Assembly (NCBI RefSeq): GCF_006125015.1
Contig: NZ_SZZN01000001.1
Location: forward strand, 558,001 to 622,000
Reading direction: 5' to 3'
Length of the DNA stretch: 64,000 nt
From: Roseovarius arcticus
GTDB taxonomy: Bacteria; Pseudomonadota; Alphaproteobacteria; Rhodobacterales; Rhodobacteraceae
Each line of letters begins with the position of its first letter. Position 1 is the stretch's first letter. The translations under genes and the position numbers were made by a program. The notes below the pieces were generated by a model, which saw only the letters and a program-made list of their open reading frames with translations, ran no database searches and was not told the DNA's origin. Shown piece after piece: positions 1 through 64,000 of the stretch.

Positions 1-234
1 GAATATCATGGCGGCTCTCCTGCTATTCCCGGCCCACATAACCATGCGCTGCCCTCAGCGAAAGGGCCGATGCGCGCGGCAAAGCGCCCGTAGCCCTTCC
101 GCAGGCTTGCCGCGCATTGTCGCAAACTGCACGTTCCGCGCCGCACGGCGTATGTTGCGCGGCGTGCTTCGGGCGCATACCTTGGGCCATTCGGGCAGTC
201 CCCCGCGAATCCATGACCAGAGTGAGAACCGCGC
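1..234. other. Leader region upstream of soxB
   Basis: No convincing gene is seen here. Short open frames on both strands are the overlapping GC-rich kind with no recognisable protein. The stretch presumably holds the promoter of the sarcosine oxidase operon, but no clear -35/-10 pair or riboswitch fold was recognised. Confidence 0.4.
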
Positions 235-1479
235 ATGAAACGCTACTCCGCCTTTGCCGTCGCCCGTGAGGCGCTTCGCAACAACACAGGGTGGGACCGC
301 GCCTGGGCCTCGCCCGAGCCCAAAAAGAAGTACGACATCATCATCATCGGTGCTGGCGGTCATGGCCTCGCCACCGCATACCATCTGGGCAAGAATTTCG
401 GCATCACCAATATCGCCATCCTCGAAAAGGGGTGGCTGGGCGGCGGTAATACGGGCCGCAATACCACGATCATCCGCTCAAACTATCTGCAGGACCCGTC
501 GGCGGCGATCTATGAGAAGTCCCGCTCTCTCTATGAGACGATGAGCCAGGATCTGAACTACAACGTCATGTTCAGCCCGCGCGGCTGCATGATGCTAGCC
601 CAGACCCAGCACGAGGTGCGCGGGTACGAGCGGACGGCGCACGCCAATGCGCTGCAAGGCGTCAAAACCGAATTTATCGGCCCGGAGCGGGTCAAACAAC
701 TGGTGCCGATCATCAATATCGACGGTCCGCGCTATCCCGTCCTTGGTGCGCTATGGCAGGCGCGCGGGGGCACAGCGCGCCACGATGCGGTGGCTTGGGG
801 TTATGCGCGTGCGTGTTCGGACATGGGCATGCACATCATCCAGAAATGCGAAGTGACAGGCATTGAGCAATCTGGCGGCAAGGTCACCGGCGTCAACACA
901 AACCGGGGCATTATCGGCTGTGACAAGCTGGGCATGGTCGTCGCCGGGCACTCAGGGCATTTGGCCGACATGGCCGGCTTCCGCCTGCCGATCGAGAGCG
1001 TGGCCCTGCAAGCGCTGGTCTCCGAGCCGATCAAACCCTGCATGGACGTGGTCGTCATGGCCAACACAGTCCACGGTTACATGAGCCAATCCGACAAGGG
1101 CGAGATGGTCATCGGCGGCGGCACCGACGGGTACAACAACTACACCCAGCGCGGCGCATTTCATCATATCGAGGAAACCGTCCGCGCATTGGTCGAGACG
1201 TTCCCGATGATCGCCCGCCTGAAAATGCTGCGCCAGTGGGGCGGCATCGTCGACGTGACTGGCGACCGCTCGCCCATCCTGTCGAAAACACCGGTGGATG
1301 GCATTTTTGTCAATTGCGGCTGGGGCACTGGCGGGTTCAAGGCGATCCCCGGCTCCGGCTGGGGCTTTGCCGAGCTGATGGCCAAGGGCCATTCGCCGCT
1401 GACCGAGGCCTTTGGTCTGGACCGTTTCTACGAAGGCCGCTTTATTGACGAGTCTGTTGCAGCGGGCGTGGCGCACTGA
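235..1479 (+). CDS. soxB: Sarcosine oxidase beta subunit SoxB
   Basis: FAD-dependent subunit of heterotetrameric sarcosine oxidase, which demethylates sarcosine to glycine with transfer of the one-carbon unit to tetrahydrofolate and release of peroxide. The 414-residue length is normal. A dinucleotide-binding loop (GAGGHG, about residues 39-44) is followed by the family motif GNTGRNTTIIRSNYL near residue 71. His183, in RHDAVAWGYA, lies where characterised SoxB enzymes carry the histidine that binds FMN covalently; that assignment is by motif only. First gene of soxB-small ORF-soxD-soxA-soxG. A weak purine-rich GTGAGAA stands before the ATG. Confidence 0.95.
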   Translation: MKRYSAFAVAREALRNNTGWDRAWASPEPKKKYDIIIIGAGGHGLATAYHLGKNFGITNIAILEKGWLGGGNTGRNTTIIRSNYLQDPSAAIYEKSRSLYETMSQDLNYNVMFSPRGCMMLAQTQHEVRGYERTAHANALQGVKTEFIGPERVKQLVPIINIDGPRYPVLGALWQARGGTARHDAVAWGYARACSDMGMHIIQKCEVTGIEQSGGKVTGVNTNRGIIGCDKLGMVVAGHSGHLADMAGFRLPIESVALQALVSEPIKPCMDVVVMANTVHGYMSQSDKGEMVIGGGTDGYNNYTQRGAFHHIEETVRALVETFPMIARLKMLRQWGGIVDVTGDRSPILSKTPVDGIFVNCGWGTGGFKAIPGSGWGFAELMAKGHSPLTEAFGLDRFYEGRFIDESVAAGVAH

Positions 1480-1543
1480 TGGGGAACTTCTTGGCACAGC
1501 ACGGCGTTAGAGGGTCTAAACGCAATTTATTTGGAGCCACATT

Positions 1544-1741
1544 ATGGCCGACCAGCAGTCAAACTCTAATTCTAACAGCTTTCTCGCCTTCGTCGTCGGC
1601 GGTCTTCTGGTCGCGGTCGTCGTTCTCGCATGGCTCTTCTATGGCGGCAACGGCGCCGACGACAGCAACGATCTCAATATCTCGATCGAAGGTCCCAGCG
1701 ATTCCGCCCCGGCGGCCGAGGGTGCTGTCAGCACCGAATAA
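1544..1741 (+). CDS. Small single-pass membrane protein in the sox operon
   Basis: A 65-residue protein not recognised as a named family. It has a polar Ser/Asn-rich N-terminus, one strong hydrophobic helix (about residues 13-33, FLAFVVGGLLVAVVVLAWLF) and an acidic Ser/Ala-rich tail. A Shine-Dalgarno-like TTTGGAG stands about 8 nt before the ATG. It is co-oriented between soxB and soxD, where the classical four-subunit operon has no extra gene. The helix and ribosome site support a real gene; its role is unknown. A link of sarcosine oxidase to the membrane is only a guess. Confidence 0.65.
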   Translation: MADQQSNSNSNSFLAFVVGGLLVAVVVLAWLFYGGNGADDSNDLNISIEGPSDSAPAAEGAVSTE

Positions 1742-1846
1742 CCCTTCACTGATTTCACCAATGCAATTTGGGCGGCGCATCACTGCGCGCGCCCTCTTTG
1801 TGTTGGCCGCCTGCCTGCGCGATCCCCTTACGATGGAGACTGTCCA

Positions 1847-2176
1847 ATGCTGATCCTGACCTGCCCCTACTGCGGCGTGACTGGCGAGGAGACCGAATTC
1901 CACGGTGGCGGTGAGGCGCATCTCAAGCGCTTTGGCCCCGGCTCGTCCGAGGGCGATTTTCATGACTATCTCTTCTCCAAAGTGAACCCCAAAGGCGTCC
2001 ACCTTGAGCGTTGGCGCCACAATAATGGCTGCGGAAAATGGTTTCACGCCGCTCGCGACACCGTCACGCTGGAGGTGTTCGGTACCTATCCCGCACAGAC
2101 ACTGGAGCCGCCGAAATACGTCAAGGACGCTATTACGGCCAAGCGGCCCGGCTGGTCGTGGAGGGAATTCGCATGA
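1847..2176 (+). CDS. soxD: Sarcosine oxidase delta subunit SoxD
   Basis: Small zinc-binding subunit of heterotetrameric sarcosine oxidase, 109 residues. The zinc ligands are visible as Cys6 and Cys9 (CPYCG) with His58 and Cys62 in RWRHNNGCGKWF, the arrangement known for the family. The segment EFHGGGEAHLKR is also characteristic. The ATG at 1847 is preceded by GGAG at 1835-1838 with normal spacing. It lies between the small membrane-protein gene and soxA; the 61-nt gap to soxA shows no separate signal. Confidence 0.93.
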   Translation: MLILTCPYCGVTGEETEFHGGGEAHLKRFGPGSSEGDFHDYLFSKVNPKGVHLERWRHNNGCGKWFHAARDTVTLEVFGTYPAQTLEPPKYVKDAITAKRPGWSWREFA

Positions 2177-2237
2177 TGCGTTACCTTGGTAGAAATACTC
2201 AAAACCTCATCCTAACCCTAGCTTCGGAGGCAAACGC

Positions 2238-5200
2238 ATGAGCACACGTCTGGCAAGTGGCGGGCGCCTTGTAGACAAGGCGCGTAGAATCGATTTTACC
2301 TTCAACGGCAGGCGTTTCAAGGGCTTTGAGGGCGACACGATTGCCTCGGCGCTGCTTGCTAACGATCAAATGCTGATGGGCCGCTCGTTCAAGTATCACC
2401 GCCCGCGCGGCGTGGTCGCCTCGGGAGCAGAGGAACCAAATGGCCTCGTTGGTATGGGGACCGGTGCTGATTTCGAGCCGAACCAGCGCGTCACCACGAC
2501 TGAACTGTTTGAGGGCCTGACTTGCACCTCGCAGAACCACTGGCCGTCGCTGGATTTCGACGTGGGCGCGATCAACACAAAGCTGGCCCGCTTTCTGCCT
2601 GCGGGCTTCTATTACAAGATGTTCATGTATCCTCGCGCCTTCTGGAAGCATGTGTACGAGCCAATTATCCGCAAATCTGCCGGCCTGGGTAAGGCGCCTG
2701 ATCAGCGTGATAACGACACGTATGAGCATTTCTACGCCTTCTGTGATGTGCTGGTCATTGGCGGCGGCATCGCCGGCCTTCAGGCCGCGCGCACTGCGGC
2801 GGCCACAGGCGCAAAGGTCATGCTGCTAGAGCAGACAGCCCATTGGGGTGGCCGCGCACCGGTCGATGGCGGCACGGTCGCGGGCCAGCCTGTGGATAAG
2901 TTTGTGGATGAACTCGTCTCCGAGTTGTCTGCGATGGACAACGTGACCATGCGCAATCGTACCATGGGCGCTGGCGTTTATGACCACGGTTATGCGCTGG
3001 GCTACGAGCGTGTAGGCGATCATCAGCCCGGCGTGGCAGGCCCGCGCCATCGTCTGTGGCGCATTCGTGCCGCTCAGATTGTGACGGCTACAGGCGCAAT
3101 TGAGCGGCCTCTCAGCTTTGCCGGGAACGATATTCCGGGCGTCATGCTGGCCTCTGCCGTGCGCGACTATGTGGTAGATTTCGGTGTATCCATTGGTGAC
3201 CGCACCGTAATCGTGATCAATAACGACGATGCTTACCGCACAGCGATCACCCTTAAGGAGAACGGCCTTGACGTCCCTGCGATACTGGACGCGCGCGTAC
3301 CGGGGCAGGATAGCCCGCTTATGGCACGTGCCAAGGCGCTGGGTATCCGTGTCCTGATGGGCCACGCTATTTCGTCCGTTCAGGGCGGCAAGCGCGTGAC
3401 CGGCGTCAGCGTCTGCTCGCAGGCCGGCGAGGGCGCCGTGCTGGAAGAGATCGCGTGCGACGTGGTCGCGATGTCTGGTGGCTGGTCGCCTGTCGTGCAC
3501 CTTTGGTCCCATTGCGGTGGCAAGCTGATCTGGGACGAGGCCTCTGCAGCCTTTCGCCCCGATGTGGACAAAGCGCCGACCGGCGCGTCGGGCGAGGCCT
3601 TTGTGACGCCCGCAGGCGCGGCTAATGGCGCGTTTGGTCTGGGCGATATTCTGGCCGATGCGACCTCCGCAGGCACCTCCGCTGCCAAGGCGGCAGGCCA
3701 TACCGGCCAAGCTGTCAATGCGCCCGAGGCGGGCGCAAATGACGAGGCGCCCATGGCACCCGTCTGGATGATGCCGCATGGTGCGGGCATAGAGAAGCGT
3801 CAGAAAGCATGGCTGGATTATCAAAACGACGTCAAAGTATCGGACATTCAGCTGGCCGCGCAGGAGGGGTTCGAGTCCGTCGAACATGCCAAGCGCTATA
3901 CCACATTGGGCATGGCGACAGATCAAGGAAAGTTGAGCAACATCAACGGCCTTGCGATCCTTTCTGATGCTTTGGGTCAACCTATCCCGCAGACGGGCAC
4001 GACCACATTCCGCCCGCCTTATACGCCCATCTCGATGGCCTCTATCGCGGGCGAGGCGCGGGACGAGCGGTTTCAACCGATCCGCCGGACGCCCTTGTAT
4101 GACTGGCACGCCGAAAACGGCGCCTATTGGGAGCCAGTCGGCCAGTGGCGGCGCCCCTATACTTACCAGCAACCGGGCGAGAGCATTGAGCAGGCCGTTA
4201 GCCGCGAGGTAAAGAATACTCGTGCCAGCCTTGGTATTCTCGACGCCTCGACGCTGGGCAAGCTGGTGGTCAAGGGCAAGGATGCGGGCAAGTTTCTCGA
4301 CATGCTCTACACCAACATGATGAGCACGCTGAAGCCGGGCCGCTGCCGGTATGGCCTGATGTGCGGCGAGAACGGGTTTCTCATCGACGATGGCGTAGTT
4401 GCGCGCATCGACGACGATACATTCCTGTGCCACACCACCACAGGCGGGGCCGAGACGATCCATGGTCACATGGAGGAATGGCTGCAAACCGAATGGTGGG
4501 ATTGGGACGTCTATGTCGCTAACCTGACCGAGCAATACGCCCAGATCGCAGTCGTCGGCCCACGCGCACGCGCCACGCTGGAGCGTTTGACCGGCGACGA
4601 CATCAGCACCGATGCGCTGCCGTTTATGGCGTGGACTGACATCACGCTGGGCGGGATGCAGGCGCGCGTCTACCGCATCTCATTCTCGGGTGAGTTGAGC
4701 TACGAGATCGCAATCAAGGCGTCCGAGGGCCGTGCGCTTTGGGATGCGCTAATGGCGGCGGGGGCGGATGCCAACATCACGCCTTACGGCACCGAGGCGC
4801 TGCACATCATGCGGGCCGAAAAGGGCTTTATCATGATCGGGGACGAAACCGACGGCACCGTGATCCCGCAAGATCTGGGACTGAACTGGGCGATTTCCAA
4901 GAAGAAAGAAGACTACATTGGCAAGCGTGCGCAAGAGCGCAGCCATATGACCGATCCCACTAGGTGGAAGCTGGTGGGACTGGAGACGGTCGACGGCGCG
5001 GTTTTGCCTGATGGCGCGTATGCCACGGCCGAGGGCACCAACGCCAACGGCCAGCGGCAGACGCAAGGGCGGGTTACGTCGACTTATCATTCGCCAACAC
5101 TTGACCGGGGCATCGCCATGGGCCTCGTCCTGAACGGGCCGGACCGGATGGGCGAGGTGCTGGAGTTTCCGCGCGTCGACGGCACGGTGATGCGTGCAAA

Positions 5201-5252
5201 AATCGTCGATGCGGTATTCTTTGACAAAGATGGGGAGAAGCAAAATGTCTAA
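2238..5252 (+). CDS. soxA: Sarcosine oxidase alpha subunit SoxA
   Basis: Large subunit of heterotetrameric sarcosine oxidase, 1004 residues, full length. An N-terminal ferredoxin-like region (about residues 15-100, with FNGRRFKGFEGDTIASALLAN) precedes a pyridine-nucleotide fold with the loop GGGIAG near residue 173. The C-terminal third is an aminomethyltransferase (GcvT-like) folate-binding domain (about residues 620-1000), which accepts the one-carbon unit. CGGAGG at 2225-2230 stands before the ATG. The stop codon overlaps the start of soxG, suggesting translational coupling. Large antisense open frames across it are shadows. Confidence 0.95.
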   Translation: MSTRLASGGRLVDKARRIDFTFNGRRFKGFEGDTIASALLANDQMLMGRSFKYHRPRGVVASGAEEPNGLVGMGTGADFEPNQRVTTTELFEGLTCTSQNHWPSLDFDVGAINTKLARFLPAGFYYKMFMYPRAFWKHVYEPIIRKSAGLGKAPDQRDNDTYEHFYAFCDVLVIGGGIAGLQAARTAAATGAKVMLLEQTAHWGGRAPVDGGTVAGQPVDKFVDELVSELSAMDNVTMRNRTMGAGVYDHGYALGYERVGDHQPGVAGPRHRLWRIRAAQIVTATGAIERPLSFAGNDIPGVMLASAVRDYVVDFGVSIGDRTVIVINNDDAYRTAITLKENGLDVPAILDARVPGQDSPLMARAKALGIRVLMGHAISSVQGGKRVTGVSVCSQAGEGAVLEEIACDVVAMSGGWSPVVHLWSHCGGKLIWDEASAAFRPDVDKAPTGASGEAFVTPAGAANGAFGLGDILADATSAGTSAAKAAGHTGQAVNAPEAGANDEAPMAPVWMMPHGAGIEKRQKAWLDYQNDVKVSDIQLAAQEGFESVEHAKRYTTLGMATDQGKLSNINGLAILSDALGQPIPQTGTTTFRPPYTPISMASIAGEARDERFQPIRRTPLYDWHAENGAYWEPVGQWRRPYTYQQPGESIEQAVSREVKNTRASLGILDASTLGKLVVKGKDAGKFLDMLYTNMMSTLKPGRCRYGLMCGENGFLIDDGVVARIDDDTFLCHTTTGGAETIHGHMEEWLQTEWWDWDVYVANLTEQYAQIAVVGPRARATLERLTGDDISTDALPFMAWTDITLGGMQARVYRISFSGELSYEIAIKASEGRALWDALMAAGADANITPYGTEALHIMRAEKGFIMIGDETDGTVIPQDLGLNWAISKKKEDYIGKRAQERSHMTDPTRWKLVGLETVDGAVLPDGAYATAEGTNANGQRQTQGRVTSTYHSPTLDRGIAMGLVLNGPDRMGEVLEFPRVDGTVMRAKIVDAVFFDKDGEKQNV

Positions 5253-5823
5253 CACAGTCAGCGCCTTGAATGGCGCCAGTGCGCAAGGTTTTGCAACCGT
5301 CACCGACATGGGCCTGCAAGGCATGATCACCCTGCGCGGCGATCTGTCAGCGTCCAAGTTAAAGAAGGCAGTGAAGGCAGCGGCAAACGGCGAGATGCCC
5401 AAGCAGGGCCATATCAGCCTTGGCGAGACGGGTGGCACCGCATGGATGTCGCCAGACGAGCTACTGGTCATGGTCCCTTATACGGACGTGGACGCCAAGC
5501 TGGCCGCGATCGGCAATGGAATGGGGGATGCACACCATCTGGCCGTCAATGTGTCGGACGCGCGCTGCATGTTCAGCGTCAGCGGCGAGGATGCGCGGGT
5601 TCGCGAGGCATTGGCCAAGCTGATGCCGGTGGATATGTCGCCGGAGGCCTTCAAGGTAGGCCAATTCCGCCGCTCGCGCATGGCGCAGGTGCCTGCCGCA
5701 ATCTGGATGATCGGTGATGGAGAGGCGCGCGTCGTCTGCTTCCGCTCGGTCGCGCAATATGTGTTTGACCTGCTGAAGGGCGCAACCGCGCCGGGCAGCG
5801 AAGTGCGCTACTACGCGGATTGA
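5245..5823 (+). CDS. soxG: Sarcosine oxidase gamma subunit SoxG
   Basis: Gamma subunit of heterotetrameric sarcosine oxidase, 192 residues from the ATG at 5245. The frame is open upstream to 5194, but the ATG at 5245 follows GGGGAGAAG at 5232-5240 and overlaps the soxA stop (ATGTCTAA), so it is preferred. The segments MGLQGMITLRGDLS, TGGTAWMSPDELLVM and FRRSRMAQVPAAIW are typical of SoxG/YgfZ-related folds. Last gene of the operon; a hairpin follows at 5852-5876. Confidence 0.93.
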   Translation: MSNTVSALNGASAQGFATVTDMGLQGMITLRGDLSASKLKKAVKAAANGEMPKQGHISLGETGGTAWMSPDELLVMVPYTDVDAKLAAIGNGMGDAHHLAVNVSDARCMFSVSGEDARVREALAKLMPVDMSPEAFKVGQFRRSRMAQVPAAIWMIGDGEARVVCFRSVAQYVFDLLKGATAPGSEVRYYAD

Positions 5824-5851
5824 GCCTTCGCGCCCAGCCCGCAACATTATT

Positions 5852-5876
5852 GCCCTGCCCGGAAACCGGACAGGGC
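5852..5876. terminator. Hairpin between convergent soxG and CHRD gene
   Basis: GCCCTG-C-CCGG-AAA-CCGG-A-CAGGGC folds as ten base pairs with one internal mismatch. It sits between two convergent genes. There is no T-run on either side, so intrinsic termination is only a possibility. Confidence 0.4.
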
Positions 5877-5893
5877 CACGAGCCTCGATGGCC

Positions 5894-6658
5894 CTAGACT
5901 AGGGCAGAAGATGTTCTGCTCTTCCGCCTTCTACTCATGGCGGCCAGCCCGCCCAGGCCGGTCAGCAAAAGCCATCCGGCTGCCGGAAGGGGGACGGGGC
6001 TAATGGTGCCCGCCAGCACCGGCAATGCGGCGTTGTAGTTTCTCGCCGCCGGGATCGGGTTGCCAAAGACGTCCTGATCGATTCCCCCGCCCAGACCGGG
6101 AAGTTCGTTGATCGGCGCGAAATTCGTGAAAGCGCCGTGAATGACGATCTCGCGATCCTTCAGGTTAAGCAGATCCACTATCCCAAAAGACCCGGCATAG
6201 ATGGCCGAACTCAGCAGATCGTAAGTGAACGAAAAGTCGATCATTCCCCCAGGAGCGGTAGGAAATCCGCTCAGTCCGGGCTGGTTGATATCGGTCAGGG
6301 GCAAGATAATCGGGCCATAGGTCGCCGCCCCTTCGCCGAGTTCGATGAAACCGTCACCATCGGTATCTTGGGCGGCGGTTGGTGTGATCGAATTCCCATT
6401 CGTGCCATCTGGATTTTTAAGTCCGTGGATGTGCTGCACGTGCGGTACGTTAGGATCAAGTCCCGCGGCCTGCACGCGCACGAAGAGTGTATTCGTGACA
6501 TCATTGAGGCGCAGGTCGACCTGACCGCTTGCCCCAAAATTGTTGATATCTTTCAGTACCGCCCGGTAGTTCGTCGTCGTCGCGGCGGCAGATGTCGCAA
6601 GACATGCTCCAACTGCCGCGCCAACGGCGCCAAGGCATAGTTTTCGCAAGATAAACAT
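5894..6658 (-). CDS. Secreted CHRD-domain protein with VPLPA-CTERM sorting signal
   Basis: A 254-residue exported protein. The signal peptide is about residues 1-26 (positive start, hydrophobic core ending SAAA). A CHRD-like domain occupies about 30-210, with HVQHIHG and the calcium-loop-like DTDGDGFIELGE near residue 100. The C-terminus carries VPLPAAGWLLLTGLGGLAAM followed by SRRRK: a VPLPA motif, a hydrophobic helix and a basic tail, as in exosortase/PEP-CTERM-type sorting signals. A good ribosome site (GGAGGAA, reverse strand, 6664-6670) supports the start. Likely handled by an exosortase encoded elsewhere and attached at the outer surface or matrix. Function unknown. Confidence 0.85.
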   Translation of the reverse strand: MFILRKLCLGAVGAAVGACLATSAAATTTNYRAVLKDINNFGASGQVDLRLNDVTNTLFVRVQAAGLDPNVPHVQHIHGLKNPDGTNGNSITPTAAQDTDGDGFIELGEGAATYGPIILPLTDINQPGLSGFPTAPGGMIDFSFTYDLLSSAIYAGSFGIVDLLNLKDREIVIHGAFTNFAPINELPGLGGGIDQDVFGNPIPAARNYNAALPVLAGTISPVPLPAAGWLLLTGLGGLAAMSRRRKSRTSSALV

Positions 6659-6981
6659 TCAAGTTCCTCCCATTTGGTTGCCCGCCGGATACACCGCCGG
6701 TCAAGCAGACACGTATCAGCGGAAAAGATGGTTTCAGGGCCGCGAAGTTTTTTCGATTTGCCAGATAACAATCGACGTTCTTTAAATTGGGCGCTGGTTG
6801 GCGCCCCCGGCAATAGGGCAAGTAGGCGCACAATCATGACGGCGCCCCTGTGCACTTCGCTATCTGGAAATCGATTGAAGGCGCGGAAGGCAGCCGGAAC
6901 TATCCAGCTCCCCTTGACGTTCCACCTCTAAGGCTACCAACTAGGGGCCATAGATATTTTCATTTTAGAGGGGGCAAACCC
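6659..6981. promoter_or_regulatory. Divergent intergenic region, CHRD gene / sodB
   Basis: About 320 nt with no gene beyond an in-frame upstream extension of sodB that lacks coding character. It must hold both divergent promoters. An inverted repeat GGGCGC-N6-GCGCCC at 6789-6806 is the only clear structure. Ribosome sites of both flanking genes lie at its ends. No recognised iron- or oxidant-responsive operator was found. Confidence 0.4.
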
Positions 6982-7581
6982 ATGCCATTCGAACTTCCCG
7001 ATCTTCCCTATGCTCACGACGCTCTGGCCGGAAACGGTATGAGCAAAGAGACGCTGGAGTATCACCACGACATTCACCACAACGCCTATGTTACCAACGG
7101 CAATAAGGCGATTGAGGGTACTGAGTGGGCGAATAAATCGCTGGAAGAGATCATCGCCGGTACGTATGACCCCCACGCGGTCGCGCAGTCCGGTATCTTT
7201 AACAACATCAGCCAGTTGTGGAACCACAATCAGTTTTGGGAAATGATGAGCCCCGGCAAAACTGCGATGCCTTCCGAAGTCGAAAAAGCGCTGAAGGACA
7301 ACTTCGGCAGCGTTGACGACTTCAAGAAGGAATTTGCCGCCGCAGGTGCGGGCCAGTTCGGTTCGGGCTGGGCGTGGTTGGTCAGGGCCAAGGATGGCAG
7401 TCTCAAGATCACCAAGACCGAAAACGGCGTGAACCCCGTTTGCTTTGGCCAGACTGCTTTGCTGGGCTGTGACGTGTGGGAGCATTCCTATTACATCGAC
7501 TTCCGCAACAAACGCCCTGCGTATCTGGACAACTTCCTGAATTCATTGGTGAATTGGGAAAACGTCGCCAGCCGTATGTAA
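6982..7581 (+). CDS. sodB: Iron superoxide dismutase SodB
   Basis: Cytoplasmic Fe(Mn)-type superoxide dismutase, 199 residues. The metal ligands are His28 (LEYHHD), His82 (LWNHNQF), Asp164 and His168 (the signature DVWEHSYY). The frame is open back to 6850, but the ATG at 6982 follows GAGGGGGC (6968-6975) and begins with the conserved N-terminus MPFELPDLPY, so it is chosen. Single gene, closed by a strong terminator at 7605-7637. Fe versus Mn specificity is inferred from family resemblance. Confidence 0.95.
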   Translation: MPFELPDLPYAHDALAGNGMSKETLEYHHDIHHNAYVTNGNKAIEGTEWANKSLEEIIAGTYDPHAVAQSGIFNNISQLWNHNQFWEMMSPGKTAMPSEVEKALKDNFGSVDDFKKEFAAAGAGQFGSGWAWLVRAKDGSLKITKTENGVNPVCFGQTALLGCDVWEHSYYIDFRNKRPAYLDNFLNSLVNWENVASRM

Positions 7582-7604
7582 TCACGCATTGCGCTACAAA
7601 TTTG

Positions 7605-7637
7605 GCCCCCGGTAGATTGGTCTGCCGGGGGCTTTTT
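7605..7637 (+). terminator. Rho-independent terminator of sodB
   Basis: A perfect 8-bp stem GCCCCCGG / CCGGGGGC (7605-7612 with 7625-7632), a 12-nt loop, then TTTTT at 7633-7637, 24 nt after the sodB stop. Confidence 0.85.
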
Positions 7638-7709
7638 CTTGTGCGGGCGGAACCGGCCCCGCGCACAAGCCGTTTTACCCTGTGACTTAACTTCAGAAGG
7701 AGACCTGCG

Positions 7710-8165
7710 ATGATCGAGCTAAGAACAGGGACATGGGTGCTGATTTGTAACGGTGAAAAGGCGTTGTTTCTGCGCAATGACGGCGACGCAGATGCACCCG
7801 ATCTGAATGTTGTCCGCATCGACGAGCAGGATAATCCCAAAGACATAGATCAGTCGGCCAACCGTCCGGGCCGGATGCAGGGTAGCCCGAGTGGGCACAA
7901 ATCTGCGTTCGATGATACCGACTGGCACGAACTGGCCAAGGAACGCTTTGCTTCGGACCTTGCTGATCGCCTCTATAAACAGGCACATAGCGGTGCATTT
8001 GACCGCATCGTCATCGTCGCGGCGGCCAAGACACTGGGCGCCTTGCGCTCGGAGTTGCATCAGGAGGTCACGGCCAAGGTTATCGCTGAGATCGACAAGG
8101 ACCTGACCAATCATCCACTCGATGAGGTGGAAAAACGGGTCAAAGCCGACCTTGCCGATATGTAG
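7710..8165 (+). CDS. Host-attachment-family protein
   Basis: A 151-residue protein resembling the family named from an Agrobacterium protein required for attachment to host cells. Typical features are the early TWVLICNGEKALFL strand, the central WHELAKERFASDLADRL segment, the VIVAAAKTLGALR strand and the DLTNHPLDEVEKRV tail. AAGGAG stands before the ATG. The fold is related to release-factor-like (BaeRF) domains and the biochemical role is not settled. Free-standing gene after sodB. No signal peptide, so probably cytoplasmic. Confidence 0.8.
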   Translation: MIELRTGTWVLICNGEKALFLRNDGDADAPDLNVVRIDEQDNPKDIDQSANRPGRMQGSPSGHKSAFDDTDWHELAKERFASDLADRLYKQAHSGAFDRIVIVAAAKTLGALRSELHQEVTAKVIAEIDKDLTNHPLDEVEKRVKADLADM

Positions 8166-8256
8166 GCCGCACATGCACGCGCCTCTGCCTTCCTAATGCC
8201 GCCCCCCTCCGATAAGCAGCGACAATAGGTAACGCTTATCGCGGGGGCGCAATCGA

Positions 8257-9174
8257 ATGACTGATGAGGTGAAGGGCGTCCTCGCCATGATCGGTGCCTG
8301 TATGATTTGGGGCTTATCGGGGATTTACTACAAGCTGCTGGACGCGGTGCCGCCGTTCGAGATCTTGTGCCACCGCACAATCTGGGGCTTTATCTTTTTC
8401 CTCTGCGTGCTGAAATACCAAGGTCGGCTGCGGGTTCTGCCATCTGCTGTGTCCACCCCGCGTGCGTTCATGATTGTCGCATTCTCAGCCTTTATCGTCT
8501 CGGTCAATTGGTTCGTTTTCATCGGGTCCATCCACGCTGGCCATGCGACGGAGGCGGCGCTTGGATACTACATCTTTCCGCTGGCTGCTGTCCTCTTGGG
8601 CGCAATGTTTTACGGCGAACGACTGGGTACCATGCAGCTTGTGTCGGTTGGTCTGGCGGCGGTGGCTGTCGTCGTTCTGTCGGTCGGCCTTCAGGTAGGG
8701 CCTTGGGTGGCACTGGTCTTGGCGCTGACCTTTGCCCTCTACGGCGCACTCAAAAAGAGCATGATCACCGGCCCAGTCCTTTCAGTGACGGCTGAGCTGG
8801 CGATGATGGCACCCTTCGCGATTGCATGGCTTGCGATGACGCACCTGCGCGGTGACGGCCACTTTGGCGCGGATTTTGTGACCAGTTTGATGCTGGCCTT
8901 TGCCGGGATAATGACGGCGATCCCGCTGATCTTGTTCTCATACGCAACGCGCCGCGTGTCCTTGGCGACTATCGGATTGGTTCAATACCTCAATCCGACG
9001 CTTCAGTTTTTGGTCGCAACACTGATTTTTCGCGAGGTTTTCACAATGTGGCACGCCATCGCCTTTGGTCTGATCTGGACGGCGTTAGCGCTTTATACTG
9101 CCGCGTCTTTGCGCCGGGGCAGTGCCGCGCGCAAGGCGGCGAGGGCTGCTGGCACATCTGGCACCGTTATATAA
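8257..9174 (+). CDS. rarD: EamA/RarD-family permease
   Basis: Inner-membrane protein of the drug/metabolite transporter superfamily, 305 residues with about ten hydrophobic helices in two EamA repeats. It begins MIGACMIWGLSGIYYKLL and contains CHRTIWGFIFF and the late VQYLNPTLQFLVA, all characteristic of the RarD subfamily. The substrate is not predictable from sequence. Its last 82 nt overlap the end of the convergent LOG gene, which is unusual. Confidence 0.85.
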   Translation: MTDEVKGVLAMIGACMIWGLSGIYYKLLDAVPPFEILCHRTIWGFIFFLCVLKYQGRLRVLPSAVSTPRAFMIVAFSAFIVSVNWFVFIGSIHAGHATEAALGYYIFPLAAVLLGAMFYGERLGTMQLVSVGLAAVAVVVLSVGLQVGPWVALVLALTFALYGALKKSMITGPVLSVTAELAMMAPFAIAWLAMTHLRGDGHFGADFVTSLMLAFAGIMTAIPLILFSYATRRVSLATIGLVQYLNPTLQFLVATLIFREVFTMWHAIAFGLIWTALALYTAASLRRGSAARKAARAAGTSGTVI

Positions 9175-9665
9175 GCCTCCGCCAGATCGGCCCCGGCAAA
9201 CCCCTCGGCCTCGATATGGCGCAGTAGCTCCAACAGAGGCTGCCAATAACCACCCTCGTTTATGATAACGACAGGCTTGGTGTGATGTCCCAACTGGCGC
9301 CACGTCAGGACCTCAAACAGCTCGTCCAGCGATCCGGCGCCGCCCGGCAGTAGCGCGATCGCATCCGAATTCATGAACATGACCTTCTTACGTTCGTGCA
9401 TCGTTTCGGTCACGATGCGCGCGTGGGAAGGGTCGGCGATAGCCTCGCGCCCGACCAGATGCTGCGGGATGACGCCCAGCAGATCGCCGCCTGCCTGCAA
9501 CGCGGCCTGTGCGCAGCGGCCCATCAGCCCCACGTCGCCTGCGCCATAGACCAGACGCCACCCCTCGCGTGCCAGTCCGGCCCCCAGCGCATCGGCAGCG
9601 GCGCCGTAGGCTGAGCGCGTGCCCTCGCGTGCGCCGCAAAAGACACATATCGATAGGGTGGTCAT
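9093..9665 (-). CDS. LOG-family nucleoside monophosphate phosphoribohydrolase
   Basis: A 190-residue protein of the LOG (lonely guy) / TIGR00730 family, which removes ribose 5-phosphate from cytokinin-type or other nucleoside 5'-monophosphates. Seen: N-terminal ICVFCGAREG strand and phosphate-binding turn, GDLLGVIPQHL, MHERKKVMFMNSDA, and the signature PGGAGSLDELFEVLTW (PGGxGTxxE with Ser for Thr). Start at 9665, divergent from the LysM gene. The C-terminus overlaps the rarD end by 82 nt in the convergent sense. Confidence 0.87.
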   Translation of the reverse strand: MTTLSICVFCGAREGTRSAYGAAADALGAGLAREGWRLVYGAGDVGLMGRCAQAALQAGGDLLGVIPQHLVGREAIADPSHARIVTETMHERKKVMFMNSDAIALLPGGAGSLDELFEVLTWRQLGHHTKPVVIINEGGYWQPLLELLRHIEAEGFAGADLAEAYITVPDVPAALAALRAALPRRKDAAV

Positions 9666-9778
9666 GGCAGTGTCGCCTTTTCGGATAGGTTGTTTTGACG
9701 GGTGGTAGCCTTGTTGTTAGGCTCGATCAACCCGCGCAGGCCCGTGCGGGGCCACAGGGTATTGGGGGGCCAGAGGGA

Positions 9779-11161
9779 ATGAGCATCTTTGCAAACGCAC
9801 GTTCGGGGCGCCTGATCGCTATAGGGGCGGCGATACTTGTTGCCGTGATTATTGGCGGGCTGTTGATGCGCGGGGCCTTGCCGCCGGAAGGCTTGGGCGA
9901 ACGCGATGAGGGCGTCGCGCAAAAGCCCGAGGTCGCGGTCTTGTCTAAATCTGATGCGACCGCCCCGTCGCAAAACAGCACTTCAAGGACTTCCGCGCCG
10001 CGCTTAGACGTGTTCCGCCTAGAGCCGGACGGCGCCGCACTGGTTGCGGGAACCGCCGCACCCGGCTGGCAGATCGAAATTCTGCTGGACGGCGTTCCGT
10101 TCAAAACGCTCCAGCCCGGCGATGACGGACAATTCGCCGCATTCATCGACGTTCCGGCCAGTGACGCCCCCCGCGTGCTGACTTTGCGGATGTCTGGCCC
10201 GGATGGCAGCGCGCCGGTGATGGGTGAAAATCAGGTGATTATTGCGCCTGCTGCGCTTGCGATAAAAGAGCAGGCAGAGCAAGTCGCCACCCTCGCCGCA
10301 GACGCGGTGGAGACTACGCCAAAAACCAAACCCGCCGCCGAATCCGCGCAGGACGCTTACGTCGAGGCCAGCGATCTTGATGCGAAGCCTGCGCAAACTG
10401 CGCCAGTCCCTTTGGTGCGCGCCGATACACAAACGACAATCCCTGCCGCAACGGACGGTACCGCCGAACGCGGCCTTTCCGAGCAAGCCAAAAAACCGCA
10501 ACCCGTGGAAACGGCGGCCATTAATCCAAGCCTCGTGCAGCCGTCCGTTGCAGATACTCTGCAAACCCCTGCCGGCCCGTCCGAGCAGCCTAGCCCCGCC
10601 GCATCATTGCAAAACGGCCGCACCGTCCTGATGGCTGACGCCTCTGGGGTCCGCGTCCTGCAATCGCCATCCCCTAGCGCCGCGCCGCAGGTGATGTCCA
10701 GCGTCGCTCTTGACGCCATCAGCTATTCCGAGGGCGGCGATGTCCAGCTCTCTGGCCGAGCCGCCGGATTGGGCATTGTGCGCGTCTATCTGAACAACCG
10801 GGCCATCACGACGTCGCGCATTGGCGCGGATGGGGCATGGCACACCGCGCTGCCGCAGGTCGATACCGGCATCTACACCTTGCGCATCGACGAGGTGGAT
10901 GCCGCCGGGACCGTGACCAGCCGTGTCGAGACGCCTTTCAAACGCGAGGATCGCGCTCTTTTGGCCGAGCTACAGGATCCAGCGGCGCCCGCGCCTCCGA
11001 TTCGTGCTGTCACTGTCCAGCCGGGCAATACACTTTGGGCAATATCGCGCGAGCGGTACGGTGAGGGAATTCTATACGTCCGCGTGTTCGAGGCGAATGC
11101 GGACCGTATCCGCAACCCTGATCTGATCTATCCCGGTCAGGTCTTTGCCCTGCCGGATTAA
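9779..11161 (+). CDS. Membrane-anchored LysM-domain protein
   Basis: A 460-residue protein from the ATG at 9779; the frame is open upstream to 9695, but GGGGGG at 9764-9769 favours this start. One N-terminal hydrophobic helix (about residues 13-33) anchors it. A long low-complexity Ala/Pro/Thr/Glu-rich linker follows, then a beta-rich region and a C-terminal LysM domain (about residues 408-460, [16 protein letters not shown] to [11 protein letters not shown]). LysM binds peptidoglycan, so a periplasmic wall-binding role is likely. Similar LysM proteins are common in Rhodobacteraceae without known function. Confidence 0.85.
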
Positions 11162-11306
11162 GGCCTCGCCCGCAAATCATTTTGGCGAAATTACTCACGG
11201 CTCCCGTGTTCGCGATACCGCACACTCGGCCCGTCTGCGCAGATTGGCTGGATATCCGGGCTCTGGCGACCTAGATGTTGCCTCGCGCAATCGCCAAAGG
11301 CAGGTC

Positions 11307-13130
11307 ATGAGCCACGATCCAAACACCGATCCCAATTCCGAGGCACCTGCCTCCGGCTGGGCCACTATCATTCGCGTGTCGCCCTACGTCTGGCCCAAGG
11401 AGGGTGGCGCTTGGGTCAAGCGGCGCGTGGTCCTCGCGCTGATCGCCCTTTTCGTGGCAAAGCTGATCGCGGTCGCTACGCCCTTTTTCTACAAGGCGGC
11501 AGTCGATACGCTGTCGGGCGAAGGCACCGCCGACGCGGCCTGGACGATGGGCGCAGGCGCAGTCGGCCTGACGGTGGCCTACGGCGTGGCGCGCCTGATG
11601 AACGTGGGCCTGCAACAGTTGCGCGATGCGCTCTTTGCCCCGGTCGGACAGCGCGCGTTGCGGCAGGTGGCCTTGCGCACGTTCCGCCACATTCATCAGA
11701 TGTCTATGCGCTACCACATTTCGCGCAAGACGGGCGGCCTCAGCCGTATTATCGAGCGGGGGGTAAAGGGCGTCGATTTCTTGCTGCGCTTCCTCATCTT
11801 CTCGATCTTTCCGTTGATATTAGAGCTATTCCTAGTCGGAATCGTCCTCTGGGCGGCGTTTGATTTTTGGTATCTGGCAGTCGTGGTAGTCGTCATCGCG
11901 CTATATGTTGCGTTCACGTTCAAGGTAACAGAATGGCGCGTGAAACTGCGCCGCGAGATGAACGATCAGGACACAGACGCCAATCAAAAGGCGATCGACA
12001 GCCTGCTAAATTACGAGACGGTCAAATATTTCGGCGCCGAGGATCGCGAGGCGGCGCGTTATGACGTGGCGATGGCAGGGTACGAGCGTGCAGCGGTCCG
12101 CACATCCTATTCGCTCTCGTTCCTCAATTTCGGCCAGTCGCTGCTGATTACCGCAGGGCTGGTGATCGTCATGGTGATGGCCGCCATTGGCGTGCAGAAC
12201 GGCAGCCTGACGGTGGGCGATTTCGTAATGGTCAACGCCTACATGATCCAGATCACGATGCCGCTGAACTTTCTCGGTACGGTCTACCGCGAGATCCGCC
12301 AGAGCCTGGTGGACATGGGCGAGATGTTCGGCCTGCTGGATCAGCCGCCGGACGTCACCGATGCGGATGACGCCCGCCCGCTCAAGGTGACGGGCGGCAA
12401 GGTTGAGCTGCGCGATGTGCATTTCGGCTATGATACTAACCGCGAGATCCTCGGCGGTATCACCCTGACCGCTGAGCCAGGCCAGACGGTGGCTATCGTT
12501 GGGCCTACCGGATCAGGCAAATCCACCATCGGGCGGCTGCTCTTTCGTTTCTACGACGTGTCGCAGGGCGCGCTGCTGATCGACGGGCAGGATATTCGCG
12601 GCGTGACACAGACCAGTCTGCACAATGCCATCGGTGTGGTGCCGCAGGACACCGTGCTGTTTAACGATACCATCGGCTATAACATCGCCTATGGCCGCGA
12701 TAACGCCACCCATGAGGATGTGGTTGAGGCCGCCCGTGCCGCGTCGATCCACGACTTCATCATCTCGCTGCCGGACGGCTATGATACTACCGTCGGTGAA
12801 CGCGGGCTCAAGCTGTCGGGCGGCGAAAAGCAACGGGTTGGCATCGCGCGCACTCTGCTCAAGGACCCGCCCATCCTGCTCCTGGATGAGGCGACAAGCG
12901 CGCTGGATACCGCGACCGAGCGTGACATTCAGGGCGCGCTGGCCCGTGCGGGGCAGGGGCGTACCGTGCTGATCATCGCGCACCGCCTCAGCACGGTGGC
13001 GGATGCCGACCGCATTGTGGTCCTAGACGGCGGCCTCATCGTCGAGCAGGGCACACATACCGAACTGCTCGAGAAGGACGAACGCTATGCCGGCCTCTGG
13101 TATCGCCAGCAGTCGGACGAAGCCGCCTGA
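11307..13130 (+). CDS. Atm1-type ABC exporter (fused permease and ATPase)
   Basis: Half-transporter of the Atm1/HMT1 (ABCB7-like) family, 607 residues from the ATG at 11307 (AAAGGCAGG upstream; the frame is open to 11145). Six hydrophobic segments fill about residues 40-330. The ATPase has Walker A GPTGSGKST near residue 399, signature LSGGEKQRV near 503, Walker B ILLLDEATSALD near 525 and the switch histidine in IIAHRLSTV. Family members export glutathione-derived sulfur or metal conjugates; the exact substrate here is inferred. Stop and start of the next gene overlap (TGATG), indicating coupling. Confidence 0.9.
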   Translation: MSHDPNTDPNSEAPASGWATIIRVSPYVWPKEGGAWVKRRVVLALIALFVAKLIAVATPFFYKAAVDTLSGEGTADAAWTMGAGAVGLTVAYGVARLMNVGLQQLRDALFAPVGQRALRQVALRTFRHIHQMSMRYHISRKTGGLSRIIERGVKGVDFLLRFLIFSIFPLILELFLVGIVLWAAFDFWYLAVVVVVIALYVAFTFKVTEWRVKLRREMNDQDTDANQKAIDSLLNYETVKYFGAEDREAARYDVAMAGYERAAVRTSYSLSFLNFGQSLLITAGLVIVMVMAAIGVQNGSLTVGDFVMVNAYMIQITMPLNFLGTVYREIRQSLVDMGEMFGLLDQPPDVTDADDARPLKVTGGKVELRDVHFGYDTNREILGGITLTAEPGQTVAIVGPTGSGKSTIGRLLFRFYDVSQGALLIDGQDIRGVTQTSLHNAIGVVPQDTVLFNDTIGYNIAYGRDNATHEDVVEAARAASIHDFIISLPDGYDTTVGERGLKLSGGEKQRVGIARTLLKDPPILLLDEATSALDTATERDIQGALARAGQGRTVLIIAHRLSTVADADRIVVLDGGLIVEQGTHTELLEKDERYAGLWYRQQSDEAA

Positions 13131-13471
13131 TGCCGCAAAAGGATTATCCCCAGACGCCGGACGGGCGCTACTTTGTCTCGCGCGCGCGGCTTTGGCGCTG
13201 CACAAATCCCGAATTGGGCGATACTGAGCGGCGCGCAGCCGTCAAGGCCCTGATGAAGGCGCGCCGGGCGGTGCAACTGGCCGGCGATGACGCCGAGGCG
13301 GTGGCCGAGGCACGCGCCGGAGTGGATACGGCAAAGCGCGCCCTTGGAGAGCGCGGCCCGGTCTGGTGGCACGACAACGCGCCGGACGAGGGCGGCTATC
13401 ACCCCAAGAACTCCAGTTATGCAGATTGGTGGGCCGCGATGGACGAGGATGCACGTGTGCGTGGCAGCTGA
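13130..13471 (+). CDS. Conserved hypothetical protein coupled to the Atm1-type exporter
   Basis: A 113-residue soluble protein overlapping the exporter stop by one base. It reads TPDGRYFVSRARLWRCTNP, a charged Ala/Glu/Arg-rich helix (about residues 33-75) and an aromatic C-terminus (GPVWWHDNAPDEGGYHPKNS). This architecture resembles small proteins seen in many proteobacteria, but no function or domain name is known to me. The tight coupling suggests co-production with the exporter. Confidence 0.75.
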   Translation: MPQKDYPQTPDGRYFVSRARLWRCTNPELGDTERRAAVKALMKARRAVQLAGDDAEAVAEARAGVDTAKRALGERGPVWWHDNAPDEGGYHPKNSSYADWWAAMDEDARVRGS

Positions 13472-13568
13472 GCTGCCGTAATGCGCGCGGCTTGGGTTTA
13501 GCCGCGAACGCTCACCCATATTCCGCGCATCGTCATTTGGTCTAAGTCGTTAGCCTCGCCTGCGGCAG

Positions 13569-16500
13569 TCACTCTGCGGCGCGCAGTGGCTTGGTCGGAA
13601 GCTGCGGCGCAGTGGCTTTGTCCGCATCGCTTGGGCCCCTTTGGGCCAAGATACGCTTGAAGTCGTCTAACTCCAGATCAGCGCCTGCGACATCCATGTA
13701 ACTCTGCGGAGTTTGGGCATCCTCTGGGAGATCCTCCCAGATAATCTCGGGCGCGCGGACGCGGCGGGCGGCGCGAACCAGCGACCAGTCCTGTGCCGCG
13801 CGGCTGGCGCGGCCCATCGACATTGCCGCCAGCGCGCGCGCCAGCCAGCCCGCGTAGGTGCCTAGCCACACCCGTAGCGCCAGCATTGAGGGGGTAAAGA
13901 TCAGCGTCAGGACCGTCGCAATCCCAAGGCCAAAAACGACCGCGGTCGCCAACTGTTTCCACCACAGGGCAGTGGGGCTGTCGAAGCTGTAGCCGCCGTT
14001 CACAAAGTCGAGCGATAGCCCGAACATCATCGGCGCAAGGCCTGCCATGGTGGTGATCGTGGTCAGCAGGACGGGCCGGATGCGCGCCTCTGCTGTGCGG
14101 GTTATCGCCTCGATCCGGGGCATGTACTGGCTGAATTCCTGATAAGTATCAATGAGAACGATATTGTTGTTCACCACAATGCCCGCCAGCGCGACGATGC
14201 CAGTGCCGGTCATAATGATCGAAAACGTCTGGCCCATCACCAGCATTCCGATCAGAACGCCCGTCGTGCTGAGGATCACGGCCAGCAACACCAGCACAGC
14301 GTTATAAATGCTGTTGAACTGCGCCAAGAGGATGATGAACATCAGCCCTAGCGCACCGGCAAAGGCCTTCATCAGGAACGCGCCGGACTCCTCCTGTTCC
14401 TCCTGATCGCCGGTCCACTCGTAGCTGACTGATGCCGGTAGCGCGCCGCTGTCGAGCCACTTGGTCAGGCCCTCAATCCGCTCATTCGCAGTGATCGGAA
14501 CGTCGCGCGTCTCGCCATTTGCCTCGGATGCCGTGGTCAATCCCGTTGCAACACCCGCCTTTACGTCGAAATATCGTGTCTGATCAATCCGGTCGATCTG
14601 GGCCAGCTTTTGCACCGGGGTGCGGGTGATGAAATTGGCCAGCGGCACCAGCCCGTCATTCGTGCGCACCTTCAAAGTGTCCAGCGTGCTAAGGACGCGG
14701 TCGGCCTCGGGCAGGCGCACGCGGATGTCGATCTCTTCATCCGATGAGGGCACGCGCATCTCGCCCAGCATCAGGCCGCGCGTGACCAGTTGCACCATTG
14801 AGCCGACGGTCGCGACATCTGCGCCAAAGCGCCCGGCCTTTTCGACGTCGACGTCGATCTGCCAATCAATGCCGGGCAGGGGCAGCGTATCCTCAATAAG
14901 GGTCAGGCCGCGCGTTGCCTCAAACTTGGCGCGTGCCAGCCGCGTAGCCGCCTGCAATTCGGCCCAGTTGTCGCCCTTGAGCCGTAGATGCACTGGCTTG
15001 GCCGAGGCCGGGCCACCTGTCTGTCCCAGAATTTCGGTTTTTATGCCGGGTATCATCGCCAGCTTGGCTGCCAGCTCCTCGATCACCTTATCACCGTCGA
15101 TTGCCGGGTCGCTAATCTCGCGGTTCCACAGGCCCCACAGCCACGGCTGCGAAATGGTGCCGCGTTCGTCCCATGGCGTCGTCTCGAACTGGACCTGCCC
15201 AATGGTATCCAGCGGCGGCGCGGCGCCGCCGGTGTTGCTATTCAGCCCGCCATCCCCGGCAAAGGCGAAGGCCGACGCGATGCCATGCTGCGCCAGCACG
15301 ACATCCTCGACTTGGGCGACCAGAGTGTCCTTCTGCTCAATCGACAGGTTCCCGCGCGCCTGCACATACACGATGGCCTGCTCCGGCTCGGACTCGACGA
15401 AAAACTCGGTGCCGTTGTTATTGTTGATGTAGTAGATCAGCGTTGTGCCAACGATAACAAAAATGACGCCGAACGCGACCAGTGGCATAACCGGATTGCC
15501 CACGATGGCATGGATCACCCAGCCAAACGGGCTGCGTTTGTACCCCGAGCGTACGGTGGCGGTGTGGCGCGGGATCGCGCTGCGCCCCAGCCAGCGGGCG
15601 CCATCCGCGATGCGCCGCCACAGCGCCATAAGACCCAGCAGGATCGCCGACACGCCCCCCACCCCGAGCGCCGCCAGTGTGGCGGTGGCAAGGCATAGGA
15701 CGAACGCGCTCGCCAGCGAAGGAATGACCGAGCCGAGGATCGCGCTCATATCCATCTGCGCAAATGTGCCGCTGACCAGCGCCAGCAGCGCCGGGACGCC
15801 CGCGCCTGCCGCAGCAAGACCCAGCGCGGCGACGGGAAAGAGCGCCAGATGCCACACCCACCACCCGCCTGCGATCTGCGTAATGCGCGCATCCGTCCAC
15901 TTCTCAAGCCGTCCTGTGATACCGCCCAGCACGGGCAGATAGACCAGCGCGACCAGCAAGGATGCCGAGAGGACGAAGATCAGCGTGACGGGCAGCATCC
16001 CCATGAACTGCCCCGGCACACCCGGCCAAAACAGCATCGGCAGAAATGCACAAAGCGTCGTCGCGGTGGAGCTGACGACAGGCCAGAACATACGCTTGGC
16101 CGCCTCAACATAGGCGGTCATGGGGCCGGAGCCCTCTTCGATCCGCCGATCTGCGTATTCGACCACCACGATTGCGCCGTCTACCAGCATCCCCACGGCC
16201 AGAATCAGGCCAAACATCACGATGTTTGATATTGTGATGCCCATGACCGCCATCATGGCAAAACACAGCAAGAATGATGTGGGAATTGCAAATCCGACCA
16301 GCAGAGCGGGGCGGATACCCAGCGTCGCCAGCATCACGATCATCACCAACGCGATAGCGGTCAGCACCGAACCCTCTAGCTGGCTGACCATCGAGGCCAC
16401 AGTGCGCGACTGGTCGTTCGATGCGCCCACCTCTACGGCGGCCTTCAACTCCTCCGGCCAGCTGGCGCGCGCGCTTTCCACCGTTTCGCGCACCAGTTGC

Positions 16501-17384
16501 GCAGTGTCGATGATGTTGAAGCCCTTGCGCTTGACCACTTGGAGCGCGACCGTGTTTTCCCCGTTAAAGCGCGCTGTTCCGACGCGGTCCTCAAACGTCA
16601 GGTTGATACGCGCCACATCGCCCAGCGTCACCACGCGGTCGCCATTGACCTTGACGGGCAGGCGATAGATGTCGCGCGTTTCCTCAAATGACGAGGGGAT
16701 CTTGATCGAAAACGTGCCGCCAGCGCTGCGCACGTCGCCCGCCGCGATAAGCAGGTTGTTCATCTGCACGGCATTCATCAGATCGCCCGCGGTCACGTCA
16801 TAGGATTCTAGGCGCAGGGGGTCGATCAGAACCTCGACCAACTCGTCCCGCTTGCCAGCGATACCTGCCTCCAGAATGGGCTCAAGCCCCTCCAGCCTGT
16901 CTTGCAGGTCATCCGCGACGCGGGCCATGGTACGCTCTGGCACGTCGCCGGTGAGGTTGACGATGATGATAGGAAATTCGCTGAAGTTAATCTCATTCAG
17001 CGTGTACTTCTCGGCGCCTTCGGGAAACTTTGCTTCGGCGGCGTTCATCGCATCCCGGACGTCTGCCATGACGGCGGTTTTGTCCCAGCCAAACTCGAAT
17101 TCCAGCGCGACGCCGGCGTAGTTTTCCGCCGCGGTGCCGGACATGTCCTTGAGGCCGTCCAGATCGCTCAGCTCGGTCTCCATGACCTTGACCAGTAGCT
17201 TTTCGCTATCCTCAGCAGAAATGCCGGGGAAAATGACGGACACAAAGAGAGCGGGGATCTCGATGTCCGGCTCGCCCTCTTTGGGCAGGGTGGTATAGGC
17301 GAGGCCGCCAGCCAGCAGACTAAGTACGATGAACGCCAGCACCATGCGGGCGCGCTGCGCGGCCCAGTCGACGATGCCCGTCAT
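13569..17384 (-). CDS. RND efflux transporter, inner-membrane pump
   Basis: AcrB/HAE-type proton-driven pump, 1271 residues, clearly longer than the usual ~1030-1050. It has TM1 at the N-terminus, a large periplasmic loop, TM2-6 with GMLVDGAIVVVEYADRR (one of the paired AcrB aspartates kept, the other Gly), a second loop and TM8-12 (MTGTGIVALAGIVVNNNIVLID). The extra length is largely a hydrophobic insert of about 115 residues (about 505-620) between the halves, with two or three added helices, plus a C-terminal polar tail. It overlaps the adaptor gene by 4 nt. An outer-membrane partner is not in the window. Confidence 0.9.
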   Translation of the reverse strand: MTGIVDWAAQRARMVLAFIVLSLLAGGLAYTTLPKEGEPDIEIPALFVSVIFPGISAEDSEKLLVKVMETELSDLDGLKDMSGTAAENYAGVALEFEFGWDKTAVMADVRDAMNAAEAKFPEGAEKYTLNEINFSEFPIIIVNLTGDVPERTMARVADDLQDRLEGLEPILEAGIAGKRDELVEVLIDPLRLESYDVTAGDLMNAVQMNNLLIAAGDVRSAGGTFSIKIPSSFEETRDIYRLPVKVNGDRVVTLGDVARINLTFEDRVGTARFNGENTVALQVVKRKGFNIIDTAQLVRETVESARASWPEELKAAVEVGASNDQSRTVASMVSQLEGSVLTAIALVMIVMLATLGIRPALLVGFAIPTSFLLCFAMMAVMGITISNIVMFGLILAVGMLVDGAIVVVEYADRRIEEGSGPMTAYVEAAKRMFWPVVSSTATTLCAFLPMLFWPGVPGQFMGMLPVTLIFVLSASLLVALVYLPVLGGITGRLEKWTDARITQIAGGWWVWHLALFPVAALGLAAAGAGVPALLALVSGTFAQMDMSAILGSVIPSLASAFVLCLATATLAALGVGGVSAILLGLMALWRRIADGARWLGRSAIPRHTATVRSGYKRSPFGWVIHAIVGNPVMPLVAFGVIFVIVGTTLIYYINNNNGTEFFVESEPEQAIVYVQARGNLSIEQKDTLVAQVEDVVLAQHGIASAFAFAGDGGLNSNTGGAAPPLDTIGQVQFETTPWDERGTISQPWLWGLWNREISDPAIDGDKVIEELAAKLAMIPGIKTEILGQTGGPASAKPVHLRLKGDNWAELQAATRLARAKFEATRGLTLIEDTLPLPGIDWQIDVDVEKAGRFGADVATVGSMVQLVTRGLMLGEMRVPSSDEEIDIRVRLPEADRVLSTLDTLKVRTNDGLVPLANFITRTPVQKLAQIDRIDQTRYFDVKAGVATGLTTASEANGETRDVPITANERIEGLTKWLDSGALPASVSYEWTGDQEEQEESGAFLMKAFAGALGLMFIILLAQFNSIYNAVLVLLAVILSTTGVLIGMLVMGQTFSIIMTGTGIVALAGIVVNNNIVLIDTYQEFSQYMPRIEAITRTAEARIRPVLLTTITTMAGLAPMMFGLSLDFVNGGYSFDSPTALWWKQLATAVVFGLGIATVLTLIFTPSMLALRVWLGTYAGWLARALAAMSMGRASRAAQDWSLVRAARRVRAPEIIWEDLPEDAQTPQSYMDVAGADLELDDFKRILAQRGPSDADKATAPQLPTKPLRAAE

Positions 17385-18664
17385 TGAATGGCCTCCGCCT
17401 TGGTCCCGGGAACAGCGGCGTTGTCAGTGGCGTTGTCATCGCGGTAGCTGGCGATCACCGGCACGCCTGCTATCACGTATTCTTGGCCGATCACGATGAC
17501 GTCTACGGCGTCCGGCAGGCCGGACACCCAGATGCCTTCGGCGGTATCGCGCATAAGGGTGACGGGCATGAAGTCAGCCACAGGTCCATCCACTACGCGC
17601 ACGCCCAGCGTGCCGCTATCGTCCAGCGTCAACGCCGATTGCGGCAGCAAATGCGCGGGGGTTCCGCCTGAGGCAACCAAAATCTCAGCGGTTTGCCCAT
17701 CGCGCACGGCCAAATCCGGATTAGGCACGGACATTTCGATCCGAAAGGTGCGCGTTTGAGGGTCGGCAGAGCGCGACATGAACGTCACTGCGCCTGTTAC
17801 TTCGGTGCCAGATACAAGCGTTGCGCGCGCCGGGGCGCCCATCTCTACGCGGTTAACATCGGTCTCGGGCACAAAACCGACCAGCTTGATCGGGTCCAGC
17901 TGGATGATCGTTGCGCAAAGTGCACCGGGTTGCATCAAGCTGCCCAGTTCGGCCGTGTCCGATTCCAGCAGGCCGGCAAATGGCGCGGTAATGTCGAGGC
18001 GTGCCAGCTCCTCGCGGGCGGCGGCGGCGGCGGCCTCGGCGGCCTCGATCCCGGTGCGCGCGGCGTCCAGCCCTGACTTGGCGGCTTGTACAGTTGCCTT
18101 TCCCGCACTCAGCGCAGCCCGTGTGCCCGCGACGCGCGTGTCCGAGGCATAGCCGCTCTCGCTGAGTTTAGAGGCGGCGGTATCGTTGATCTGGGCCTCT
18201 ACCAGACGCGCTTCGGCCTCTGCCAGCCGGGCCTCGCCTTCGGGGATGCGGGTCTCGGCCTCGGCCTTGCGGGCGCGGGCCTCGGCCAGCGCGGCCTGCC
18301 GTGTGCCGGCGTCCAACTGGCACATCAGCTGCCCGGTCTCGACAAAGGCGCCCTTGCGCAGCGGTTCGGACACGATCCGCCCCGATGTCTCGGCGCGCAC
18401 ATCGACTTGTCGCAGCGCCTCTGTTTGGCCGCGTAGCACCACGGCGCTGCCGATATCCTGTGCGCGGCTATGGATCGCGACGACGCGCACGGCTGCGCGC
18501 GCTGGAGCTTCCTCGGCGTTTGCCTCAGATTTTGTCACGACTTCGGTTGTAGGCGCGGGCGCATCTGCACCGGGTAAAACGCTAATCAGCCAAGCGCGTT
18601 CAAACACAAAGGCATAGATGGCCAGTGCAGCGACTATGGCTGCCAGTATCGAAAACAGTCGCAT
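17381..18664 (-). CDS. RND efflux periplasmic adaptor (membrane fusion protein)
   Basis: HlyD/AcrA-type adaptor, 427 residues. An upstream in-frame TTG at 18682 exists, but the ATG at 18664 is chosen because GAGGAA (reverse strand, 18671-18676) lies at proper distance. An N-terminal helix (MRLFSILAAIVAALAIYAFV) is followed by a barrel-sandwich region, a long Ala/Glu-rich coiled-coil hairpin (about residues 105-210), the second lipoyl half (LDITAPFAGLLESDTAELG) and beta-barrel. It ends in an ATGA overlap with the RND pump, so the two are co-translated. Confidence 0.9.
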   Translation of the reverse strand: MRLFSILAAIVAALAIYAFVFERAWLISVLPGADAPAPTTEVVTKSEANAEEAPARAAVRVVAIHSRAQDIGSAVVLRGQTEALRQVDVRAETSGRIVSEPLRKGAFVETGQLMCQLDAGTRQAALAEARARKAEAETRIPEGEARLAEAEARLVEAQINDTAASKLSESGYASDTRVAGTRAALSAGKATVQAAKSGLDAARTGIEAAEAAAAAAREELARLDITAPFAGLLESDTAELGSLMQPGALCATIIQLDPIKLVGFVPETDVNRVEMGAPARATLVSGTEVTGAVTFMSRSADPQTRTFRIEMSVPNPDLAVRDGQTAEILVASGGTPAHLLPQSALTLDDSGTLGVRVVDGPVADFMPVTLMRDTAEGIWVSGLPDAVDVIVIGQEYVIAGVPVIASYRDDNATDNAAVPGTKAEAIQ

Positions 18665-18895
18665 CCAAGCTTCCTCATGCAATCACGGCGCTCATAGCGC
18701 AAAAGATGCGCCGCGTCATGACCGTCTTTTAACTATCATAAGTTGAACTAGGCAGTTCAGATTAGTTTTCCACCAGCACCGCGGCGCCCATATCTCAGCA
18801 CTTGCCGGGTATCTGCGGCCCGGCGGCACTTGGCAGGCCCCGATTGAACCGCTAAGAGGGGAAAAACTACACCAAGGCAAGGCAGGCGCCCTCTC

Positions 18896-19633
18896 GTGAG
18901 CAATAATGACAGTTTCATCGAAGAGGTGACCGAAGAGGTCCGCCGCGACCGCCTCTTTGCCCTCCTGCGGCGCTATGGCTGGATTGCGATCCTTGCCGTT
19001 CTGATCCTGGTTGGCGGGGCGGCCTATAATGAATGGCGCAAAGCGCAAGCGCGCAGCGAGGCCGAGGCGCTGGGCGACGCGATCCTCACTGCTCTGCAGG
19101 TCGAGGACCGCGGGGCGCGCGCGGATGCGCTGGATGGCGTGACACCCGCAGGTCCGGCAAGTGACGCGATCCTGCAAATGCTGGCTGCCGCCGAGGCGCT
19201 GCAGGACGATCCTGCTGGCGCCGCCGCGCGCCTGATGGAGATCGCGCAGATGACCGACATCGCGCCGATCTATCGCCAGATCGCAACGCTGAAGGCTGCG
19301 ATGATCCCAGATAGCGGCATCGACGCGGTGGTACGTCGTGCGCGGCTGGATGATCTGGCGCTGGGCGGCGGTGTGATCCGCCTATTGGCCGAAGAACAGC
19401 TGGCATATTTGGATATAGAGGCTGGCAGCGAGGCTGCTGCCATTGAGCGGCTGAACGCCATCTCGGCAGATGCAGAGGCGACGGCAGGCTTGCGCCGGCG
19501 CGCCACACAAGTGATTGTGGCGCTGGGCGGCGAGCCTATGCTGCCGGGTGGTACCGCAGCCAGCGCGCCGGACGAGTCGACGGCAGACGGCGCTGATGCA
19601 GAGGCGCCTACAGACGCGACCGCCAGCGAATAG
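18896..19633 (+). CDS. YfgM-like tetratricopeptide membrane protein
   Basis: A 245-residue protein starting at GTG 18896. A charged N-terminus (SFIEEVTEEVRRDRLFALLRRYGW) leads into one transmembrane helix (about residues 28-47). The periplasmic part is helical, Ala/Glu-rich and TPR-like, with an acidic low-complexity tail (about 215-245). This is the alphaproteobacterial counterpart of YfgM/DUF2133, an ancillary SecYEG/chaperone-associated protein in E. coli. It precedes bamB and der, as in gamma-proteobacteria, which supports the assignment. Confidence 0.8.
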   Translation: MSNNDSFIEEVTEEVRRDRLFALLRRYGWIAILAVLILVGGAAYNEWRKAQARSEAEALGDAILTALQVEDRGARADALDGVTPAGPASDAILQMLAAAEALQDDPAGAAARLMEIAQMTDIAPIYRQIATLKAAMIPDSGIDAVVRRARLDDLALGGGVIRLLAEEQLAYLDIEAGSEAAAIERLNAISADAEATAGLRRRATQVIVALGGEPMLPGGTAASAPDESTADGADAEAPTDATASE

Positions 19634-19691
19634 CAGCGCGAGGCGCAACAGACAGGCAGCAAGACCAGCAGCAGGACGGGGAAGTTTGGAC

Positions 19692-21044
19692 ATGTACGCG
19701 GTGATACGGAACAAAAAGACCTTTGGATGGCTGGCCGCGCTGGCGCTGCTGGCCGCCTGCTCCGAGCCGGATGTGATCCTGCCCGGCAAGCGTGAGGGCC
19801 TGCGCGAAGTGCTAAGCTCCGATCAGGCCGAGGCCGCTGTGAGCGAAGTGGTCGGCGCATCCGGCCCTAACGTGGCAGAGGCGCTGCGGCTGCCCGCCGC
19901 ACGCGTCAACGCCGAATGGACCCAGCGCATCGGATCGCCCGCCACGCGCGCGCAACATCCCAGCCTGTCATCCGCGCCCAGCCTGATCTGGTCAGCATCT
20001 ATCGGTGCGGGCGACGCCGCGCGTCGCCGTATTACCGCCGATCCGGTGGTCGCGGGCGGGCGCATTTTTGCCATGGACGCCAACGCGCAGGTCAGCGCGC
20101 ATGCGCCGAACGGCGCGGCGCTCTGGTCCGTTAGCCTTGTGCCATCCACCGATTCGGTCGGCGAAGGCAGTGGCGGCGGGCTGGCTTACGGGGATGGCAA
20201 ACTCTTTGCCTCGACCGGGTTTGGCCGCATTACCGCGCTTAATCCTGCAACGGGCGGCACGATTTGGGAGCAGGAGCTGCTAGAGACCGGCACCGCCAGC
20301 CCAACCGTGATGGGCAATCTGGTCTATCTGGTTGCGGGTGACGAGACGGCATGGGCGCTTGATACCGATACCGGCCGCATCGAATGGCAACTGGCCGCAG
20401 CGCCCGACATTAACAATGTACTTGGCGGTCCTGCGCCTGCGATATCAGATAAATACGCCGTCTTTGCGTTTGGCTCGGGCGAGGTGCAGGGCGCGTTCCG
20501 CAAGGGCGGTCTTCGCCTTTGGGATGCCTCCATCGCAGGAACCCGCGACGGTATGGCCCAAAGCCGTGTGTCCGATATCACCGGCGATCCGGTCATCCGC
20601 GGCGACCGCGTCTATGTGGCCAACCAATCGGGCCGTATGTCGGCCCTGCGACTGGCCAATGGCGAACGCATCTGGACGGCGAACGAGGGTGCGATGAGCC
20701 CGGTCTGGGCCACAGATGAGGCTGTATTCCTTGTCTCCGACAAAAATGAGCTGGTGCGCCTACGCAGCACGGACGGTAGCCGCGTCTGGGGCACCAAGCT
20801 GCCGTTCTTTGTCAAATCCAAGCCAAAGCGGCAGGCCGAGGTTTATGCCCATTACGGGCCGATCATGGCTGGGGGCAGTCTAATCGTCGCATCTAATGAT
20901 GGGTTCCTGCGTCTGTTTGATCCGGTGTCAGGCGCTCTTGTCGGCAGGGTCGCGGTGCCCGGCGGCGCGACCACCAATCCGGTCGTCGCGGGCGGTGTTC
21001 TCTATGTTGTCGGCGCGTCTGGACAACTGCACGCTTTCCGCTGA
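19692..21044 (+). CDS. bamB: Outer membrane assembly lipoprotein BamB
   Basis: Beta-propeller lipoprotein of the BAM complex that inserts outer-membrane proteins, 450 residues. The frame is open to 19515, but the ATG at 19692 gives a lipoprotein signal with lipobox LLAAC (Cys23) and is preceded by a purine-rich GGACGGGGAAG. Repeated PQQ-like blades are visible (for example GRIFAMDANAQVSAHAPNGAALW, split over blades, and GRITALNPATGGTIWEQEL). Between the yfgM-like gene and der, the usual order. Confidence 0.88.
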   Translation: MYAVIRNKKTFGWLAALALLAACSEPDVILPGKREGLREVLSSDQAEAAVSEVVGASGPNVAEALRLPAARVNAEWTQRIGSPATRAQHPSLSSAPSLIWSASIGAGDAARRRITADPVVAGGRIFAMDANAQVSAHAPNGAALWSVSLVPSTDSVGEGSGGGLAYGDGKLFASTGFGRITALNPATGGTIWEQELLETGTASPTVMGNLVYLVAGDETAWALDTDTGRIEWQLAAAPDINNVLGGPAPAISDKYAVFAFGSGEVQGAFRKGGLRLWDASIAGTRDGMAQSRVSDITGDPVIRGDRVYVANQSGRMSALRLANGERIWTANEGAMSPVWATDEAVFLVSDKNELVRLRSTDGSRVWGTKLPFFVKSKPKRQAEVYAHYGPIMAGGSLIVASNDGFLRLFDPVSGALVGRVAVPGGATTNPVVAGGVLYVVGASGQLHAFR

Positions 21045-21061
21045 TCGCGTATTGCTTTAAG

Positions 21062-21085
21062 GAGACGGCTTGATCCGTCTCGGAG
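21062..21085 (+). promoter_or_regulatory. Hairpin directly before the der ribosome site
   Basis: A perfect 7-bp stem GAGACGG / CCGTCTC (21062-21068 and 21075-21081) with a 6-nt loop abuts the der Shine-Dalgarno GGAG (21082-21085). No T-run follows, so it is not a normal terminator. It may affect mRNA processing or der translation. Confidence 0.4.
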
Positions 21086-21092
21086 CACCACA

Positions 21093-22544
21093 ATGACTTT
21101 CAGCCTCGCTATCGTGGGGCGCCCAAATGTGGGCAAATCCACGCTTTTCAATCGTCTTGTCGGCAAGCGCCTTGCGCTGGTCGATGACCAGCCCGGTGTC
21201 ACGCGCGATCTGCGCGAAGGCGCGGCGCGTCTGGGCGATCTGCGGTTTACCGTGATCGACACCGCCGGGCTAGAGGAGGTGACGGACGACTCGCTGCAAG
21301 GCCGGATGCGCAGGCTGACCGAACGTGCGGTGGATATGGCCGATGTGTGCCTCTTTATGATCGACGCGCGCACCGGGGTCACACCGACCGATGAGGTGTT
21401 TGCCGATATTCTGCGCAAGCGGGCCAAGCATGTGATCCTTGCCGCGAACAAGGCAGAGGGCGCTGCCGCCGATGGCGGTGTGATCGAAGCCTACGGTCTG
21501 GGATTGGGCGAGCCTATCCGCCTGTCCGCCGAGCATGGCGAGGGCCTGAACGATCTCTATTCTATCCTGATGCCGCTGTCAGACGGGTTTGAGGAGCGCG
21601 CAAAGAGCGACGCGCCTGACGTGGACGTGCCCGTCGATGACGACGATCCGGACGCGCCGCGTATTCCAACCGCGAAAAAGCCGCTACAGGTGGCTGTCGT
21701 GGGCCGGCCTAACGCTGGGAAGTCGACCCTCATCAATAAAATCCTCGGCGAGGATCGCCTGCTGACCGGCCCTGAGCCGGGGATCACCCGCGATGCCATA
21801 TCCCTTCAGATCGAGTGGGACGGCCTTCACACGCGCATTTTTGACACGGCGGGCATGCGCAAAAAGGCCCGCATACAGGAAAAGCTGGAAAAGCTAAGCG
21901 TCAGTGATGGCCTGCGCGCTGTGAAATTTGCCGAGGTCGTTATCGTCCTCCTGGACGCCGCAATCCCATTCGAGCAGCAGGATCTGCGCATTGCCGACTT
22001 GGCCGAGCGTGAGGGGCGCGCGGTCGTCCTGGCGATCAATAAATGGGACGTTGAGCCGGAGAAGCAGCAAAAGCTGCGCGATCTGCGCGAGAGCTTTGAG
22101 CGGCTATTGCCGCAGTTGCGCGGCGCGCCGATGGTCACCGTTTCGGCCAAAACGGGCAAGGGCATTGATCGGCTGCGCGAGGCTGTCGAAAAGGCATATG
22201 ACGTCTGGAACCGCCGCATCACGACCGCACAGCTGAACCGCTGGCTGACCGGGATGCTAGAGCAGCACCCACCCCCCGCACCGGGCGGCAAGCGGATCAA
22301 GATGCGCTACATGACGCAGGCCAAGACGCGCCCGCCCGGCTTTGTCATGATGTGTAGCCACCCTGACAAGCTGCCCGAGAGCTATTCGCGCTATCTGGTC
22401 AATGGGTTGCGCGTCGATTTTGACATGCCGGGCACGCCCATACGCCTCTACATGCGCAGCCAGAGCGATAAGAACCCCTACAAGGGCAAGAAGAAGGCTG
22501 GGCCGTCGAGCCTGCGCAAACACCTGGGCAAGACGTCGAAATAG
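21093..22544 (+). CDS. der: Ribosome-assembly GTPase Der (EngA)
   Basis: Tandem-GTPase required for 50S subunit maturation, 483 residues. The first G domain starts with [16 protein letters not shown] (residues 8-23), and the second with [16 protein letters not shown] from residue 204. G3 motifs DTAGLEE and DTAGMRKK and G4 motifs NKAE and NKWD are present. The C-terminal KH-like domain ends in a basic [12 protein letters not shown] tail. The acidic linker between the G domains is of typical length. GGAG lies before the ATG. Confidence 0.96.
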
Positions 22545-22559
22545 GGCGCTATTTGCAGG

Positions 22560-23270
22560 TCAGGCGCGGCGCGCGTTCATTGCGGCCAGTACCGCGAGGC
22601 CCGCCGCGCCGACGCCTGCAAGGATCAGCACTGCCAGCGCGCCGCCTTGCCAGTTTTGCACGCAAATGCCGATCAGCGCCCATATGACGGCGCCTAAAAA
22701 TCCCATTGCGTCAGGCCGTTGCCTCACGATCAGTACGGCTAGACCCAGTGCGATCAGAAGAGCGAGTAGAGCGGCGATAACTTGGTTCATTCCGGCAAAT
22801 CCCGCGGCCATCAGCCCCAATGAGACGCAGGACGCGGCCGTCAGCCACCCGGCATAAAGCGCGACAGGCACGCGCCCCAGCCACGCATCCGCACCGCCGC
22901 CAGCCGGCGCGCGCAGCACGGCCCATACGGCAAAGGCCCACATGATCCAGATGAGGATAGTTGCCCATACGGCGCTGGCCTGCGCGACAGGTAACCACGT
23001 GATCCCTACCGCTAGTGATATGAACAGCGGCACGCGCATCGCGGCCCAGTCAACGTCGTCCCGGCGACGCCACAGCCCGTAGGCTGCCCCGACGATCAGC
23101 CAGACATAGATCAAGCCCCAGATCGCAAAGGCATATCCGGCCGGTTGCACTGGCGGATTGATCTGCGGAATGGGAAACTGGTTAGCGTCAAACCCGCCAA
23201 AGCCGGGGGCCAAAAGCGGCGACAAGGCAAAGCCGACAGCCGCGAGGAGGAGGAGAATAGGCATGGGCAT
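22560..23270 (-). CDS. TspO-like tryptophan-rich membrane protein
   Basis: A 236-residue integral membrane protein with about seven hydrophobic helices. The segment PINPPVQPAGYAFAIWGLIYVWL resembles the P..P..wtFg.vW..lY signature of TspO/MBR proteins but is followed by a longer chain than the five-helix, ~160-residue TspO. It is probably a TspO-related "tryptophan-rich sensory protein"; ligand and role cannot be read. The preceding ATG at 23270 has no strong ribosome site, and an in-frame ATG at 23264 is an alternative. Confidence 0.6.
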   Translation of the reverse strand: MPMPILLLLAAVGFALSPLLAPGFGGFDANQFPIPQINPPVQPAGYAFAIWGLIYVWLIVGAAYGLWRRRDDVDWAAMRVPLFISLAVGITWLPVAQASAVWATILIWIMWAFAVWAVLRAPAGGGADAWLGRVPVALYAGWLTAASCVSLGLMAAGFAGMNQVIAALLALLIALGLAVLIVRQRPDAMGFLGAVIWALIGICVQNWQGGALAVLILAGVGAAGLAVLAAMNARRA

Positions 23271-23339
23271 GACCGATCTTTTGTTGGACGCTAGCGAGTT
23301 GAAGCGCGCGGCGCGCGCTTCGGTTCCCGCTCATTCCTA

Positions 23340-24632
23340 TCAGACTAGCTGGCCCTGCGCATCCAGCACCGATTTGCCGCCCAGATAAGTGTGCAGCGCC
23401 TCGGGCAGGCGCACAGCGCCGTCGGCCTGCTGGCCGTTCTCAAGGACAGCTATCAGGCAGCGTCCGACAGCCAGCCCCGACCCGTTAAGAGTGTGAACAA
23501 ATTGCGGCTTGCCGCCATCCGCAGGCTTGAACCGCGCGTTCATCCGCCGCGCCTGAAAATCACCGCAAACCGATACAGAGCTGATCTCGCGATAGGTATC
23601 CTGACCCGGCAGCCACACTTCGATATCGTGGGTGCGCCGTGCGCCAAATCCCATATCGCCAGTGCAAAGCGCGATCGTGCGGTAAGGCAGGCCCAAACGC
23701 TCAAGGATACCCTCGGCGCATGTGGTCATGCGGTCCAACTCGTCCCGGCTGTGATCGGGATGGGTAATGCTGACCATCTCGACCTTTTCGAACTGGTGCT
23801 GGCGCAGCATGCCGGATGTGTCGCGCCCAGCCGACCCCGCCTCAGAGCGGAAGCATTGCGTGTGCGCCACATGGCGGTGTGGCAGGGTGGCCCCATCGAC
23901 CACTTCGCCGTTCACGAGGTTGGTCAGCGAAACCTCGGCGGTTGGGACCAGCCACCACCCATCGGTGGTTTTATAGCTGTCCTCGCCAAATTTGGGCAGC
24001 TGGCCGGTGCCGTACATCATCTCTTCGCGTACCAGTACGGGGGTCCAAGTCTCGCTCAGGCCATTGTCGTCAACGTGCGTGTCCAGCATGAATTGCGCCA
24101 GCGCGCGGTGAATGCGCGCAACAGCGCCCGATAGCACCACAAAGCGCGCGCCGCTCAGCTTGGCGCCCATCTCAAAATCCATGCCGGGGGTGACACTGGC
24201 AAGCTCGTAATGCTCGCGCGGGGCGAAATCATAGGTGGCGGGCGTGCCCCAGCGACGCATTTCGACGTTATCCGCCTCGTCCTTGCCATCCGGCACGTCA
24301 TCCATCGGCAGGTTGGGCAGGCCCATCAGCATTTCCGTCAGTTGCGCGTCCAGCGCTTTGGCCTCGGTGTGCATCGCTGCGATTTCGGCTTTCTTCTCGC
24401 CGACCAGCGCGCGCAGGCGCTCGAATTCTGGCTCGTCGCCTGCGGCCTTGGCGGCGCCCACATCCTTGGAGGCTTTGTTCTGCTCGGCCTGCGCCGTCTC
24501 GGCTGCGGCAATGCGGGCGCGGCGCGCCTCGTCCAGCGACAATATCGCAGCGGAGGCGGCATCATTGCCGCGCCGCATAAGGGCGGCGTCAAAGGCTGCG
24601 GGGTTTTCGCGGATCGCACGGATGTCATGCAT
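23340..24632 (-). CDS. serS: Seryl-tRNA synthetase
   Basis: Class II synthetase that charges tRNA-Ser, 430 residues. The N-terminal antiparallel coiled coil (about residues 30-100) is rich in Ala/Glu/Lys. Motif 2 is [20 protein letters not shown] with the following FEKVEM, and motif 3 ends [24 protein letters not shown], the serine-binding loop, is present. Cytoplasmic, essential. Minus-strand gene upstream of the MFS gene, with 112 nt between. Confidence 0.96.
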
Positions 24633-24744
24633 GGCTATTGGTCCTCAGAGAGCAGGCGAACTGGGCGCAGGTGAATCGGGTCTTGGGACGGGTTATGCAC
24701 CAGAAATCCTGCAGGGTGTAGAGTGTGCCGACCTTCCGCCGGTC

Positions 24745-25953
24745 TTAGAATTGCGCAGGTGCGCGGTTCGCCCACCATGTCAGCGCCAGCGCGCCAACGC
24801 CAACGGTGCCAAAACCGATAACCATGGGCAGCACCGTGCCGTCGAAATGGTGGCCGATGTAGTATGATATCGGCAGGGCAACGAAATTGGATACCGAGCC
24901 GATCAGCGCAGCCCCGAGACCCGCCATATGGCCCAATGGCTCCATCGCAATGGCATTCAGATTGCCGAACAGGATGCCAATGCAAAAGAACGAGCCGATC
25001 AGATATGCAAGGAACAACGCGACATGAGGCGTGCCGCCCGCAGCGAACGCCGGAATGGCAAAGAGCGCGGCCAGAGCGATCAGTCCTATCAGCGCCATGC
25101 GCGTCAGCAGGCGCATCCCTAGCCGCATAACCAGCAGCGAATTGACCACCGCCGCGCCGCCAATCGACAGCGCCGCCGCGCCGAAATAAATCGGGAACAG
25201 CGCGCCCGCGTCATAGACCACCTCGTAGATCTGCTGCGCCGTGCTGAGATACGCCAGAAACGCGCCAAAGATCAGGCCCAATGCCAGAGTATTTCCCATG
25301 GCCGAGCGGTTGCGCACGATCTCCTTCAGCCCGCGCCAGATGGCAACAGCCGAGAAGGGGCGGCGCTGCGATTTTGGCAAAGTCTCGGGCTGGCGCAGGG
25401 CAAACCAAAGCGCCGCCGCGATGGCCAGCACGATCAGCACGGCAAACGTCGCGCGCCAGCCGGACAGATAGATTACGACCTGCCCCAGCGCGGGCGCGAT
25501 GGTCGGCACCAGAACGAACACCGCCATAACAAAGGACATGATACGCGCCATTTCGCGCCCCTCATACCCATCGCGCACCAGTGCCAGCGTTACGATGCGC
25601 GGGCTTGCGGCGCCCAGTCCCTGCAGGACGCGGCCGACGATCATCGCCTCCCAACTGGTTGCGAACAGCGACAAAAGGCAGCCGATCACAAAAACCATAT
25701 AGCCCAGATAAATAATCGGCTTGCGGCCAAAGCTATCCGAGAGCGGCCCGGCAATCGCTTGGCCCAGTGCAAACCCTAAAAAGAGCGAGCTGACGATCAG
25801 CTGCACATCGTTGACGTCGTCCACGCCCAGTTCGCTTCCGATGGTTCCCAGCGCGGGCAGCATCATATCGGTCGCCAGCGCGACGATCGAAATCATCATC
25901 GCCAGCATTATGACAAATTCGGACAGGGCTAGGGTGCGGGTCGGCGTGCGCAT
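24745..25953 (-). CDS. Bcr/CflA-type MFS multidrug efflux pump
   Basis: Twelve-helix major facilitator, 402 residues from the ATG at 25953; the frame is open to 26091, but the added residues have no membrane character and a GAAAGG-like site precedes 25953. Typical of the drug:H+ antiporter-1 subgroup: DMMLPALGTIGSELG in TM1, GPLSDSFGRKPIIYLGY in loop 2-3, and GRVLQGLGAASPRIVTLALVRD around TM4-5. The substrate is unknown. Confidence 0.87.
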   Translation of the reverse strand: MRTPTRTLALSEFVIMLAMMISIVALATDMMLPALGTIGSELGVDDVNDVQLIVSSLFLGFALGQAIAGPLSDSFGRKPIIYLGYMVFVIGCLLSLFATSWEAMIVGRVLQGLGAASPRIVTLALVRDGYEGREMARIMSFVMAVFVLVPTIAPALGQVVIYLSGWRATFAVLIVLAIAAALWFALRQPETLPKSQRRPFSAVAIWRGLKEIVRNRSAMGNTLALGLIFGAFLAYLSTAQQIYEVVYDAGALFPIYFGAAALSIGGAAVVNSLLVMRLGMRLLTRMALIGLIALAALFAIPAFAAGGTPHVALFLAYLIGSFFCIGILFGNLNAIAMEPLGHMAGLGAALIGSVSNFVALPISYYIGHHFDGTVLPMVIGFGTVGVGALALTWWANRAPAQF

Positions 25954-26056
25954 TTTGCGGCCTTTCGGGGTGTGATTTAACGCGGCCGCGTGCAGGTGGA
26001 CCGTTCCAAGTGGCAAGCAAGCCTGCCACGCGGGCCGCTTTACGCCCCGTACCGCC

Positions 26057-27751
26057 CTAGGTCCAGCGTAATTCGGCTGGCCGTATCTCAAACGCGATGT
26101 GATGCGCCCCGCCGGCCAGATCGGCGCGCGTATTGTTCGTAAGGGTGCGCCAATAGGGTTGCACCGTCACCGCGTCATTCCTTACCAGCGCCTCCAGCTG
26201 GGCCATGATTGCGCGGCGGGCCTCTATGTCCAGCGTCGCTAATGCATCGCTTAGCAGGGCGTCGAACTCGGGGTTTGACCAGCCAAATTCGTTCCACGCC
26301 TCGCCAGATCGGTAGGCCAGCGCGTAGGTCTGCACTGCCAGCGGGCGATGGCCCCAGTCGGTCGTGCTAAAGGGGAATTCGCTCCATCCTGCCCAATAGA
26401 CCGTGCCAGGTAGAATAGTGCGGCGCACCTTGAGACCCGCATCCTGCAACAGCGCCGCAGCGGTATCAGCAGTGTTGCGCCGCCAAGCGTCGTCGATAGA
26501 AACAAGATCGTGCTCATAATCCTCCATCCCGGCCTCGGTCATCAGTGCCAGTGCGGCGGCAGGATCGAATTCGGGCGGGGGCATCGGGGCATACGCCGGA
26601 TGGAGCGGCGAGACGTGATGGTTTTCCGCCACCTCGCCCCGGCCAGCATGGCCCAGCTCCAGCAGGACTTCGTTGCTCATCGCGAGTGCCAGCGCGCGGC
26701 GCACGCGCACGTCGGCATAGGGCCGGACGCCGTCGACCTCGGCTAGCTGATTGGGGCGGATCACGATGGTAGCTGCCGTGCGAATATCATGCGTGCGCCA
26801 GTTGTTGATGCTGGCGAAGGCGTCCACATAGGCGCCCTCGATCGAGTGGGTCATATCGATCAGCCCTGCCTCTGCAGCGGCGTAGGCGGCCAGCGGATCG
26901 GTGCCGGTATCAATGAATTCGATCCGCTCCATCCACGCGCCGTTACCGGCGTTCCACCAGTTGTGCGCCTCATTACGGACCAAGACGCCGCGCTGCCCCG
27001 GCACCAGCAGCTCGGGCAGGTAGGGGCCGGTGCCGACGGGGTTTTCCAACATGGTTTCCTCGTCGAAACTCTCCGGCACGATGGCAGCAGGATAGTCGGC
27101 CATGCCCGCGATCAGCGAAATGTCGGGGCGCGGCAATTGCAGCTCGACCGTGTACGCATCGGGCTGGGTAATCGCGCCCTCAATCGCGCGGCCCGTGTCC
27201 GGGTCGATCAGCACGTCAAAGCGGCCGGCCATCGAGTTGCCCGGCACGCCCCGCTCGCACCAACCGGCGATGTTGCGCGCCACATCGGCGGCGGTAAAGG
27301 GGGCGCCGTCGTTCCACGTCACGCCGCGGCGCACGTTCAGGGTATAGTGCGAGGCGTCGTCCGAGATTTGCCAATCCTCCAGCAACTGGGGTCGGAAAGT
27401 GCCGTCGTTTTCATAGCTGAGGAGGTTTTCCAGCCAACCGCGCGTGAAGTTTGCCGCCTGAAACCAGTCCAACTTGCGCGGGTCGGCGACTGCACGCACC
27501 AGCATCTGGATGCGCACGTCAGTGCGGGGCGCGTCATCGGCAGGCACCTCCTGCGCAGCAGCGGGCGCAGGTAGGCCCAAAAGGGTGTAGGCGGTGGCGG
27601 TACTGGCCCCGAATGCACTGGCGAGCGCAAGAAACTCGCGCCGATCAGAGCGATCTGGCCCATCGGCCGATTGGCGAAGCCGCGCCGCCTGCTCGCACAG
27701 CCAGCGGGGCAGGGCGCGTCCTGATCTGGCGGTGGGTCTGGTGCGGCTCAT
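26057..27751 (-). CDS. ABC transporter solute-binding protein, family 5, Tat-exported
   Basis: Periplasmic peptide/nickel-type solute-binding protein, 564 residues. A twin-arginine signal lies unusually far in: residues 1-37 are a basic leader, then DRREFLALASAFGAS and a cleavage-like PAAAQ near residue 67. Family hallmarks include LLEDWQISDDASHYTLNVRRGVTWNDG (split by the sandwich fold), MEDYEHDLVSI and the late VQPYWRTLTNN. No permease or ATPase genes adjoin, so it is an orphan in this window. The ligand is unknown. Confidence 0.85.
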   Translation of the reverse strand: MSRTRPTARSGRALPRWLCEQAARLRQSADGPDRSDRREFLALASAFGASTATAYTLLGLPAPAAAQEVPADDAPRTDVRIQMLVRAVADPRKLDWFQAANFTRGWLENLLSYENDGTFRPQLLEDWQISDDASHYTLNVRRGVTWNDGAPFTAADVARNIAGWCERGVPGNSMAGRFDVLIDPDTGRAIEGAITQPDAYTVELQLPRPDISLIAGMADYPAAIVPESFDEETMLENPVGTGPYLPELLVPGQRGVLVRNEAHNWWNAGNGAWMERIEFIDTGTDPLAAYAAAEAGLIDMTHSIEGAYVDAFASINNWRTHDIRTAATIVIRPNQLAEVDGVRPYADVRVRRALALAMSNEVLLELGHAGRGEVAENHHVSPLHPAYAPMPPPEFDPAAALALMTEAGMEDYEHDLVSIDDAWRRNTADTAAALLQDAGLKVRRTILPGTVYWAGWSEFPFSTTDWGHRPLAVQTYALAYRSGEAWNEFGWSNPEFDALLSDALATLDIEARRAIMAQLEALVRNDAVTVQPYWRTLTNNTRADLAGGAHHIAFEIRPAELRWT

Positions 27752-27845
27752 CTAGGGCGTCTCCGGCGGGGCAGCACCGGGATTCGGCACGGCCCGCTCC
27801 TCCATTAGTCCTGCAATGTGCGGCGAAACGCAATCGGCGCGCCGG

Positions 27846-28532
27846 TTAAGTCGCACTGCCCTCTGGCGGCTCGGGCGCGGTGGGTGCACTAAAGGGCGCA
27901 TCGCCCAACCCCTCTGCTGCAATGGCGCGCAAGGTGGCTGGCCGCGCCTCAACACTGCGGCACAGCTCCATCAACGCGGGAAAGCGCGATGGATCAAACC
28001 AATCCGTGCCGCCCCCGGGATAAAGCGCGCACCACCGCAGAAGCGGCGGTAGATAGAGATCGATGCACGACAGCGTATCGCCGCCAAAGAACGGGCCACG
28101 CACGGCTGCCTCAACCCGGTCCAAATGTTGCACCATCTGCACACTCATATTTGCGCGCAACGCCGCCTCATGGCCGGGGCAGTATTTTTCGGGGTAGAAT
28201 ATCATGCGCACGCTTGTTTGCAGCGTGTTTGAAATGAAAAATAGCCACTTCAGGTAATCGCCGCGCGCTGGATCGTCTGCCACGGGTGCCAGCCTGCCGG
28301 GCGCGCGGCCCTCCAGCCATGTCAGAATCGCGCCCGTCTCGAACAGCACCCCATCTGGCGTTTCCAGCGCGGGAATCAGGCCGTGTGGATTGATCGCGCG
28401 GTAGGCCGCGCTGTCCTGCGCGCGCACGGATCTATCGACGAGGCGCGTCTCATAGGGCAGTTCCAGCTCTTCGAGCGCGAGGCGCACAATCAGCGAAGCG
28501 TTGTCGGGGGCGTAATGTAGGATAAGTGTCAT
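27846..28532 (-). CDS. Glutathione S-transferase family protein
   Basis: A 228-residue cytosolic GST. The N-terminal thioredoxin fold begins LILHYAPDNASLIVRLALEE, with the glutathione-binding segment NPHGLIPALETPDGVLFETG (cis-Pro in LIPAL, acidic ET). The helical C-terminal domain follows. The catalytic residue may be Ser/Asn in the first loop rather than Tyr, which fits bacterial-type GSTs. A polar Pro-rich tail (FSAPTAPEPPEGSAT) extends the end. Substrate not predictable. Confidence 0.85.
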   Translation of the reverse strand: MTLILHYAPDNASLIVRLALEELELPYETRLVDRSVRAQDSAAYRAINPHGLIPALETPDGVLFETGAILTWLEGRAPGRLAPVADDPARGDYLKWLFFISNTLQTSVRMIFYPEKYCPGHEAALRANMSVQMVQHLDRVEAAVRGPFFGGDTLSCIDLYLPPLLRWCALYPGGGTDWFDPSRFPALMELCRSVEARPATLRAIAAEGLGDAPFSAPTAPEPPEGSAT

Positions 28533-28702
28533 GAGCGCGAGGATAAGCGCGCCCTAGTGCGGGCGCGCGAGCGATTGCGACATGATGGGGCGCGATTGTG
28601 CACGTTGCTGGTTTGCGCCTGTGTCGCCACCTGATTGCGTCTCGCGCCCTGCTGCCGTAATCCCTATAAGAAGACGCACGCAAACGCGGAGGAATCGCTG
28701 CC

Positions 28703-29491
28703 ATGACCGGACAATTGTCGCCCATCGACAAGGCAAAGTTTGTCGCCGCCAAGAAGGCGGTCGACTACGTCGAGGACGGAATGCGCGTGGGCCTTGGAAC
28801 TGGGTCTACCGCCGCGTGGATGGTGCGCTGTCTGGGCGAGTTGGTACGCACCGACGGGCTAAAGATACGCGGCGTTCCCACATCGACGCGAACCGCCGAT
28901 CTGGCGCGCGAGGTCGGGATCGAGGTTATTAGCCTCGACGAGGCAAAATGGCTGGATCTGACCATCGACGGCGCAGACGAATTCGACGCAGAGCTGAACT
29001 TGATCAAGGGCGGCGGCGGCGCGCTGCTGCAAGAGAAAATCGTGGCGACCGCCAGCGACCAGATGATCGTTATCGCGGACGCGGCCAAGGAGGTCGGGCA
29101 TCTGGGCGCGTTCCCCCTGCCGGTTGAGGTGATCCCGTTTGGCTGGCAAACGACGCGCGCCCTGATTGAGGAAATGCTGATTTCCGTCGACGTGATGGGC
29201 CGCGATGTAACGCTGCGCATGAATGGCGATCATCCATTTGTTACGGATGAGGGTAATCATATCCTCGATCTACATCTCGGCCGCATCGGCAACGCGCGCC
29301 AACTGGCCATGGTGATGAACCAGATGCCGGGAGTAGTTGAAAATGGTCTGTTCATCGACATCTGCGACGTCGTCATCATCGGTCACGGCGATGGCCGGGT
29401 CGAACTGCGCGATATCAACGAGGGCACGATCGAGCAGGACCGTCTGGATTTCGTTGAAAGCGATAACCTGTTCAACGACATGCTGGACTAG
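28703..29491 (+). CDS. rpiA: Ribose-5-phosphate isomerase A
   Basis: Interconverts ribose 5-phosphate and ribulose 5-phosphate in the pentose phosphate pathway; cytoplasmic, 262 residues. Visible motifs: GLGTGSTAAWMV (phosphate loop), DLTIDGADEFD (catalytic Asp), and KGGGGALLQEKIVA. CGGAGGAA lies before the ATG. The C-terminal ~30 residues (ELRDINEGTIEQDRLDFVES...) extend beyond the classic ~220-residue enzyme, a form common in alphaproteobacteria. Followed in the same direction by gor. Confidence 0.95.
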   Translation: MTGQLSPIDKAKFVAAKKAVDYVEDGMRVGLGTGSTAAWMVRCLGELVRTDGLKIRGVPTSTRTADLAREVGIEVISLDEAKWLDLTIDGADEFDAELNLIKGGGGALLQEKIVATASDQMIVIADAAKEVGHLGAFPLPVEVIPFGWQTTRALIEEMLISVDVMGRDVTLRMNGDHPFVTDEGNHILDLHLGRIGNARQLAMVMNQMPGVVENGLFIDICDVVIIGHGDGRVELRDINEGTIEQDRLDFVESDNLFNDMLD

Positions 29492-29647
29492 CCGATGACA
29501 GGTCGCATCCAGATTTTTCCGGTGGCAGGCGCTGTGCCTGACGTTGGGTTTCACCATGTGCGCCGTTTCGCTAATACGCGCGCTCAGCGCCCGAGGCGAC
29601 CACAGATCGCGTTGATTGTGGCCGCGGGCGCGAGGAAAGGCACCTAA

Positions 29648-31003
29648 ATGACGTTTGACTATGATCTTTTTGTAATTGGCGGCGGCTCAGGCGGGGTGCG
29701 CGCTGCGCGCGTCGCGGCGGCCACCGGTGCGACTGTGGCCCTCGCCGAAGAGAGCCGCTATGGCGGCACCTGCGTCATCCGTGGCTGCGTGCCCAAAAAG
29801 CTCATGGTGTTCGCCAGTGAATTTTCCGTCGAAATGCAGACCGCACAGGCCTACGGCTGGACGGTTCATGCCGGCGGGTTTGACTGGCCCGCCTTTCGCG
29901 GCAAATTGCACGCCGAGTTGGACCGCCTGGAGGGGGTGTATCGCAAGCTGTTAAAAGACAGCGGTGTCGAGACGTTCGATGTCCGGGCGCGGCTGTCAGA
30001 TGCGCATACCGTCACGCTATCAACCGGCGAAAGCTATACGGCCAAGCATATCCTCATCGCGACAGGCGGCACGCCAATCCGCCCCGATATTCCGGGCGCC
30101 GAACGTGGCATCGTGAGCGATGATATCTTTAACCTTGATACGCTGCCACGTACCATACTGGTGGTCGGTGGAGGCTATATCGCCTGCGAATTCGCTTGTA
30201 TTCTCAATGGTCTGGGCGTGGCGGTTACGCAGTATTACCGCGGTGCGCAGATCCTGCGCGGCTTCGACGACGAGGCGCGCGGCCTCGTGTCCGAGGACAT
30301 GATATCCAACGGTATAGACGTGAAGCTGGGCACAAACGTCCAGAGCATGACACCCGGCGATAGCGGCTATATCGTAACGCCGACGAATGGCGACGAGAAA
30401 TGCTTTGACCAAGTTTTCTTTGCCACTGGGCGGCGACCGCAAACCGAGGATTTAGGGCTAGAGGATCTGGGCGTCGGCCTGGGCCGGAACGGCCAGATTG
30501 AGGTGAATGAGTATTCTCAGACCGCCGTCCCGTCGATCTATGCCATTGGCGACGTGACAGACCGCGTCAACCTGACCCCCGTTGCAATTCGCGAGGGTAT
30601 GGCCTTTGTCGAGACGGTGTTCAAAGGCAACCCGACGCCCGTCGATCACGACCTGATCCCGACGGCGATCTTTACCCAGCCCGAGATCGGCACTGTCGGC
30701 CTCAGCGAAGAGGCTGCGCGCGATATCGAGCCGGTAGAGATCTACTGCACGGCCTTTAAGCCGATGAAATCGGCGTTCGCGGGCGACACGGGCCGCGTCA
30801 TGATGAAGCTGGTGGTCAGCCAAGCCACGCGCCGCGTGCTGGGGTGTCACATCGTCGCGCCCGGCGCGGGCGAAATGATTCAGATGGCCGGTATTGCGAT
30901 CAAAATGGGCGCGACAAAAGAGGATTTTGACCGTGTCTGCGCAGTGCATCCGACCATGTCGGAAGAATTGGTGACTATGAAAACGCCGGTGAGGGCGGGC
31001 TAG
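29648..31003 (+). CDS. gor: Glutathione-disulfide reductase
   Basis: NADPH-dependent flavoprotein that reduces glutathione disulfide, 451 residues. FAD loop GGGSGGVRAAR near residue 11, redox-active disulfide Cys42/Cys47 in GGTCVIRGCVPKKLM, NADP loop GGGYIACEFA near residue 177, and the C-terminal catalytic His in HPTMSEELV. GAGGAAAGG precedes the ATG. Downstream of rpiA, which feeds NADPH metabolism indirectly; a 156-nt gap leaves room for its own promoter. Confidence 0.94.
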   Translation: MTFDYDLFVIGGGSGGVRAARVAAATGATVALAEESRYGGTCVIRGCVPKKLMVFASEFSVEMQTAQAYGWTVHAGGFDWPAFRGKLHAELDRLEGVYRKLLKDSGVETFDVRARLSDAHTVTLSTGESYTAKHILIATGGTPIRPDIPGAERGIVSDDIFNLDTLPRTILVVGGGYIACEFACILNGLGVAVTQYYRGAQILRGFDDEARGLVSEDMISNGIDVKLGTNVQSMTPGDSGYIVTPTNGDEKCFDQVFFATGRRPQTEDLGLEDLGVGLGRNGQIEVNEYSQTAVPSIYAIGDVTDRVNLTPVAIREGMAFVETVFKGNPTPVDHDLIPTAIFTQPEIGTVGLSEEAARDIEPVEIYCTAFKPMKSAFAGDTGRVMMKLVVSQATRRVLGCHIVAPGAGEMIQMAGIAIKMGATKEDFDRVCAVHPTMSEELVTMKTPVRAG

Positions 31004-31115
31004 TTCCGCGCTAACTGGCCCCCCTTGGGTTGAATTTCGGGGTGGGCTATACAGTTTAACAAGGACTGACGCGGTATTGCGCGGAGGTCAGAGAATTTCA
31101 AGGGGATGGATATTC

Positions 31116-32279
31116 ATGGCGGGACAGTCGGGCGGCCCATGGGGCGGCGGCGGTAATTCGGGCGGCGGCTCGGGCGGGAACAAAGATGGCGGCCAGAACG
31201 GCAACGGCCAGAATGGCGGCGAGCGCGGTGGCAAACGCCCCGGCGCCAGCCAGATGCCCGAAATCGACGAACTGATGCGCAAAGGTCAGGACCAGTTGCG
31301 CGTCCTGATGGGCGGGCGCGGCGGCGGCGGCACGAATGGCGCAGGCGGCGGCGATGGCGGCCCGCAAATTACGCGCGGTATGGTCATTCTGGGCCTGCTG
31401 GTCGCGGTTGGCATTTGGCTGTTCGCCAGCTTCTACACCGTCAAGCCCGAAGAGCGCGCGGTCGAGCTGTTCCTTGGTGAGTATCACCGGACCACAGGCT
31501 CAGGTCCGCACCTCGCGCCTTGGCCTTTCATCACCTACGAAAAGGTCGTCGTCACCTCCGAGCGTAGCGAAGACATCGGCGTCGGCGCACGTGGTAGTGA
31601 GGCTGGCCTGATGTTGACCGGGGATGAAAACATCGTCGATATCGATTTTCAGGTCGTCTGGAATATCAACGATCCGGCCATGTTGCTGTTCAATCTGCGT
31701 GATCCGCGCGCCACGATCCGCGCCGTATCGGAATCGGGCATGCGCGAAATCATTGCTCAGTCGCAGCTGTCCCCGATCCTGAACCGGGATCGCGGAATTA
31801 TCGCATCGCGGCTTGAGGAGCTGATCCAGTTGACGCTGGACAGCTACGAAAGCGGCGTAAATGTTATCCGTGTAAACTTTGACAAGGCTGATCCGCCGCA
31901 ATCCGTCATCGACGCCTTCCGCGAAGTGCAGGCCGCCGAGCAACAGCGCGACCGGCTGGAAAAACTGGCAGACGCTTATGCGGCCCGCATCCTAGCCGAG
32001 GCGCGCGGTCAGGCTGCACAGACGCTGGAGGAGGCCGAGGGCTACCGTGCCCGCGTCGTCAACGAGGCCGAGGGTGAGGCCAGCCGCTTCAGCGCCGTCT
32101 TGGGCGAGTACACCAAGGCCCCCGAAGTAACGCGCAAGCGTCTCTATCTAGAGGCGATGGAGGACGTGCTGGGCGATATGGACAAAATCATCCTCGACCA
32201 GAACGGGTCAGGCGGCGCGCAAGGCGTCGTTCCCTACCTGCCGCTCAATGAGCTGCGCAAGAATTCGGAAGGTCAGTAA
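31116..32279 (+). CDS. hflK: FtsH modulator HflK
   Basis: SPFH/prohibitin-family membrane protein that with HflC surrounds and modulates the FtsH protease, 387 residues from the ATG at 31116 (AAGGGGATG upstream; the frame is open to 31077). A Gly/Asn-rich N-terminus (about residues 1-40) precedes one transmembrane helix (about 92-112). The PHB domain holds VKPEERAVELFLGEYHRTTG and is followed by an Ala/Glu-rich coiled coil. Two bases separate it from hflC. Confidence 0.94.
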   Translation: MAGQSGGPWGGGGNSGGGSGGNKDGGQNGNGQNGGERGGKRPGASQMPEIDELMRKGQDQLRVLMGGRGGGGTNGAGGGDGGPQITRGMVILGLLVAVGIWLFASFYTVKPEERAVELFLGEYHRTTGSGPHLAPWPFITYEKVVVTSERSEDIGVGARGSEAGLMLTGDENIVDIDFQVVWNINDPAMLLFNLRDPRATIRAVSESGMREIIAQSQLSPILNRDRGIIASRLEELIQLTLDSYESGVNVIRVNFDKADPPQSVIDAFREVQAAEQQRDRLEKLADAYAARILAEARGQAAQTLEEAEGYRARVVNEAEGEASRFSAVLGEYTKAPEVTRKRLYLEAMEDVLGDMDKIILDQNGSGGAQGVVPYLPLNELRKNSEGQ

Positions 32280-32281
32280 TC

Positions 32282-33319
32282 ATGCGTAAATCTGCTTTCA
32301 TCCTGCCGGTCATCATCGGCGCTGGTGTCATCGCACTTCTTTCCGTGTTCATTGTCGACGAACGCGAAAGCGCGCTGGTGCTGCAATTCTCCAAGATTAT
32401 CGACGTCAAGGAAGACCCGGGGCTTGGCTTCAAGATCCCGTTCATTCAGCAAATTGTGCGCTACGACGACCGCATTCTTAGCCGTGATATTGACCCGCTT
32501 GAGGTCACACCGCTGGATGACCGCCGCCTCGTGGTAGACGCCTTCGCACGCTACCGCATCGTCGACGTGCGCCGCTTCCGCGAGGCTGTGGGCGACGGTG
32601 GCATCCCATTTGCCGAAAGCCGTCTGGACTCTATCCTCCGCTCGCGGACACGTGAGGTTCTGGGTTCTGTCAGCTCGAACGACATCCTCAGCTCGGACCG
32701 TGCAGCGCTGATGCTGCGCATCCGAAATGCAGCCATCACAGAGGCCAAGGAACTGGGCATCGAAGTGGTCGATGTGCGTCTCAAGCGGACTGATCTGCCC
32801 GCTCAAAACCTTGACGCGACCTTCGCCCGTATGCGCGCTGAGCGTGAGCGCGAGGCGGCCGACGAGATCGCACGCGGTAACGAGGCAGCGCAGCGTGTTC
32901 GCGCCCAAGCTGACCGGACGCAGGTAGAGCTGGTATCGGACGCACGGCGCCAAGCCGAAATCACCCGAGGCGAGGCGGATGCCAAAAGCAACGCTATCTT
33001 TAACGAAGCGTTTGGCGCAGATGCTGAATTCTTTGAATTCTACCGCTCACTGGATGCCTACCGGGTTGCGCTGCAAGGCAATAACTCGTCCATTGTGATG
33101 TCGCCTACGAGTGATTTCTTTAATTACTTCAACAACTCCGGCGCCGGACTAGGTGGGTCTACCGCTGATCAGCAATCGAACGCATCCTCCGCCACAGGCG
33201 CCGAGCCTGAGCCAGAGGAAAGCACGGCGTCTGGCGATACGGGCGCGACCGGCGCATCGGCCAGCGGTGTTCTGGACGGCGCTGCGGCGACCACCGGCGG
33301 CCAGACGGCGACCGAGTGA
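32282..33319 (+). CDS. hflC: FtsH modulator HflC
   Basis: Partner of HflK in the FtsH-regulating SPFH complex, 345 residues. An N-terminal helix (ILPVIIGAGVIALLSVFIV), the PHB domain opening DERESALVLQFSKIID, and a coiled coil RMRAEREREAADEIARGNEA. The C-terminal ~55 residues are Ser/Ala/Glu/Gly-rich low complexity, longer than in E. coli. The stop overlaps the next start (TGATG). Confidence 0.94.
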   Translation: MRKSAFILPVIIGAGVIALLSVFIVDERESALVLQFSKIIDVKEDPGLGFKIPFIQQIVRYDDRILSRDIDPLEVTPLDDRRLVVDAFARYRIVDVRRFREAVGDGGIPFAESRLDSILRSRTREVLGSVSSNDILSSDRAALMLRIRNAAITEAKELGIEVVDVRLKRTDLPAQNLDATFARMRAEREREAADEIARGNEAAQRVRAQADRTQVELVSDARRQAEITRGEADAKSNAIFNEAFGADAEFFEFYRSLDAYRVALQGNNSSIVMSPTSDFFNYFNNSGAGLGGSTADQQSNASSATGAEPEPEESTASGDTGATGASASGVLDGAAATTGGQTATE

Positions 33320-33516
33320 TGCTGGCCACTGGCGCACTTGCGCTGGGCCTCGTACTGATCGTGGAGGGGCTGGTCTATGCACTGGCCCCCCACGCGATTG
33401 AGCGTATGTTGGAAGCGTTTCGGCTAATCCCGCCTGAGGCTCGCCGCGCCTTGGGCCTCGCTGCGATGGCGGCGGGGCTGGTCTTGGTCTGGTTCGCGAA
33501 AAGTCTGGGTGTGTGA
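33319..33516 (+). CDS. DUF2065 small membrane protein
   Basis: A 65-residue protein with two helices (about residues 4-22 and 45-62) around a short polar loop (PHAIERMLEAFRLIPPEARRALG), typical of DUF2065, which usually follows hflC. A GTG at 33316 is an alternative start; the ATG at 33319 overlaps the hflC stop by one base. Function unknown; the context suggests association with the HflKC/FtsH membrane complex. Confidence 0.85.
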   Translation: MLATGALALGLVLIVEGLVYALAPHAIERMLEAFRLIPPEARRALGLAAMAAGLVLVWFAKSLGV

Positions 33517-33633
33517 CCTGAGCAGGCGTAACGCTTGCGTGATGCGTACTTTCACCGTTTGCACAGCGCGCGGCGCGCTCTACACTTAGTGTCAAGCGAG
33601 CGAGCAAGCATAAGCAACTGAGGAGATCAGATT

Positions 33634-35115
33634 TTGAAACAGGCAAGTGACGCGATAGTGCGGCAGAACCCCGCGATTTTCAAAACAATGGCCCTGACTT
33701 TGCTGGCGTCGGCGCTGATCCTTGCGCAGGCCATCGCGGCCAACGCGCGCCCCGAAAGCTTTGCCGATCTGGCCGAGAAGATCAGCCCTGCGGTTGTCAA
33801 CATCACGACATCCACCACGGTCGCTCAGAGCACCGGCCCAGAGCCGATAGTGCCAGACGGATCACCATTTGAGGATTTCTTTCGCCAGTTTCGCGACCGG
33901 GGCGAGGGTGAAGGCGGCCCGCGCCCGCGGCGCAGCTCGGCCCTTGGATCAGGCTTTGTTATTTCTGAGGACGGCTATATCGTCACGAATAACCACGTGA
34001 TCGAAAGCGCGGACGAGATCATCATTGAATTCTACGAAGGCGGAGAGCTGGAGGCCAAGGTCATCGGCACCGACCCCAAAACGGACATTGCCCTGCTCAA
34101 GGTTGAGGCGGACGCGCCATTGCCATTCGTTAGTTTTGGCGACAGCGACACAGCGCGCGTCGGCGACTGGGTTATGGCAATGGGCAACCCTCTGGGGCAG
34201 GGATTTTCGGTCAGCGCCGGTATCGTATCTGCGCGCAATCGCGCCCTTTCTGGCACTTATGACGACTACATCCAGACGGATGCGGCGATCAACCGGGGCA
34301 ATTCGGGCGGCCCGCTTTTTGACATGGACGGCATGGTGGTAGGCGTGAATACCGCGATCCTCAGCCCCAATGGCGGCTCTATTGGCATCGGTTTTTCGAT
34401 GGCATCTAACGTTGTCACCCGCGTCATAGATCAGTTGCAGGAATTCGGCGAAACACGCCGCGGCTGGCTGGGCGTGCGCATTCAGGATGTCACGCCCGAC
34501 GTAGCCGAGGCGATGGGCCTTGAGATCGCCGCAGGCGCGCTGGTGACGGATGTGCCACCCGGCCCCGCAGCAGATGCCGGGATGTTGGCGGGCGACGTCA
34601 TCACGTCCTTTGACGGTGTAAAGGTGCCCGATACCCGCGAGTTGGTACGCCAAGTTGGTTACACCGAAGTCGGCAAGATGGTGCGCGTCGTCGTTTTCCG
34701 TGAGGGCGGGACTAAGACGCTGAAGGTGACGCTGGGCCGCCGCGAGGATGCCGAGGGTGCCGAAGCATCCGGTCTAGACGAAGGCGAAGACGGCCCCGGC
34801 GCGGCCCCCGAGCAGCAAACGCTGATGGGGCTTACCCTTAGCCCGCTGGATGATGAATTGCGCGCGCAGTTGGAGCTGCCGGCAGATACCGTTGGCCTCG
34901 TCGTGCAGGATATCGACACGATGTCGGAGGCCCATGAAAAGGGTCTGCGCGCGGGCGATGTCATCACCGAGGCGGGCCAGCAGGCGCTCAATACTGTCGC
35001 TGATCTGGAGGGCCGCATCGCAGACGCCCGCGAGGCGGGACGCAAGTCGCTGCTGCTGCTAGTGCGCTCGAACGGACAGCCGCGCTTTGTCGCTCTATCG
35101 CTGGAAGACGAGTGA
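33634..35115 (+). CDS. Do-family periplasmic serine protease (DegP/DegQ-like)
   Basis: Periplasmic chaperone-protease, 493 residues, with catalytic triad His121 (NNHVIES), Asp151 (KTDIALLKV) and Ser224 (GNSGGPLF), then two PDZ domains (about residues 285-375 and 395-490). The start is TTG 33634: AGGAGATC at 33621-33628 is properly spaced, whereas the next in-frame ATG (33688) has no ribosome site. Residues 1-35 act as a signal peptide. It follows hflKC-DUF2065, forming a membrane protein quality-control group. Terminated at 35161-35198. Confidence 0.93.
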   Translation: MKQASDAIVRQNPAIFKTMALTLLASALILAQAIAANARPESFADLAEKISPAVVNITTSTTVAQSTGPEPIVPDGSPFEDFFRQFRDRGEGEGGPRPRRSSALGSGFVISEDGYIVTNNHVIESADEIIIEFYEGGELEAKVIGTDPKTDIALLKVEADAPLPFVSFGDSDTARVGDWVMAMGNPLGQGFSVSAGIVSARNRALSGTYDDYIQTDAAINRGNSGGPLFDMDGMVVGVNTAILSPNGGSIGIGFSMASNVVTRVIDQLQEFGETRRGWLGVRIQDVTPDVAEAMGLEIAAGALVTDVPPGPAADAGMLAGDVITSFDGVKVPDTRELVRQVGYTEVGKMVRVVVFREGGTKTLKVTLGRREDAEGAEASGLDEGEDGPGAAPEQQTLMGLTLSPLDDELRAQLELPADTVGLVVQDIDTMSEAHEKGLRAGDVITEAGQQALNTVADLEGRIADAREAGRKSLLLLVRSNGQPRFVALSLEDE

Positions 35116-35160
35116 TCACCGCACATCACATCTGATTAACGAGTTATCTGCATCAGAATT

Positions 35161-35198
35161 AGGCCCCGCCGGACACACCCGGCGGGGCCTACTTTTTT
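35161..35198 (+). terminator. Rho-independent terminator after the Do protease
   Basis: A perfect stem of at least 11 bp, GGCCCCGCCGG / CCGGCGGGGCC (35162-35172 with 35179-35189), with a 6-nt loop, followed by a TTTTTT run at 35193-35198. Confidence 0.9.
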
Positions 35199-35502
35199 AG
35201 CGCTCGCTGTTCGCGAAGGTGGTGCGAGTATCAGCATATGTGGGCTATGGCCCGTGCAAATCGCATTTTTCACCCAGCTTCGCCCGCTTGGTTGCGAAAG
35301 GGGGCGATGTCTTGTTACTGTCGTGGCTTATTCGCTGCGGCCCGATGAGTGCCGACTGTAGTACCGCAGTGGCACTTTGAGTGTCGCTCGCGGTAAAAAG
35401 AAAGCGGTATGAACGCCGCAGGGACACTGGACAAAGGGGGCAGGGCCACGTCTGCGCACCGCGCGGACCTGCCCACAGCACCCCCGAGAGAAAGGACGAT
35501 AC
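35199..35502. other. Intergenic region upstream of the BCCT gene
   Basis: About 300 nt with no convincing gene. It should contain the promoter of the BCCT transporter. No clear promoter hexamers or operators were recognised; AGAAAGGACG before the ATG at 35503 is the ribosome site. Confidence 0.4.
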
Positions 35503-37209
35503 ATGGTCGACCAAACAGCAGATCAAGGAATTCCGCCGCCCGAGGGCGACGCGGACATCATCGATACCGATTACGAGATCGGTCAGGATAACTATGCCAC
35601 GACGATCGGGCCCTTTGGCCTCGACTTTCACAATCCGGTCTTTGCCATGGCCTCCCTGTCGATCGTCGCCTTCGTGTTTTTCGCGCTGGCGCTGCCCGAT
35701 CAGGCGAACGTCATGTTCACCTGGCTGTTTAACTTTGTCACCAAAAGCTTTGACTGGTTCTTCCTCGGTGCCGCAAATATCTTTGTCATTTTCTGCCTTT
35801 TCCTGATCGTCAGCCCCTACGGCAAGATCAGGCTGGGTGGTTCGGACGCCACCCCCGACTATACCTATACTGGCTGGTTCGCGATGCTGTTCGCAGCTGG
35901 CATGGGCATTGGTCTGATGTTCTTTGGCGTCTCTGAGCCGATGAGCCATTTTGCCAGTTCAATGGGCGGCACGACGCTTGAAGACGGTTTGCGCACCGAC
36001 TGGGCGCCTCTGGGCGCGGCGGGCGGTGATGCGGCAGAGGCGACGCGCCTCGGGATGGCGGCGACTATTTTCCACTGGGGTTTGCACCCGTGGGCGATCT
36101 ATGCGGTCGTCGCGCTGGCGCTGGCGCTTTTCAGCTATAACAAGGGCTTGCCTCTTACTCTACGCTCCGCGTTCTATCCGATCTTTGGCGATCGCGTATG
36201 GGGCTGGACCGGTCATATCATCGACACGCTGGCGGTCTTTGCCACGCTCTTTGGCCTTGCCACGTCGCTTGGCTTTGGTGCCGAGCAGGCGGCATCTGGC
36301 CTGACGTTCCTCTATGGGTCGGGCGATGCGGCCGAGGGCACGCGCAGCTTTATCGGCATTCCCTACGGCAATAGCGAGGAGAGCGGCGTCGTCAATTCCA
36401 GTCTGCTGCTGGTGCTGCTGATCACTGGCATCACCGCGATTGCGCTGGTTTCGGTCGTCCGCGGCCTCGATGGCGGGGTCAAGGTGCTGTCCGAGATTAA
36501 CATGGGTCTTGCCGGCCTTTTGCTGGTCTTTACGCTGCTGGTTGGCGGTCCGATTTTCTTGCTCACATTCTTTGCCGATAGCCTCTGGGCTTACCTGCAG
36601 AACATCTTTGCGCTTAGCAATCCGTTCGGGCGTGACGACACAAACTTCCTGCAGGGTTGGACAGCGTTCTATTGGGCATGGTGGATCAGCTGGTCACCAT
36701 TCGTAGGCATGTTCATCGCCCGCGTCAGCCGGGGACGCACGGTGCGCGAATTTCTGATTTGCGTGTTGCTGATCCCCAGCCTTGTCTGCGTCCTGTGGAT
36801 GAGCGTTTTTGGCGGCGTCGCCATCAGCCAGGTTGTCAACGACGGCTATACCTTGGCCAAAGATGCGTCGCTTGAGTTGAAGCTGTTCTACATGCTGGAC
36901 CAACTGCCGTTGGCGACGATCACCTCGACCATCGGGATCATCCTTGTCGTTGTGTTCTTTGTCACGTCGTCGGATTCCGGCAGCCTCGTGATCGATACGA
37001 TCACTGCGGGCGGCAAGGTGGATGCACCCGTAACGCAACGCGTGTTCTGGTGCGTGTTTGAGGGTGCGGTCGCGATCGTGCTGCTGGTCGGCGGCGGCCT
37101 TGCGGCGCTGCAATCGGCGGTTATCTCTACAGGTTTGCCATTTACGATGGTCCTGTTGGTTATGTGCTGGGCCATCTTTAAGGGGCTGCAATCGGAACGA
37201 AACAGCTAA
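35503..37209 (+). CDS. BCCT-family (betaine/carnitine/choline) transporter
   Basis: Secondary transporter for quaternary ammonium compounds, 568 residues with about twelve helices. The family glycine-rich motif GMGIGLMFFGVSEP and the Trp-rich signature WTAFYWAWWISWSPFVGMFI with following ARVSRGRTVREF are present. N-terminal ~45 residues are acidic and cytoplasmic. Ligand (glycine betaine, choline, carnitine or DMSP) and coupling ion are not decided by sequence. Uptake could feed demethylation to sarcosine and hence soxBDAG, but that is inference. Confidence 0.9.
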   Translation: MVDQTADQGIPPPEGDADIIDTDYEIGQDNYATTIGPFGLDFHNPVFAMASLSIVAFVFFALALPDQANVMFTWLFNFVTKSFDWFFLGAANIFVIFCLFLIVSPYGKIRLGGSDATPDYTYTGWFAMLFAAGMGIGLMFFGVSEPMSHFASSMGGTTLEDGLRTDWAPLGAAGGDAAEATRLGMAATIFHWGLHPWAIYAVVALALALFSYNKGLPLTLRSAFYPIFGDRVWGWTGHIIDTLAVFATLFGLATSLGFGAEQAASGLTFLYGSGDAAEGTRSFIGIPYGNSEESGVVNSSLLLVLLITGITAIALVSVVRGLDGGVKVLSEINMGLAGLLLVFTLLVGGPIFLLTFFADSLWAYLQNIFALSNPFGRDDTNFLQGWTAFYWAWWISWSPFVGMFIARVSRGRTVREFLICVLLIPSLVCVLWMSVFGGVAISQVVNDGYTLAKDASLELKLFYMLDQLPLATITSTIGIILVVVFFVTSSDSGSLVIDTITAGGKVDAPVTQRVFWCVFEGAVAIVLLVGGGLAALQSAVISTGLPFTMVLLVMCWAIFKGLQSERNS

Positions 37210-37231
37210 GATCGGCAGGTATCAGGCCCTG

Positions 37232-37264
37232 AGCCCTCCGGCGCTTGCGCGTCGGGGGGCTTTG
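37232..37264 (+). terminator. Probable terminator after the BCCT gene
   Basis: AGCCCTCCG pairs with CGGGGGGCT (37232-37240 with 37253-37261, one G-U pair). The loop contains a further GCGC/GCGC pairing. Only TTTG follows, so the U-tract is weak. Confidence 0.5.
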
Positions 37265-37304
37265 CTGTTGTCTGGGCAATGTGAGCAAGCCGGGGAACAT
37301 AGCA

Positions 37305-38531
37305 ATGAGCGCCACACTGGATATCGATTTTGTACGCAGGCAGTTTCCTGCCTTCACTGAGGCGCCACTGCAGGGGCAAGCATTCTTTGAGAACGCCGGC
37401 GGCTCTTATACGTCTGCGCCAGTCATTGAGCGGCTGACGCGGTTTTACCGCCAGCGCAAGGTGCAGCCCTACGCGCCCTACGCAGCCTCCACCCTGGCCG
37501 GGGAGGAGATGGATGAGGCTCGCAGGCGCCTCGCCGCGATCATGGGTATCCAGACCGACGAGCTGAGCTTTGGCCCCTCGACCACCCAAAATACCTACGT
37601 TCTGGCCCGCGCGTTTGCCCAATGGATGCAGCCAGGCGACGCGATCATTGTCACCAATCAGGATCACGAGGCCAATTCCGGGCCGTGGAGGCGGCTGGTG
37701 GACGAGGGGTTTGAGGTGCGCGAGTGGCGTATCGACCCCGAAACGGGACATCTGAACCCCGAGGATTTGGAAAACCTGCTGGACGAGCGTGTTCGCCTTG
37801 TCTGTTTCCCCCACTGCTCGAATGTAGTGGGCGAGGTTAATCCGGTGCCCGAAATCACGGCGCTCGCCCATGCTGCCGGGGCGTTTGTCTGCGTCGACGG
37901 CGTCAGCTATGCACCGCACGGCATCCCAGATGTGGGCTCGCTGGGGCCGGATATATATCTTTTCTCGGCGTACAAGACCTATGGCCCGCATCAGGGCATC
38001 ATGGCCATCCGGCGCACCTTGGGGATGATGTTGCCCAATCAGGGGCATTATTTCAACGAGGGCAGCCTTTACAAGCGGTTTACGCCGGCGGGGCCGGACC
38101 ACGCTCAAATAGCTGCCTGCGCTGGCATGGCTGATTATATCGACGCTCTGGCCGACCAACACAGCATCACCGGCGATGCGGCAGGGCGCGGGGCGGGTGT
38201 GCATGATCTGATGCGCGGCCATGAGACTGCGTTGCTTCAGCCTTTGCTGGACTATCTGAAGTCCCGCAATTCCGTTCGCCTGCTGGGGCCGCAGACGGCG
38301 GCGAACCGCGCGCCGACAGTTGCCGTGCGGCTGGATCGCCCCGGCGAGGAGGTCGCGCGCGATCTGGCGGCGCATGGCATCATGGCGGGCGGCGGCGATT
38401 TCTACGCCGTGCGCGCCTTGCAGGCAATGGGCGTCGATCCGGCGCACGGCGTGCTACGCCTCAGCTTTACGCATTACACCAGTGAGGCCGAGATGCAGCA
38501 ACTTCTCGGCGCGCTGGACGACGTCCTTTGA
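37305..38531 (+). CDS. Class V aminotransferase (cysteine desulfurase-like)
   Basis: PLP enzyme of fold type I, 408 residues from the ATG at 37305 (GGGGAACA upstream; the frame is open to 37245). The PLP lysine is Lys224 in FSAYKTYGPHQG; NQDHEANSGPWRR and VCVDGVSYAPHG supply the cofactor-binding His and Asp contexts. It lacks a clear active-site cysteine loop of IscS/SufS type, so it is better called an aminotransferase class V family enzyme of unknown substrate. Confidence 0.85.
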   Translation: MSATLDIDFVRRQFPAFTEAPLQGQAFFENAGGSYTSAPVIERLTRFYRQRKVQPYAPYAASTLAGEEMDEARRRLAAIMGIQTDELSFGPSTTQNTYVLARAFAQWMQPGDAIIVTNQDHEANSGPWRRLVDEGFEVREWRIDPETGHLNPEDLENLLDERVRLVCFPHCSNVVGEVNPVPEITALAHAAGAFVCVDGVSYAPHGIPDVGSLGPDIYLFSAYKTYGPHQGIMAIRRTLGMMLPNQGHYFNEGSLYKRFTPAGPDHAQIAACAGMADYIDALADQHSITGDAAGRGAGVHDLMRGHETALLQPLLDYLKSRNSVRLLGPQTAANRAPTVAVRLDRPGEEVARDLAAHGIMAGGGDFYAVRALQAMGVDPAHGVLRLSFTHYTSEAEMQQLLGALDDVL

Positions 38532-38556
38532 TCCGGCGCGCGGTGCCCTATGTCTT
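38529..38556 (+). promoter_or_regulatory. Candidate ECF sigma-E-type promoter upstream of phrB
   Basis: TGATCC at 38529-38534 matches the -35 element of R. sphaeroides RpoE promoters and lies about 52 nt before the photolyase start, overlapping the preceding stop codon. The -10 is unclear (TATGTC near 38549 is one option). In R. sphaeroides the phrA and cfa-type genes belong to the RpoE singlet-oxygen regulon, which motivates the call. Confidence 0.3.
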
Positions 38557-38586
38557 GGCTGAACCGCACTAAAACGCAGGCGTGAC

Positions 38587-40011
38587 ATGAGCGACACCAA
38601 ACCGACCCTCCTATGGCTGCGCCGCGATCTTCGCCTGTCAGATCATCCCGCTTGGACCGCCGCACTTGAGGGCGGCGGCCCGGTCATGCCCGTATTCATC
38701 CACGATGCGAGCGTCGAGGCATTGGGGGCCGCACCCAAATGGCGGCTGGGTCTGGGGCTGGAGCGGTTTGCTGAGACACTTGAGGCCAAAGGCAGCCGCC
38801 TGATCCTGCGCCGGGGCGCCGCGCTGGACGTGCTGCGGGAACTGATTAAGGAGACGGGGGCAGGGATGGTGCGATGGTCGCGCCTCTATGACCCGGCCGC
38901 GATTGAGCGCGATACGGCGATCAAGGCCGCGCTCAAGGAAGATGGCATTGAGACCAGTAGCCATGCTGGGCACCTGATGTTTGAGCCATGGAGCGTCGAG
39001 ACGAAGGACGGCGGCTATTACAAAGTCTACTCGCCGATGTGGCGCAGCGTTAAGGGTCGCGGCGTTGCGGCCCCGCTGAAGGCGCCCGGCGACCTGCGCC
39101 CGCCCGCCGAGTGGCCTGTGAGCGACGCGCTGGCTGATTGGAACATGGGCAAGGCGATGAACTGCGGCGCCGAGGTGTGCCTGCCTTATCAAACCGTCGG
39201 CGAACAGGCTGCGCAGGACCGCTTGGCGTGGTTCATTGACGGCCCGATCGACGATTACAAAGCAGCGCGCGACCTACCCGGCATCGACGGCACATCAGGC
39301 TTGTCCGAAAACCTGACATTGGGAGAGATTAGCCCGGCGCAATGCTGGCACGCGGGCCAGCGCGCACTGCATGAGGGGGCGGGCGGGGCCGAGCATTGGA
39401 TCAAGGAGTTGGTCTGGCGCGAGTTCGCGTACCACCTGATTTATCACACCCCACGCATCGCCACGCGCAACTGGCGCGAGGGGTGGGATGCCTTTCCGTG
39501 GAACGAAGACGGCGATACCGCTGAGGTCACGGCTTGGAAACAGGGACGCACGGGCGTGCCTTTTGTCGATGCGGCAATGCGGCAGATGTATGTAACCGGC
39601 AGGATGCACAACCGCGCGCGCATGATCGTCGCCAGCTACCTGACCAAGCATCTGATGACGCATTGGCGCGTTGGGCAGGCGTGGTTTGACGAGCATTTGA
39701 CGGACTGGGACATCGCCTCGAACGCGATGGGCTGGCAGTGGGCTGCCGGATCGGGCCCGGATGCCTCGCCCTATTTCCGCATCTTTAATCCTCAGACGCA
39801 GCTGGAAAAGTTTGACCCAAAGGGAAGCTATACCAGCGCTTGGATCGCGGAAGGGTCTGCGGCGCCCAGCGAAACGGCGCTGTCCTATTTTGACGCGATC
39901 CCGTGCAGGTGGGGCCTCGCGCCCGGTGACGCCTATCCGAGCAAGCCGATCGTAGGGCTGCGCGAGGGGCGCCAGAGGGCGCTGGACGCCTATCAGGACC
40001 GTGCGTTCTGA
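38587..40011 (+). CDS. phrB: Deoxyribodipyrimidine photolyase / cryptochrome family
   Basis: Flavoprotein that splits UV-induced pyrimidine dimers with blue light, 474 residues. The N-terminal Rossmann antenna domain starts TLLWLRRDLRLSDHPAW. The FAD domain has KQGRTGVPFVDAAMRQMYVT (split), MHNRARMIVASYLTKHL and the signature WQWAAGSGPDASPYFRIFNP. First gene of a co-directional stress cluster with a cfa-family gene and trgAB-cysK. The exact subclass (CPD photolyase versus cryptochrome) is not certain. Confidence 0.92.
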   Translation: MSDTKPTLLWLRRDLRLSDHPAWTAALEGGGPVMPVFIHDASVEALGAAPKWRLGLGLERFAETLEAKGSRLILRRGAALDVLRELIKETGAGMVRWSRLYDPAAIERDTAIKAALKEDGIETSSHAGHLMFEPWSVETKDGGYYKVYSPMWRSVKGRGVAAPLKAPGDLRPPAEWPVSDALADWNMGKAMNCGAEVCLPYQTVGEQAAQDRLAWFIDGPIDDYKAARDLPGIDGTSGLSENLTLGEISPAQCWHAGQRALHEGAGGAEHWIKELVWREFAYHLIYHTPRIATRNWREGWDAFPWNEDGDTAEVTAWKQGRTGVPFVDAAMRQMYVTGRMHNRARMIVASYLTKHLMTHWRVGQAWFDEHLTDWDIASNAMGWQWAAGSGPDASPYFRIFNPQTQLEKFDPKGSYTSAWIAEGSAAPSETALSYFDAIPCRWGLAPGDAYPSKPIVGLREGRQRALDAYQDRAF

Positions 40012-40076
40012 GCTACCATTTGGGCGCGGGGGCAAATGGTTCCGCGCCTGCCATCCAAGACAGAAAGACCAAGGCA

Positions 40077-41285
40077 ATGATCCTGACATCGACCGACGGC
40101 CAAACCGATTTGCCACGCTATTTCGCCCGCGTTTTTGAAAAGACACGCCGCATCAATCGTGGGCGGCTGGATTTTGTGCTGCCCGATGGGCGCGTATTTC
40201 GCGCCGAGGGGCCGAATCCCGGACCTGTGGGCGAGGTACATTTGCACAATACGGACGTTTTTGCCCGATTGATCCGCGAAGGCGACTTGGGATTTTGCGA
40301 CGCTTACCTCGATGGATGGTGGAGTTCGCCCGACCTTCAGGCGCTAATGGATTTCATCTGCACGGACAATGAGGACGTGTACGACGGCTTTCCGGGCATG
40401 AGCCTTGTCCGCAGGTTTGAGCAGGCGCGACACTGGCTGCGCAGCAACTCAAAATGGCAGGCGCGACGTAATATCAGCCACCACTATGATCTGGGAAACG
40501 ACTTTTATCAGCTGTGGTTGGACGACACTATGACCTATTCCAGCGCCATTTTCGAGACCGGCCAAGAGAGCATGGAGCGCGCGCAGATCGCCAAATACGC
40601 ATCAATGGTTGACCGGATGGGCGTGCAGCCGGGCGATCATGTGCTAGAGATTGGATGCGGCTGGGGCGGCTTTGCCGAATATGCCGCCGGTGAGCGCGGG
40701 CTAAAGGTGACGGGCCTGACCATCAGCCGCGAGCAGCTTAACTACGCCCGAGAGCGCATTGAGAAGGCTGGCCTTTCGGATATGGTGGAATTCAAGATGC
40801 AGGACTATCGCGACGAACGCGGGATGTATGACGGCATCGCCAGCATTGAAATGTTTGAGGCGGTGGGACAGCAATACTGGCCTGTTTATTTCCAGACGGT
40901 GCGCGACCGGCTACGCCCCGGCAAGCGCGCGACGCTGCAGATTATCACCATCAGCGATGAGCGGTGGGACGTGTATCGGCGCGGTGTAGATTTCATTCAA
41001 AAATATATCTTTCCAGGCGGTATGCTGCCCAGCCCCAGCGCCCTGCGCACCGAAGTTGAGCGGGCGGGGTTGACCGTGGCCGGATCGTTCGAATTCGGCG
41101 AGAGTTACAGCCAGACCCTTCGCCGCTGGCATGACCGCTTTAACGCATCTTGGGACGGGGTAGCCGCGCTTGGCTTTGACGAGCGGTTTCGCCGGATGTG
41201 GAATTTTTACCTCACCTCTTGCGCCGGATCGTTTCACGCGGGAAACTGCGACGTGACCCAGATCACGATAGCAAAACCGGGATAA
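40077..41285 (+). CDS. cfa: Cyclopropane-fatty-acyl-phospholipid synthase family methyltransferase
   Basis: SAM-dependent enzyme acting on membrane phospholipid acyl chains, 402 residues from the ATG at 40077 (frame open to 40020). The SAM-binding motif VLEIGCGWGGFAEYAA is near residue 190, and the family segments ISHHYDLGNDFYQLWLDD and TYSSAIFETG precede it. It could be a true CFA synthase or a related lipid methyltransferase. Between phrB and trgA, one base from the latter, so the cluster is probably one operon. Confidence 0.87.
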   Translation: MILTSTDGQTDLPRYFARVFEKTRRINRGRLDFVLPDGRVFRAEGPNPGPVGEVHLHNTDVFARLIREGDLGFCDAYLDGWWSSPDLQALMDFICTDNEDVYDGFPGMSLVRRFEQARHWLRSNSKWQARRNISHHYDLGNDFYQLWLDDTMTYSSAIFETGQESMERAQIAKYASMVDRMGVQPGDHVLEIGCGWGGFAEYAAGERGLKVTGLTISREQLNYARERIEKAGLSDMVEFKMQDYRDERGMYDGIASIEMFEAVGQQYWPVYFQTVRDRLRPGKRATLQIITISDERWDVYRRGVDFIQKYIFPGGMLPSPSALRTEVERAGLTVAGSFEFGESYSQTLRRWHDRFNASWDGVAALGFDERFRRMWNFYLTSCAGSFHAGNCDVTQITIAKPG

Positions 41286-41286
41286 C

Positions 41287-41745
41287 ATGGCCAAGACACG
41301 TACGCTGCCCACCGCTGCACGCCTCGTTGCAGCGCTTTCGCTTGCAGCATTGGGCTGGCTTGCGTCAGATCTGGTCCGACCCCTGATGCCGCCGCACACT
41401 GCATTTGGCTGGTTCAACTACGTCAATGCCGTTCTCGGCTTGCTCTGCGGATGGTTTGTAATCGGCAGCCGGGCAGGGCGCGGCTTTACCGAGGCGCTGG
41501 CCAATGGGCTCACGGGGGTTGCGGCGCTGGTCATCTGGGCATTCTTTGCCCAAAGCCTGAATCTGATGCTCAAGCAGGCGATGGAGAACAAGTATGATGG
41601 CCCGGTGGAGGCAATCATTGGCATTTTCACCAACGCCGTGGATTATGCGCAGTTCTTGGTCGATCCGGCACTGATCGCGGCATTGCTGATCGGGGGCATG
41701 ATTTGCGGCCTCTTGGCCGAGGCGACCTCGCGGCGCTGGAGCTAA
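41287..41745 (+). CDS. trgA: TrgA-family tellurite-resistance membrane protein
   Basis: A 152-residue membrane protein with four hydrophobic segments (about residues 10-30, 40-58, 70-95, 118-145). It matches the TrgA pattern (HTAFGWFNYVNAVLGLLCGW, ALANGLTGVAALVIWAFF) known from the trgAB locus that with cysK confers tellurite resistance in Rhodobacter sphaeroides. Biochemical role unknown. One base before trgB and one after the cfa-family gene. Confidence 0.88.
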   Translation: MAKTRTLPTAARLVAALSLAALGWLASDLVRPLMPPHTAFGWFNYVNAVLGLLCGWFVIGSRAGRGFTEALANGLTGVAALVIWAFFAQSLNLMLKQAMENKYDGPVEAIIGIFTNAVDYAQFLVDPALIAALLIGGMICGLLAEATSRRWS

Positions 41746-41746
41746 A

Positions 41747-42877
41747 ATGAGCGGCGTCTTTTTCTACGGAACGCTGCGCGATCCGGCGCTGTTGAACATC
41801 GTGCTTGGGACGGACGCATCCGTCGCCGCGCGGGATGCTGTGCTACCAGATCATGCCGTGACATGGGCTGACGGGCAGATTTTCCCGACAATCACCGCGC
41901 AGGCAGGGGCCAGCGCGCCCGGCCTGCTGCTGGAACATCCCAGCACGGACCTGCTGGCGAGGCTTGATTTTTATGAGGGCGGCTTTGGCTATGATCTGTT
42001 GCCGGTGCAGGTGATAGCGGACGCCGTGCAACATAGTGCGCGCGTCTATTTCCCGCGCCCGGGTATGTGGCATGCTGGCGCGCCGTTCATTTTGGCCGAT
42101 TGGCAGGAGAGATACGGCGCGCTTAGCCGCCTCGCCGCATCCGAGGCGATGGAATATCTTGGCCTCATCACCCCCGAAGTGCTGGCTGCACGGATGCCGA
42201 TGATCCGCGCACGCGCCGCCTCGCGCCTTGCCGCCAGCACCGCCGCCGACGTACCTACAGCCGTTCGCAGCGATACGCGTGCAGACGCCGTTGAGAATCT
42301 GAGAACCGACCTACTTCATTCCGGACATTTTCGCACAGAGGCGCGCCAATTACGCTTTCCTACCTTCGGGGGCGGGATGAGTGACGAGGTCCGCCGCGAG
42401 ATATTTGTGGCGACTGACGCGGCACTGGTGCTGCCCTACGATCCGGTGCGCGACCGCGTTCTTTTGGTCGAACAGTTCCGCATGGGCCCCTATGGGCGAG
42501 GCGATCCGCGCCCTTGGATGCTGGAGCCTGTGGCCGGCCGCGTTGATCCCGGCGAGACGCCGGAGGAGGCCGCGCATCGCGAATGCAAAGAGGAGGCCGG
42601 GTTGGCCAATATCCGGCTGGAACGGGTCGGAAGCTATTACTGCACCCCCGGCTATTCGACCGAGTATTTTCACACATATGTCGGCATAGCGGGTCTGCCT
42701 GATGATTTGCCCCGCTATGGCGGGCTGGACAGCGAGGCCGAGGATATTCGCCTGCACCTGCTTGATTTCACGGCTGCTATGCAATTGATCGAGACGGGCG
42801 AGGCCGATAATGGCCCGCTCATTTTGTCGCTGATGTGGCTGGCGCGCGAGCGTGGCAGACTGCGCGCCGCCGCGTAA
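41747..42877 (+). CDS. trgB: TrgB: gamma-glutamylcyclotransferase-like/Nudix fusion
   Basis: A 376-residue two-domain protein. The N-terminus (about residues 1-130) is AIG2/gamma-glutamylcyclotransferase-like, with FFYGTLRDPALL and an acidic LDFYEGGFGY. The C-terminus (about 200-376) is an ADP-ribose-pyrophosphatase-type Nudix hydrolase with the box GRVDPGETPEEAAHRECKEE followed by AGL. This fusion is typical of TrgB in Rhodobacteraceae. It is linked genetically to tellurite resistance; the physiological substrate is unknown. Coupled to trgA. Confidence 0.9.
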   Translation: MSGVFFYGTLRDPALLNIVLGTDASVAARDAVLPDHAVTWADGQIFPTITAQAGASAPGLLLEHPSTDLLARLDFYEGGFGYDLLPVQVIADAVQHSARVYFPRPGMWHAGAPFILADWQERYGALSRLAASEAMEYLGLITPEVLAARMPMIRARAASRLAASTAADVPTAVRSDTRADAVENLRTDLLHSGHFRTEARQLRFPTFGGGMSDEVRREIFVATDAALVLPYDPVRDRVLLVEQFRMGPYGRGDPRPWMLEPVAGRVDPGETPEEAAHRECKEEAGLANIRLERVGSYYCTPGYSTEYFHTYVGIAGLPDDLPRYGGLDSEAEDIRLHLLDFTAAMQLIETGEADNGPLILSLMWLARERGRLRAAA

Positions 42878-42968
42878 GTCGGGGCGGCGTAGGCCCACCT
42901 GCGGCTTGAGTCCGGCGGCCATCGCGCCTAAGTGTCAGGGCAATGTTTCAACGCTGAAAGGACGCGCC

Positions 42969-44000
42969 ATGCGCATTGCCAACGATCTGGCCGACGCGGT
43001 CGGCAACACCCCCATGATCAAGCTGCGCCGCGCCAGCGAAGAAACGGGTTGCACCATTTTGGGTAAGGCCGAGTTTCTTAATCCGGGCCAGTCGGTCAAG
43101 GACCGTGCCGCGCTCTATATTATCCGCGACGCGATCGCGCGCGGCACGCTCAAGCCCGGGGGCACGATCGTTGAGGGCACCGCCGGGAATACTGGGATCG
43201 GCTTGGCGCTGGTCGGTGCGTCGATGGGGTTCAAGACCGTCATCGTCATCCCCGAGACGCAGAGCGAAGAGAAAAAAGACATGCTGCGCCTCGCTGGTGC
43301 GGAACTGGTGCAGGTACCCGCCGCGCCCTACAGCAATCCCAACAATTTCGTGCGCTATTCCGAGCGTTTGGCGGCAGAGCTGTCCAAGACCGAGCCGAAC
43401 GGCGCGATTTGGGCGAACCAGTTCGACAACACCGCCAACCGGCAGGCCCACATCGAGACGACAGGCCCTGAAATCTGGGAACAGACGGGTGGCAAAATCG
43501 ACGGCTTTTGCTGTGCGGTTGGATCGGGCGGTACGCTCGCGGGCGTCGGCATGGCGCTTCAGCCCAAGGGGGTCAAAGTTGCGATTGCCGATCCGATGGG
43601 CGCCAAGCTTTATTCCTACTACACCACCGGAGAGCTGGCATCAGAGGGCGAGTCCATCGCCGAGGGGATTGGACAAGCCCGCATCACCGCCAATCTAGAG
43701 AGTTTTACACCCGATTTTGCCTACCAGATCCCCGACGCCGAGGCGTTGCCGATTGTGTTTGATCTGCTGCACGATGAGGGGCTGTGCATGGGCGCGTCGA
43801 CGGGCGTGAATGTGGCCGGCGCCATGCGCCTTGCGCGTGATCTGGGCCCTGGCCATACCATCGCGACGATCCTGTGCGACTATGGCTCGCGCTATCAGTC
43901 AAAACTATTCAACCCCGAGTTCCTGCGTGAAAAGGGCCTGCCGGTGCCCGATTGGATGAAGGCTGCGCCCCGCTCGATCCCCGGAGTCTTCGCAGAATGA
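42969..44000 (+). CDS. cysK: Cysteine synthase A
   Basis: PLP-dependent O-acetylserine sulfhydrylase, 343 residues from the ATG at 42969 (GAAAGGA upstream; the frame is open to 42852). The PLP lysine is Lys44 in NPGQSVKDRAA; the substrate loop is EGTAGNTGIGLA and the phosphate-binding loop AVGSGGTLAGVG. Adjacent to trgAB as in R. sphaeroides, where cysK contributes to tellurite resistance. The stop overlaps the start of the channel gene (ATGATGG). Confidence 0.93.
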   Translation: MRIANDLADAVGNTPMIKLRRASEETGCTILGKAEFLNPGQSVKDRAALYIIRDAIARGTLKPGGTIVEGTAGNTGIGLALVGASMGFKTVIVIPETQSEEKKDMLRLAGAELVQVPAAPYSNPNNFVRYSERLAAELSKTEPNGAIWANQFDNTANRQAHIETTGPEIWEQTGGKIDGFCCAVGSGGTLAGVGMALQPKGVKVAIADPMGAKLYSYYTTGELASEGESIAEGIGQARITANLESFTPDFAYQIPDAEALPIVFDLLHDEGLCMGASTGVNVAGAMRLARDLGPGHTIATILCDYGSRYQSKLFNPEFLREKGLPVPDWMKAAPRSIPGVFAE

Positions 44001-46483
44001 TGGCGGTGCTGCGGCACCTTCTACTGGCGCTGACATTGGTGATTATACCTGCCGCACCTGCGCTGATCGGCGCAGCGTTGGTCATATCGCCGGGCGTGGC
44101 AAATGCGCAGCAACCACCCAGTGCGCCGGATTACACACGCTGGGACGGGGTCGCGACACGCGCGACCAACGCGATCGAGAATCAACGTGCCTCCACCAGC
44201 GCGCTGGAAAGCCTGCGAAACGAGCTCGCTGAATGGCGCAGCGCGTTTTCAGGCGCGCAAGGTGTTAACTCCAACGCCATCGCCACGCTTGAGGCGCAGT
44301 TGCGTGCGCTGGGGGCGGCCCCCGCCGACGGCGACCCGGCCGAGGCGCCCGGAGTGGCGGCGCAGCGCACATCGCTGAACCAGCAGTTGTCGAATCTGCG
44401 CGCCCCGGTGACCAAGGCCGAGCTGGCGTACAGCGAAGCCGACGAAATGATAAAGTCGATCGACCGTCTCATCCGTGAGCGCCAGACCGAAGAGCTGCTG
44501 CAGCGCGGGCCATCACCGCTGAACCCGGTCAATTGGACCGCAGGCCTGAATGCGCTGGCCACCACTTTCACAGCGATCCGAACAGAAATCGGCGTAAGTT
44601 TTAGCGCGCCGGACAATCAATCGGACGCGATGACCAGGCTGCTGCTGACAGTTCTGCTGACTTTGGTGGGCCTTGTGCTAATGGTGCGCGGGCGGTTCTG
44701 GACGCAGTTTCTGATGCGTATCGTGCGCCCGCAAGCGGCAGTCTCGGCGCGCTGGATGCTGTCCTTCGTGATGTCGCTGGGCGACGTCGTGATACCCTTT
44801 CTGGGCCTCCTGATTGTCATCAAGGCCTTCCAGATTAGCGGTACTTTGGCCACGCAGAGCAATACGTTTCTGGAAATTCTTAAGATCTCGGTCCTTATAT
44901 TTCTGGTGTCGCGCTGGGCCGCGCTGCGCTGTTTCCCGCGCGGCGACGAGGACCGCTTGCCGCTGGACTTGGCGCCTGAGCAGCGCCGCGCCGGACGTCT
45001 TTATGGTGGTGCGCTGGGCCTTGTTATCGGGGTCGCGCATCTGTTTCACCAGCTAGGGGAGAGCAACAGCTGGAGTACCGAGGCACGCGTTGTTGTCCTG
45101 TTTCCCATACTGGTGATTGCGGGTCTGCTGCTCAGCCGCTTGGCGCGGCTCTTGTCGCTCCACACCCGCGCCTCGGGTGACGGCGCCAAGGTGGAGGCAG
45201 GCGAGGACAGCTATCGCAATCGCCTAGCCCGGTTCCTGTCAAAGGTGCTGATCGGTGTTGCAGTCATATCGCCGGTGCTGGCAGCCTTTGGGTATTACAA
45301 GGCCGCCATTAATCTGATGATGCCATCGTTGCTGTCGCTATTGCTGCTGGCAGCGTTGTTGATCCTGCAAGGCGTGATTACTGAGATTTACCGCCTCGTT
45401 GCCCGTGACCGGGAGGGCGCGTCCGATGAATTGACGCCGATGCTGGCTGGGTTTGTCATGGTGCTCGCGTCGCTGCCCGTCTTTGCGCTGATCTGGGGCG
45501 CGCGCGTTGCGGACCTGAGCGAGATGTGGGTCACCTTCAAGCGCGGGATCACGTTGGGCGATCTGACCATATCGCCCACCATTTTCCTAACGCTGGCCAT
45601 TGTTTTTGCCGTAGGTTTCGCCATCACGCGCCTGCTTCAGGGCACGCTCAAGAATTCGCTACTGCCCAAGACGCGTATGGAGACGGGCGCACGTGATGCG
45701 ATCGTTTCAGGTGTCGGATATATCGGTATCTTCCTCGCGGCTCTGATCGCGGTGACAAGCGCGGGCATCGACCTTAGCAGTCTGGCGATCGTCGCGGGCG
45801 CGCTGTCTGTCGGTATTGGTTTCGGCCTACAGAATATCGTGTCCAACTTCGTCTCTGGCATCATCCTGCTGATCGAGCGCCCCATCAGTCAGGGCGACTG
45901 GATCGAAGTGAATGGTCAGCATGGCACGGTGCGCGAAATATCGGTGCGCTCTACCCGGATCGAGACGTTTGATCGATCCGACCTGATCATCCCAAACTCC
46001 GATTTAGTCAGCGGCACGGTCACGAACTACACCAAAGGCAGCACGGTAGGCCGCATGATCGTCAAGGTCGGCGTCGCCTACGGCACTGACACCAGATGGG
46101 TCGAAGGCATCCTGAGCGAGATTGCCCGCGCGCATCCAATGGTTTTGATGAATCCCGAGCCCACAATCCTGTTTAAGACAATCGGCTCTGACGCATTCGA
46201 GTTCGAAGTTCGGGCGATCCTGCGCGACGTGAACTGGATCATGAACGTAACGTCCGACGTGAACCACGAAATCGCAAAACGCTTTGCCGACGAGGGCATT
46301 GAGATGCCGTATCAGCAGCGCGATATCTGGCTGCGCAATCCTGAAACGTTGACCAGCGGGCGCGGCGGCGCATCGCCGCCCGCCTCGTCCGCCCCGCGCG
46401 CGCAAACGGGCGACGGGGGCCACCCTGAGGGCGTTCCCCAACGCGCCGAGGATGGCGGGGACGCCGGAGGAGACGGTCGATGA
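43997..46483 (+). CDS. MscS-type mechanosensitive channel with DUF3772 domain
   Basis: A large mechanosensitive-channel family protein of 828 residues. It has an N-terminal signal peptide ending near ANAQ, then a periplasmic DUF3772-like coiled-coil region (about residues 35-185), about eleven membrane helices, and the MscS domain (about 575-790) with VGIGFGLQNIVSNFVSGIIL and ERPISQGDWIEV. A low-complexity Pro/Ala/Gly tail ends it. The frame extends upstream inside cysK, but the ATG at 43997 overlapping the cysK stop gives the signal peptide. Probably protects against osmotic downshock. Confidence 0.9.
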   Translation: MMAVLRHLLLALTLVIIPAAPALIGAALVISPGVANAQQPPSAPDYTRWDGVATRATNAIENQRASTSALESLRNELAEWRSAFSGAQGVNSNAIATLEAQLRALGAAPADGDPAEAPGVAAQRTSLNQQLSNLRAPVTKAELAYSEADEMIKSIDRLIRERQTEELLQRGPSPLNPVNWTAGLNALATTFTAIRTEIGVSFSAPDNQSDAMTRLLLTVLLTLVGLVLMVRGRFWTQFLMRIVRPQAAVSARWMLSFVMSLGDVVIPFLGLLIVIKAFQISGTLATQSNTFLEILKISVLIFLVSRWAALRCFPRGDEDRLPLDLAPEQRRAGRLYGGALGLVIGVAHLFHQLGESNSWSTEARVVVLFPILVIAGLLLSRLARLLSLHTRASGDGAKVEAGEDSYRNRLARFLSKVLIGVAVISPVLAAFGYYKAAINLMMPSLLSLLLLAALLILQGVITEIYRLVARDREGASDELTPMLAGFVMVLASLPVFALIWGARVADLSEMWVTFKRGITLGDLTISPTIFLTLAIVFAVGFAITRLLQGTLKNSLLPKTRMETGARDAIVSGVGYIGIFLAALIAVTSAGIDLSSLAIVAGALSVGIGFGLQNIVSNFVSGIILLIERPISQGDWIEVNGQHGTVREISVRSTRIETFDRSDLIIPNSDLVSGTVTNYTKGSTVGRMIVKVGVAYGTDTRWVEGILSEIARAHPMVLMNPEPTILFKTIGSDAFEFEVRAILRDVNWIMNVTSDVNHEIAKRFADEGIEMPYQQRDIWLRNPETLTSGRGGASPPASSAPRAQTGDGGHPEGVPQRAEDGGDAGGDGR

Positions 46484-47199
46484 CCGAGCCGCTTTTTCGC
46501 AGCGATGCCTACATTGCCGAAGCCTCCGCCACCGTTGCGGCCCATACAGCCGAGGGCGGCATCGTGCTGGACCGATCCATTTTTTACCCCACCGGCGGCG
46601 GCCAGCCGGGTGATAGCGGCTATATCGTATGGCCGGGAGGCAGTATGCAGATTGCAACTACCGTCAAGGGTAGCAGCGCGGCTATTGTTTTGGTGCCCGC
46701 CGCGCCGCAGTCGCTGCCGCCTGTCGGTCTCGTGGTCGAGCAGCGCTTGGACTGGCCCCGCCGCCACCGTCTAATGCGGATGCATACCGCACTGCACCTT
46801 TTGTCAGTGGTGATCCCGCTGACGGTATCGGGCGGCGCTGTGGGCGAGACGCGCAGCCGCCTCGATTTCGATATGCCGCTCGCGCCTGAGAATCCGGATA
46901 TGCTGGAGGCGCGGCTGAACCACATGATTGACGACGATCTGTTGGTATCCGAGACTTGGATCACCGATGCGGAGCTTGCCGCTAACCCTTGTTTGGTCAA
47001 AACGATGTCTGCCCCGCCCCCCCGCGGCGCAGATCGCGTGCGTCTGGTCCAGATAGGTACGGGTGCAAACATGGTCGACCTGCAGCCCTGCGGCGGCACC
47101 CATGTCGCCCGCACCGGCGAGATCGGGCGGTTGCGTCTGGGCAAGATCGAGAAGAAGGGCCGCCAGAACCGGCGCGTCTATCTGCATCTGGATGAGTGA
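46480..47199 (+). CDS. AlaX-like alanyl-tRNA editing protein
   Basis: A 239-residue free-standing editing domain related to the AlaRS C-terminal half, which hydrolyses mischarged Ser- or Gly-tRNA-Ala. The zinc-binding motifs HTALH (about residue 107) and CGGTH (about residue 207) are present, with the FYPTGGGQPGDSG strand typical of the family. GGAGGAGA precedes the ATG, which overlaps the upstream stop by 4 nt. Last gene of the phrB-to-alaX run, just before tRNA-Ser. Confidence 0.9.
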   Translation: MTEPLFRSDAYIAEASATVAAHTAEGGIVLDRSIFYPTGGGQPGDSGYIVWPGGSMQIATTVKGSSAAIVLVPAAPQSLPPVGLVVEQRLDWPRRHRLMRMHTALHLLSVVIPLTVSGGAVGETRSRLDFDMPLAPENPDMLEARLNHMIDDDLLVSETWITDAELAANPCLVKTMSAPPPRGADRVRLVQIGTGANMVDLQPCGGTHVARTGEIGRLRLGKIEKKGRQNRRVYLHLDE

Positions 47200-47226
47200 T
47201 CCGTGCAGAATAGCGCGATTATCCGC

Positions 47227-47255
47227 TTGATCCCCCCGCGCACCGCCAGTTAAAG
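47227..47255 (+). promoter_or_regulatory. Putative promoter of the tRNA-Ser gene
   Basis: TTGATC (47227-47232), a 17-nt spacer and TTAAAG (47250-47255), with transcription expected about 10 nt before the tRNA 5' end. The match to a housekeeping promoter is moderate. Confidence 0.4.
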
Positions 47256-47264
47256 AGGCGCGAC

Positions 47265-47354
47265 GGAGCGGTGGCCGAGTGGTCGAAGGCGCACGCCTGG
47301 AAAGTGTGTAGGCGGGTGACCGTCTCCAGGGTTCGAATCCCTGTCGCTCCGCCA
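47265..47354 (+). tRNA. tRNA-Ser (anticodon GGA)
   Basis: A 90-nt serine tRNA with encoded CCA. The acceptor stem GGAGCGG / TCGCTCC has one G-U pair at position 7, with discriminator G. The D-arm is GGCCGAGTGGTCGAAGGC, the anticodon loop CTGGAAA (GGA at 47299-47301) with a 5-bp stem, a long variable arm and T-arm CAGGG-TTCGAAT-CCCTG. Its 3' end is the left border of the mobile element that follows; a 21/25-identical copy of its last 25 nt lies at 53776-53800. Confidence 0.96.
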
Positions 47355-47524
47355 CCCACACAACTAATTTATATTATTGAATTTTGCGGTGATTTTATCG
47401 CCGTATTTCCGGTGGTTTGCGCCACTCTCACCGACACAGAGACGATACTGAGAGACGCATTTGGCGAATTGCGCTGACTACGTCTCTGTTGCTTGCAATC
47501 GGGGGTTCGGTTTTGGGGCAGGAT

Positions 47525-47542
47525 TTCCCTGCTGGCAGGGAA
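47525..47542. repeat. Palindrome TTCCCTGC-TG-GCAGGGAA
   Basis: A perfect 8-bp inverted repeat with a 2-nt spacer. Its right arm is the first unit of the adjoining GCAGGGAAT direct repeats, so palindrome and repeats share one sequence word. Possible protein-binding site. Confidence 0.7.
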
Positions 47543-47555
47543 TTTGCAGGGAATT
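47535..47555. repeat. Direct repeat copy 1 (two GCAGGGAAT units)
   Basis: A 21-bp element made of two GCAGGGAAT-like units in tandem. It recurs at 47644-47664 with one base difference (T to A in the middle), 109 bp away. Confidence 0.75.
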
Positions 47556-47643
47556 TTACTTGGATCCGACAGATTACATGCCGCCGAGGTGTCAATACAC
47601 GAGTGTTGTCAAGTGGTTGGACGGGAATTGCCTAGGGGCGGGA

Positions 47644-47664
47644 GCAGGGAATATGCAGGGAATT
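47644..47664. repeat. Direct repeat copy 2 (two GCAGGGAAT units)
   Basis: Second copy of the 21-bp tandem GCAGGGAAT element, 20 of 21 bases identical to 47535-47555. It lies about 50 bp before the recombinase stop codon. Confidence 0.75.
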
Positions 47665-47712
47665 CAGAGCGCATGAGCAAGCAGGTTGCAAGCACTGAAC
47701 AGCGAGCTTGGT

Positions 47713-49374
47713 TTACAGCCCGAACATGCGCTCTTGTGTGATCCAATCCAGAGGGATGGGTTGGCGCATCATCCGTTTCAAGGTGATCTCTGGCGGCAAG
47801 GTGCCATCGCGGATGGCGAGTTGTATCTTTGGTGACAGAAAGGCGAGTTGCGCGCGGGTCCGGATGAACGCGTCGTGATGCGTGTTATCTCCGGCGATCG
47901 TTGTGAGCGGTGTGCCAGCACGCAGAGCATGCACCCAGTGATGGGCCTCCCGAAGGGTCCGCATCAGGACAGGGTCAGGCACGGGATGATGATCTCCGAT
48001 CAGGAGTTTTGCTTCGATTCCGCGACGACGCAGACGGACTGGCGCATGAATGGTTGTGAGGCCCGGTGCAAGGTATCCTGCAGGGATGTTAAAACCGGTT
48101 GCGAGTGCTGTCTTGTCCAGAGTCAGCGCGATCCCCTGCGGGCTTATCGACCCGGAGATTAGAATTGCGCGCAGCGTGTCATGATCTTGTCGGCGTAGGC
48201 TCTCAAGGAGGTCTTTGGTTGCCTCTACTTGCACATCTCCGCTGCGCAAATCTGGCGCTTCCATCAACCTGTGTTCTTTGCGCGCTTCAGCGAGATGATC
48301 GACGATGACGGTCGCCATGGACGCTTCAAATCTTGCCGCCGGAAGTCGCCAGCCGGTGGGGTCGGGTCCGCCAGTGATCAGTCTGTTTGACACATAGTAG
48401 CAATGGCGCTTGCCAGACTTTGTGCTGTGGGTCGGCGTGAGCAGATCGCCGGTTTCATCACGGAATTTGCCAGTAAGAACAGCTTGTGTGGCGCCACTCT
48501 TGGTGCGGCCACGACTTCGCCGTGCCCCGTTTTGCAGCTTCTTTTGTACCCGCGCCCAAAGGTCTTCATCCAGAATACCCGCGTGCTGCCCAGGCCAGAT
48601 CTTGTCCTTGTGGCGGATCTTGCCGAGATAGACGGGGTTGAGCAGGAGTTTGTGAATCTGCCCCCGTGACAGATGGCGTCCTCCTTGTATGCGGCCCGAG
48701 CGGAACAAATGGCGCTTTGATCGCAGCCCTAGACGGTCGGCTTCGCGTTCGACGCAGGCGAGCGATCCGTATTGGTCATAGAGTTCGAAAAGTGCCTGAA
48801 CCGTCTGGGCCTCCTTTACATTGACAACCAGCATTCGAACGTTTGGGTCGGGATGAGGGTCGTAGCCCAGAGGCGGTACGCCACCCATCCAGAGGCCCTT
48901 CTTTTTTGAAGCTGCGATCTTGTCCCGGATGCGTTCCGCTGTGACCTCGCGTTCAAATTGGGCAAACGAGAGGAGCACATTCAGTGTCAATCGACCCATG
49001 GACGACGCTGTGTTGAAGGCTTGGGTAACCGAGACGAAGGAACACCCGGCAGCGTCAAAGCGTTCGACGAGCCGGGCGAAATCGGTAAGTGAGCGCGTCA
49101 GGCGATCAATTTTATAGACCACAACCATGCTGATCCGGCCAGCATCAATCTCCGTCAAAAGTTGCTTCAAAGCGGGACGTTCAAGCGTTCCGCCGGAGAG
49201 ACCGCCGTCATCGAAGCGGTCTCGCGCAAGCACCCAGCCTTCCTGCTTCTGGCTGACGATATAGGCGGAACAGGCTTCGAACTGCGCATCCAGTGAGTTG
49301 AAGCTTTGCTCCAATCCGTTCTCGGAGGACTTCCGCGTGTAGATGGCGCAGCGAATTTTGGATGCGACGCTCAT
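47713..49374 (-). CDS. Large serine recombinase
   Basis: Site-specific recombinase of the resolvase/invertase superfamily, 553 residues. The N-terminal catalytic domain has AIYTRKSSENGL with nucleophile Ser16, DDGGLSGGTLERPAL and VVYKIDRLTRSLTDFARL. A recombinase domain (about residues 165-280, MGGVPPLGYDPHP, GGRHLSRGQIHKLLLNPVYLG over its length) and a variant zinc-ribbon-like region (GKFRDETGDLLTPTHSTKSG) follow. It lies nearest the tRNA, as expected for an integrase. The start overlaps the DUF2924 stop (TGATG). Confidence 0.93.
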   Translation of the reverse strand: MSVASKIRCAIYTRKSSENGLEQSFNSLDAQFEACSAYIVSQKQEGWVLARDRFDDGGLSGGTLERPALKQLLTEIDAGRISMVVVYKIDRLTRSLTDFARLVERFDAAGCSFVSVTQAFNTASSMGRLTLNVLLSFAQFEREVTAERIRDKIAASKKKGLWMGGVPPLGYDPHPDPNVRMLVVNVKEAQTVQALFELYDQYGSLACVEREADRLGLRSKRHLFRSGRIQGGRHLSRGQIHKLLLNPVYLGKIRHKDKIWPGQHAGILDEDLWARVQKKLQNGARRSRGRTKSGATQAVLTGKFRDETGDLLTPTHSTKSGKRHCYYVSNRLITGGPDPTGWRLPAARFEASMATVIVDHLAEARKEHRLMEAPDLRSGDVQVEATKDLLESLRRQDHDTLRAILISGSISPQGIALTLDKTALATGFNIPAGYLAPGLTTIHAPVRLRRRGIEAKLLIGDHHPVPDPVLMRTLREAHHWVHALRAGTPLTTIAGDNTHHDAFIRTRAQLAFLSPKIQLAIRDGTLPPEITLKRMMRQPIPLDWITQERMFGL

Positions 49375-49778
49375 CAGGAACTGCCCCCTTTCCTAAAGAA
49401 CCTTGGTCCCGACCAATGTGCTCCGGTGATGGCGCGGGCGACCGATGACAAAGACCGATGGCATTGCCCATTCCAGAGATATCCCGCTTCGGTCACTTCG
49501 ACGACATGGGTCACCCCATTCCATTCCCGGAGCAAACGCCCACCGGGTTTGAGATTTGGTCTGGATTTACCGACAGGCGCTGAAGCCGACCGCTCGAGAT
49601 CAGCCATGAAGCCTTTTGGCAGCCCGCCAAACTGGCGCGTCTGGGCTTCGAAGGCCAGGAAACGGCGCAGGAATGACTGGCTCAACCCTTTCGGGACGGA
49701 GCATCGAAACAGGTCAGTCCAAGCGGAAATCAACGCCGGGCGGTTCATGGTCTCAATATCAGAGACGGAGACCTTCAT
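49374..49778 (-). CDS. DUF2924 protein
   Basis: A 134-residue protein of the DUF2924 type, with TDLFRCSVPKGLSQSFLRRFLA, KPGGRLLREWNGVTHVVEV and the end RSLSSVARAITGAHWSGPRF followed by FRK. This family regularly accompanies large serine recombinases in alphaproteobacteria, and the last part suggests nucleic-acid binding. It is coupled on both sides (4-nt overlap with DUF3489, 1-nt with the recombinase). Probably an accessory factor of the recombinase; function unproven. Confidence 0.85.
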   Translation of the reverse strand: MKVSVSDIETMNRPALISAWTDLFRCSVPKGLSQSFLRRFLAFEAQTRQFGGLPKGFMADLERSASAPVGKSRPNLKPGGRLLREWNGVTHVVEVTEAGYLWNGQCHRSLSSVARAITGAHWSGPRFFRKGGSS

Positions 49779-50017
49779 GCGCTCTCCGGAGTGCCGGTAA
49801 TCCGGTAGGCGACCGGGCCACCACCGGACTTTGGCGGTGTCTTATCGATCGTGTACCCGGCTTTGCGCAGGGTGCTGAGGGCTGCGCGCACCGAATGCGC
49901 CTGCCAGCCGGTGACGTCCTGTAGGGCCGCGATATCTGCGCCTGATTTGCGCGACAGAAGCTTGCGGACGATGGCGGATTTGGTCTCGCGCGGAGGGATG
50001 GTTGTGGTGTTGGACAT
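49775..50017 (-). CDS. DUF3489 winged-helix-like protein
   Basis: An 80-residue protein with a DUF3489 pattern: TKSAIVRKLLSRKSGADIAA, TGWQAHSVRAALSTLRKAGY and a beta-hairpin GGGPVAYRIT. This reads as a small winged helix-turn-helix DNA-binding domain. GAGGAG (reverse strand, 50023-50028) stands before the start. First gene of the recombinase operon, so it may regulate it or direct recombination. Confidence 0.85.
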   Translation of the reverse strand: MSNTTTIPPRETKSAIVRKLLSRKSGADIAALQDVTGWQAHSVRAALSTLRKAGYTIDKTPPKSGGGPVAYRITGTPESA

Positions 50018-50385
50018 TGTCGTCTCCTCGGGTTTGGCGGACGCGGCTGCATGCCGACCCTACCGAGGAGAGCCCGGACTGGGAACCGGGCGTGAGACCA
50101 ATGACGCTCTGTTCGGTCGTGAAGTCCAGTCGATTGTTTAGGTTAAAAAGCCACGCCCCCAAGAGCCGTTTGTCAACTGTTTCAATAGGTTGATGGAAAT
50201 ACTTGTTGCGTGACCGGCTATCTCCATGTACGAAATGAGTATCACGCCGCGGCAGGAGGCTTCGGCAATCGATCAACCACACGTCCCTTTATGATGTGCT
50301 CTGGGTTGTCTGATTGCTTCCTGTTTTGCAAACGTTGTCAGCCTTCAGACGCACCTTCAGGGACAAACCCCAAGGAGGTTCAAAA
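50018..50385. promoter_or_regulatory. Divergent control region of the element
   Basis: About 370 nt between the recombinase operon (left) and the methyltransferase operon (right), with no convincing gene. Both operon promoters must lie here. No strong hexamers or repeats were recognised apart from the two ribosome sites. Confidence 0.4.
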
Positions 50386-51882
50386 ATGGGCAAATTCACA
50401 GATAAGAACTCAAAGCAAGCAGGCGTCGGGACAAATGTGTCGCTACCCAACGATGTACCAACCAAGACCGCTGAAGGCACTCACGACGGTGAAGTATTAT
50501 CCGGACTGCATGGTCAGAACGATCTGTTCCGGGAAGTGGCTCTGGTCTGGATCCTGGTTGGTCTGATAGACGACTCGCCTCGACGTGTCCGGCTCGCTCT
50601 GAAGAGTCAGACCGGAGCCGTTCTACAAGCCGTCAAGCGGTTCGGGTTCCGTGTTCCTATCCTTGTCCGCAACAAGCCCGGAGGCCAACGCTACGAGGTG
50701 ATCGATGGGCACGTCCGTCTCGCAGTTGCGCGGACGCTGGGTGTGGAGAATATTCCTTGCATTGTAGTTGATGATTTGCCGGAATTGGAAGTCCGCCGCC
50801 TGGTACTGTCTCTGAACAAGTTGCAAGAGACGGGTGCATGGGACAACAACATCCTCCGGCTTGAGATCAACGAAATTATCGAAATCAGTGGGGATCTGGA
50901 ATTCCCCGGCTTTGAGTCTCCTGCAATAGAGGCGATCCGCTTTGGCGAGGCAGGGGCTGACGACGTGGACCCTGCCGATGATCTCTCCGGAATGGACCAT
51001 CCCGAGGCGCTGCCCGTCACCAAGCCCGGCGATCTGTGGCTATTGCGCGATCATCGGTTGCTATGTGGCTCATCTCGGGACGGGACCGGTTTGGCAAATG
51101 TCTTGGGCAACCAAGTGGCCGACGTGGTCTTCACCGATCCGCCGTACAACGTGAAGATCAATGGTCATGTCAGGGATGCATCAGGCGGCTTTGCGGAGTT
51201 TGTCGAGGCCTCTGGCGAAATGTCCAGTAAGGCGTTTGTCGCGTTTTTGATTGAGACGATCGGGTCAGCATCTGCGTGTCTTAAGCCCGGTGGCGCTCTT
51301 TTTGCCTTCATGGATTGGCGTCACGTCGGGGAGATGTCAGAGGCCCTCGCTATGCTTAAACTCGATCTGCTCAACATCTGCGTCTGGGTCAAGACCAGCC
51401 CGGGCATGGGTAGCCTTTACCGCAGCCAGCACGAGTTTGTGTTTGTCGCGAAAAAGCCCGGGGCATCACACATGAACAATGTCCAGCTTGGCAAGAACGG
51501 CCGCAACCGCACAAATGTCTGGCAGTTCGCTGGCGCGACGGGCGGGACTTGGGATGCAGATGATGCATTTGATGTGCATCCAACCGTCAAGCCCATCCGT
51601 CTGGTCATGGAGGCGATGCTCGATGTGACGGTGCGCGGCGACCTGGTGCTGGACCCTTTCCTGGGGTCGGGAACGACATTGCTGGCCGCTGAGCGCACAA
51701 ACCGACTCTGCACAGGTGTGGAAATTGAGCCACGTTACATTGATCTCGCGATCCGCCGCTGGCAGGAAATGACGGGTGATCAGGCAGTCCATTCAGAGAC
51801 CGGGCAAAGCTTCAACTCCCTTGCGCCTGGTGATGCACGGGACCGCGTTCAGACCATTTCTGAAAACGGGGAGGACTTCTGA
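50386..51882 (+). CDS. ParB-like / DNA methyltransferase fusion
   Basis: A 498-residue protein from the ATG at 50386 (AAGGAGG at 50372-50378; the frame is open to 50314). The ParB/Srx-like N-terminal domain (about residues 45-170) has YEVIDGHVRLAVARTLG. The methyltransferase domain (about 215-470) has catalytic TDPPYN near residue 252 and, later, the SAM-binding DPFLGSGTTLLAAE. DPPY before FxGxG marks a beta-class amino-methyltransferase (N6-adenine or N4-cytosine). No restriction enzyme is seen, so it is a solitary, phage-type enzyme. The stop overlaps the next start. Confidence 0.9.
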   Translation: MGKFTDKNSKQAGVGTNVSLPNDVPTKTAEGTHDGEVLSGLHGQNDLFREVALVWILVGLIDDSPRRVRLALKSQTGAVLQAVKRFGFRVPILVRNKPGGQRYEVIDGHVRLAVARTLGVENIPCIVVDDLPELEVRRLVLSLNKLQETGAWDNNILRLEINEIIEISGDLEFPGFESPAIEAIRFGEAGADDVDPADDLSGMDHPEALPVTKPGDLWLLRDHRLLCGSSRDGTGLANVLGNQVADVVFTDPPYNVKINGHVRDASGGFAEFVEASGEMSSKAFVAFLIETIGSASACLKPGGALFAFMDWRHVGEMSEALAMLKLDLLNICVWVKTSPGMGSLYRSQHEFVFVAKKPGASHMNNVQLGKNGRNRTNVWQFAGATGGTWDADDAFDVHPTVKPIRLVMEAMLDVTVRGDLVLDPFLGSGTTLLAAERTNRLCTGVEIEPRYIDLAIRRWQEMTGDQAVHSETGQSFNSLAPGDARDRVQTISENGEDF

Positions 51883-52352
51883 TGGCCACCGAAACTGAAA
51901 ATCATGATCCCTACCATGTGGGCTATGGCAAGCCGCCAAAGCACACGCAGTTCAAGAAGGGTCAATCGGGAAACCCCAGCGGTAAGAGCACCAAGGAAGA
52001 ATCCGTCAAGGCCAAGATCAAGAAGATCGCAGGCGACGAAATTATTGTTCATGTAAACGGTTCGCCGGTTGTGATGACGAACCTGGAGGCAATGCTGCAC
52101 AAGGCCTTTATGGAGGCAAAAAGTGGCAATCCCCAGTTCTTCAAATTCCTCGTTCAGGAACTGGCAGTCGACCCGGTTGATATATTTCAGCCGTCCAATC
52201 TTGTGCTGACCGAGGCGGACCTTGCTGTTCTGAAAACCCAGGCTGATTGGATGGGACTTATCGAGAGTACCAAAGCCGCCATAGAAAACACGGATGGATC
52301 AGAGCCATTAGAAAATGGAGATGACTATGACGAACCAGACCCCGACGGCTGA
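51882..52352 (+). CDS. DUF5681 protein
   Basis: A 156-residue protein with the DUF5681 hallmark VGYGKPPKHTQFKKGQSGNP near its N-terminus, then Lys-rich and helical segments and an acidic tail. It overlaps the methyltransferase stop (TGATG) and precedes the terminase. The position suggests a terminase-small-subunit-like or DNA-binding packaging role, but that is inferred from context only. Confidence 0.82.
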   Translation: MATETENHDPYHVGYGKPPKHTQFKKGQSGNPSGKSTKEESVKAKIKKIAGDEIIVHVNGSPVVMTNLEAMLHKAFMEAKSGNPQFFKFLVQELAVDPVDIFQPSNLVLTEADLAVLKTQADWMGLIESTKAAIENTDGSEPLENGDDYDEPDPDG

Positions 52353-53748
52353 TGTCCTCCGAGCGCTGTATCGGTTTAAACTCATCGCGTATGTCGAGCG
52401 CGCCTTTGCTGAGCTCAGACCGGGTGTGCCGTTCCATTATGGTCATCACATCCGTGCCATTTGCCACGTATTGGAACAAATCGAACGCGGTGAGATCACA
52501 CGACTGATCATCCTGATGCCCCCGCGCCACATGAAGTCACATTGTGCCAGCGTGGTCTTTCCCGCCTGGGCACTCGGCAGGAACCCGTCTCTGCGGATGA
52601 TATGCATGAGCTATGGCCTCGACTTGGCAGAGACCTTCAGTCGAGATACGCGGCGGATTATTCAATCTGACCTGAGCCAAGCGGTGTTTCGAGAGCTGTT
52701 GCTCGATCCCACAAAAGCTTCGGCAACCGAACTGCGGACGACACTTAACGGCTATCGGTTGGCGACATCTGCAGGCGGTCCTCTGACCGGCAAAGGCGCA
52801 GACATCCTGATTGCTGATGACATCAGCAAGGCAGAGGACGCGGCGTCACAGTCTCGGCGGGATAATGTCTGGGAGTGGTTTACCGGGACTGCAATGACGC
52901 GGCTCGACAATCCAAAAACCGGTGCCGTGATCCTCGTTGCGCAGAGGCTGCATGTAGATGACCTTCCGGGCCGACTGATAGCAGCTGGCGGTTGGGACGT
53001 CCTGGAGCTGCCTGCTATTGAAACCCAGGATCGGCTTATTCCGCTCGCGAAGGGTGCAAATTGGGCGCGCAAAACTGGAACTGCTCTCCTGCCGGCCCAC
53101 ATGGACCTGCCCGAATTTGAGGCAAAACGGCGCGAGATCGGGAGTCCCACCTTTGACACCCAATATCAGCAGTCACCGACCCTGGCTGGCGGTATCATCG
53201 TCCGACCCGAGTGGTTTCGCGAGATTCCAATTACAATGCGGCGGAGCGACTACGAGGCGGTCATTCAAAGCTGGGATCCGGCGGCTGTTCCAGGCGAGTC
53301 AAATGACTATTCTGTCTGCACTACTTGGGGCCTCATTGGAAACCACATCGACTTGCTTGACGTGTATCGCAAACAAGTGGTCCAGCCTGATCTCCTGCGG
53401 GACGCGCAATTGCTGGGTAAGAAATGGAGCCCCAAACTGCTGATCGTGGAGGCCGTTGGGGCCGGGCGCGGCGTTTACGATCACCTCAGACGAAATTGCT
53501 CCTATGGAGTTCGTCCGCTAATACCCAGGCAGGGAAAAGTGGAACGTCTGTCGATCCAGTCGCCAAAGATTGAAGCCGGTCTGGTCCGTCTGCCGCAAAG
53601 CGCACCGTGGAAAGAGGCCTTCCTCAACGAAGTGGTCGCCTTTCCAAACGGAAAATACGACGACCAGGTCGATAGCATGTCCCAAGCTCTCTTCGCACTG
53701 GATCGTCAGCTAGGGGAACTCAGGCACTGCTCTCGGTACAAAGGATAA
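52327..53748 (+). CDS. Phage terminase large subunit
   Basis: DNA-packaging motor ATPase-nuclease, 473 residues from the ATG at 52327, chosen because GGAG (52317-52320) is well spaced; in-frame ATGs at 52315 and 52321 are alternatives. The ATPase domain has MPPRHMKSH as its P-loop and ILIADDIS as Walker B; the QRLHVDDLPGRL segment couples the domains. The RNase H-like nuclease has acidic residues in IQSWDPA, LIVEAVGAG and YDDQVDSMSQAL. All motifs look intact. No portal or capsid gene follows. Confidence 0.9.
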   Translation: MTNQTPTADVLRALYRFKLIAYVERAFAELRPGVPFHYGHHIRAICHVLEQIERGEITRLIILMPPRHMKSHCASVVFPAWALGRNPSLRMICMSYGLDLAETFSRDTRRIIQSDLSQAVFRELLLDPTKASATELRTTLNGYRLATSAGGPLTGKGADILIADDISKAEDAASQSRRDNVWEWFTGTAMTRLDNPKTGAVILVAQRLHVDDLPGRLIAAGGWDVLELPAIETQDRLIPLAKGANWARKTGTALLPAHMDLPEFEAKRREIGSPTFDTQYQQSPTLAGGIIVRPEWFREIPITMRRSDYEAVIQSWDPAAVPGESNDYSVCTTWGLIGNHIDLLDVYRKQVVQPDLLRDAQLLGKKWSPKLLIVEAVGAGRGVYDHLRRNCSYGVRPLIPRQGKVERLSIQSPKIEAGLVRLPQSAPWKEAFLNEVVAFPNGKYDDQVDSMSQALFALDRQLGELRHCSRYKG

Positions 53749-53775
53749 GGCATGGCATTCTCATGGCGTACCGTT

Positions 53776-53800
53776 GGTCCGAATCCCAATCTCTCCGCCA
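53776..53800 (+). repeat. tRNA-Ser 3'-end remnant (attachment-site-like)
   Basis: Twenty-five nt ending CTCTCCGCCA match the T-arm and acceptor end of the tRNA-Ser at 47330-47354 in 21 of 25 positions, in the same orientation. It is not part of an intact tRNA. Interpreted as the right attachment site or the tail of a foreign tRNA-Ser brought by the element. Confidence 0.7.
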
Positions 53801-53871
53801 CACACCCTAATTCAGGTGGTGCCAGAGGAAACTCGGTTGTGAAGGGCAGGGCGTCGATCTAGCGTTGGAGC

Positions 53872-54578
53872 ATGACAAAACGCTCTCCCTTCCGCTATTT
53901 CAAAAATAGTCCTGAGATCATCCGCCTCGCTGTGATGATGTATGTCCGGTTCCTGCTATCGCTGAGGAATGTGGAAGATCTTCTGCACGAACGTGACATC
54001 GAGATCAGCCACGAAACCGTCCGTTTCTGGTGGAACAGATTTGGTCCAATGTTGCATCTGAAATTCGCAGAAAACGGATCGACCGGATGCGATCTTACTC
54101 GAACTGGCGATGGCACTTGGACGAGGTCTTCGTAAAGATTAACGGTGAGATCCACTACCTTTGGCGGGCTGTGGATCATGAAGGTGAGGTGCTGGAAACT
54201 TACGTCACGAAGCGCCGGGATCGCAAAGCGGCATTGAAATTCGTTATAAAATCAATGAAGCGGTACGGCCAGCCGCAGATCGTTGTGACTGATAAACTTC
54301 GGTCATAAGGCGCCGCGATGAAGGTTATCGGCAATTCCGGTAGGCAGGAAACAGGTCGCTGGCTGAACAATCGCGCTGAGAATTCGCACCAACCATTTCG
54401 AAGGCGAGAACGGGCCATGCTTCGCTTCCGAAGGATGCGAAGCTTACAGAAATTCGTCGCCGTGCATTCTTCCATTCACAACCTGTTCAACCTGGAGCGC
54501 CATCTCTGCTCACGCGACGACTTCAAGCTGAACCGCGCCGCCGCTCTCGCAGAGTGGCGCAATCTCGGCGCCGCATAA
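53872..54578 (+). pseudogene. IS6-family transposase, inactivated
   Basis: DDE transposase of the IS6/IS26 family (about 235 codons when repaired). The order is SPFRYFKNSPEIIRLAVMMY, SHETVRFWWNRFGPM, then a frame change by one lost T in the TT at 54052-54053. It continues as SEIRRKRIDRMRSYSNW and HLDEVFVKINGE (first Asp), VVTDKLRS (second Asp), a TAA at 54306-54308 replacing the expected Tyr codon, and NRAENSHQPFRRRERAM (Glu). Two independent lesions show decay. Terminal inverted repeats were not found. Confidence 0.88.
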
Positions 54579-54701
54579 GGGGCAGCCACTCCGTCCTTGC
54601 AGAGACGAGTTTGCATTCGTCTGATAGCACCGACGAGACGCCTGATGCCGGAACAGAACGACGACGAAAATTGTACGGCGCCTGAACTGGACTGCGCCAA
54701 G

Positions 54702-55853
54702 TCAGCTTACCCGCAAGTCATTTGTCAGCCGTGATAGCCGTTTGAAGCCATCCTCTGTTACCACGCCGGTCTCCCCGAGCGACATGGTGCGGCCGCTATC
54801 GAGATCGACCAAGATCATATGCATAAAAAACACCATGTTCGGCTGGATAACCGTCGGTGCACCGGCGCAGAACATCGGTTGCTCCATCCACGAAGGGGGA
54901 TAGTTGGCACTTAGGGAATAGCCACAGGCATTCAGCCGGTGTTTGCGGTAGCCAGCCGCGTCGAGGATGCGAGCGTGGGTTTCGAAGACGTCGCCAACGA
55001 GGTTGCCCGGCTTGCACACCTCCTGACAGGCAATCAGCGCTTCGCAGCAAGCGTCATGCATCCTCTTATGGCCTGAGGAGACTTTGCCAGTGAGTGCCGT
55101 TCGCATGATACAGGCATGGTAATGTCGATAGGACGCGCCGAATTCCAGCTGGATCTGATCTTGGATTCCGATTGTCTCTCGACCAGTGAAATTCCGAACA
55201 AGCAGCGCCCCTTCGCCGGACCCGATAATAAACCTTCCCGCGGGATAATCTCCGCCGCCTTCGAAAATCGCATTATGGGCCACGGCAAACAGATGCCCCT
55301 CGTTAACGCCTGCTTTCAATTCCGCATAAACGTCTTCGATTGCATCATCTGCCAGTTCAGCCGCTCTTGTGATGTATTCCAACTCGGCGGGGCTTTTGAC
55401 TATGCGAAAGTTCTGCACCAATCCAGAGGCATCACGGAGCATGCAGAAACCAGCCAGTGAGTTGCGGACCATATCCCAACGCGCGCCCGTCAGGCAGGCA
55501 CCGTCAAGCTCGACGCCAATCCGTTTGCCGCCGCAATTGTACGTGGTGAGCAGTTCTTTCAGATCTTCCCCCGGTGTTGACCCTTCACGATCTACCCAGA
55601 TTCGAATATCTTCGATCAGAGAGGTATGCATTGCCTGTCTGTGGTCAGCCGAACGGGTGAGCAAGGCTAAGGCGCCATCCGCCCCGAAGTATAATGCCTG
55701 AAACTGCGAATACCCGGTGGTATCGTAGCCGGTCAGATAATACATCGTCTCCTGCTTGAAGATCAGCAGGCCATCAAGCTCCTGTTCGGATAGCGCGGAC
55801 TTGACCCGGTCATGACGAGATGCAAACTCTTCTTGCGTAAAGTGCAGCGGCAT
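54702..55853 (-). CDS. M24-family (creatinase/Xaa-Pro peptidase-like) hydrolase lacking usual metal ligands
   Basis: A 383-residue pita-bread-fold protein from the ATG at 55853; the longer open frame to 56027 overlaps the solute-binding-protein gene. The N-terminal creatinase-type domain has GLLIFKQETMYYLTGYDTTG. In the catalytic half the usual DxG...DxTRT and GHG metal motifs appear as LEFGASYRHYHACIMRT and CGYSLSANYPPSW, and only a late Glu (LGETGVVTEDG) is kept. This resembles metal-independent creatinase or ectoine-hydrolase-like members, which cleave C-N bonds in non-peptide substrates. Same operon as the solute-binding protein. Confidence 0.8.
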   Translation of the reverse strand: MPLHFTQEEFASRHDRVKSALSEQELDGLLIFKQETMYYLTGYDTTGYSQFQALYFGADGALALLTRSADHRQAMHTSLIEDIRIWVDREGSTPGEDLKELLTTYNCGGKRIGVELDGACLTGARWDMVRNSLAGFCMLRDASGLVQNFRIVKSPAELEYITRAAELADDAIEDVYAELKAGVNEGHLFAVAHNAIFEGGGDYPAGRFIIGSGEGALLVRNFTGRETIGIQDQIQLEFGASYRHYHACIMRTALTGKVSSGHKRMHDACCEALIACQEVCKPGNLVGDVFETHARILDAAGYRKHRLNACGYSLSANYPPSWMEQPMFCAGAPTVIQPNMVFFMHMILVDLDSGRTMSLGETGVVTEDGFKRLSRLTNDLRVS

Positions 55854-55929
55854 TGAGTGTTGTCCCAGGTTCGAATGCAGTTCCGAGATGATCGGGCGCC
55901 ACCATGGCCGCGCCCGATCTTTGGTGAGG

Positions 55930-57519
55930 TTAAGCGAACCACCAACGCTCCAGGCATTTGATGCCGTCCATATCCCACGCTGCCGACATGCGATTGTGGG
56001 CCACCTTGTCGTTGGTGGCGAAAACATAATTCGAGAAGACGGGTGCGATTACGCCACCGTCATCGCTGCACAGTTTTTGCATCTCAAAGTACATTTCGCC
56101 CCGTTTGCCGGTATCCTGCTCTGATCGTGCCTGTTTGAGCAGATCATTGAAACGCGGATTTGCCCAATGCGTTTCGTTCAGGGACACACCCTCGGCATAG
56201 ATCGATGAGAAAACCCAATCCTCGGTCACGCGACCACTCCAGTAAGAAGCGACGAAGGGTTTCTTGTCCCAGACATTTTCCCAGTAGCCATCATTCGGCT
56301 CGCGAATTACATCGATGTTGATGCCAGCCTTGGACGCGTGTTCCTTGTACAAGAGCGCGCCGTCAACGGCCCCGGAAAATGCGGCATCCGCCGCACTGAG
56401 GGGGACGGTCAACTCGGTCAGGCCGGCCTTTTTCAGGTGATATTTTGCCTTGTCCGGGTCATAGGGCCGCTGTGGCAACTCGGTCGCAAAATACTTGTTG
56501 GACCTCCCGATCGGGTGATCGTTGCCAACGTAGCCATGGCCGAACAGGAGTTTGTCCAATAGGTCCTGGCGGTCAATCCCGTATTTCAGCGCCAAACGCA
56601 CATCGGGGTTGTCGAACGGCGGCGTGTCGCAGAACATCGAGTACACATAGTGCAGAGTACCTTGGGTTTCTTTCAGGTTGATGCCGGGCCGCTTGCCCAG
56701 AAGATGGGCGGTTTTCAGGTCAACCCGATCCATGGCGTCGATCTCACCGGACACCAGCGCGCTGGTACGGGCGTTGGTGTCGATGATGGATAGGATCTCG
56801 GCTTCATCGAAATGGCCGTGTCCTTCTTTCCAGTAGTTGGGATTTCGCACCATGGATGTGCTGATGCCGGGCTCGAAGTTCTTCAGCTTGTATGCCCCGG
56901 TACCATCGCCGGATCGCCAATCTACGACGCCGTCGCGGGCAGGCAGGATGGCAATGTGATAATCACTCAGCAGGTAGGGGAAATCGGCATTTCCATTGGA
57001 AAGCTTGATAGCAATCGTGCTCTTGCCGTCGGCCCGAATTTCTTCGATGGGGGCCAGAATGCTATACACCAGCGAGGTGGAGTTTTCGCCGAGGTGGTGT
57101 TGCAGGGACGCGATGACATCTTCTGCATCCATCGTCTTACCGCTGTGAAATTCGATGCCTTTTTTCAGCTCGAACGTCCATTCAGTCGCGTCAGCGGAAC
57201 CTTCCCAGCTTTCGGCGAGCTCTGATACCAGCTGGTCCTCATTGTTGATCTCGGTTAGGCAGTTGCGCAGACCGAAGCCGACAATCTGCATGTAGGTGTC
57301 TTCGAATGTCGCCGGATCCAAAGTATTCGTTGTTGATCCAAGACCCAGACCAATGCGCATGCGCCCTCCTGTCTTTGGGGGCGCGGCCATCGCAGGGCTG
57401 TCAGCCAGCGAAATAGCGGCTGGCAGCGTTAGACCCATGGCAAGAGCCCTAGAAATGAATTCGCGACGTGAGAGCTCGCTTCGACCGGGTGAGCGTGTCA
57501 GTTTGTCAATGTTTTTCAT
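55930..57519 (-). CDS. ABC transporter solute-binding protein, family 5, Tat-exported
   Basis: Peptide/opine/nickel-type periplasmic binding protein, 529 residues. Of two in-frame ATGs (57525, 57519) the second is preferred: the AAAGGAG (57528-57534, reverse) is only 2 nt from the first but properly spaced for the second. The twin-arginine signal SRREFISRALAMGL precedes a cleavage-like AMAA near residue 47. ELKKGIEFHSGKTMDAEDV and LALKYGIDRQDLLDKLLFGH are family hallmarks. Divergent from the IclR gene; its permeases and ATPase lie at 60.8-64 kb. Confidence 0.9.
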   Translation of the reverse strand: MKNIDKLTRSPGRSELSRREFISRALAMGLTLPAAISLADSPAMAAPPKTGGRMRIGLGLGSTTNTLDPATFEDTYMQIVGFGLRNCLTEINNEDQLVSELAESWEGSADATEWTFELKKGIEFHSGKTMDAEDVIASLQHHLGENSTSLVYSILAPIEEIRADGKSTIAIKLSNGNADFPYLLSDYHIAILPARDGVVDWRSGDGTGAYKLKNFEPGISTSMVRNPNYWKEGHGHFDEAEILSIIDTNARTSALVSGEIDAMDRVDLKTAHLLGKRPGINLKETQGTLHYVYSMFCDTPPFDNPDVRLALKYGIDRQDLLDKLLFGHGYVGNDHPIGRSNKYFATELPQRPYDPDKAKYHLKKAGLTELTVPLSAADAAFSGAVDGALLYKEHASKAGINIDVIREPNDGYWENVWDKKPFVASYWSGRVTEDWVFSSIYAEGVSLNETHWANPRFNDLLKQARSEQDTGKRGEMYFEMQKLCSDDGGVIAPVFSNYVFATNDKVAHNRMSAAWDMDGIKCLERWWFA

Positions 57520-57793
57520 TCGCATTCTCCTTTAATTCCAGACACACCTATTCGGCATGCTTGGGTGGATTTTGCACTCTGGAACCATATGAGAACGCAA
57601 AATGCTGGCAGCTGTCCTGCTACAAATGGGGCAATCGGCACTATTCAGAGTTTTTCCAACCAAGTTGGAGGCCGTTTTGCATGCCTTCCGCCAATACCCG
57701 TAATTGAGCGAAAATACCGTTTCCGGCGTTCTTCTATCAGGCCTCAATCGATCCATCCCGCGCTCTGAAGGATAAGCTCTAACTCGCTTGAAA

Positions 57794-57810
57794 GTTCCGC
57801 TTAAAGAAAC
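57794..57810. promoter_or_regulatory. Operator-like palindrome 1
   Basis: GTTCCGCTTAAAGAAAC, a 17-bp imperfect palindrome (outer GTT/AAC arms). It matches the copies at 57815 and 59141 in the GTTCCGCT and GAAAC parts. Centre-to-centre distance to the next copy is 21 bp. Likely IclR-protein site. Confidence 0.6.
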
Positions 57811-57814
57811 TATC

Positions 57815-57831
57815 GTACCGCTCAGTGAAAC
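57815..57831. promoter_or_regulatory. Operator-like palindrome 2
   Basis: GTACCGCTCAGTGAAAC, 15 of 17 bases identical to the amidase-promoter copy at 59141-59157. Two helical turns (21 bp) from palindrome 1. Confidence 0.65.
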
Positions 57832-58064
57832 TACCTAAAATTATACGGAGGCTTTCATTTGAGTCAACGAATTTCTTATTGGATAATTTGGGCATGGGGT
57901 GATGCTCGATCGCTTTGGACCTGTTTACGCCGGAACGCATCCGCTCGACTTTCGGGAATCTGCAATTGGAACAGTGTCATTACATTGGCCGCCCCACCAA
58001 CAGTGAAACAATATTTCTGGTATCCTGTAGCGTTATTGATTCGAATGGAGACTGGGTATTTACG

Positions 58065-58835
58065 ATGACTGGAACGCCACAAAGAGATGTGCTGAATAAA
58101 TCGGTCGCCCTCATCGATGCTTTAAGCCGCGCCAGTGGTTCCATGCGATTTGTCGATCTGGTGAAAGCCGCAGGATTGCCCAAGAGCACCAGTCATCGGC
58201 TTCTGGGCTCGCTTGCGCGCGAAGGGCTTGTCGAATTTGACGCGAAAAATCAGCGCTATCGCCTAGGCCTCAAGATACTGACCTGGGCTTCCAATACCTG
58301 GAACAACGTCGAGGTTGCTTCCGTGGCCGTCGACGAGATAGATGCGCTCCACGCCAAAGTGAGTGAACAGGTTTCGCTCGCTGTTCGGGATGGGATGGAT
58401 GTGGTCTATGTCCGAGCAACCGAGTGCAATCAGCAACTGAAAATCATTGCCAGCCAGATCGGGGACCGGGAACCGGCGCATTGTACGGCGGTGGGGAAAG
58501 TCATGCTGGCCCACCTTCCGACCGCCACGCTTGACGAGCTTTTAGGCACGAGGACGCTGACGCGCTTTACGGAAAATACCATCACCGACCGGGCAAAATT
58601 CGAGCAAGAGCTAAGCCAAATCAGGCAGCGGGGATTTGCGTATAGTGACAGGGAAAAGCACGAAATGGTGCGCGGCATAGCGGCGCCGGTATTTGATTTT
58701 GAAGGTCGCATTATTGCTGCCCTTAACATCTGGGCGCCCGTATTCCGCATTGAGCCGGAGGTTCTTCTTGCCTGGACAGATGTTTTGAACGCCGCAGCGC
58801 TGAGGATTTCTCAGAAAATGGGCCATACGGCCTAA
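58065..58835 (+). CDS. IclR-family transcriptional regulator
   Basis: A 256-residue regulator from the ATG at 58065; the frame is open to 57915, but this start gives the family's normal length. Winged helix-turn-helix at about residues 12-70 (LNKSVALIDALSRASGSMRF, GLPKSTSHRLLGSLAREGLV). The C-terminal effector domain has HCTAVGKVMLAHLP, RGFAYSDREKHEMVRGIAAP and the late IIAALNIWAP. Located between the two arms of the transport module, so it very likely controls them through the 17-bp palindromes; repressor or activator is unknown. Confidence 0.9.
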   Translation: MTGTPQRDVLNKSVALIDALSRASGSMRFVDLVKAAGLPKSTSHRLLGSLAREGLVEFDAKNQRYRLGLKILTWASNTWNNVEVASVAVDEIDALHAKVSEQVSLAVRDGMDVVYVRATECNQQLKIIASQIGDREPAHCTAVGKVMLAHLPTATLDELLGTRTLTRFTENTITDRAKFEQELSQIRQRGFAYSDREKHEMVRGIAAPVFDFEGRIIAALNIWAPVFRIEPEVLLAWTDVLNAAALRISQKMGHTA

Positions 58836-59081
58836 AGCGTTCGCGACACGCTCTGGTGGCTTCAAACGCGCTGTTGATGGGGGATCCCCTCTCTTTTTTC
58901 CGCCCCACGAAGCACTGCCGCGCACCGGGCCGCAGAAGATCTACAATAGCATTTCCTTTAGCGCAGACACCCGCATAAGCCGTTCGGCCATAAGCTTTTA
59001 AATTGCGCGGCCGCGCCCTCTTCCCCGGAGGTTTCAGCTGACAGGAGCAATTTATTGCGCCAACGTTTCGAGCATTCTCGT

Positions 59082-59108
59082 TTGACAAGGCGGCAAGAAA
59101 AATAATAC
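59082..59108 (+). promoter_or_regulatory. Candidate promoter of the amidase-transport operon
   Basis: A perfect -35 TTGACA (59082-59087) followed after 15 nt by TAATAC (59103-59108) in AT-rich sequence. A TATATT at 59110 is an alternative -10 but too distant. The operator-like palindromes lie just downstream, where a bound repressor would block transcription. Confidence 0.4.
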
Positions 59109-59119
59109 CTATATTATGT

Positions 59120-59136
59120 GGTCCGCCTAACGGGAC
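59120..59136. promoter_or_regulatory. Operator-like palindrome 3 (weak)
   Basis: GGTCCGCCTAACGGGAC, an imperfect palindrome (GTCCGC / GGGAC) sharing about 10 of 16 defined positions with GTTCCGCTnAGTGAAAC. It is placed exactly 21 bp before palindrome 4, the same spacing as the pair near the IclR gene. Confidence 0.4.
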
Positions 59137-59140
59137 ACTG

Positions 59141-59157
59141 GTTCCGCTGAGTGAAAC
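59141..59157. promoter_or_regulatory. Operator-like palindrome 4
   Basis: GTTCCGCTGAGTGAAAC, a 17-bp palindrome with half-sites GTTCCGCT and GTTTCACT. It nearly repeats the copy at 57815-57831 (15 of 17 identical). About 140 nt upstream of the amidase start and downstream of the TTGACA element. Confidence 0.65.
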
Positions 59158-59296
59158 AAGGGGCAACACCACGAACCGCATGTCTTGATCGGGCAGGCAA
59201 ACATTTTTGATGGCACCATGAGTTCATTCTTCGGCGTGGTTGCTGCGCAGCAATCCCGCACCATCGAAGTGACATGGTCCCGAAGGAGAAGCTGCT

Positions 59297-60739
59297 ATGC
59301 ATCTGACTGAATACGCCCGTTATGATGCGGTGGGTCTGGCTGAGCTTGTGACCAAAAAGGAAGTGACCTCCAAAGAGCTGGCATCACTGGCTCTGCAAGC
59401 CATCGACCATGTCAACGCCGATCTCAATGCCACCATTCAGACCTTCACTGAACGCGTAGATTCCTGTGCCGCTTCCGGGCCTTTCTCGGGCGTTCCGATG
59501 CTTAACAAGGATATTGGTTGTGAAGAAAAGGGCGTCTTGTGCGAGATGGGCAGCAAGCTTGCGCTTGGCAATATTTGTACGCAAGACAGCCTTGTTTTCT
59601 CGCGGTTTCGCCAAGCGGGCTTTATCAATCTGGGTAGAACAACAACCCCTGAATTCGGCCTCGCCGGTGTCACGGAAAACTCTGTTACCGGGATTTCCCG
59701 TAACCCATGGAATCGCGATCACACTCCCGGCGGCTCCAGTGGCGGGTCTTGCGCAATGGTCGCGGCCGGTGCGGTGCCGATTGCCACTGCGAGCGATGCC
59801 GGCGGCTCCATTCGCAGCCCCGCATCACATAGTGGTTTGGTCGGTCTAAAGCCGACCCGCGGGCGCATTCCCGCGGGGCCATCTCACGCAGAATCTCTTA
59901 ACGGCCTTGGGACAACTTTTGCCGTGACACGCACAATGCGTGATTGCGCCGCGACGCTGGATGCTGTGCAGGGGGCGGCAATCGGCGACCCCTACAAGAT
60001 TGCCCCTCCTGCGAGACCCTATATGGACGAGCTTGGTCAACGCTCCAAGCCCATGCGCATCGCCTATTCGACTACGCCTTGGGTGCGCGCGTGCGATCCC
60101 GAAGTTGACGCGGGTGTCAAACAAGCACTGAGCGTTCTGGAAGATGCCGGACACCACGTAGAAGAGGCCAGACCCGAAATAGATTATGTGGCTCTCATGG
60201 CCGCAGCTTTGACGCTTTCCTGTGCAAGTGTGGCCAATAGCTCGGATGCCCTTGGCGCGTTGCTCGATCGAAAACCCGGGCCCGATAACCTGCAATCCGC
60301 GACATGGGCATTTTATGAAGTCGGAAAAAAGCTGTCTGCGAGTGATGTGCTGAACGCCTTGGACGTTTTAAATGTGGTAAACCGGCAGGCCGGGCAATTT
60401 TTTGAGTCCTACGATGTGTTGGTTCTGCCAAGTTGCCTTGGGCCCGCGCCGCTTATTGGTGCGCTCGATTGTGATCCGGTAGGCCCGGTTGATCCCCATA
60501 CTTGGAATGAACAGGTCTCCAAATTGGGTGTTTTCATGCCGCTCTTCAACGTCACCGGCCAACCAGCGATCTCACTGCCACTTCACCAAAGCTCTACCGG
60601 TTTGCCAATCGGGGTACAATTTGCAGCGAAATTTGGCGACGAGGCGCGACTTTTTGCCTTGGGCGGGTTGCTCGAAGAGGCGCTGCCGTGGGCAGACAGA
60701 ATACCGCCACTTCACGTTTCAAATAAGCTCAGTCAATAA
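59297..60739 (+). CDS. Amidase (amidase signature family)
   Basis: A 480-residue amidase-signature hydrolase. The Ser-cisSer-Lys triad is complete: Lys71 (LNKDIG), Ser147 (GGSSGGS) and nucleophile Ser171 ([10 protein letters not shown]), with spacings as in characterised enzymes. No signal peptide, so cytoplasmic. AAGGAG precedes the ATG. It heads the amidase-permease-permease-ATPase operon, so it probably hydrolyses an amide in the imported compound. The GatA subunit is a less likely alternative because gatB/C are absent. Confidence 0.9.
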
Positions 60740-60824
60740 TCCTGCGGCGGTGCCAAAATACAAGATAGTCTAGAAGATCAATTAAGGACCTGTGCTCAAT
60801 AAACCAGAAGAAGGCGTAAACGGA

Positions 60825-61781
60825 ATGGACCGACTACCCGTATTGGTGATCAAACGCCTTGCCTTTGGAGTGGTGACGCTTTTCATTATTTCGGTAATCG
60901 TATTTCTGGGGTTAGAGGCGCTGCCGGGCGATCTCGCTCAGACGATTCTGGGTCAGGCTGCAACCGAAGAAAACACCGCCGCCCTGCGGCAGAAATTGGG
61001 GTTGGATCTGCCTGCTCATGTCCGGTATCTTTCCTGGCTGGGCGACATACTCGTGGGTGATTTAGGGGAATCCTTGGCCAGCGGCCGGCCGATTTCCGAG
61101 CTTCTGGGCGCGCGCTTGGGAAACACGTTTTTCCTTGCGGCCGTTTCTGCGGCACTGGCTGTACCGATCGCCCTTTTTCTTGGGATCGTGTCCGTTCTGT
61201 ATCGGGAGCGTTGGGTCGACAAACTAATTTCGATCTCAACGCTTTCGGCCATTTCCTTCCCGGAGTTTTTCATCGCCTATATACTGATCCTCGGGCTTTC
61301 CGTTGAATTTCAGATATTCCCGAGCTTTTCCCGCATCACTCCAGATATGGGGTTCTGGAACAAGCTTTACGCCGTTGCGCTCCCCGCCCTTACCCTGACC
61401 TTGATTTCGGTCGCTCATATGATGCGCATGACACGCGCGGCAATATTAAACGTTATTTCGAGCCCCTATATCGAAATGGCCATTCTGAAAGGAATGACGC
61501 GCTGGCGCATCATTGTGCACCATGCTTTGCCAAACGCGCTTTCACCGGTAATTAACGTCATCGTTCTGAATCTCGCCTTCATGATCGTCGGTGCCGTCGT
61601 GATTGAAGTTGTTTTTGTTTACCCCGGGTTGGGTCAGCTGCTCGTAGATTCCGTTTCCAATCGCGACCTACCTGTCGTCCAGGCCAGCGTCCTCATTTTT
61701 GCCTCTACCTATGTGATGCTGAATTTGCTGGCGGACATTCTGTCAATTGTCACCAATCCAAAATTGAGGAATCCAAAGTGA
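60825..61781 (+). CDS. ABC transporter permease, DppB type
   Basis: Inner-membrane permease of the dipeptide/oligopeptide/nickel uptake class, 318 residues from the ATG at 60825 (GAAGAAGG upstream); a GTG at 60792 is a less likely start. About six helices. Family features: VVTLFIISVIVFLGLEALPG, LGLDLPAHVRYLSWLGDILV, the EAA loop MAILKGMTRWRIIVHHALPN and the end VFVYPGLGQLLVDSVSNRD. Second gene of the amidase operon; partner of the DppC-type permease. Confidence 0.92.
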   Translation: MDRLPVLVIKRLAFGVVTLFIISVIVFLGLEALPGDLAQTILGQAATEENTAALRQKLGLDLPAHVRYLSWLGDILVGDLGESLASGRPISELLGARLGNTFFLAAVSAALAVPIALFLGIVSVLYRERWVDKLISISTLSAISFPEFFIAYILILGLSVEFQIFPSFSRITPDMGFWNKLYAVALPALTLTLISVAHMMRMTRAAILNVISSPYIEMAILKGMTRWRIIVHHALPNALSPVINVIVLNLAFMIVGAVVIEVVFVYPGLGQLLVDSVSNRDLPVVQASVLIFASTYVMLNLLADILSIVTNPKLRNPK

Positions 61782-61791
61782 GGAGCGATTG

Positions 61792-62652
61792 ATGGGAGCG
61801 ACCTGGAAATTCTTGCGCTGCGCGCCGACCGCGGCAAAAATTGGCATGGTCATTGTTCTTCTGAACTGTTTCGCCGCCGTCTTTGCCCCGGCAATCGCAC
61901 CCTACGGTGAAACCGAAATCGTTGGCGCCCCGTGGGAAAACGGCTTCTGGGACGCGCAAGCGCCAGAGCACACTCCGCCAGTCGTCCTTGGGACCGACCA
62001 CATCGGGCGCGATTTGTTAACACGTGTTTTGTTTGGCGCGCGTAACACGATCGGGATCGCGCTGATGACGACGACCCTCGCTTTTGCGGTTGGTGTTTCG
62101 CTTGGGTTTCTCGCCGCCAGCCTGAGAGGTTGGGTTGACCAATTGATCAGCCGGTCATTCGACGTGATAATGGCGATCCCGACACTCATATTTGCTCTGA
62201 TGATACTGTCTGTTCTGGGCACCGAGATACATATTCTGATCATAGTGATCGCGCTGCTGGATTCGACGCGTGTTTTTCGGATTTCACGCGCGGTCGCGAT
62301 GGATGTGGAAATCATGGAGTATGTCGAGGTCGCCAAACTGCGCGGCGAAGGCCTGTGGTGGGTGATGCGGCGTGAAATCCTTCCCAACACGATGGCCCCG
62401 CTGATAGCCGAGTTCGGACTTCGCTTCTGTTTTGTATTTCTGTTCATCGCCGCTCTCAGTTTCCTGGGACTTGGGATTCAGCCGCCCTCTGCCGACTGGG
62501 GCAGCATGGTGCGAGAGAACGCCCAGGGGATCACCTTTGGTATCATCATCCCTCTCATTCCCGCCGCCGCCATCGCCCTGCTGACAGTTGGTGTGAATTT
62601 GGTGGTCGATTGGTTTCTGCAGCAAGCATCCGGGATACGCGATACGCGGTAG
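61792..62652 (+). CDS. ABC transporter permease, DppC type
   Basis: Second permease, 286 residues from the ATG at 61792 (AGGAG at 61781-61785; a TTG just before is an in-frame alternative). N-terminal helix, then the typical LGTDHIGRDLLTRVLFGARN, four or five further helices and the EAA motif MEYVEVAKLRGEGLWWVMRR. C-terminal SFLGLGIQPPSADWGSMV is diagnostic for DppC/OppC. Ten nt after the dppB-type stop. Confidence 0.92.
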   Translation: MGATWKFLRCAPTAAKIGMVIVLLNCFAAVFAPAIAPYGETEIVGAPWENGFWDAQAPEHTPPVVLGTDHIGRDLLTRVLFGARNTIGIALMTTTLAFAVGVSLGFLAASLRGWVDQLISRSFDVIMAIPTLIFALMILSVLGTEIHILIIVIALLDSTRVFRISRAVAMDVEIMEYVEVAKLRGEGLWWVMRREILPNTMAPLIAEFGLRFCFVFLFIAALSFLGLGIQPPSADWGSMVRENAQGITFGIIIPLIPAAAIALLTVGVNLVVDWFLQQASGIRDTR

Positions 62653-62675
62653 CCCTCAAGCCACGAGGAAATTCA

Positions 62676-64000
62676 ATGTCTGACCCATTGCTGGCGATCA
62701 AGGATCTGGTTGTCGAAGGATATCAGGACGAGCAGTGGAATCGCATTGTACGCGGTGTTTCGCTGACCCTGAAAAAAGGCGAAGTTCTGGGCTTGATTGG
62801 CGAGTCCGGAGCCGGAAAATCCACCCTTGGCATCGCCGCCATGGGACATGTGCGGCCCGGTTGCCGCATTGCCAGCGGTTCGATCATGTTCGATGGAATC
62901 GACATGACCACCGCGCCTGAAGAGAAGCTTCGCAAGATGCGGGGCGTCAGGATTGCCTATGTGGCGCAGAGTGCTGCCGCCGCTTTTAATCCGGCGCACA
63001 CATTGATGCAGCAGTTCACGGAAACGCCGGTGTTCCACGGCGTAATGGATTATAAACGCGCCAAAAAATCCGCCCAAGACCTGTTCAAGGTTCTGGACCT
63101 GCCCGACCCGGAGAAAATCGGGAACCGTTATCCTCATCAAGTATCGGGCGGGCAATTGCAACGCGCAATGGTGGCGATGGCCATGGCCTGCAATCCGGAC
63201 CTGATTATTTTTGATGAGCCCACCACCGCGCTCGACGTCACAACCCAGATCGAGGTGCTGGCTGCGATCAAGGATGCCATTCGCAATTATGATACGGCTG
63301 CTCTTTATATCAGTCATGATTTGGCCGTCGTGTCGCAGATTGCAGATCGCATCATGGTTCTGCGTAATGGCGGCGAAGTGGAAACCGGCAAAACCCGTCA
63401 GATTATCGAAAATCCCAGAGAGGAGTACACACGCGCATTGGTGTCAGTAAACCACATCCACAAAGATAAATTGCAACCGAAAGACAGAAATCGCGAAGTT
63501 CTTGTCCTGCGAAATATCTCGGCCAGCTATGGCAGGGGGGTGAAGATTCTGGATGATGTCAGTATCACTCTAACACAAGGTAAGACCGTAGCCTTGGTGG
63601 GAGAATCTGGCTCGGGCAAATCAACGGCCGCGCGCGTCATCACCGGATTGCTGCCACCAGATGAGGGCGAGATCAGCTTTCAAGGCGAACCTCTTGCCCC
63701 CTCGTTCAGGGACCGCCCCAAGGATGTACTTCGCCGCATACAGATGATCTATCAAATGCCAGACGTTGCCCTTAACCCGCGGATGAAGGTCAAAGATGTT
63801 ATCGGGCGACCGCTGGCTTTCTATTTCGGCTTGACCGAAGATACCAAAGATCAACGCGTCGCTGAACTACTTGAGAAAATCGAACTGGGCGACACCTATC
63901 TTGATCGGTATCCGTCTGAATTATCCGGGGGCGAGAAGCAGCGGGTGTGCATCGCCCGCGCGCTGGCCGCTGAGCCCGAGCTTATCGTGTGTGATGAAAT
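62676..64000 (+). CDS. ABC transporter ATP-binding protein, fused DppD-DppF type (cut by window end)
   Basis: At least 441 residues and still open at the window end. Two ATPase domains in one chain. The first has Walker [10 protein letters not shown] (about residue 43), signature VSGGQLQRA, Walker [13 protein letters not shown] and switch His in YISHDLAVV. The second has GESGSGKST (about residue 310), LSGGEKQRV and LIVCDE at the edge. This GsiA/YejF-like fusion powers both permeases. GAGGA precedes the ATG at 62676. Last visible gene of the amidase operon. Confidence 0.93.

Follow-up and report, generated by a model that had tools for sequence, protein, structure and literature searches.

Palindromic operators of IclR-type regulators have been catalogued by Suvorova and Gelfand 2021 (PMC8222616), where GTTYCRY-W3-RYGRAAC is the palindrome of one of four main IclR subgroups, most site centres lie at −20 to −80, and 94 orthologous groups show tandem sites 18–22 bp apart, an arrangement that its authors tie to tetramer binding, with TtgV cited as the case in point. 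The locus presented here, from Roseovarius arcticus, shares with the group 1, GTT-11-AAC subgroup the same 17-bp palindrome GTTYCRY-W3-RYGRAAC and, as in group 1 operators, carries its sites in tandem, some two helical turns from one another, next to transporter and catabolic genes. Since tandem sites are already described for so many groups, the present case joins a known kind. It departs from the same source in that bases other than A/T occur among the central three and in that the operators lie farther out, 139–268 bp before the start codons; compared with the three-box site of PcaU described there, there are two palindromes per promoter.

The window, that is, the whole 64,000-nt stretch of DNA analysed, holds most of a divergent module that spans 54.7 to 64.3 kb, with arm 1 running leftward and iclR followed by arm 2 running rightward. 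The genes are as follows.

54702..56027 (longest ORF), minus strand: arm 1, M24 metallopeptidase-fold hydrolase (Peptidase_M24 and Creatinase_N)
55930..57525, minus strand: arm 1, family 5 solute-binding protein of a dipeptide/nickel-type ABC transporter (SBP_bac_5, 235.8 bits)
58065..58835, plus strand: IclR-type regulator, 256 aa, predicted binder of the sites described below (HTH_IclR 47.8 bits, cut-off 22; IclR_C 139.3 bits, cut-off 24)
59297..60739, plus strand: arm 2, first gene, amidase (Amidase, 287.8 bits)
60825..61781 and 61792..62652, plus strand: arm 2, two ABC permease genes (BPD_transp_1)
62673..64000 and on past the window, plus strand: arm 2, double ABC ATPase, 548 aa in all (ABC_tran in two stretches)

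Comparison with relatives places the true start of the M24 hydrolase probably near 55853. Its nearest solved relative is the ectoine hydrolase DoeA and that of the amidase is 6-aminohexanoate-cyclic-dimer hydrolase; neither names the substrate of the module.

On one side of these genes, at window positions 47265–53748, a tRNA-Ser(GGA) precedes a large serine recombinase (47713–49374, minus strand), and genes for a DUF2924 protein, a ParB-like/DNA methyltransferase fusion, a DUF5681 protein and a terminase large subunit-like protein come after it. This stretch has the look of a genomic island's entry end, and the island may carry the catabolic module. Just beyond the other end of the window (L023:756–10387, contig 622756–632387) lie an IS240-type DDE transposase, Vsr, a C5-type methyltransferase and MzaE-, MzaD- and MzaC-like proteins, a defence system adjoining the module.

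Both Pfam domains of the regulator, the N-terminal HTH and the C-terminal effector domain, score above their cut-offs and place it in the IclR family. The best-scoring NCBI model is PcaR/PcaU/PobR (TIGR02431), whose 168.3 bits stay below the curated cut-off of 284.75, and the module proteins scanned here include no aromatic-degradation enzyme. Other equivalog models likewise fell short of their cut-offs: BhcR (158.7 of 350 bits), KdgR (142.4 of 275), IclR of the glyoxylate bypass (113.3 of 380) and AllR (97.6 of 406). Among structurally described members of the family, TtgV of Pseudomonas putida (PDB 2XRO) is a weak sequence match (E 3.9e-16 to the 2xrn chain); by eye, and with reference to Table 5 of PMC8222616, the recognition helix starts with Pro-basic-Ser-Thr in both proteins, although TtgV is described there as regulating efflux transporters, unlike this module. 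A limited full-text literature search turned up one paper, on LuxR solo regulators, and no published description of the regulator itself.

The first-pass annotation of this DNA had pointed to four 17-bp copies of an imperfect palindrome, one of them weak, paired at exactly 21 bp in each of two intergenic regions. All four are present, four to six of their eight arm positions pair strictly, and the start-to-start distance is 21 bp in both gaps.

57794..57810, plus strand: predicted operator half-pair A1, GTTCCGCTTAAAGAAAC, matching the published IclR group 1 consensus at 13 of 14 arm positions
57815..57831, plus strand: predicted operator half-pair A2, GTACCGCTCAGTGAAAC, 13/14 arm matches to the same consensus, 21 bp from A1
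59120..59136, plus strand: predicted operator half-pair B1, the weaker copy, GGTCCGCCTAACGGGAC, 13/14 arm matches
59141..59157, plus strand: predicted operator half-pair B2, GTTCCGCTGAGTGAAAC, 14/14 arm matches, 21 bp from B1

Pair A occupies the gap between the binding-protein and iclR genes, 268 bp from the start codon of the former and 233 bp from that of the latter, and pair B precedes the amidase operon, 139 bp from the amidase start codon. A possible extra site, with 12/14 arm matches, is seen at 59161, 20 bp after B2.

How unusual these sites are depends on the yardstick. A plain count of matches to a symmetric consensus derived from the sites themselves, allowing up to three mismatches, is not striking: four in the window against a shuffle mean of 2.13, with 12 of 100 shuffles reaching four. 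Those matches do not include the weak copy at 59120; the fourth is at 56171, within the binding-protein gene. The group 1 consensus of PMC8222616 (W3 form, 14 arm positions), which was derived independently of this window, gives a stronger test: at least 13 of 14 positions are matched only at the four palindromes listed above, out of 63,984 window positions. The four sites agree with the GTTYCRY-W3-RYGRAAC subgroup consensus at 12–14 of 14 arm positions and with the group 1 consensus at 13–14; they thus answer to the GTT-11-AAC operator type of that source, its W3 centre being only partly kept. Over the whole genome (4,221,330 bases), 59141 and 57815 alone come within zero or one mismatch of the symmetric consensus derived from the sites; five places have two mismatches, among them 57794. 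Nor is the paired arrangement scattered at random: a 38-bp sequence model of the pair, run against the genome at E up to 10, gave two places among the 150 of 177 first-look candidates that were scored, and both are the pairs described here.

When a genome collection of 84,980 species was scanned for the regulator, 39 loci came back, two of them close, L030 from Roseovarius sp. ZX-A-9 (80% identity) and L031 from R. aestuarii G21610-S1 (75%), both of the same genus as the source genome; best-segment identities of the other 37 were 28–37%. The recognition helix PKSTSHRLL is identical in the three orthologues and gene order around the regulator is the same in both relatives, several ORF families having been checked and the rest judged by likeness. 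Absence of the motif from the orthologous loci, which would have counted against the first-pass annotation, is not what is seen: in both close loci compared, a 21-bp pair stands in each gap, with A1 and A2 at L030:5729 and 5750 and at L031:3427 and 3448, and B1 and B2 at L030:7001 and 7022 and at L031:4629 and 4650. The tandem spacing described in PMC8222616 (centres 18–22 bp apart) is therefore found as 21 bp in both gaps of all three genomes. Across the resulting 12 sites, 11–14 of the 14 arm positions agree with the published consensus, and positions 1, 4, 5 and 16 are invariant.

Weight matrices trained on two genomes and applied to the third give a test that does not reuse the sites it ranks. 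With the two related loci as training set, the four window sites take ranks 1–4 of 63,984 positions, and at 21 bp the two window pairs score 34.1 and 32.3 where the next pair scores 4.5. The reciprocal matrices rank the sites 1, 5, 2 and 4 in L030 and 3, 4, 5 and 2 in L031, the one site that interleaves being an intragenic one in the binding-protein gene, and the orthologous pairs come first and second at 21 bp in both. Averaged by column, identity is 79% within the six pairs, compared with 68% and 65% for the two whole gap alignments; the comparison covers three orthologous loci, all of one genus. Chance repeats or a leftover of duplication would fit the unremarkable degenerate count and the 75% likeness of pair A and pair B over 36 nt. 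Against them stand these cross-genome ranks with the 21-bp pairing, the independently derived consensus that picks the same four sites, and the retention of the pairs in both close relatives at higher identity than the gaps as a whole, and we give such an origin next to no weight.

The pairs sit at a nearly constant distance from promoter elements, which are listed here.

57840..57867, minus strand: predicted binding-protein promoter, TTGACT-16-TATAAT, 11 of 12 consensus positions; pair A begins 8 bp after the −10
59082..59087, plus strand: TTGACA, the −35 of the amidase operon, 32 bp before pair B and kept in all three genomes

In the leftward direction the −35 reads TTGACT, TTGACT and TTGACA and the −10 TATAAT, TATAAA and TATGTT in the three genomes (hexamers of the relatives assigned by eye), and the longest invariant run of the leftward gap alignment is, by eye, the block containing that −35. 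On the rightward side, the TTGACA promoter proposed in the first-pass annotation holds as a conserved −35 but lacks a good −10 at 16–18 bp: the promoter scan listed none at this hexamer, and the nearest candidate, TATATT (59110–59115), is 22 bp away. In the three genomes the pair begins 30, 31 and 29 bp after the −35 in the leftward arm, and 32 bp after it in every case in the rightward arm. The leftward promoter ahead of pair A and these closely similar distances were not part of that annotation. Beginning 29–32 bp after the −35, both pairs thus cover the expected start site or lie immediately beyond it. With regard to a possible autoregulation of iclR, pair A is 233–237 bp from the iclR start in the three genomes; rightward promoter-like matches are present in the window, and none was seen to be conserved in the gap alignment.

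Such placement, 29–32 bp after a conserved −35 in both arms, suggests repression. The opposite sign of control, in which the IclR protein binds the pairs and activates both operons as some family members do, would agree with the PcaR/PcaU/PobR model being the nearest by score, a subfamily that includes activators, and with the poor −10 of the amidase arm, of the kind found at activated promoters. Activators usually bind upstream of the −35 or over it, whereas here the pairs lie past the core promoter in both arms of three genomes, and the near-consensus leftward promoter also speaks against activation, which we regard as unlikely. Repression is the reading retained below.

The leaders that follow the pairs are long, 57526–57793 (268 bp) and 59158–59296 (139 bp) in the window, 266 and 128 bp in L030 and 180 and 111 bp in L031. 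A riboswitch or other known RNA was considered for them and set aside, as a search of 57400–59400 gave no Rfam match up to E 1.

Conservation beside iclR orthologues, which the first-pass annotation had put forward as a check, was followed through the genus and the family. Among 84 genus genomes, the pair model (E up to 0.01) finds the pair in three, and an orthologous iclR (E up to 1e-60) is found in the same three. These are the genomes from which the model was built and their matches arise by construction, so that the informative part is the absence of the pair from the other 81 (0/81), at most 80 candidates having been scored per genome under stricter filters. In 394 family genomes (E up to 0.05, at most 17 candidates scored per genome, again under stricter filters, so that weak pairs may be missed in both searches), four places appear outside the source genome. 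At three of them (G031, G188, G379) the pair overlaps the start of an IclR-type gene or comes directly before it, and the fourth (G283, locus L081) has it beside no iclR gene. The three IclR-type genes are not close orthologues of ours, G031 and G188 having no match to our regulator at E 1e-40 and G379 none at 1e-60. Those three places, in three other genera of the family, carry the tandem palindromes at L079:1500–1537, L080:1501–1538 and L082, about 1501–1530. A hydantoinase/oxoprolinase gene (Pfam) comes next in L079, and alike ORFs, judged by eye, in L080 and L082. That the model finds IclR genes absent from its training is good evidence for the paired site as an IclR-type operator.

As to the regulator itself, two samples of the family, of 198 and 394 genomes, gave no close orthologue beyond the source genome: E 1e-40 returned five further genomes with relatives of 32–38% identity, and E 1e-60 returned none. 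In 72,556 plasmid records there was no DNA match to 57526–59296 at E 1e-5, and IclR relatives at E 1e-30 occur in 90 plasmid records, all under 60% identity. Close protein relatives (P0002, P0003, P0005–P0012) share 62–80%, one of them named as from a Sulfitobacter MAG.

These distributions also bear on which protein would occupy the sites. A different regulator, such as another IclR-type protein encoded in this genome, is conceivable in that a first-look protein search gave 10 candidate stretches here and that, in PMC8222616, many IclR proteins share this type of motif. Among the 150 of 177 candidates scored in this genome, the pair was nevertheless found only at this module, where it flanks this iclR on both sides, and within the genus, with at most 80 candidates scored per genome, it was found only in genomes with its orthologue; we judge another binder very improbable and keep the intervening regulator as the predicted one.

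A further operator-like palindrome lies within the binding-protein gene, at 56171–56187 in the window, L030:4114–4130 and L031:1892–1908, on the same codons in all three. It scores 11.4 in the window, 17.7 in ZX-A-9 and 20.5 in R. aestuarii, where no other single site of the locus scores higher. A third operator at 56171, 1.6 kb from the first pair, could let the tetramer loop the leftward operon in the manner of auxiliary lac operators, but this is improbable: a conserved VSLNET is encoded here, and the choice of synonymous codons alone, under the codon usage of five window genes, reaches the three scores, in the above order, with probabilities of 0.63, 0.11 and 0.02. Given the low score of the copy in the window, we favour a coincidence of coding, and the palindrome is explained at least partly by the encoded VSLNET.

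Taken as a whole, the IclR regulon linking both arms that the first-pass annotation had predicted finds support in conservation, in co-distribution with the iclR orthologue and in the match to a published consensus. From these comparisons of sequence, the two gaps very probably hold two tandem operators for the intervening IclR-type regulator (58065–58835), which would repress both operons as a tetramer until an effector releases it. Each 17-bp palindrome would be occupied by a dimer of the regulator; at a spacing of 21 bp the two dimers would lie on one face of the helix and may join as a tetramer. Since both operators are directly downstream of core promoters, the bound regulator would block initiation or early elongation of both operons. 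The effector would probably be the imported compound or a breakdown product of it.

This locus leaves the general picture of how IclR regulators act unchanged: the arrangement is a known one, and the example, though sound, is ordinary. What it contributes to the known tandem-site class is a clean case with two promoters, at both of which the operator spacing is conserved. It also offers a concrete, testable regulon for an IclR-type regulator, in which transporter, amidase and M24 hydrolase would be tied into one inducible unit, and their membership in one unit would narrow the search for the substrate.
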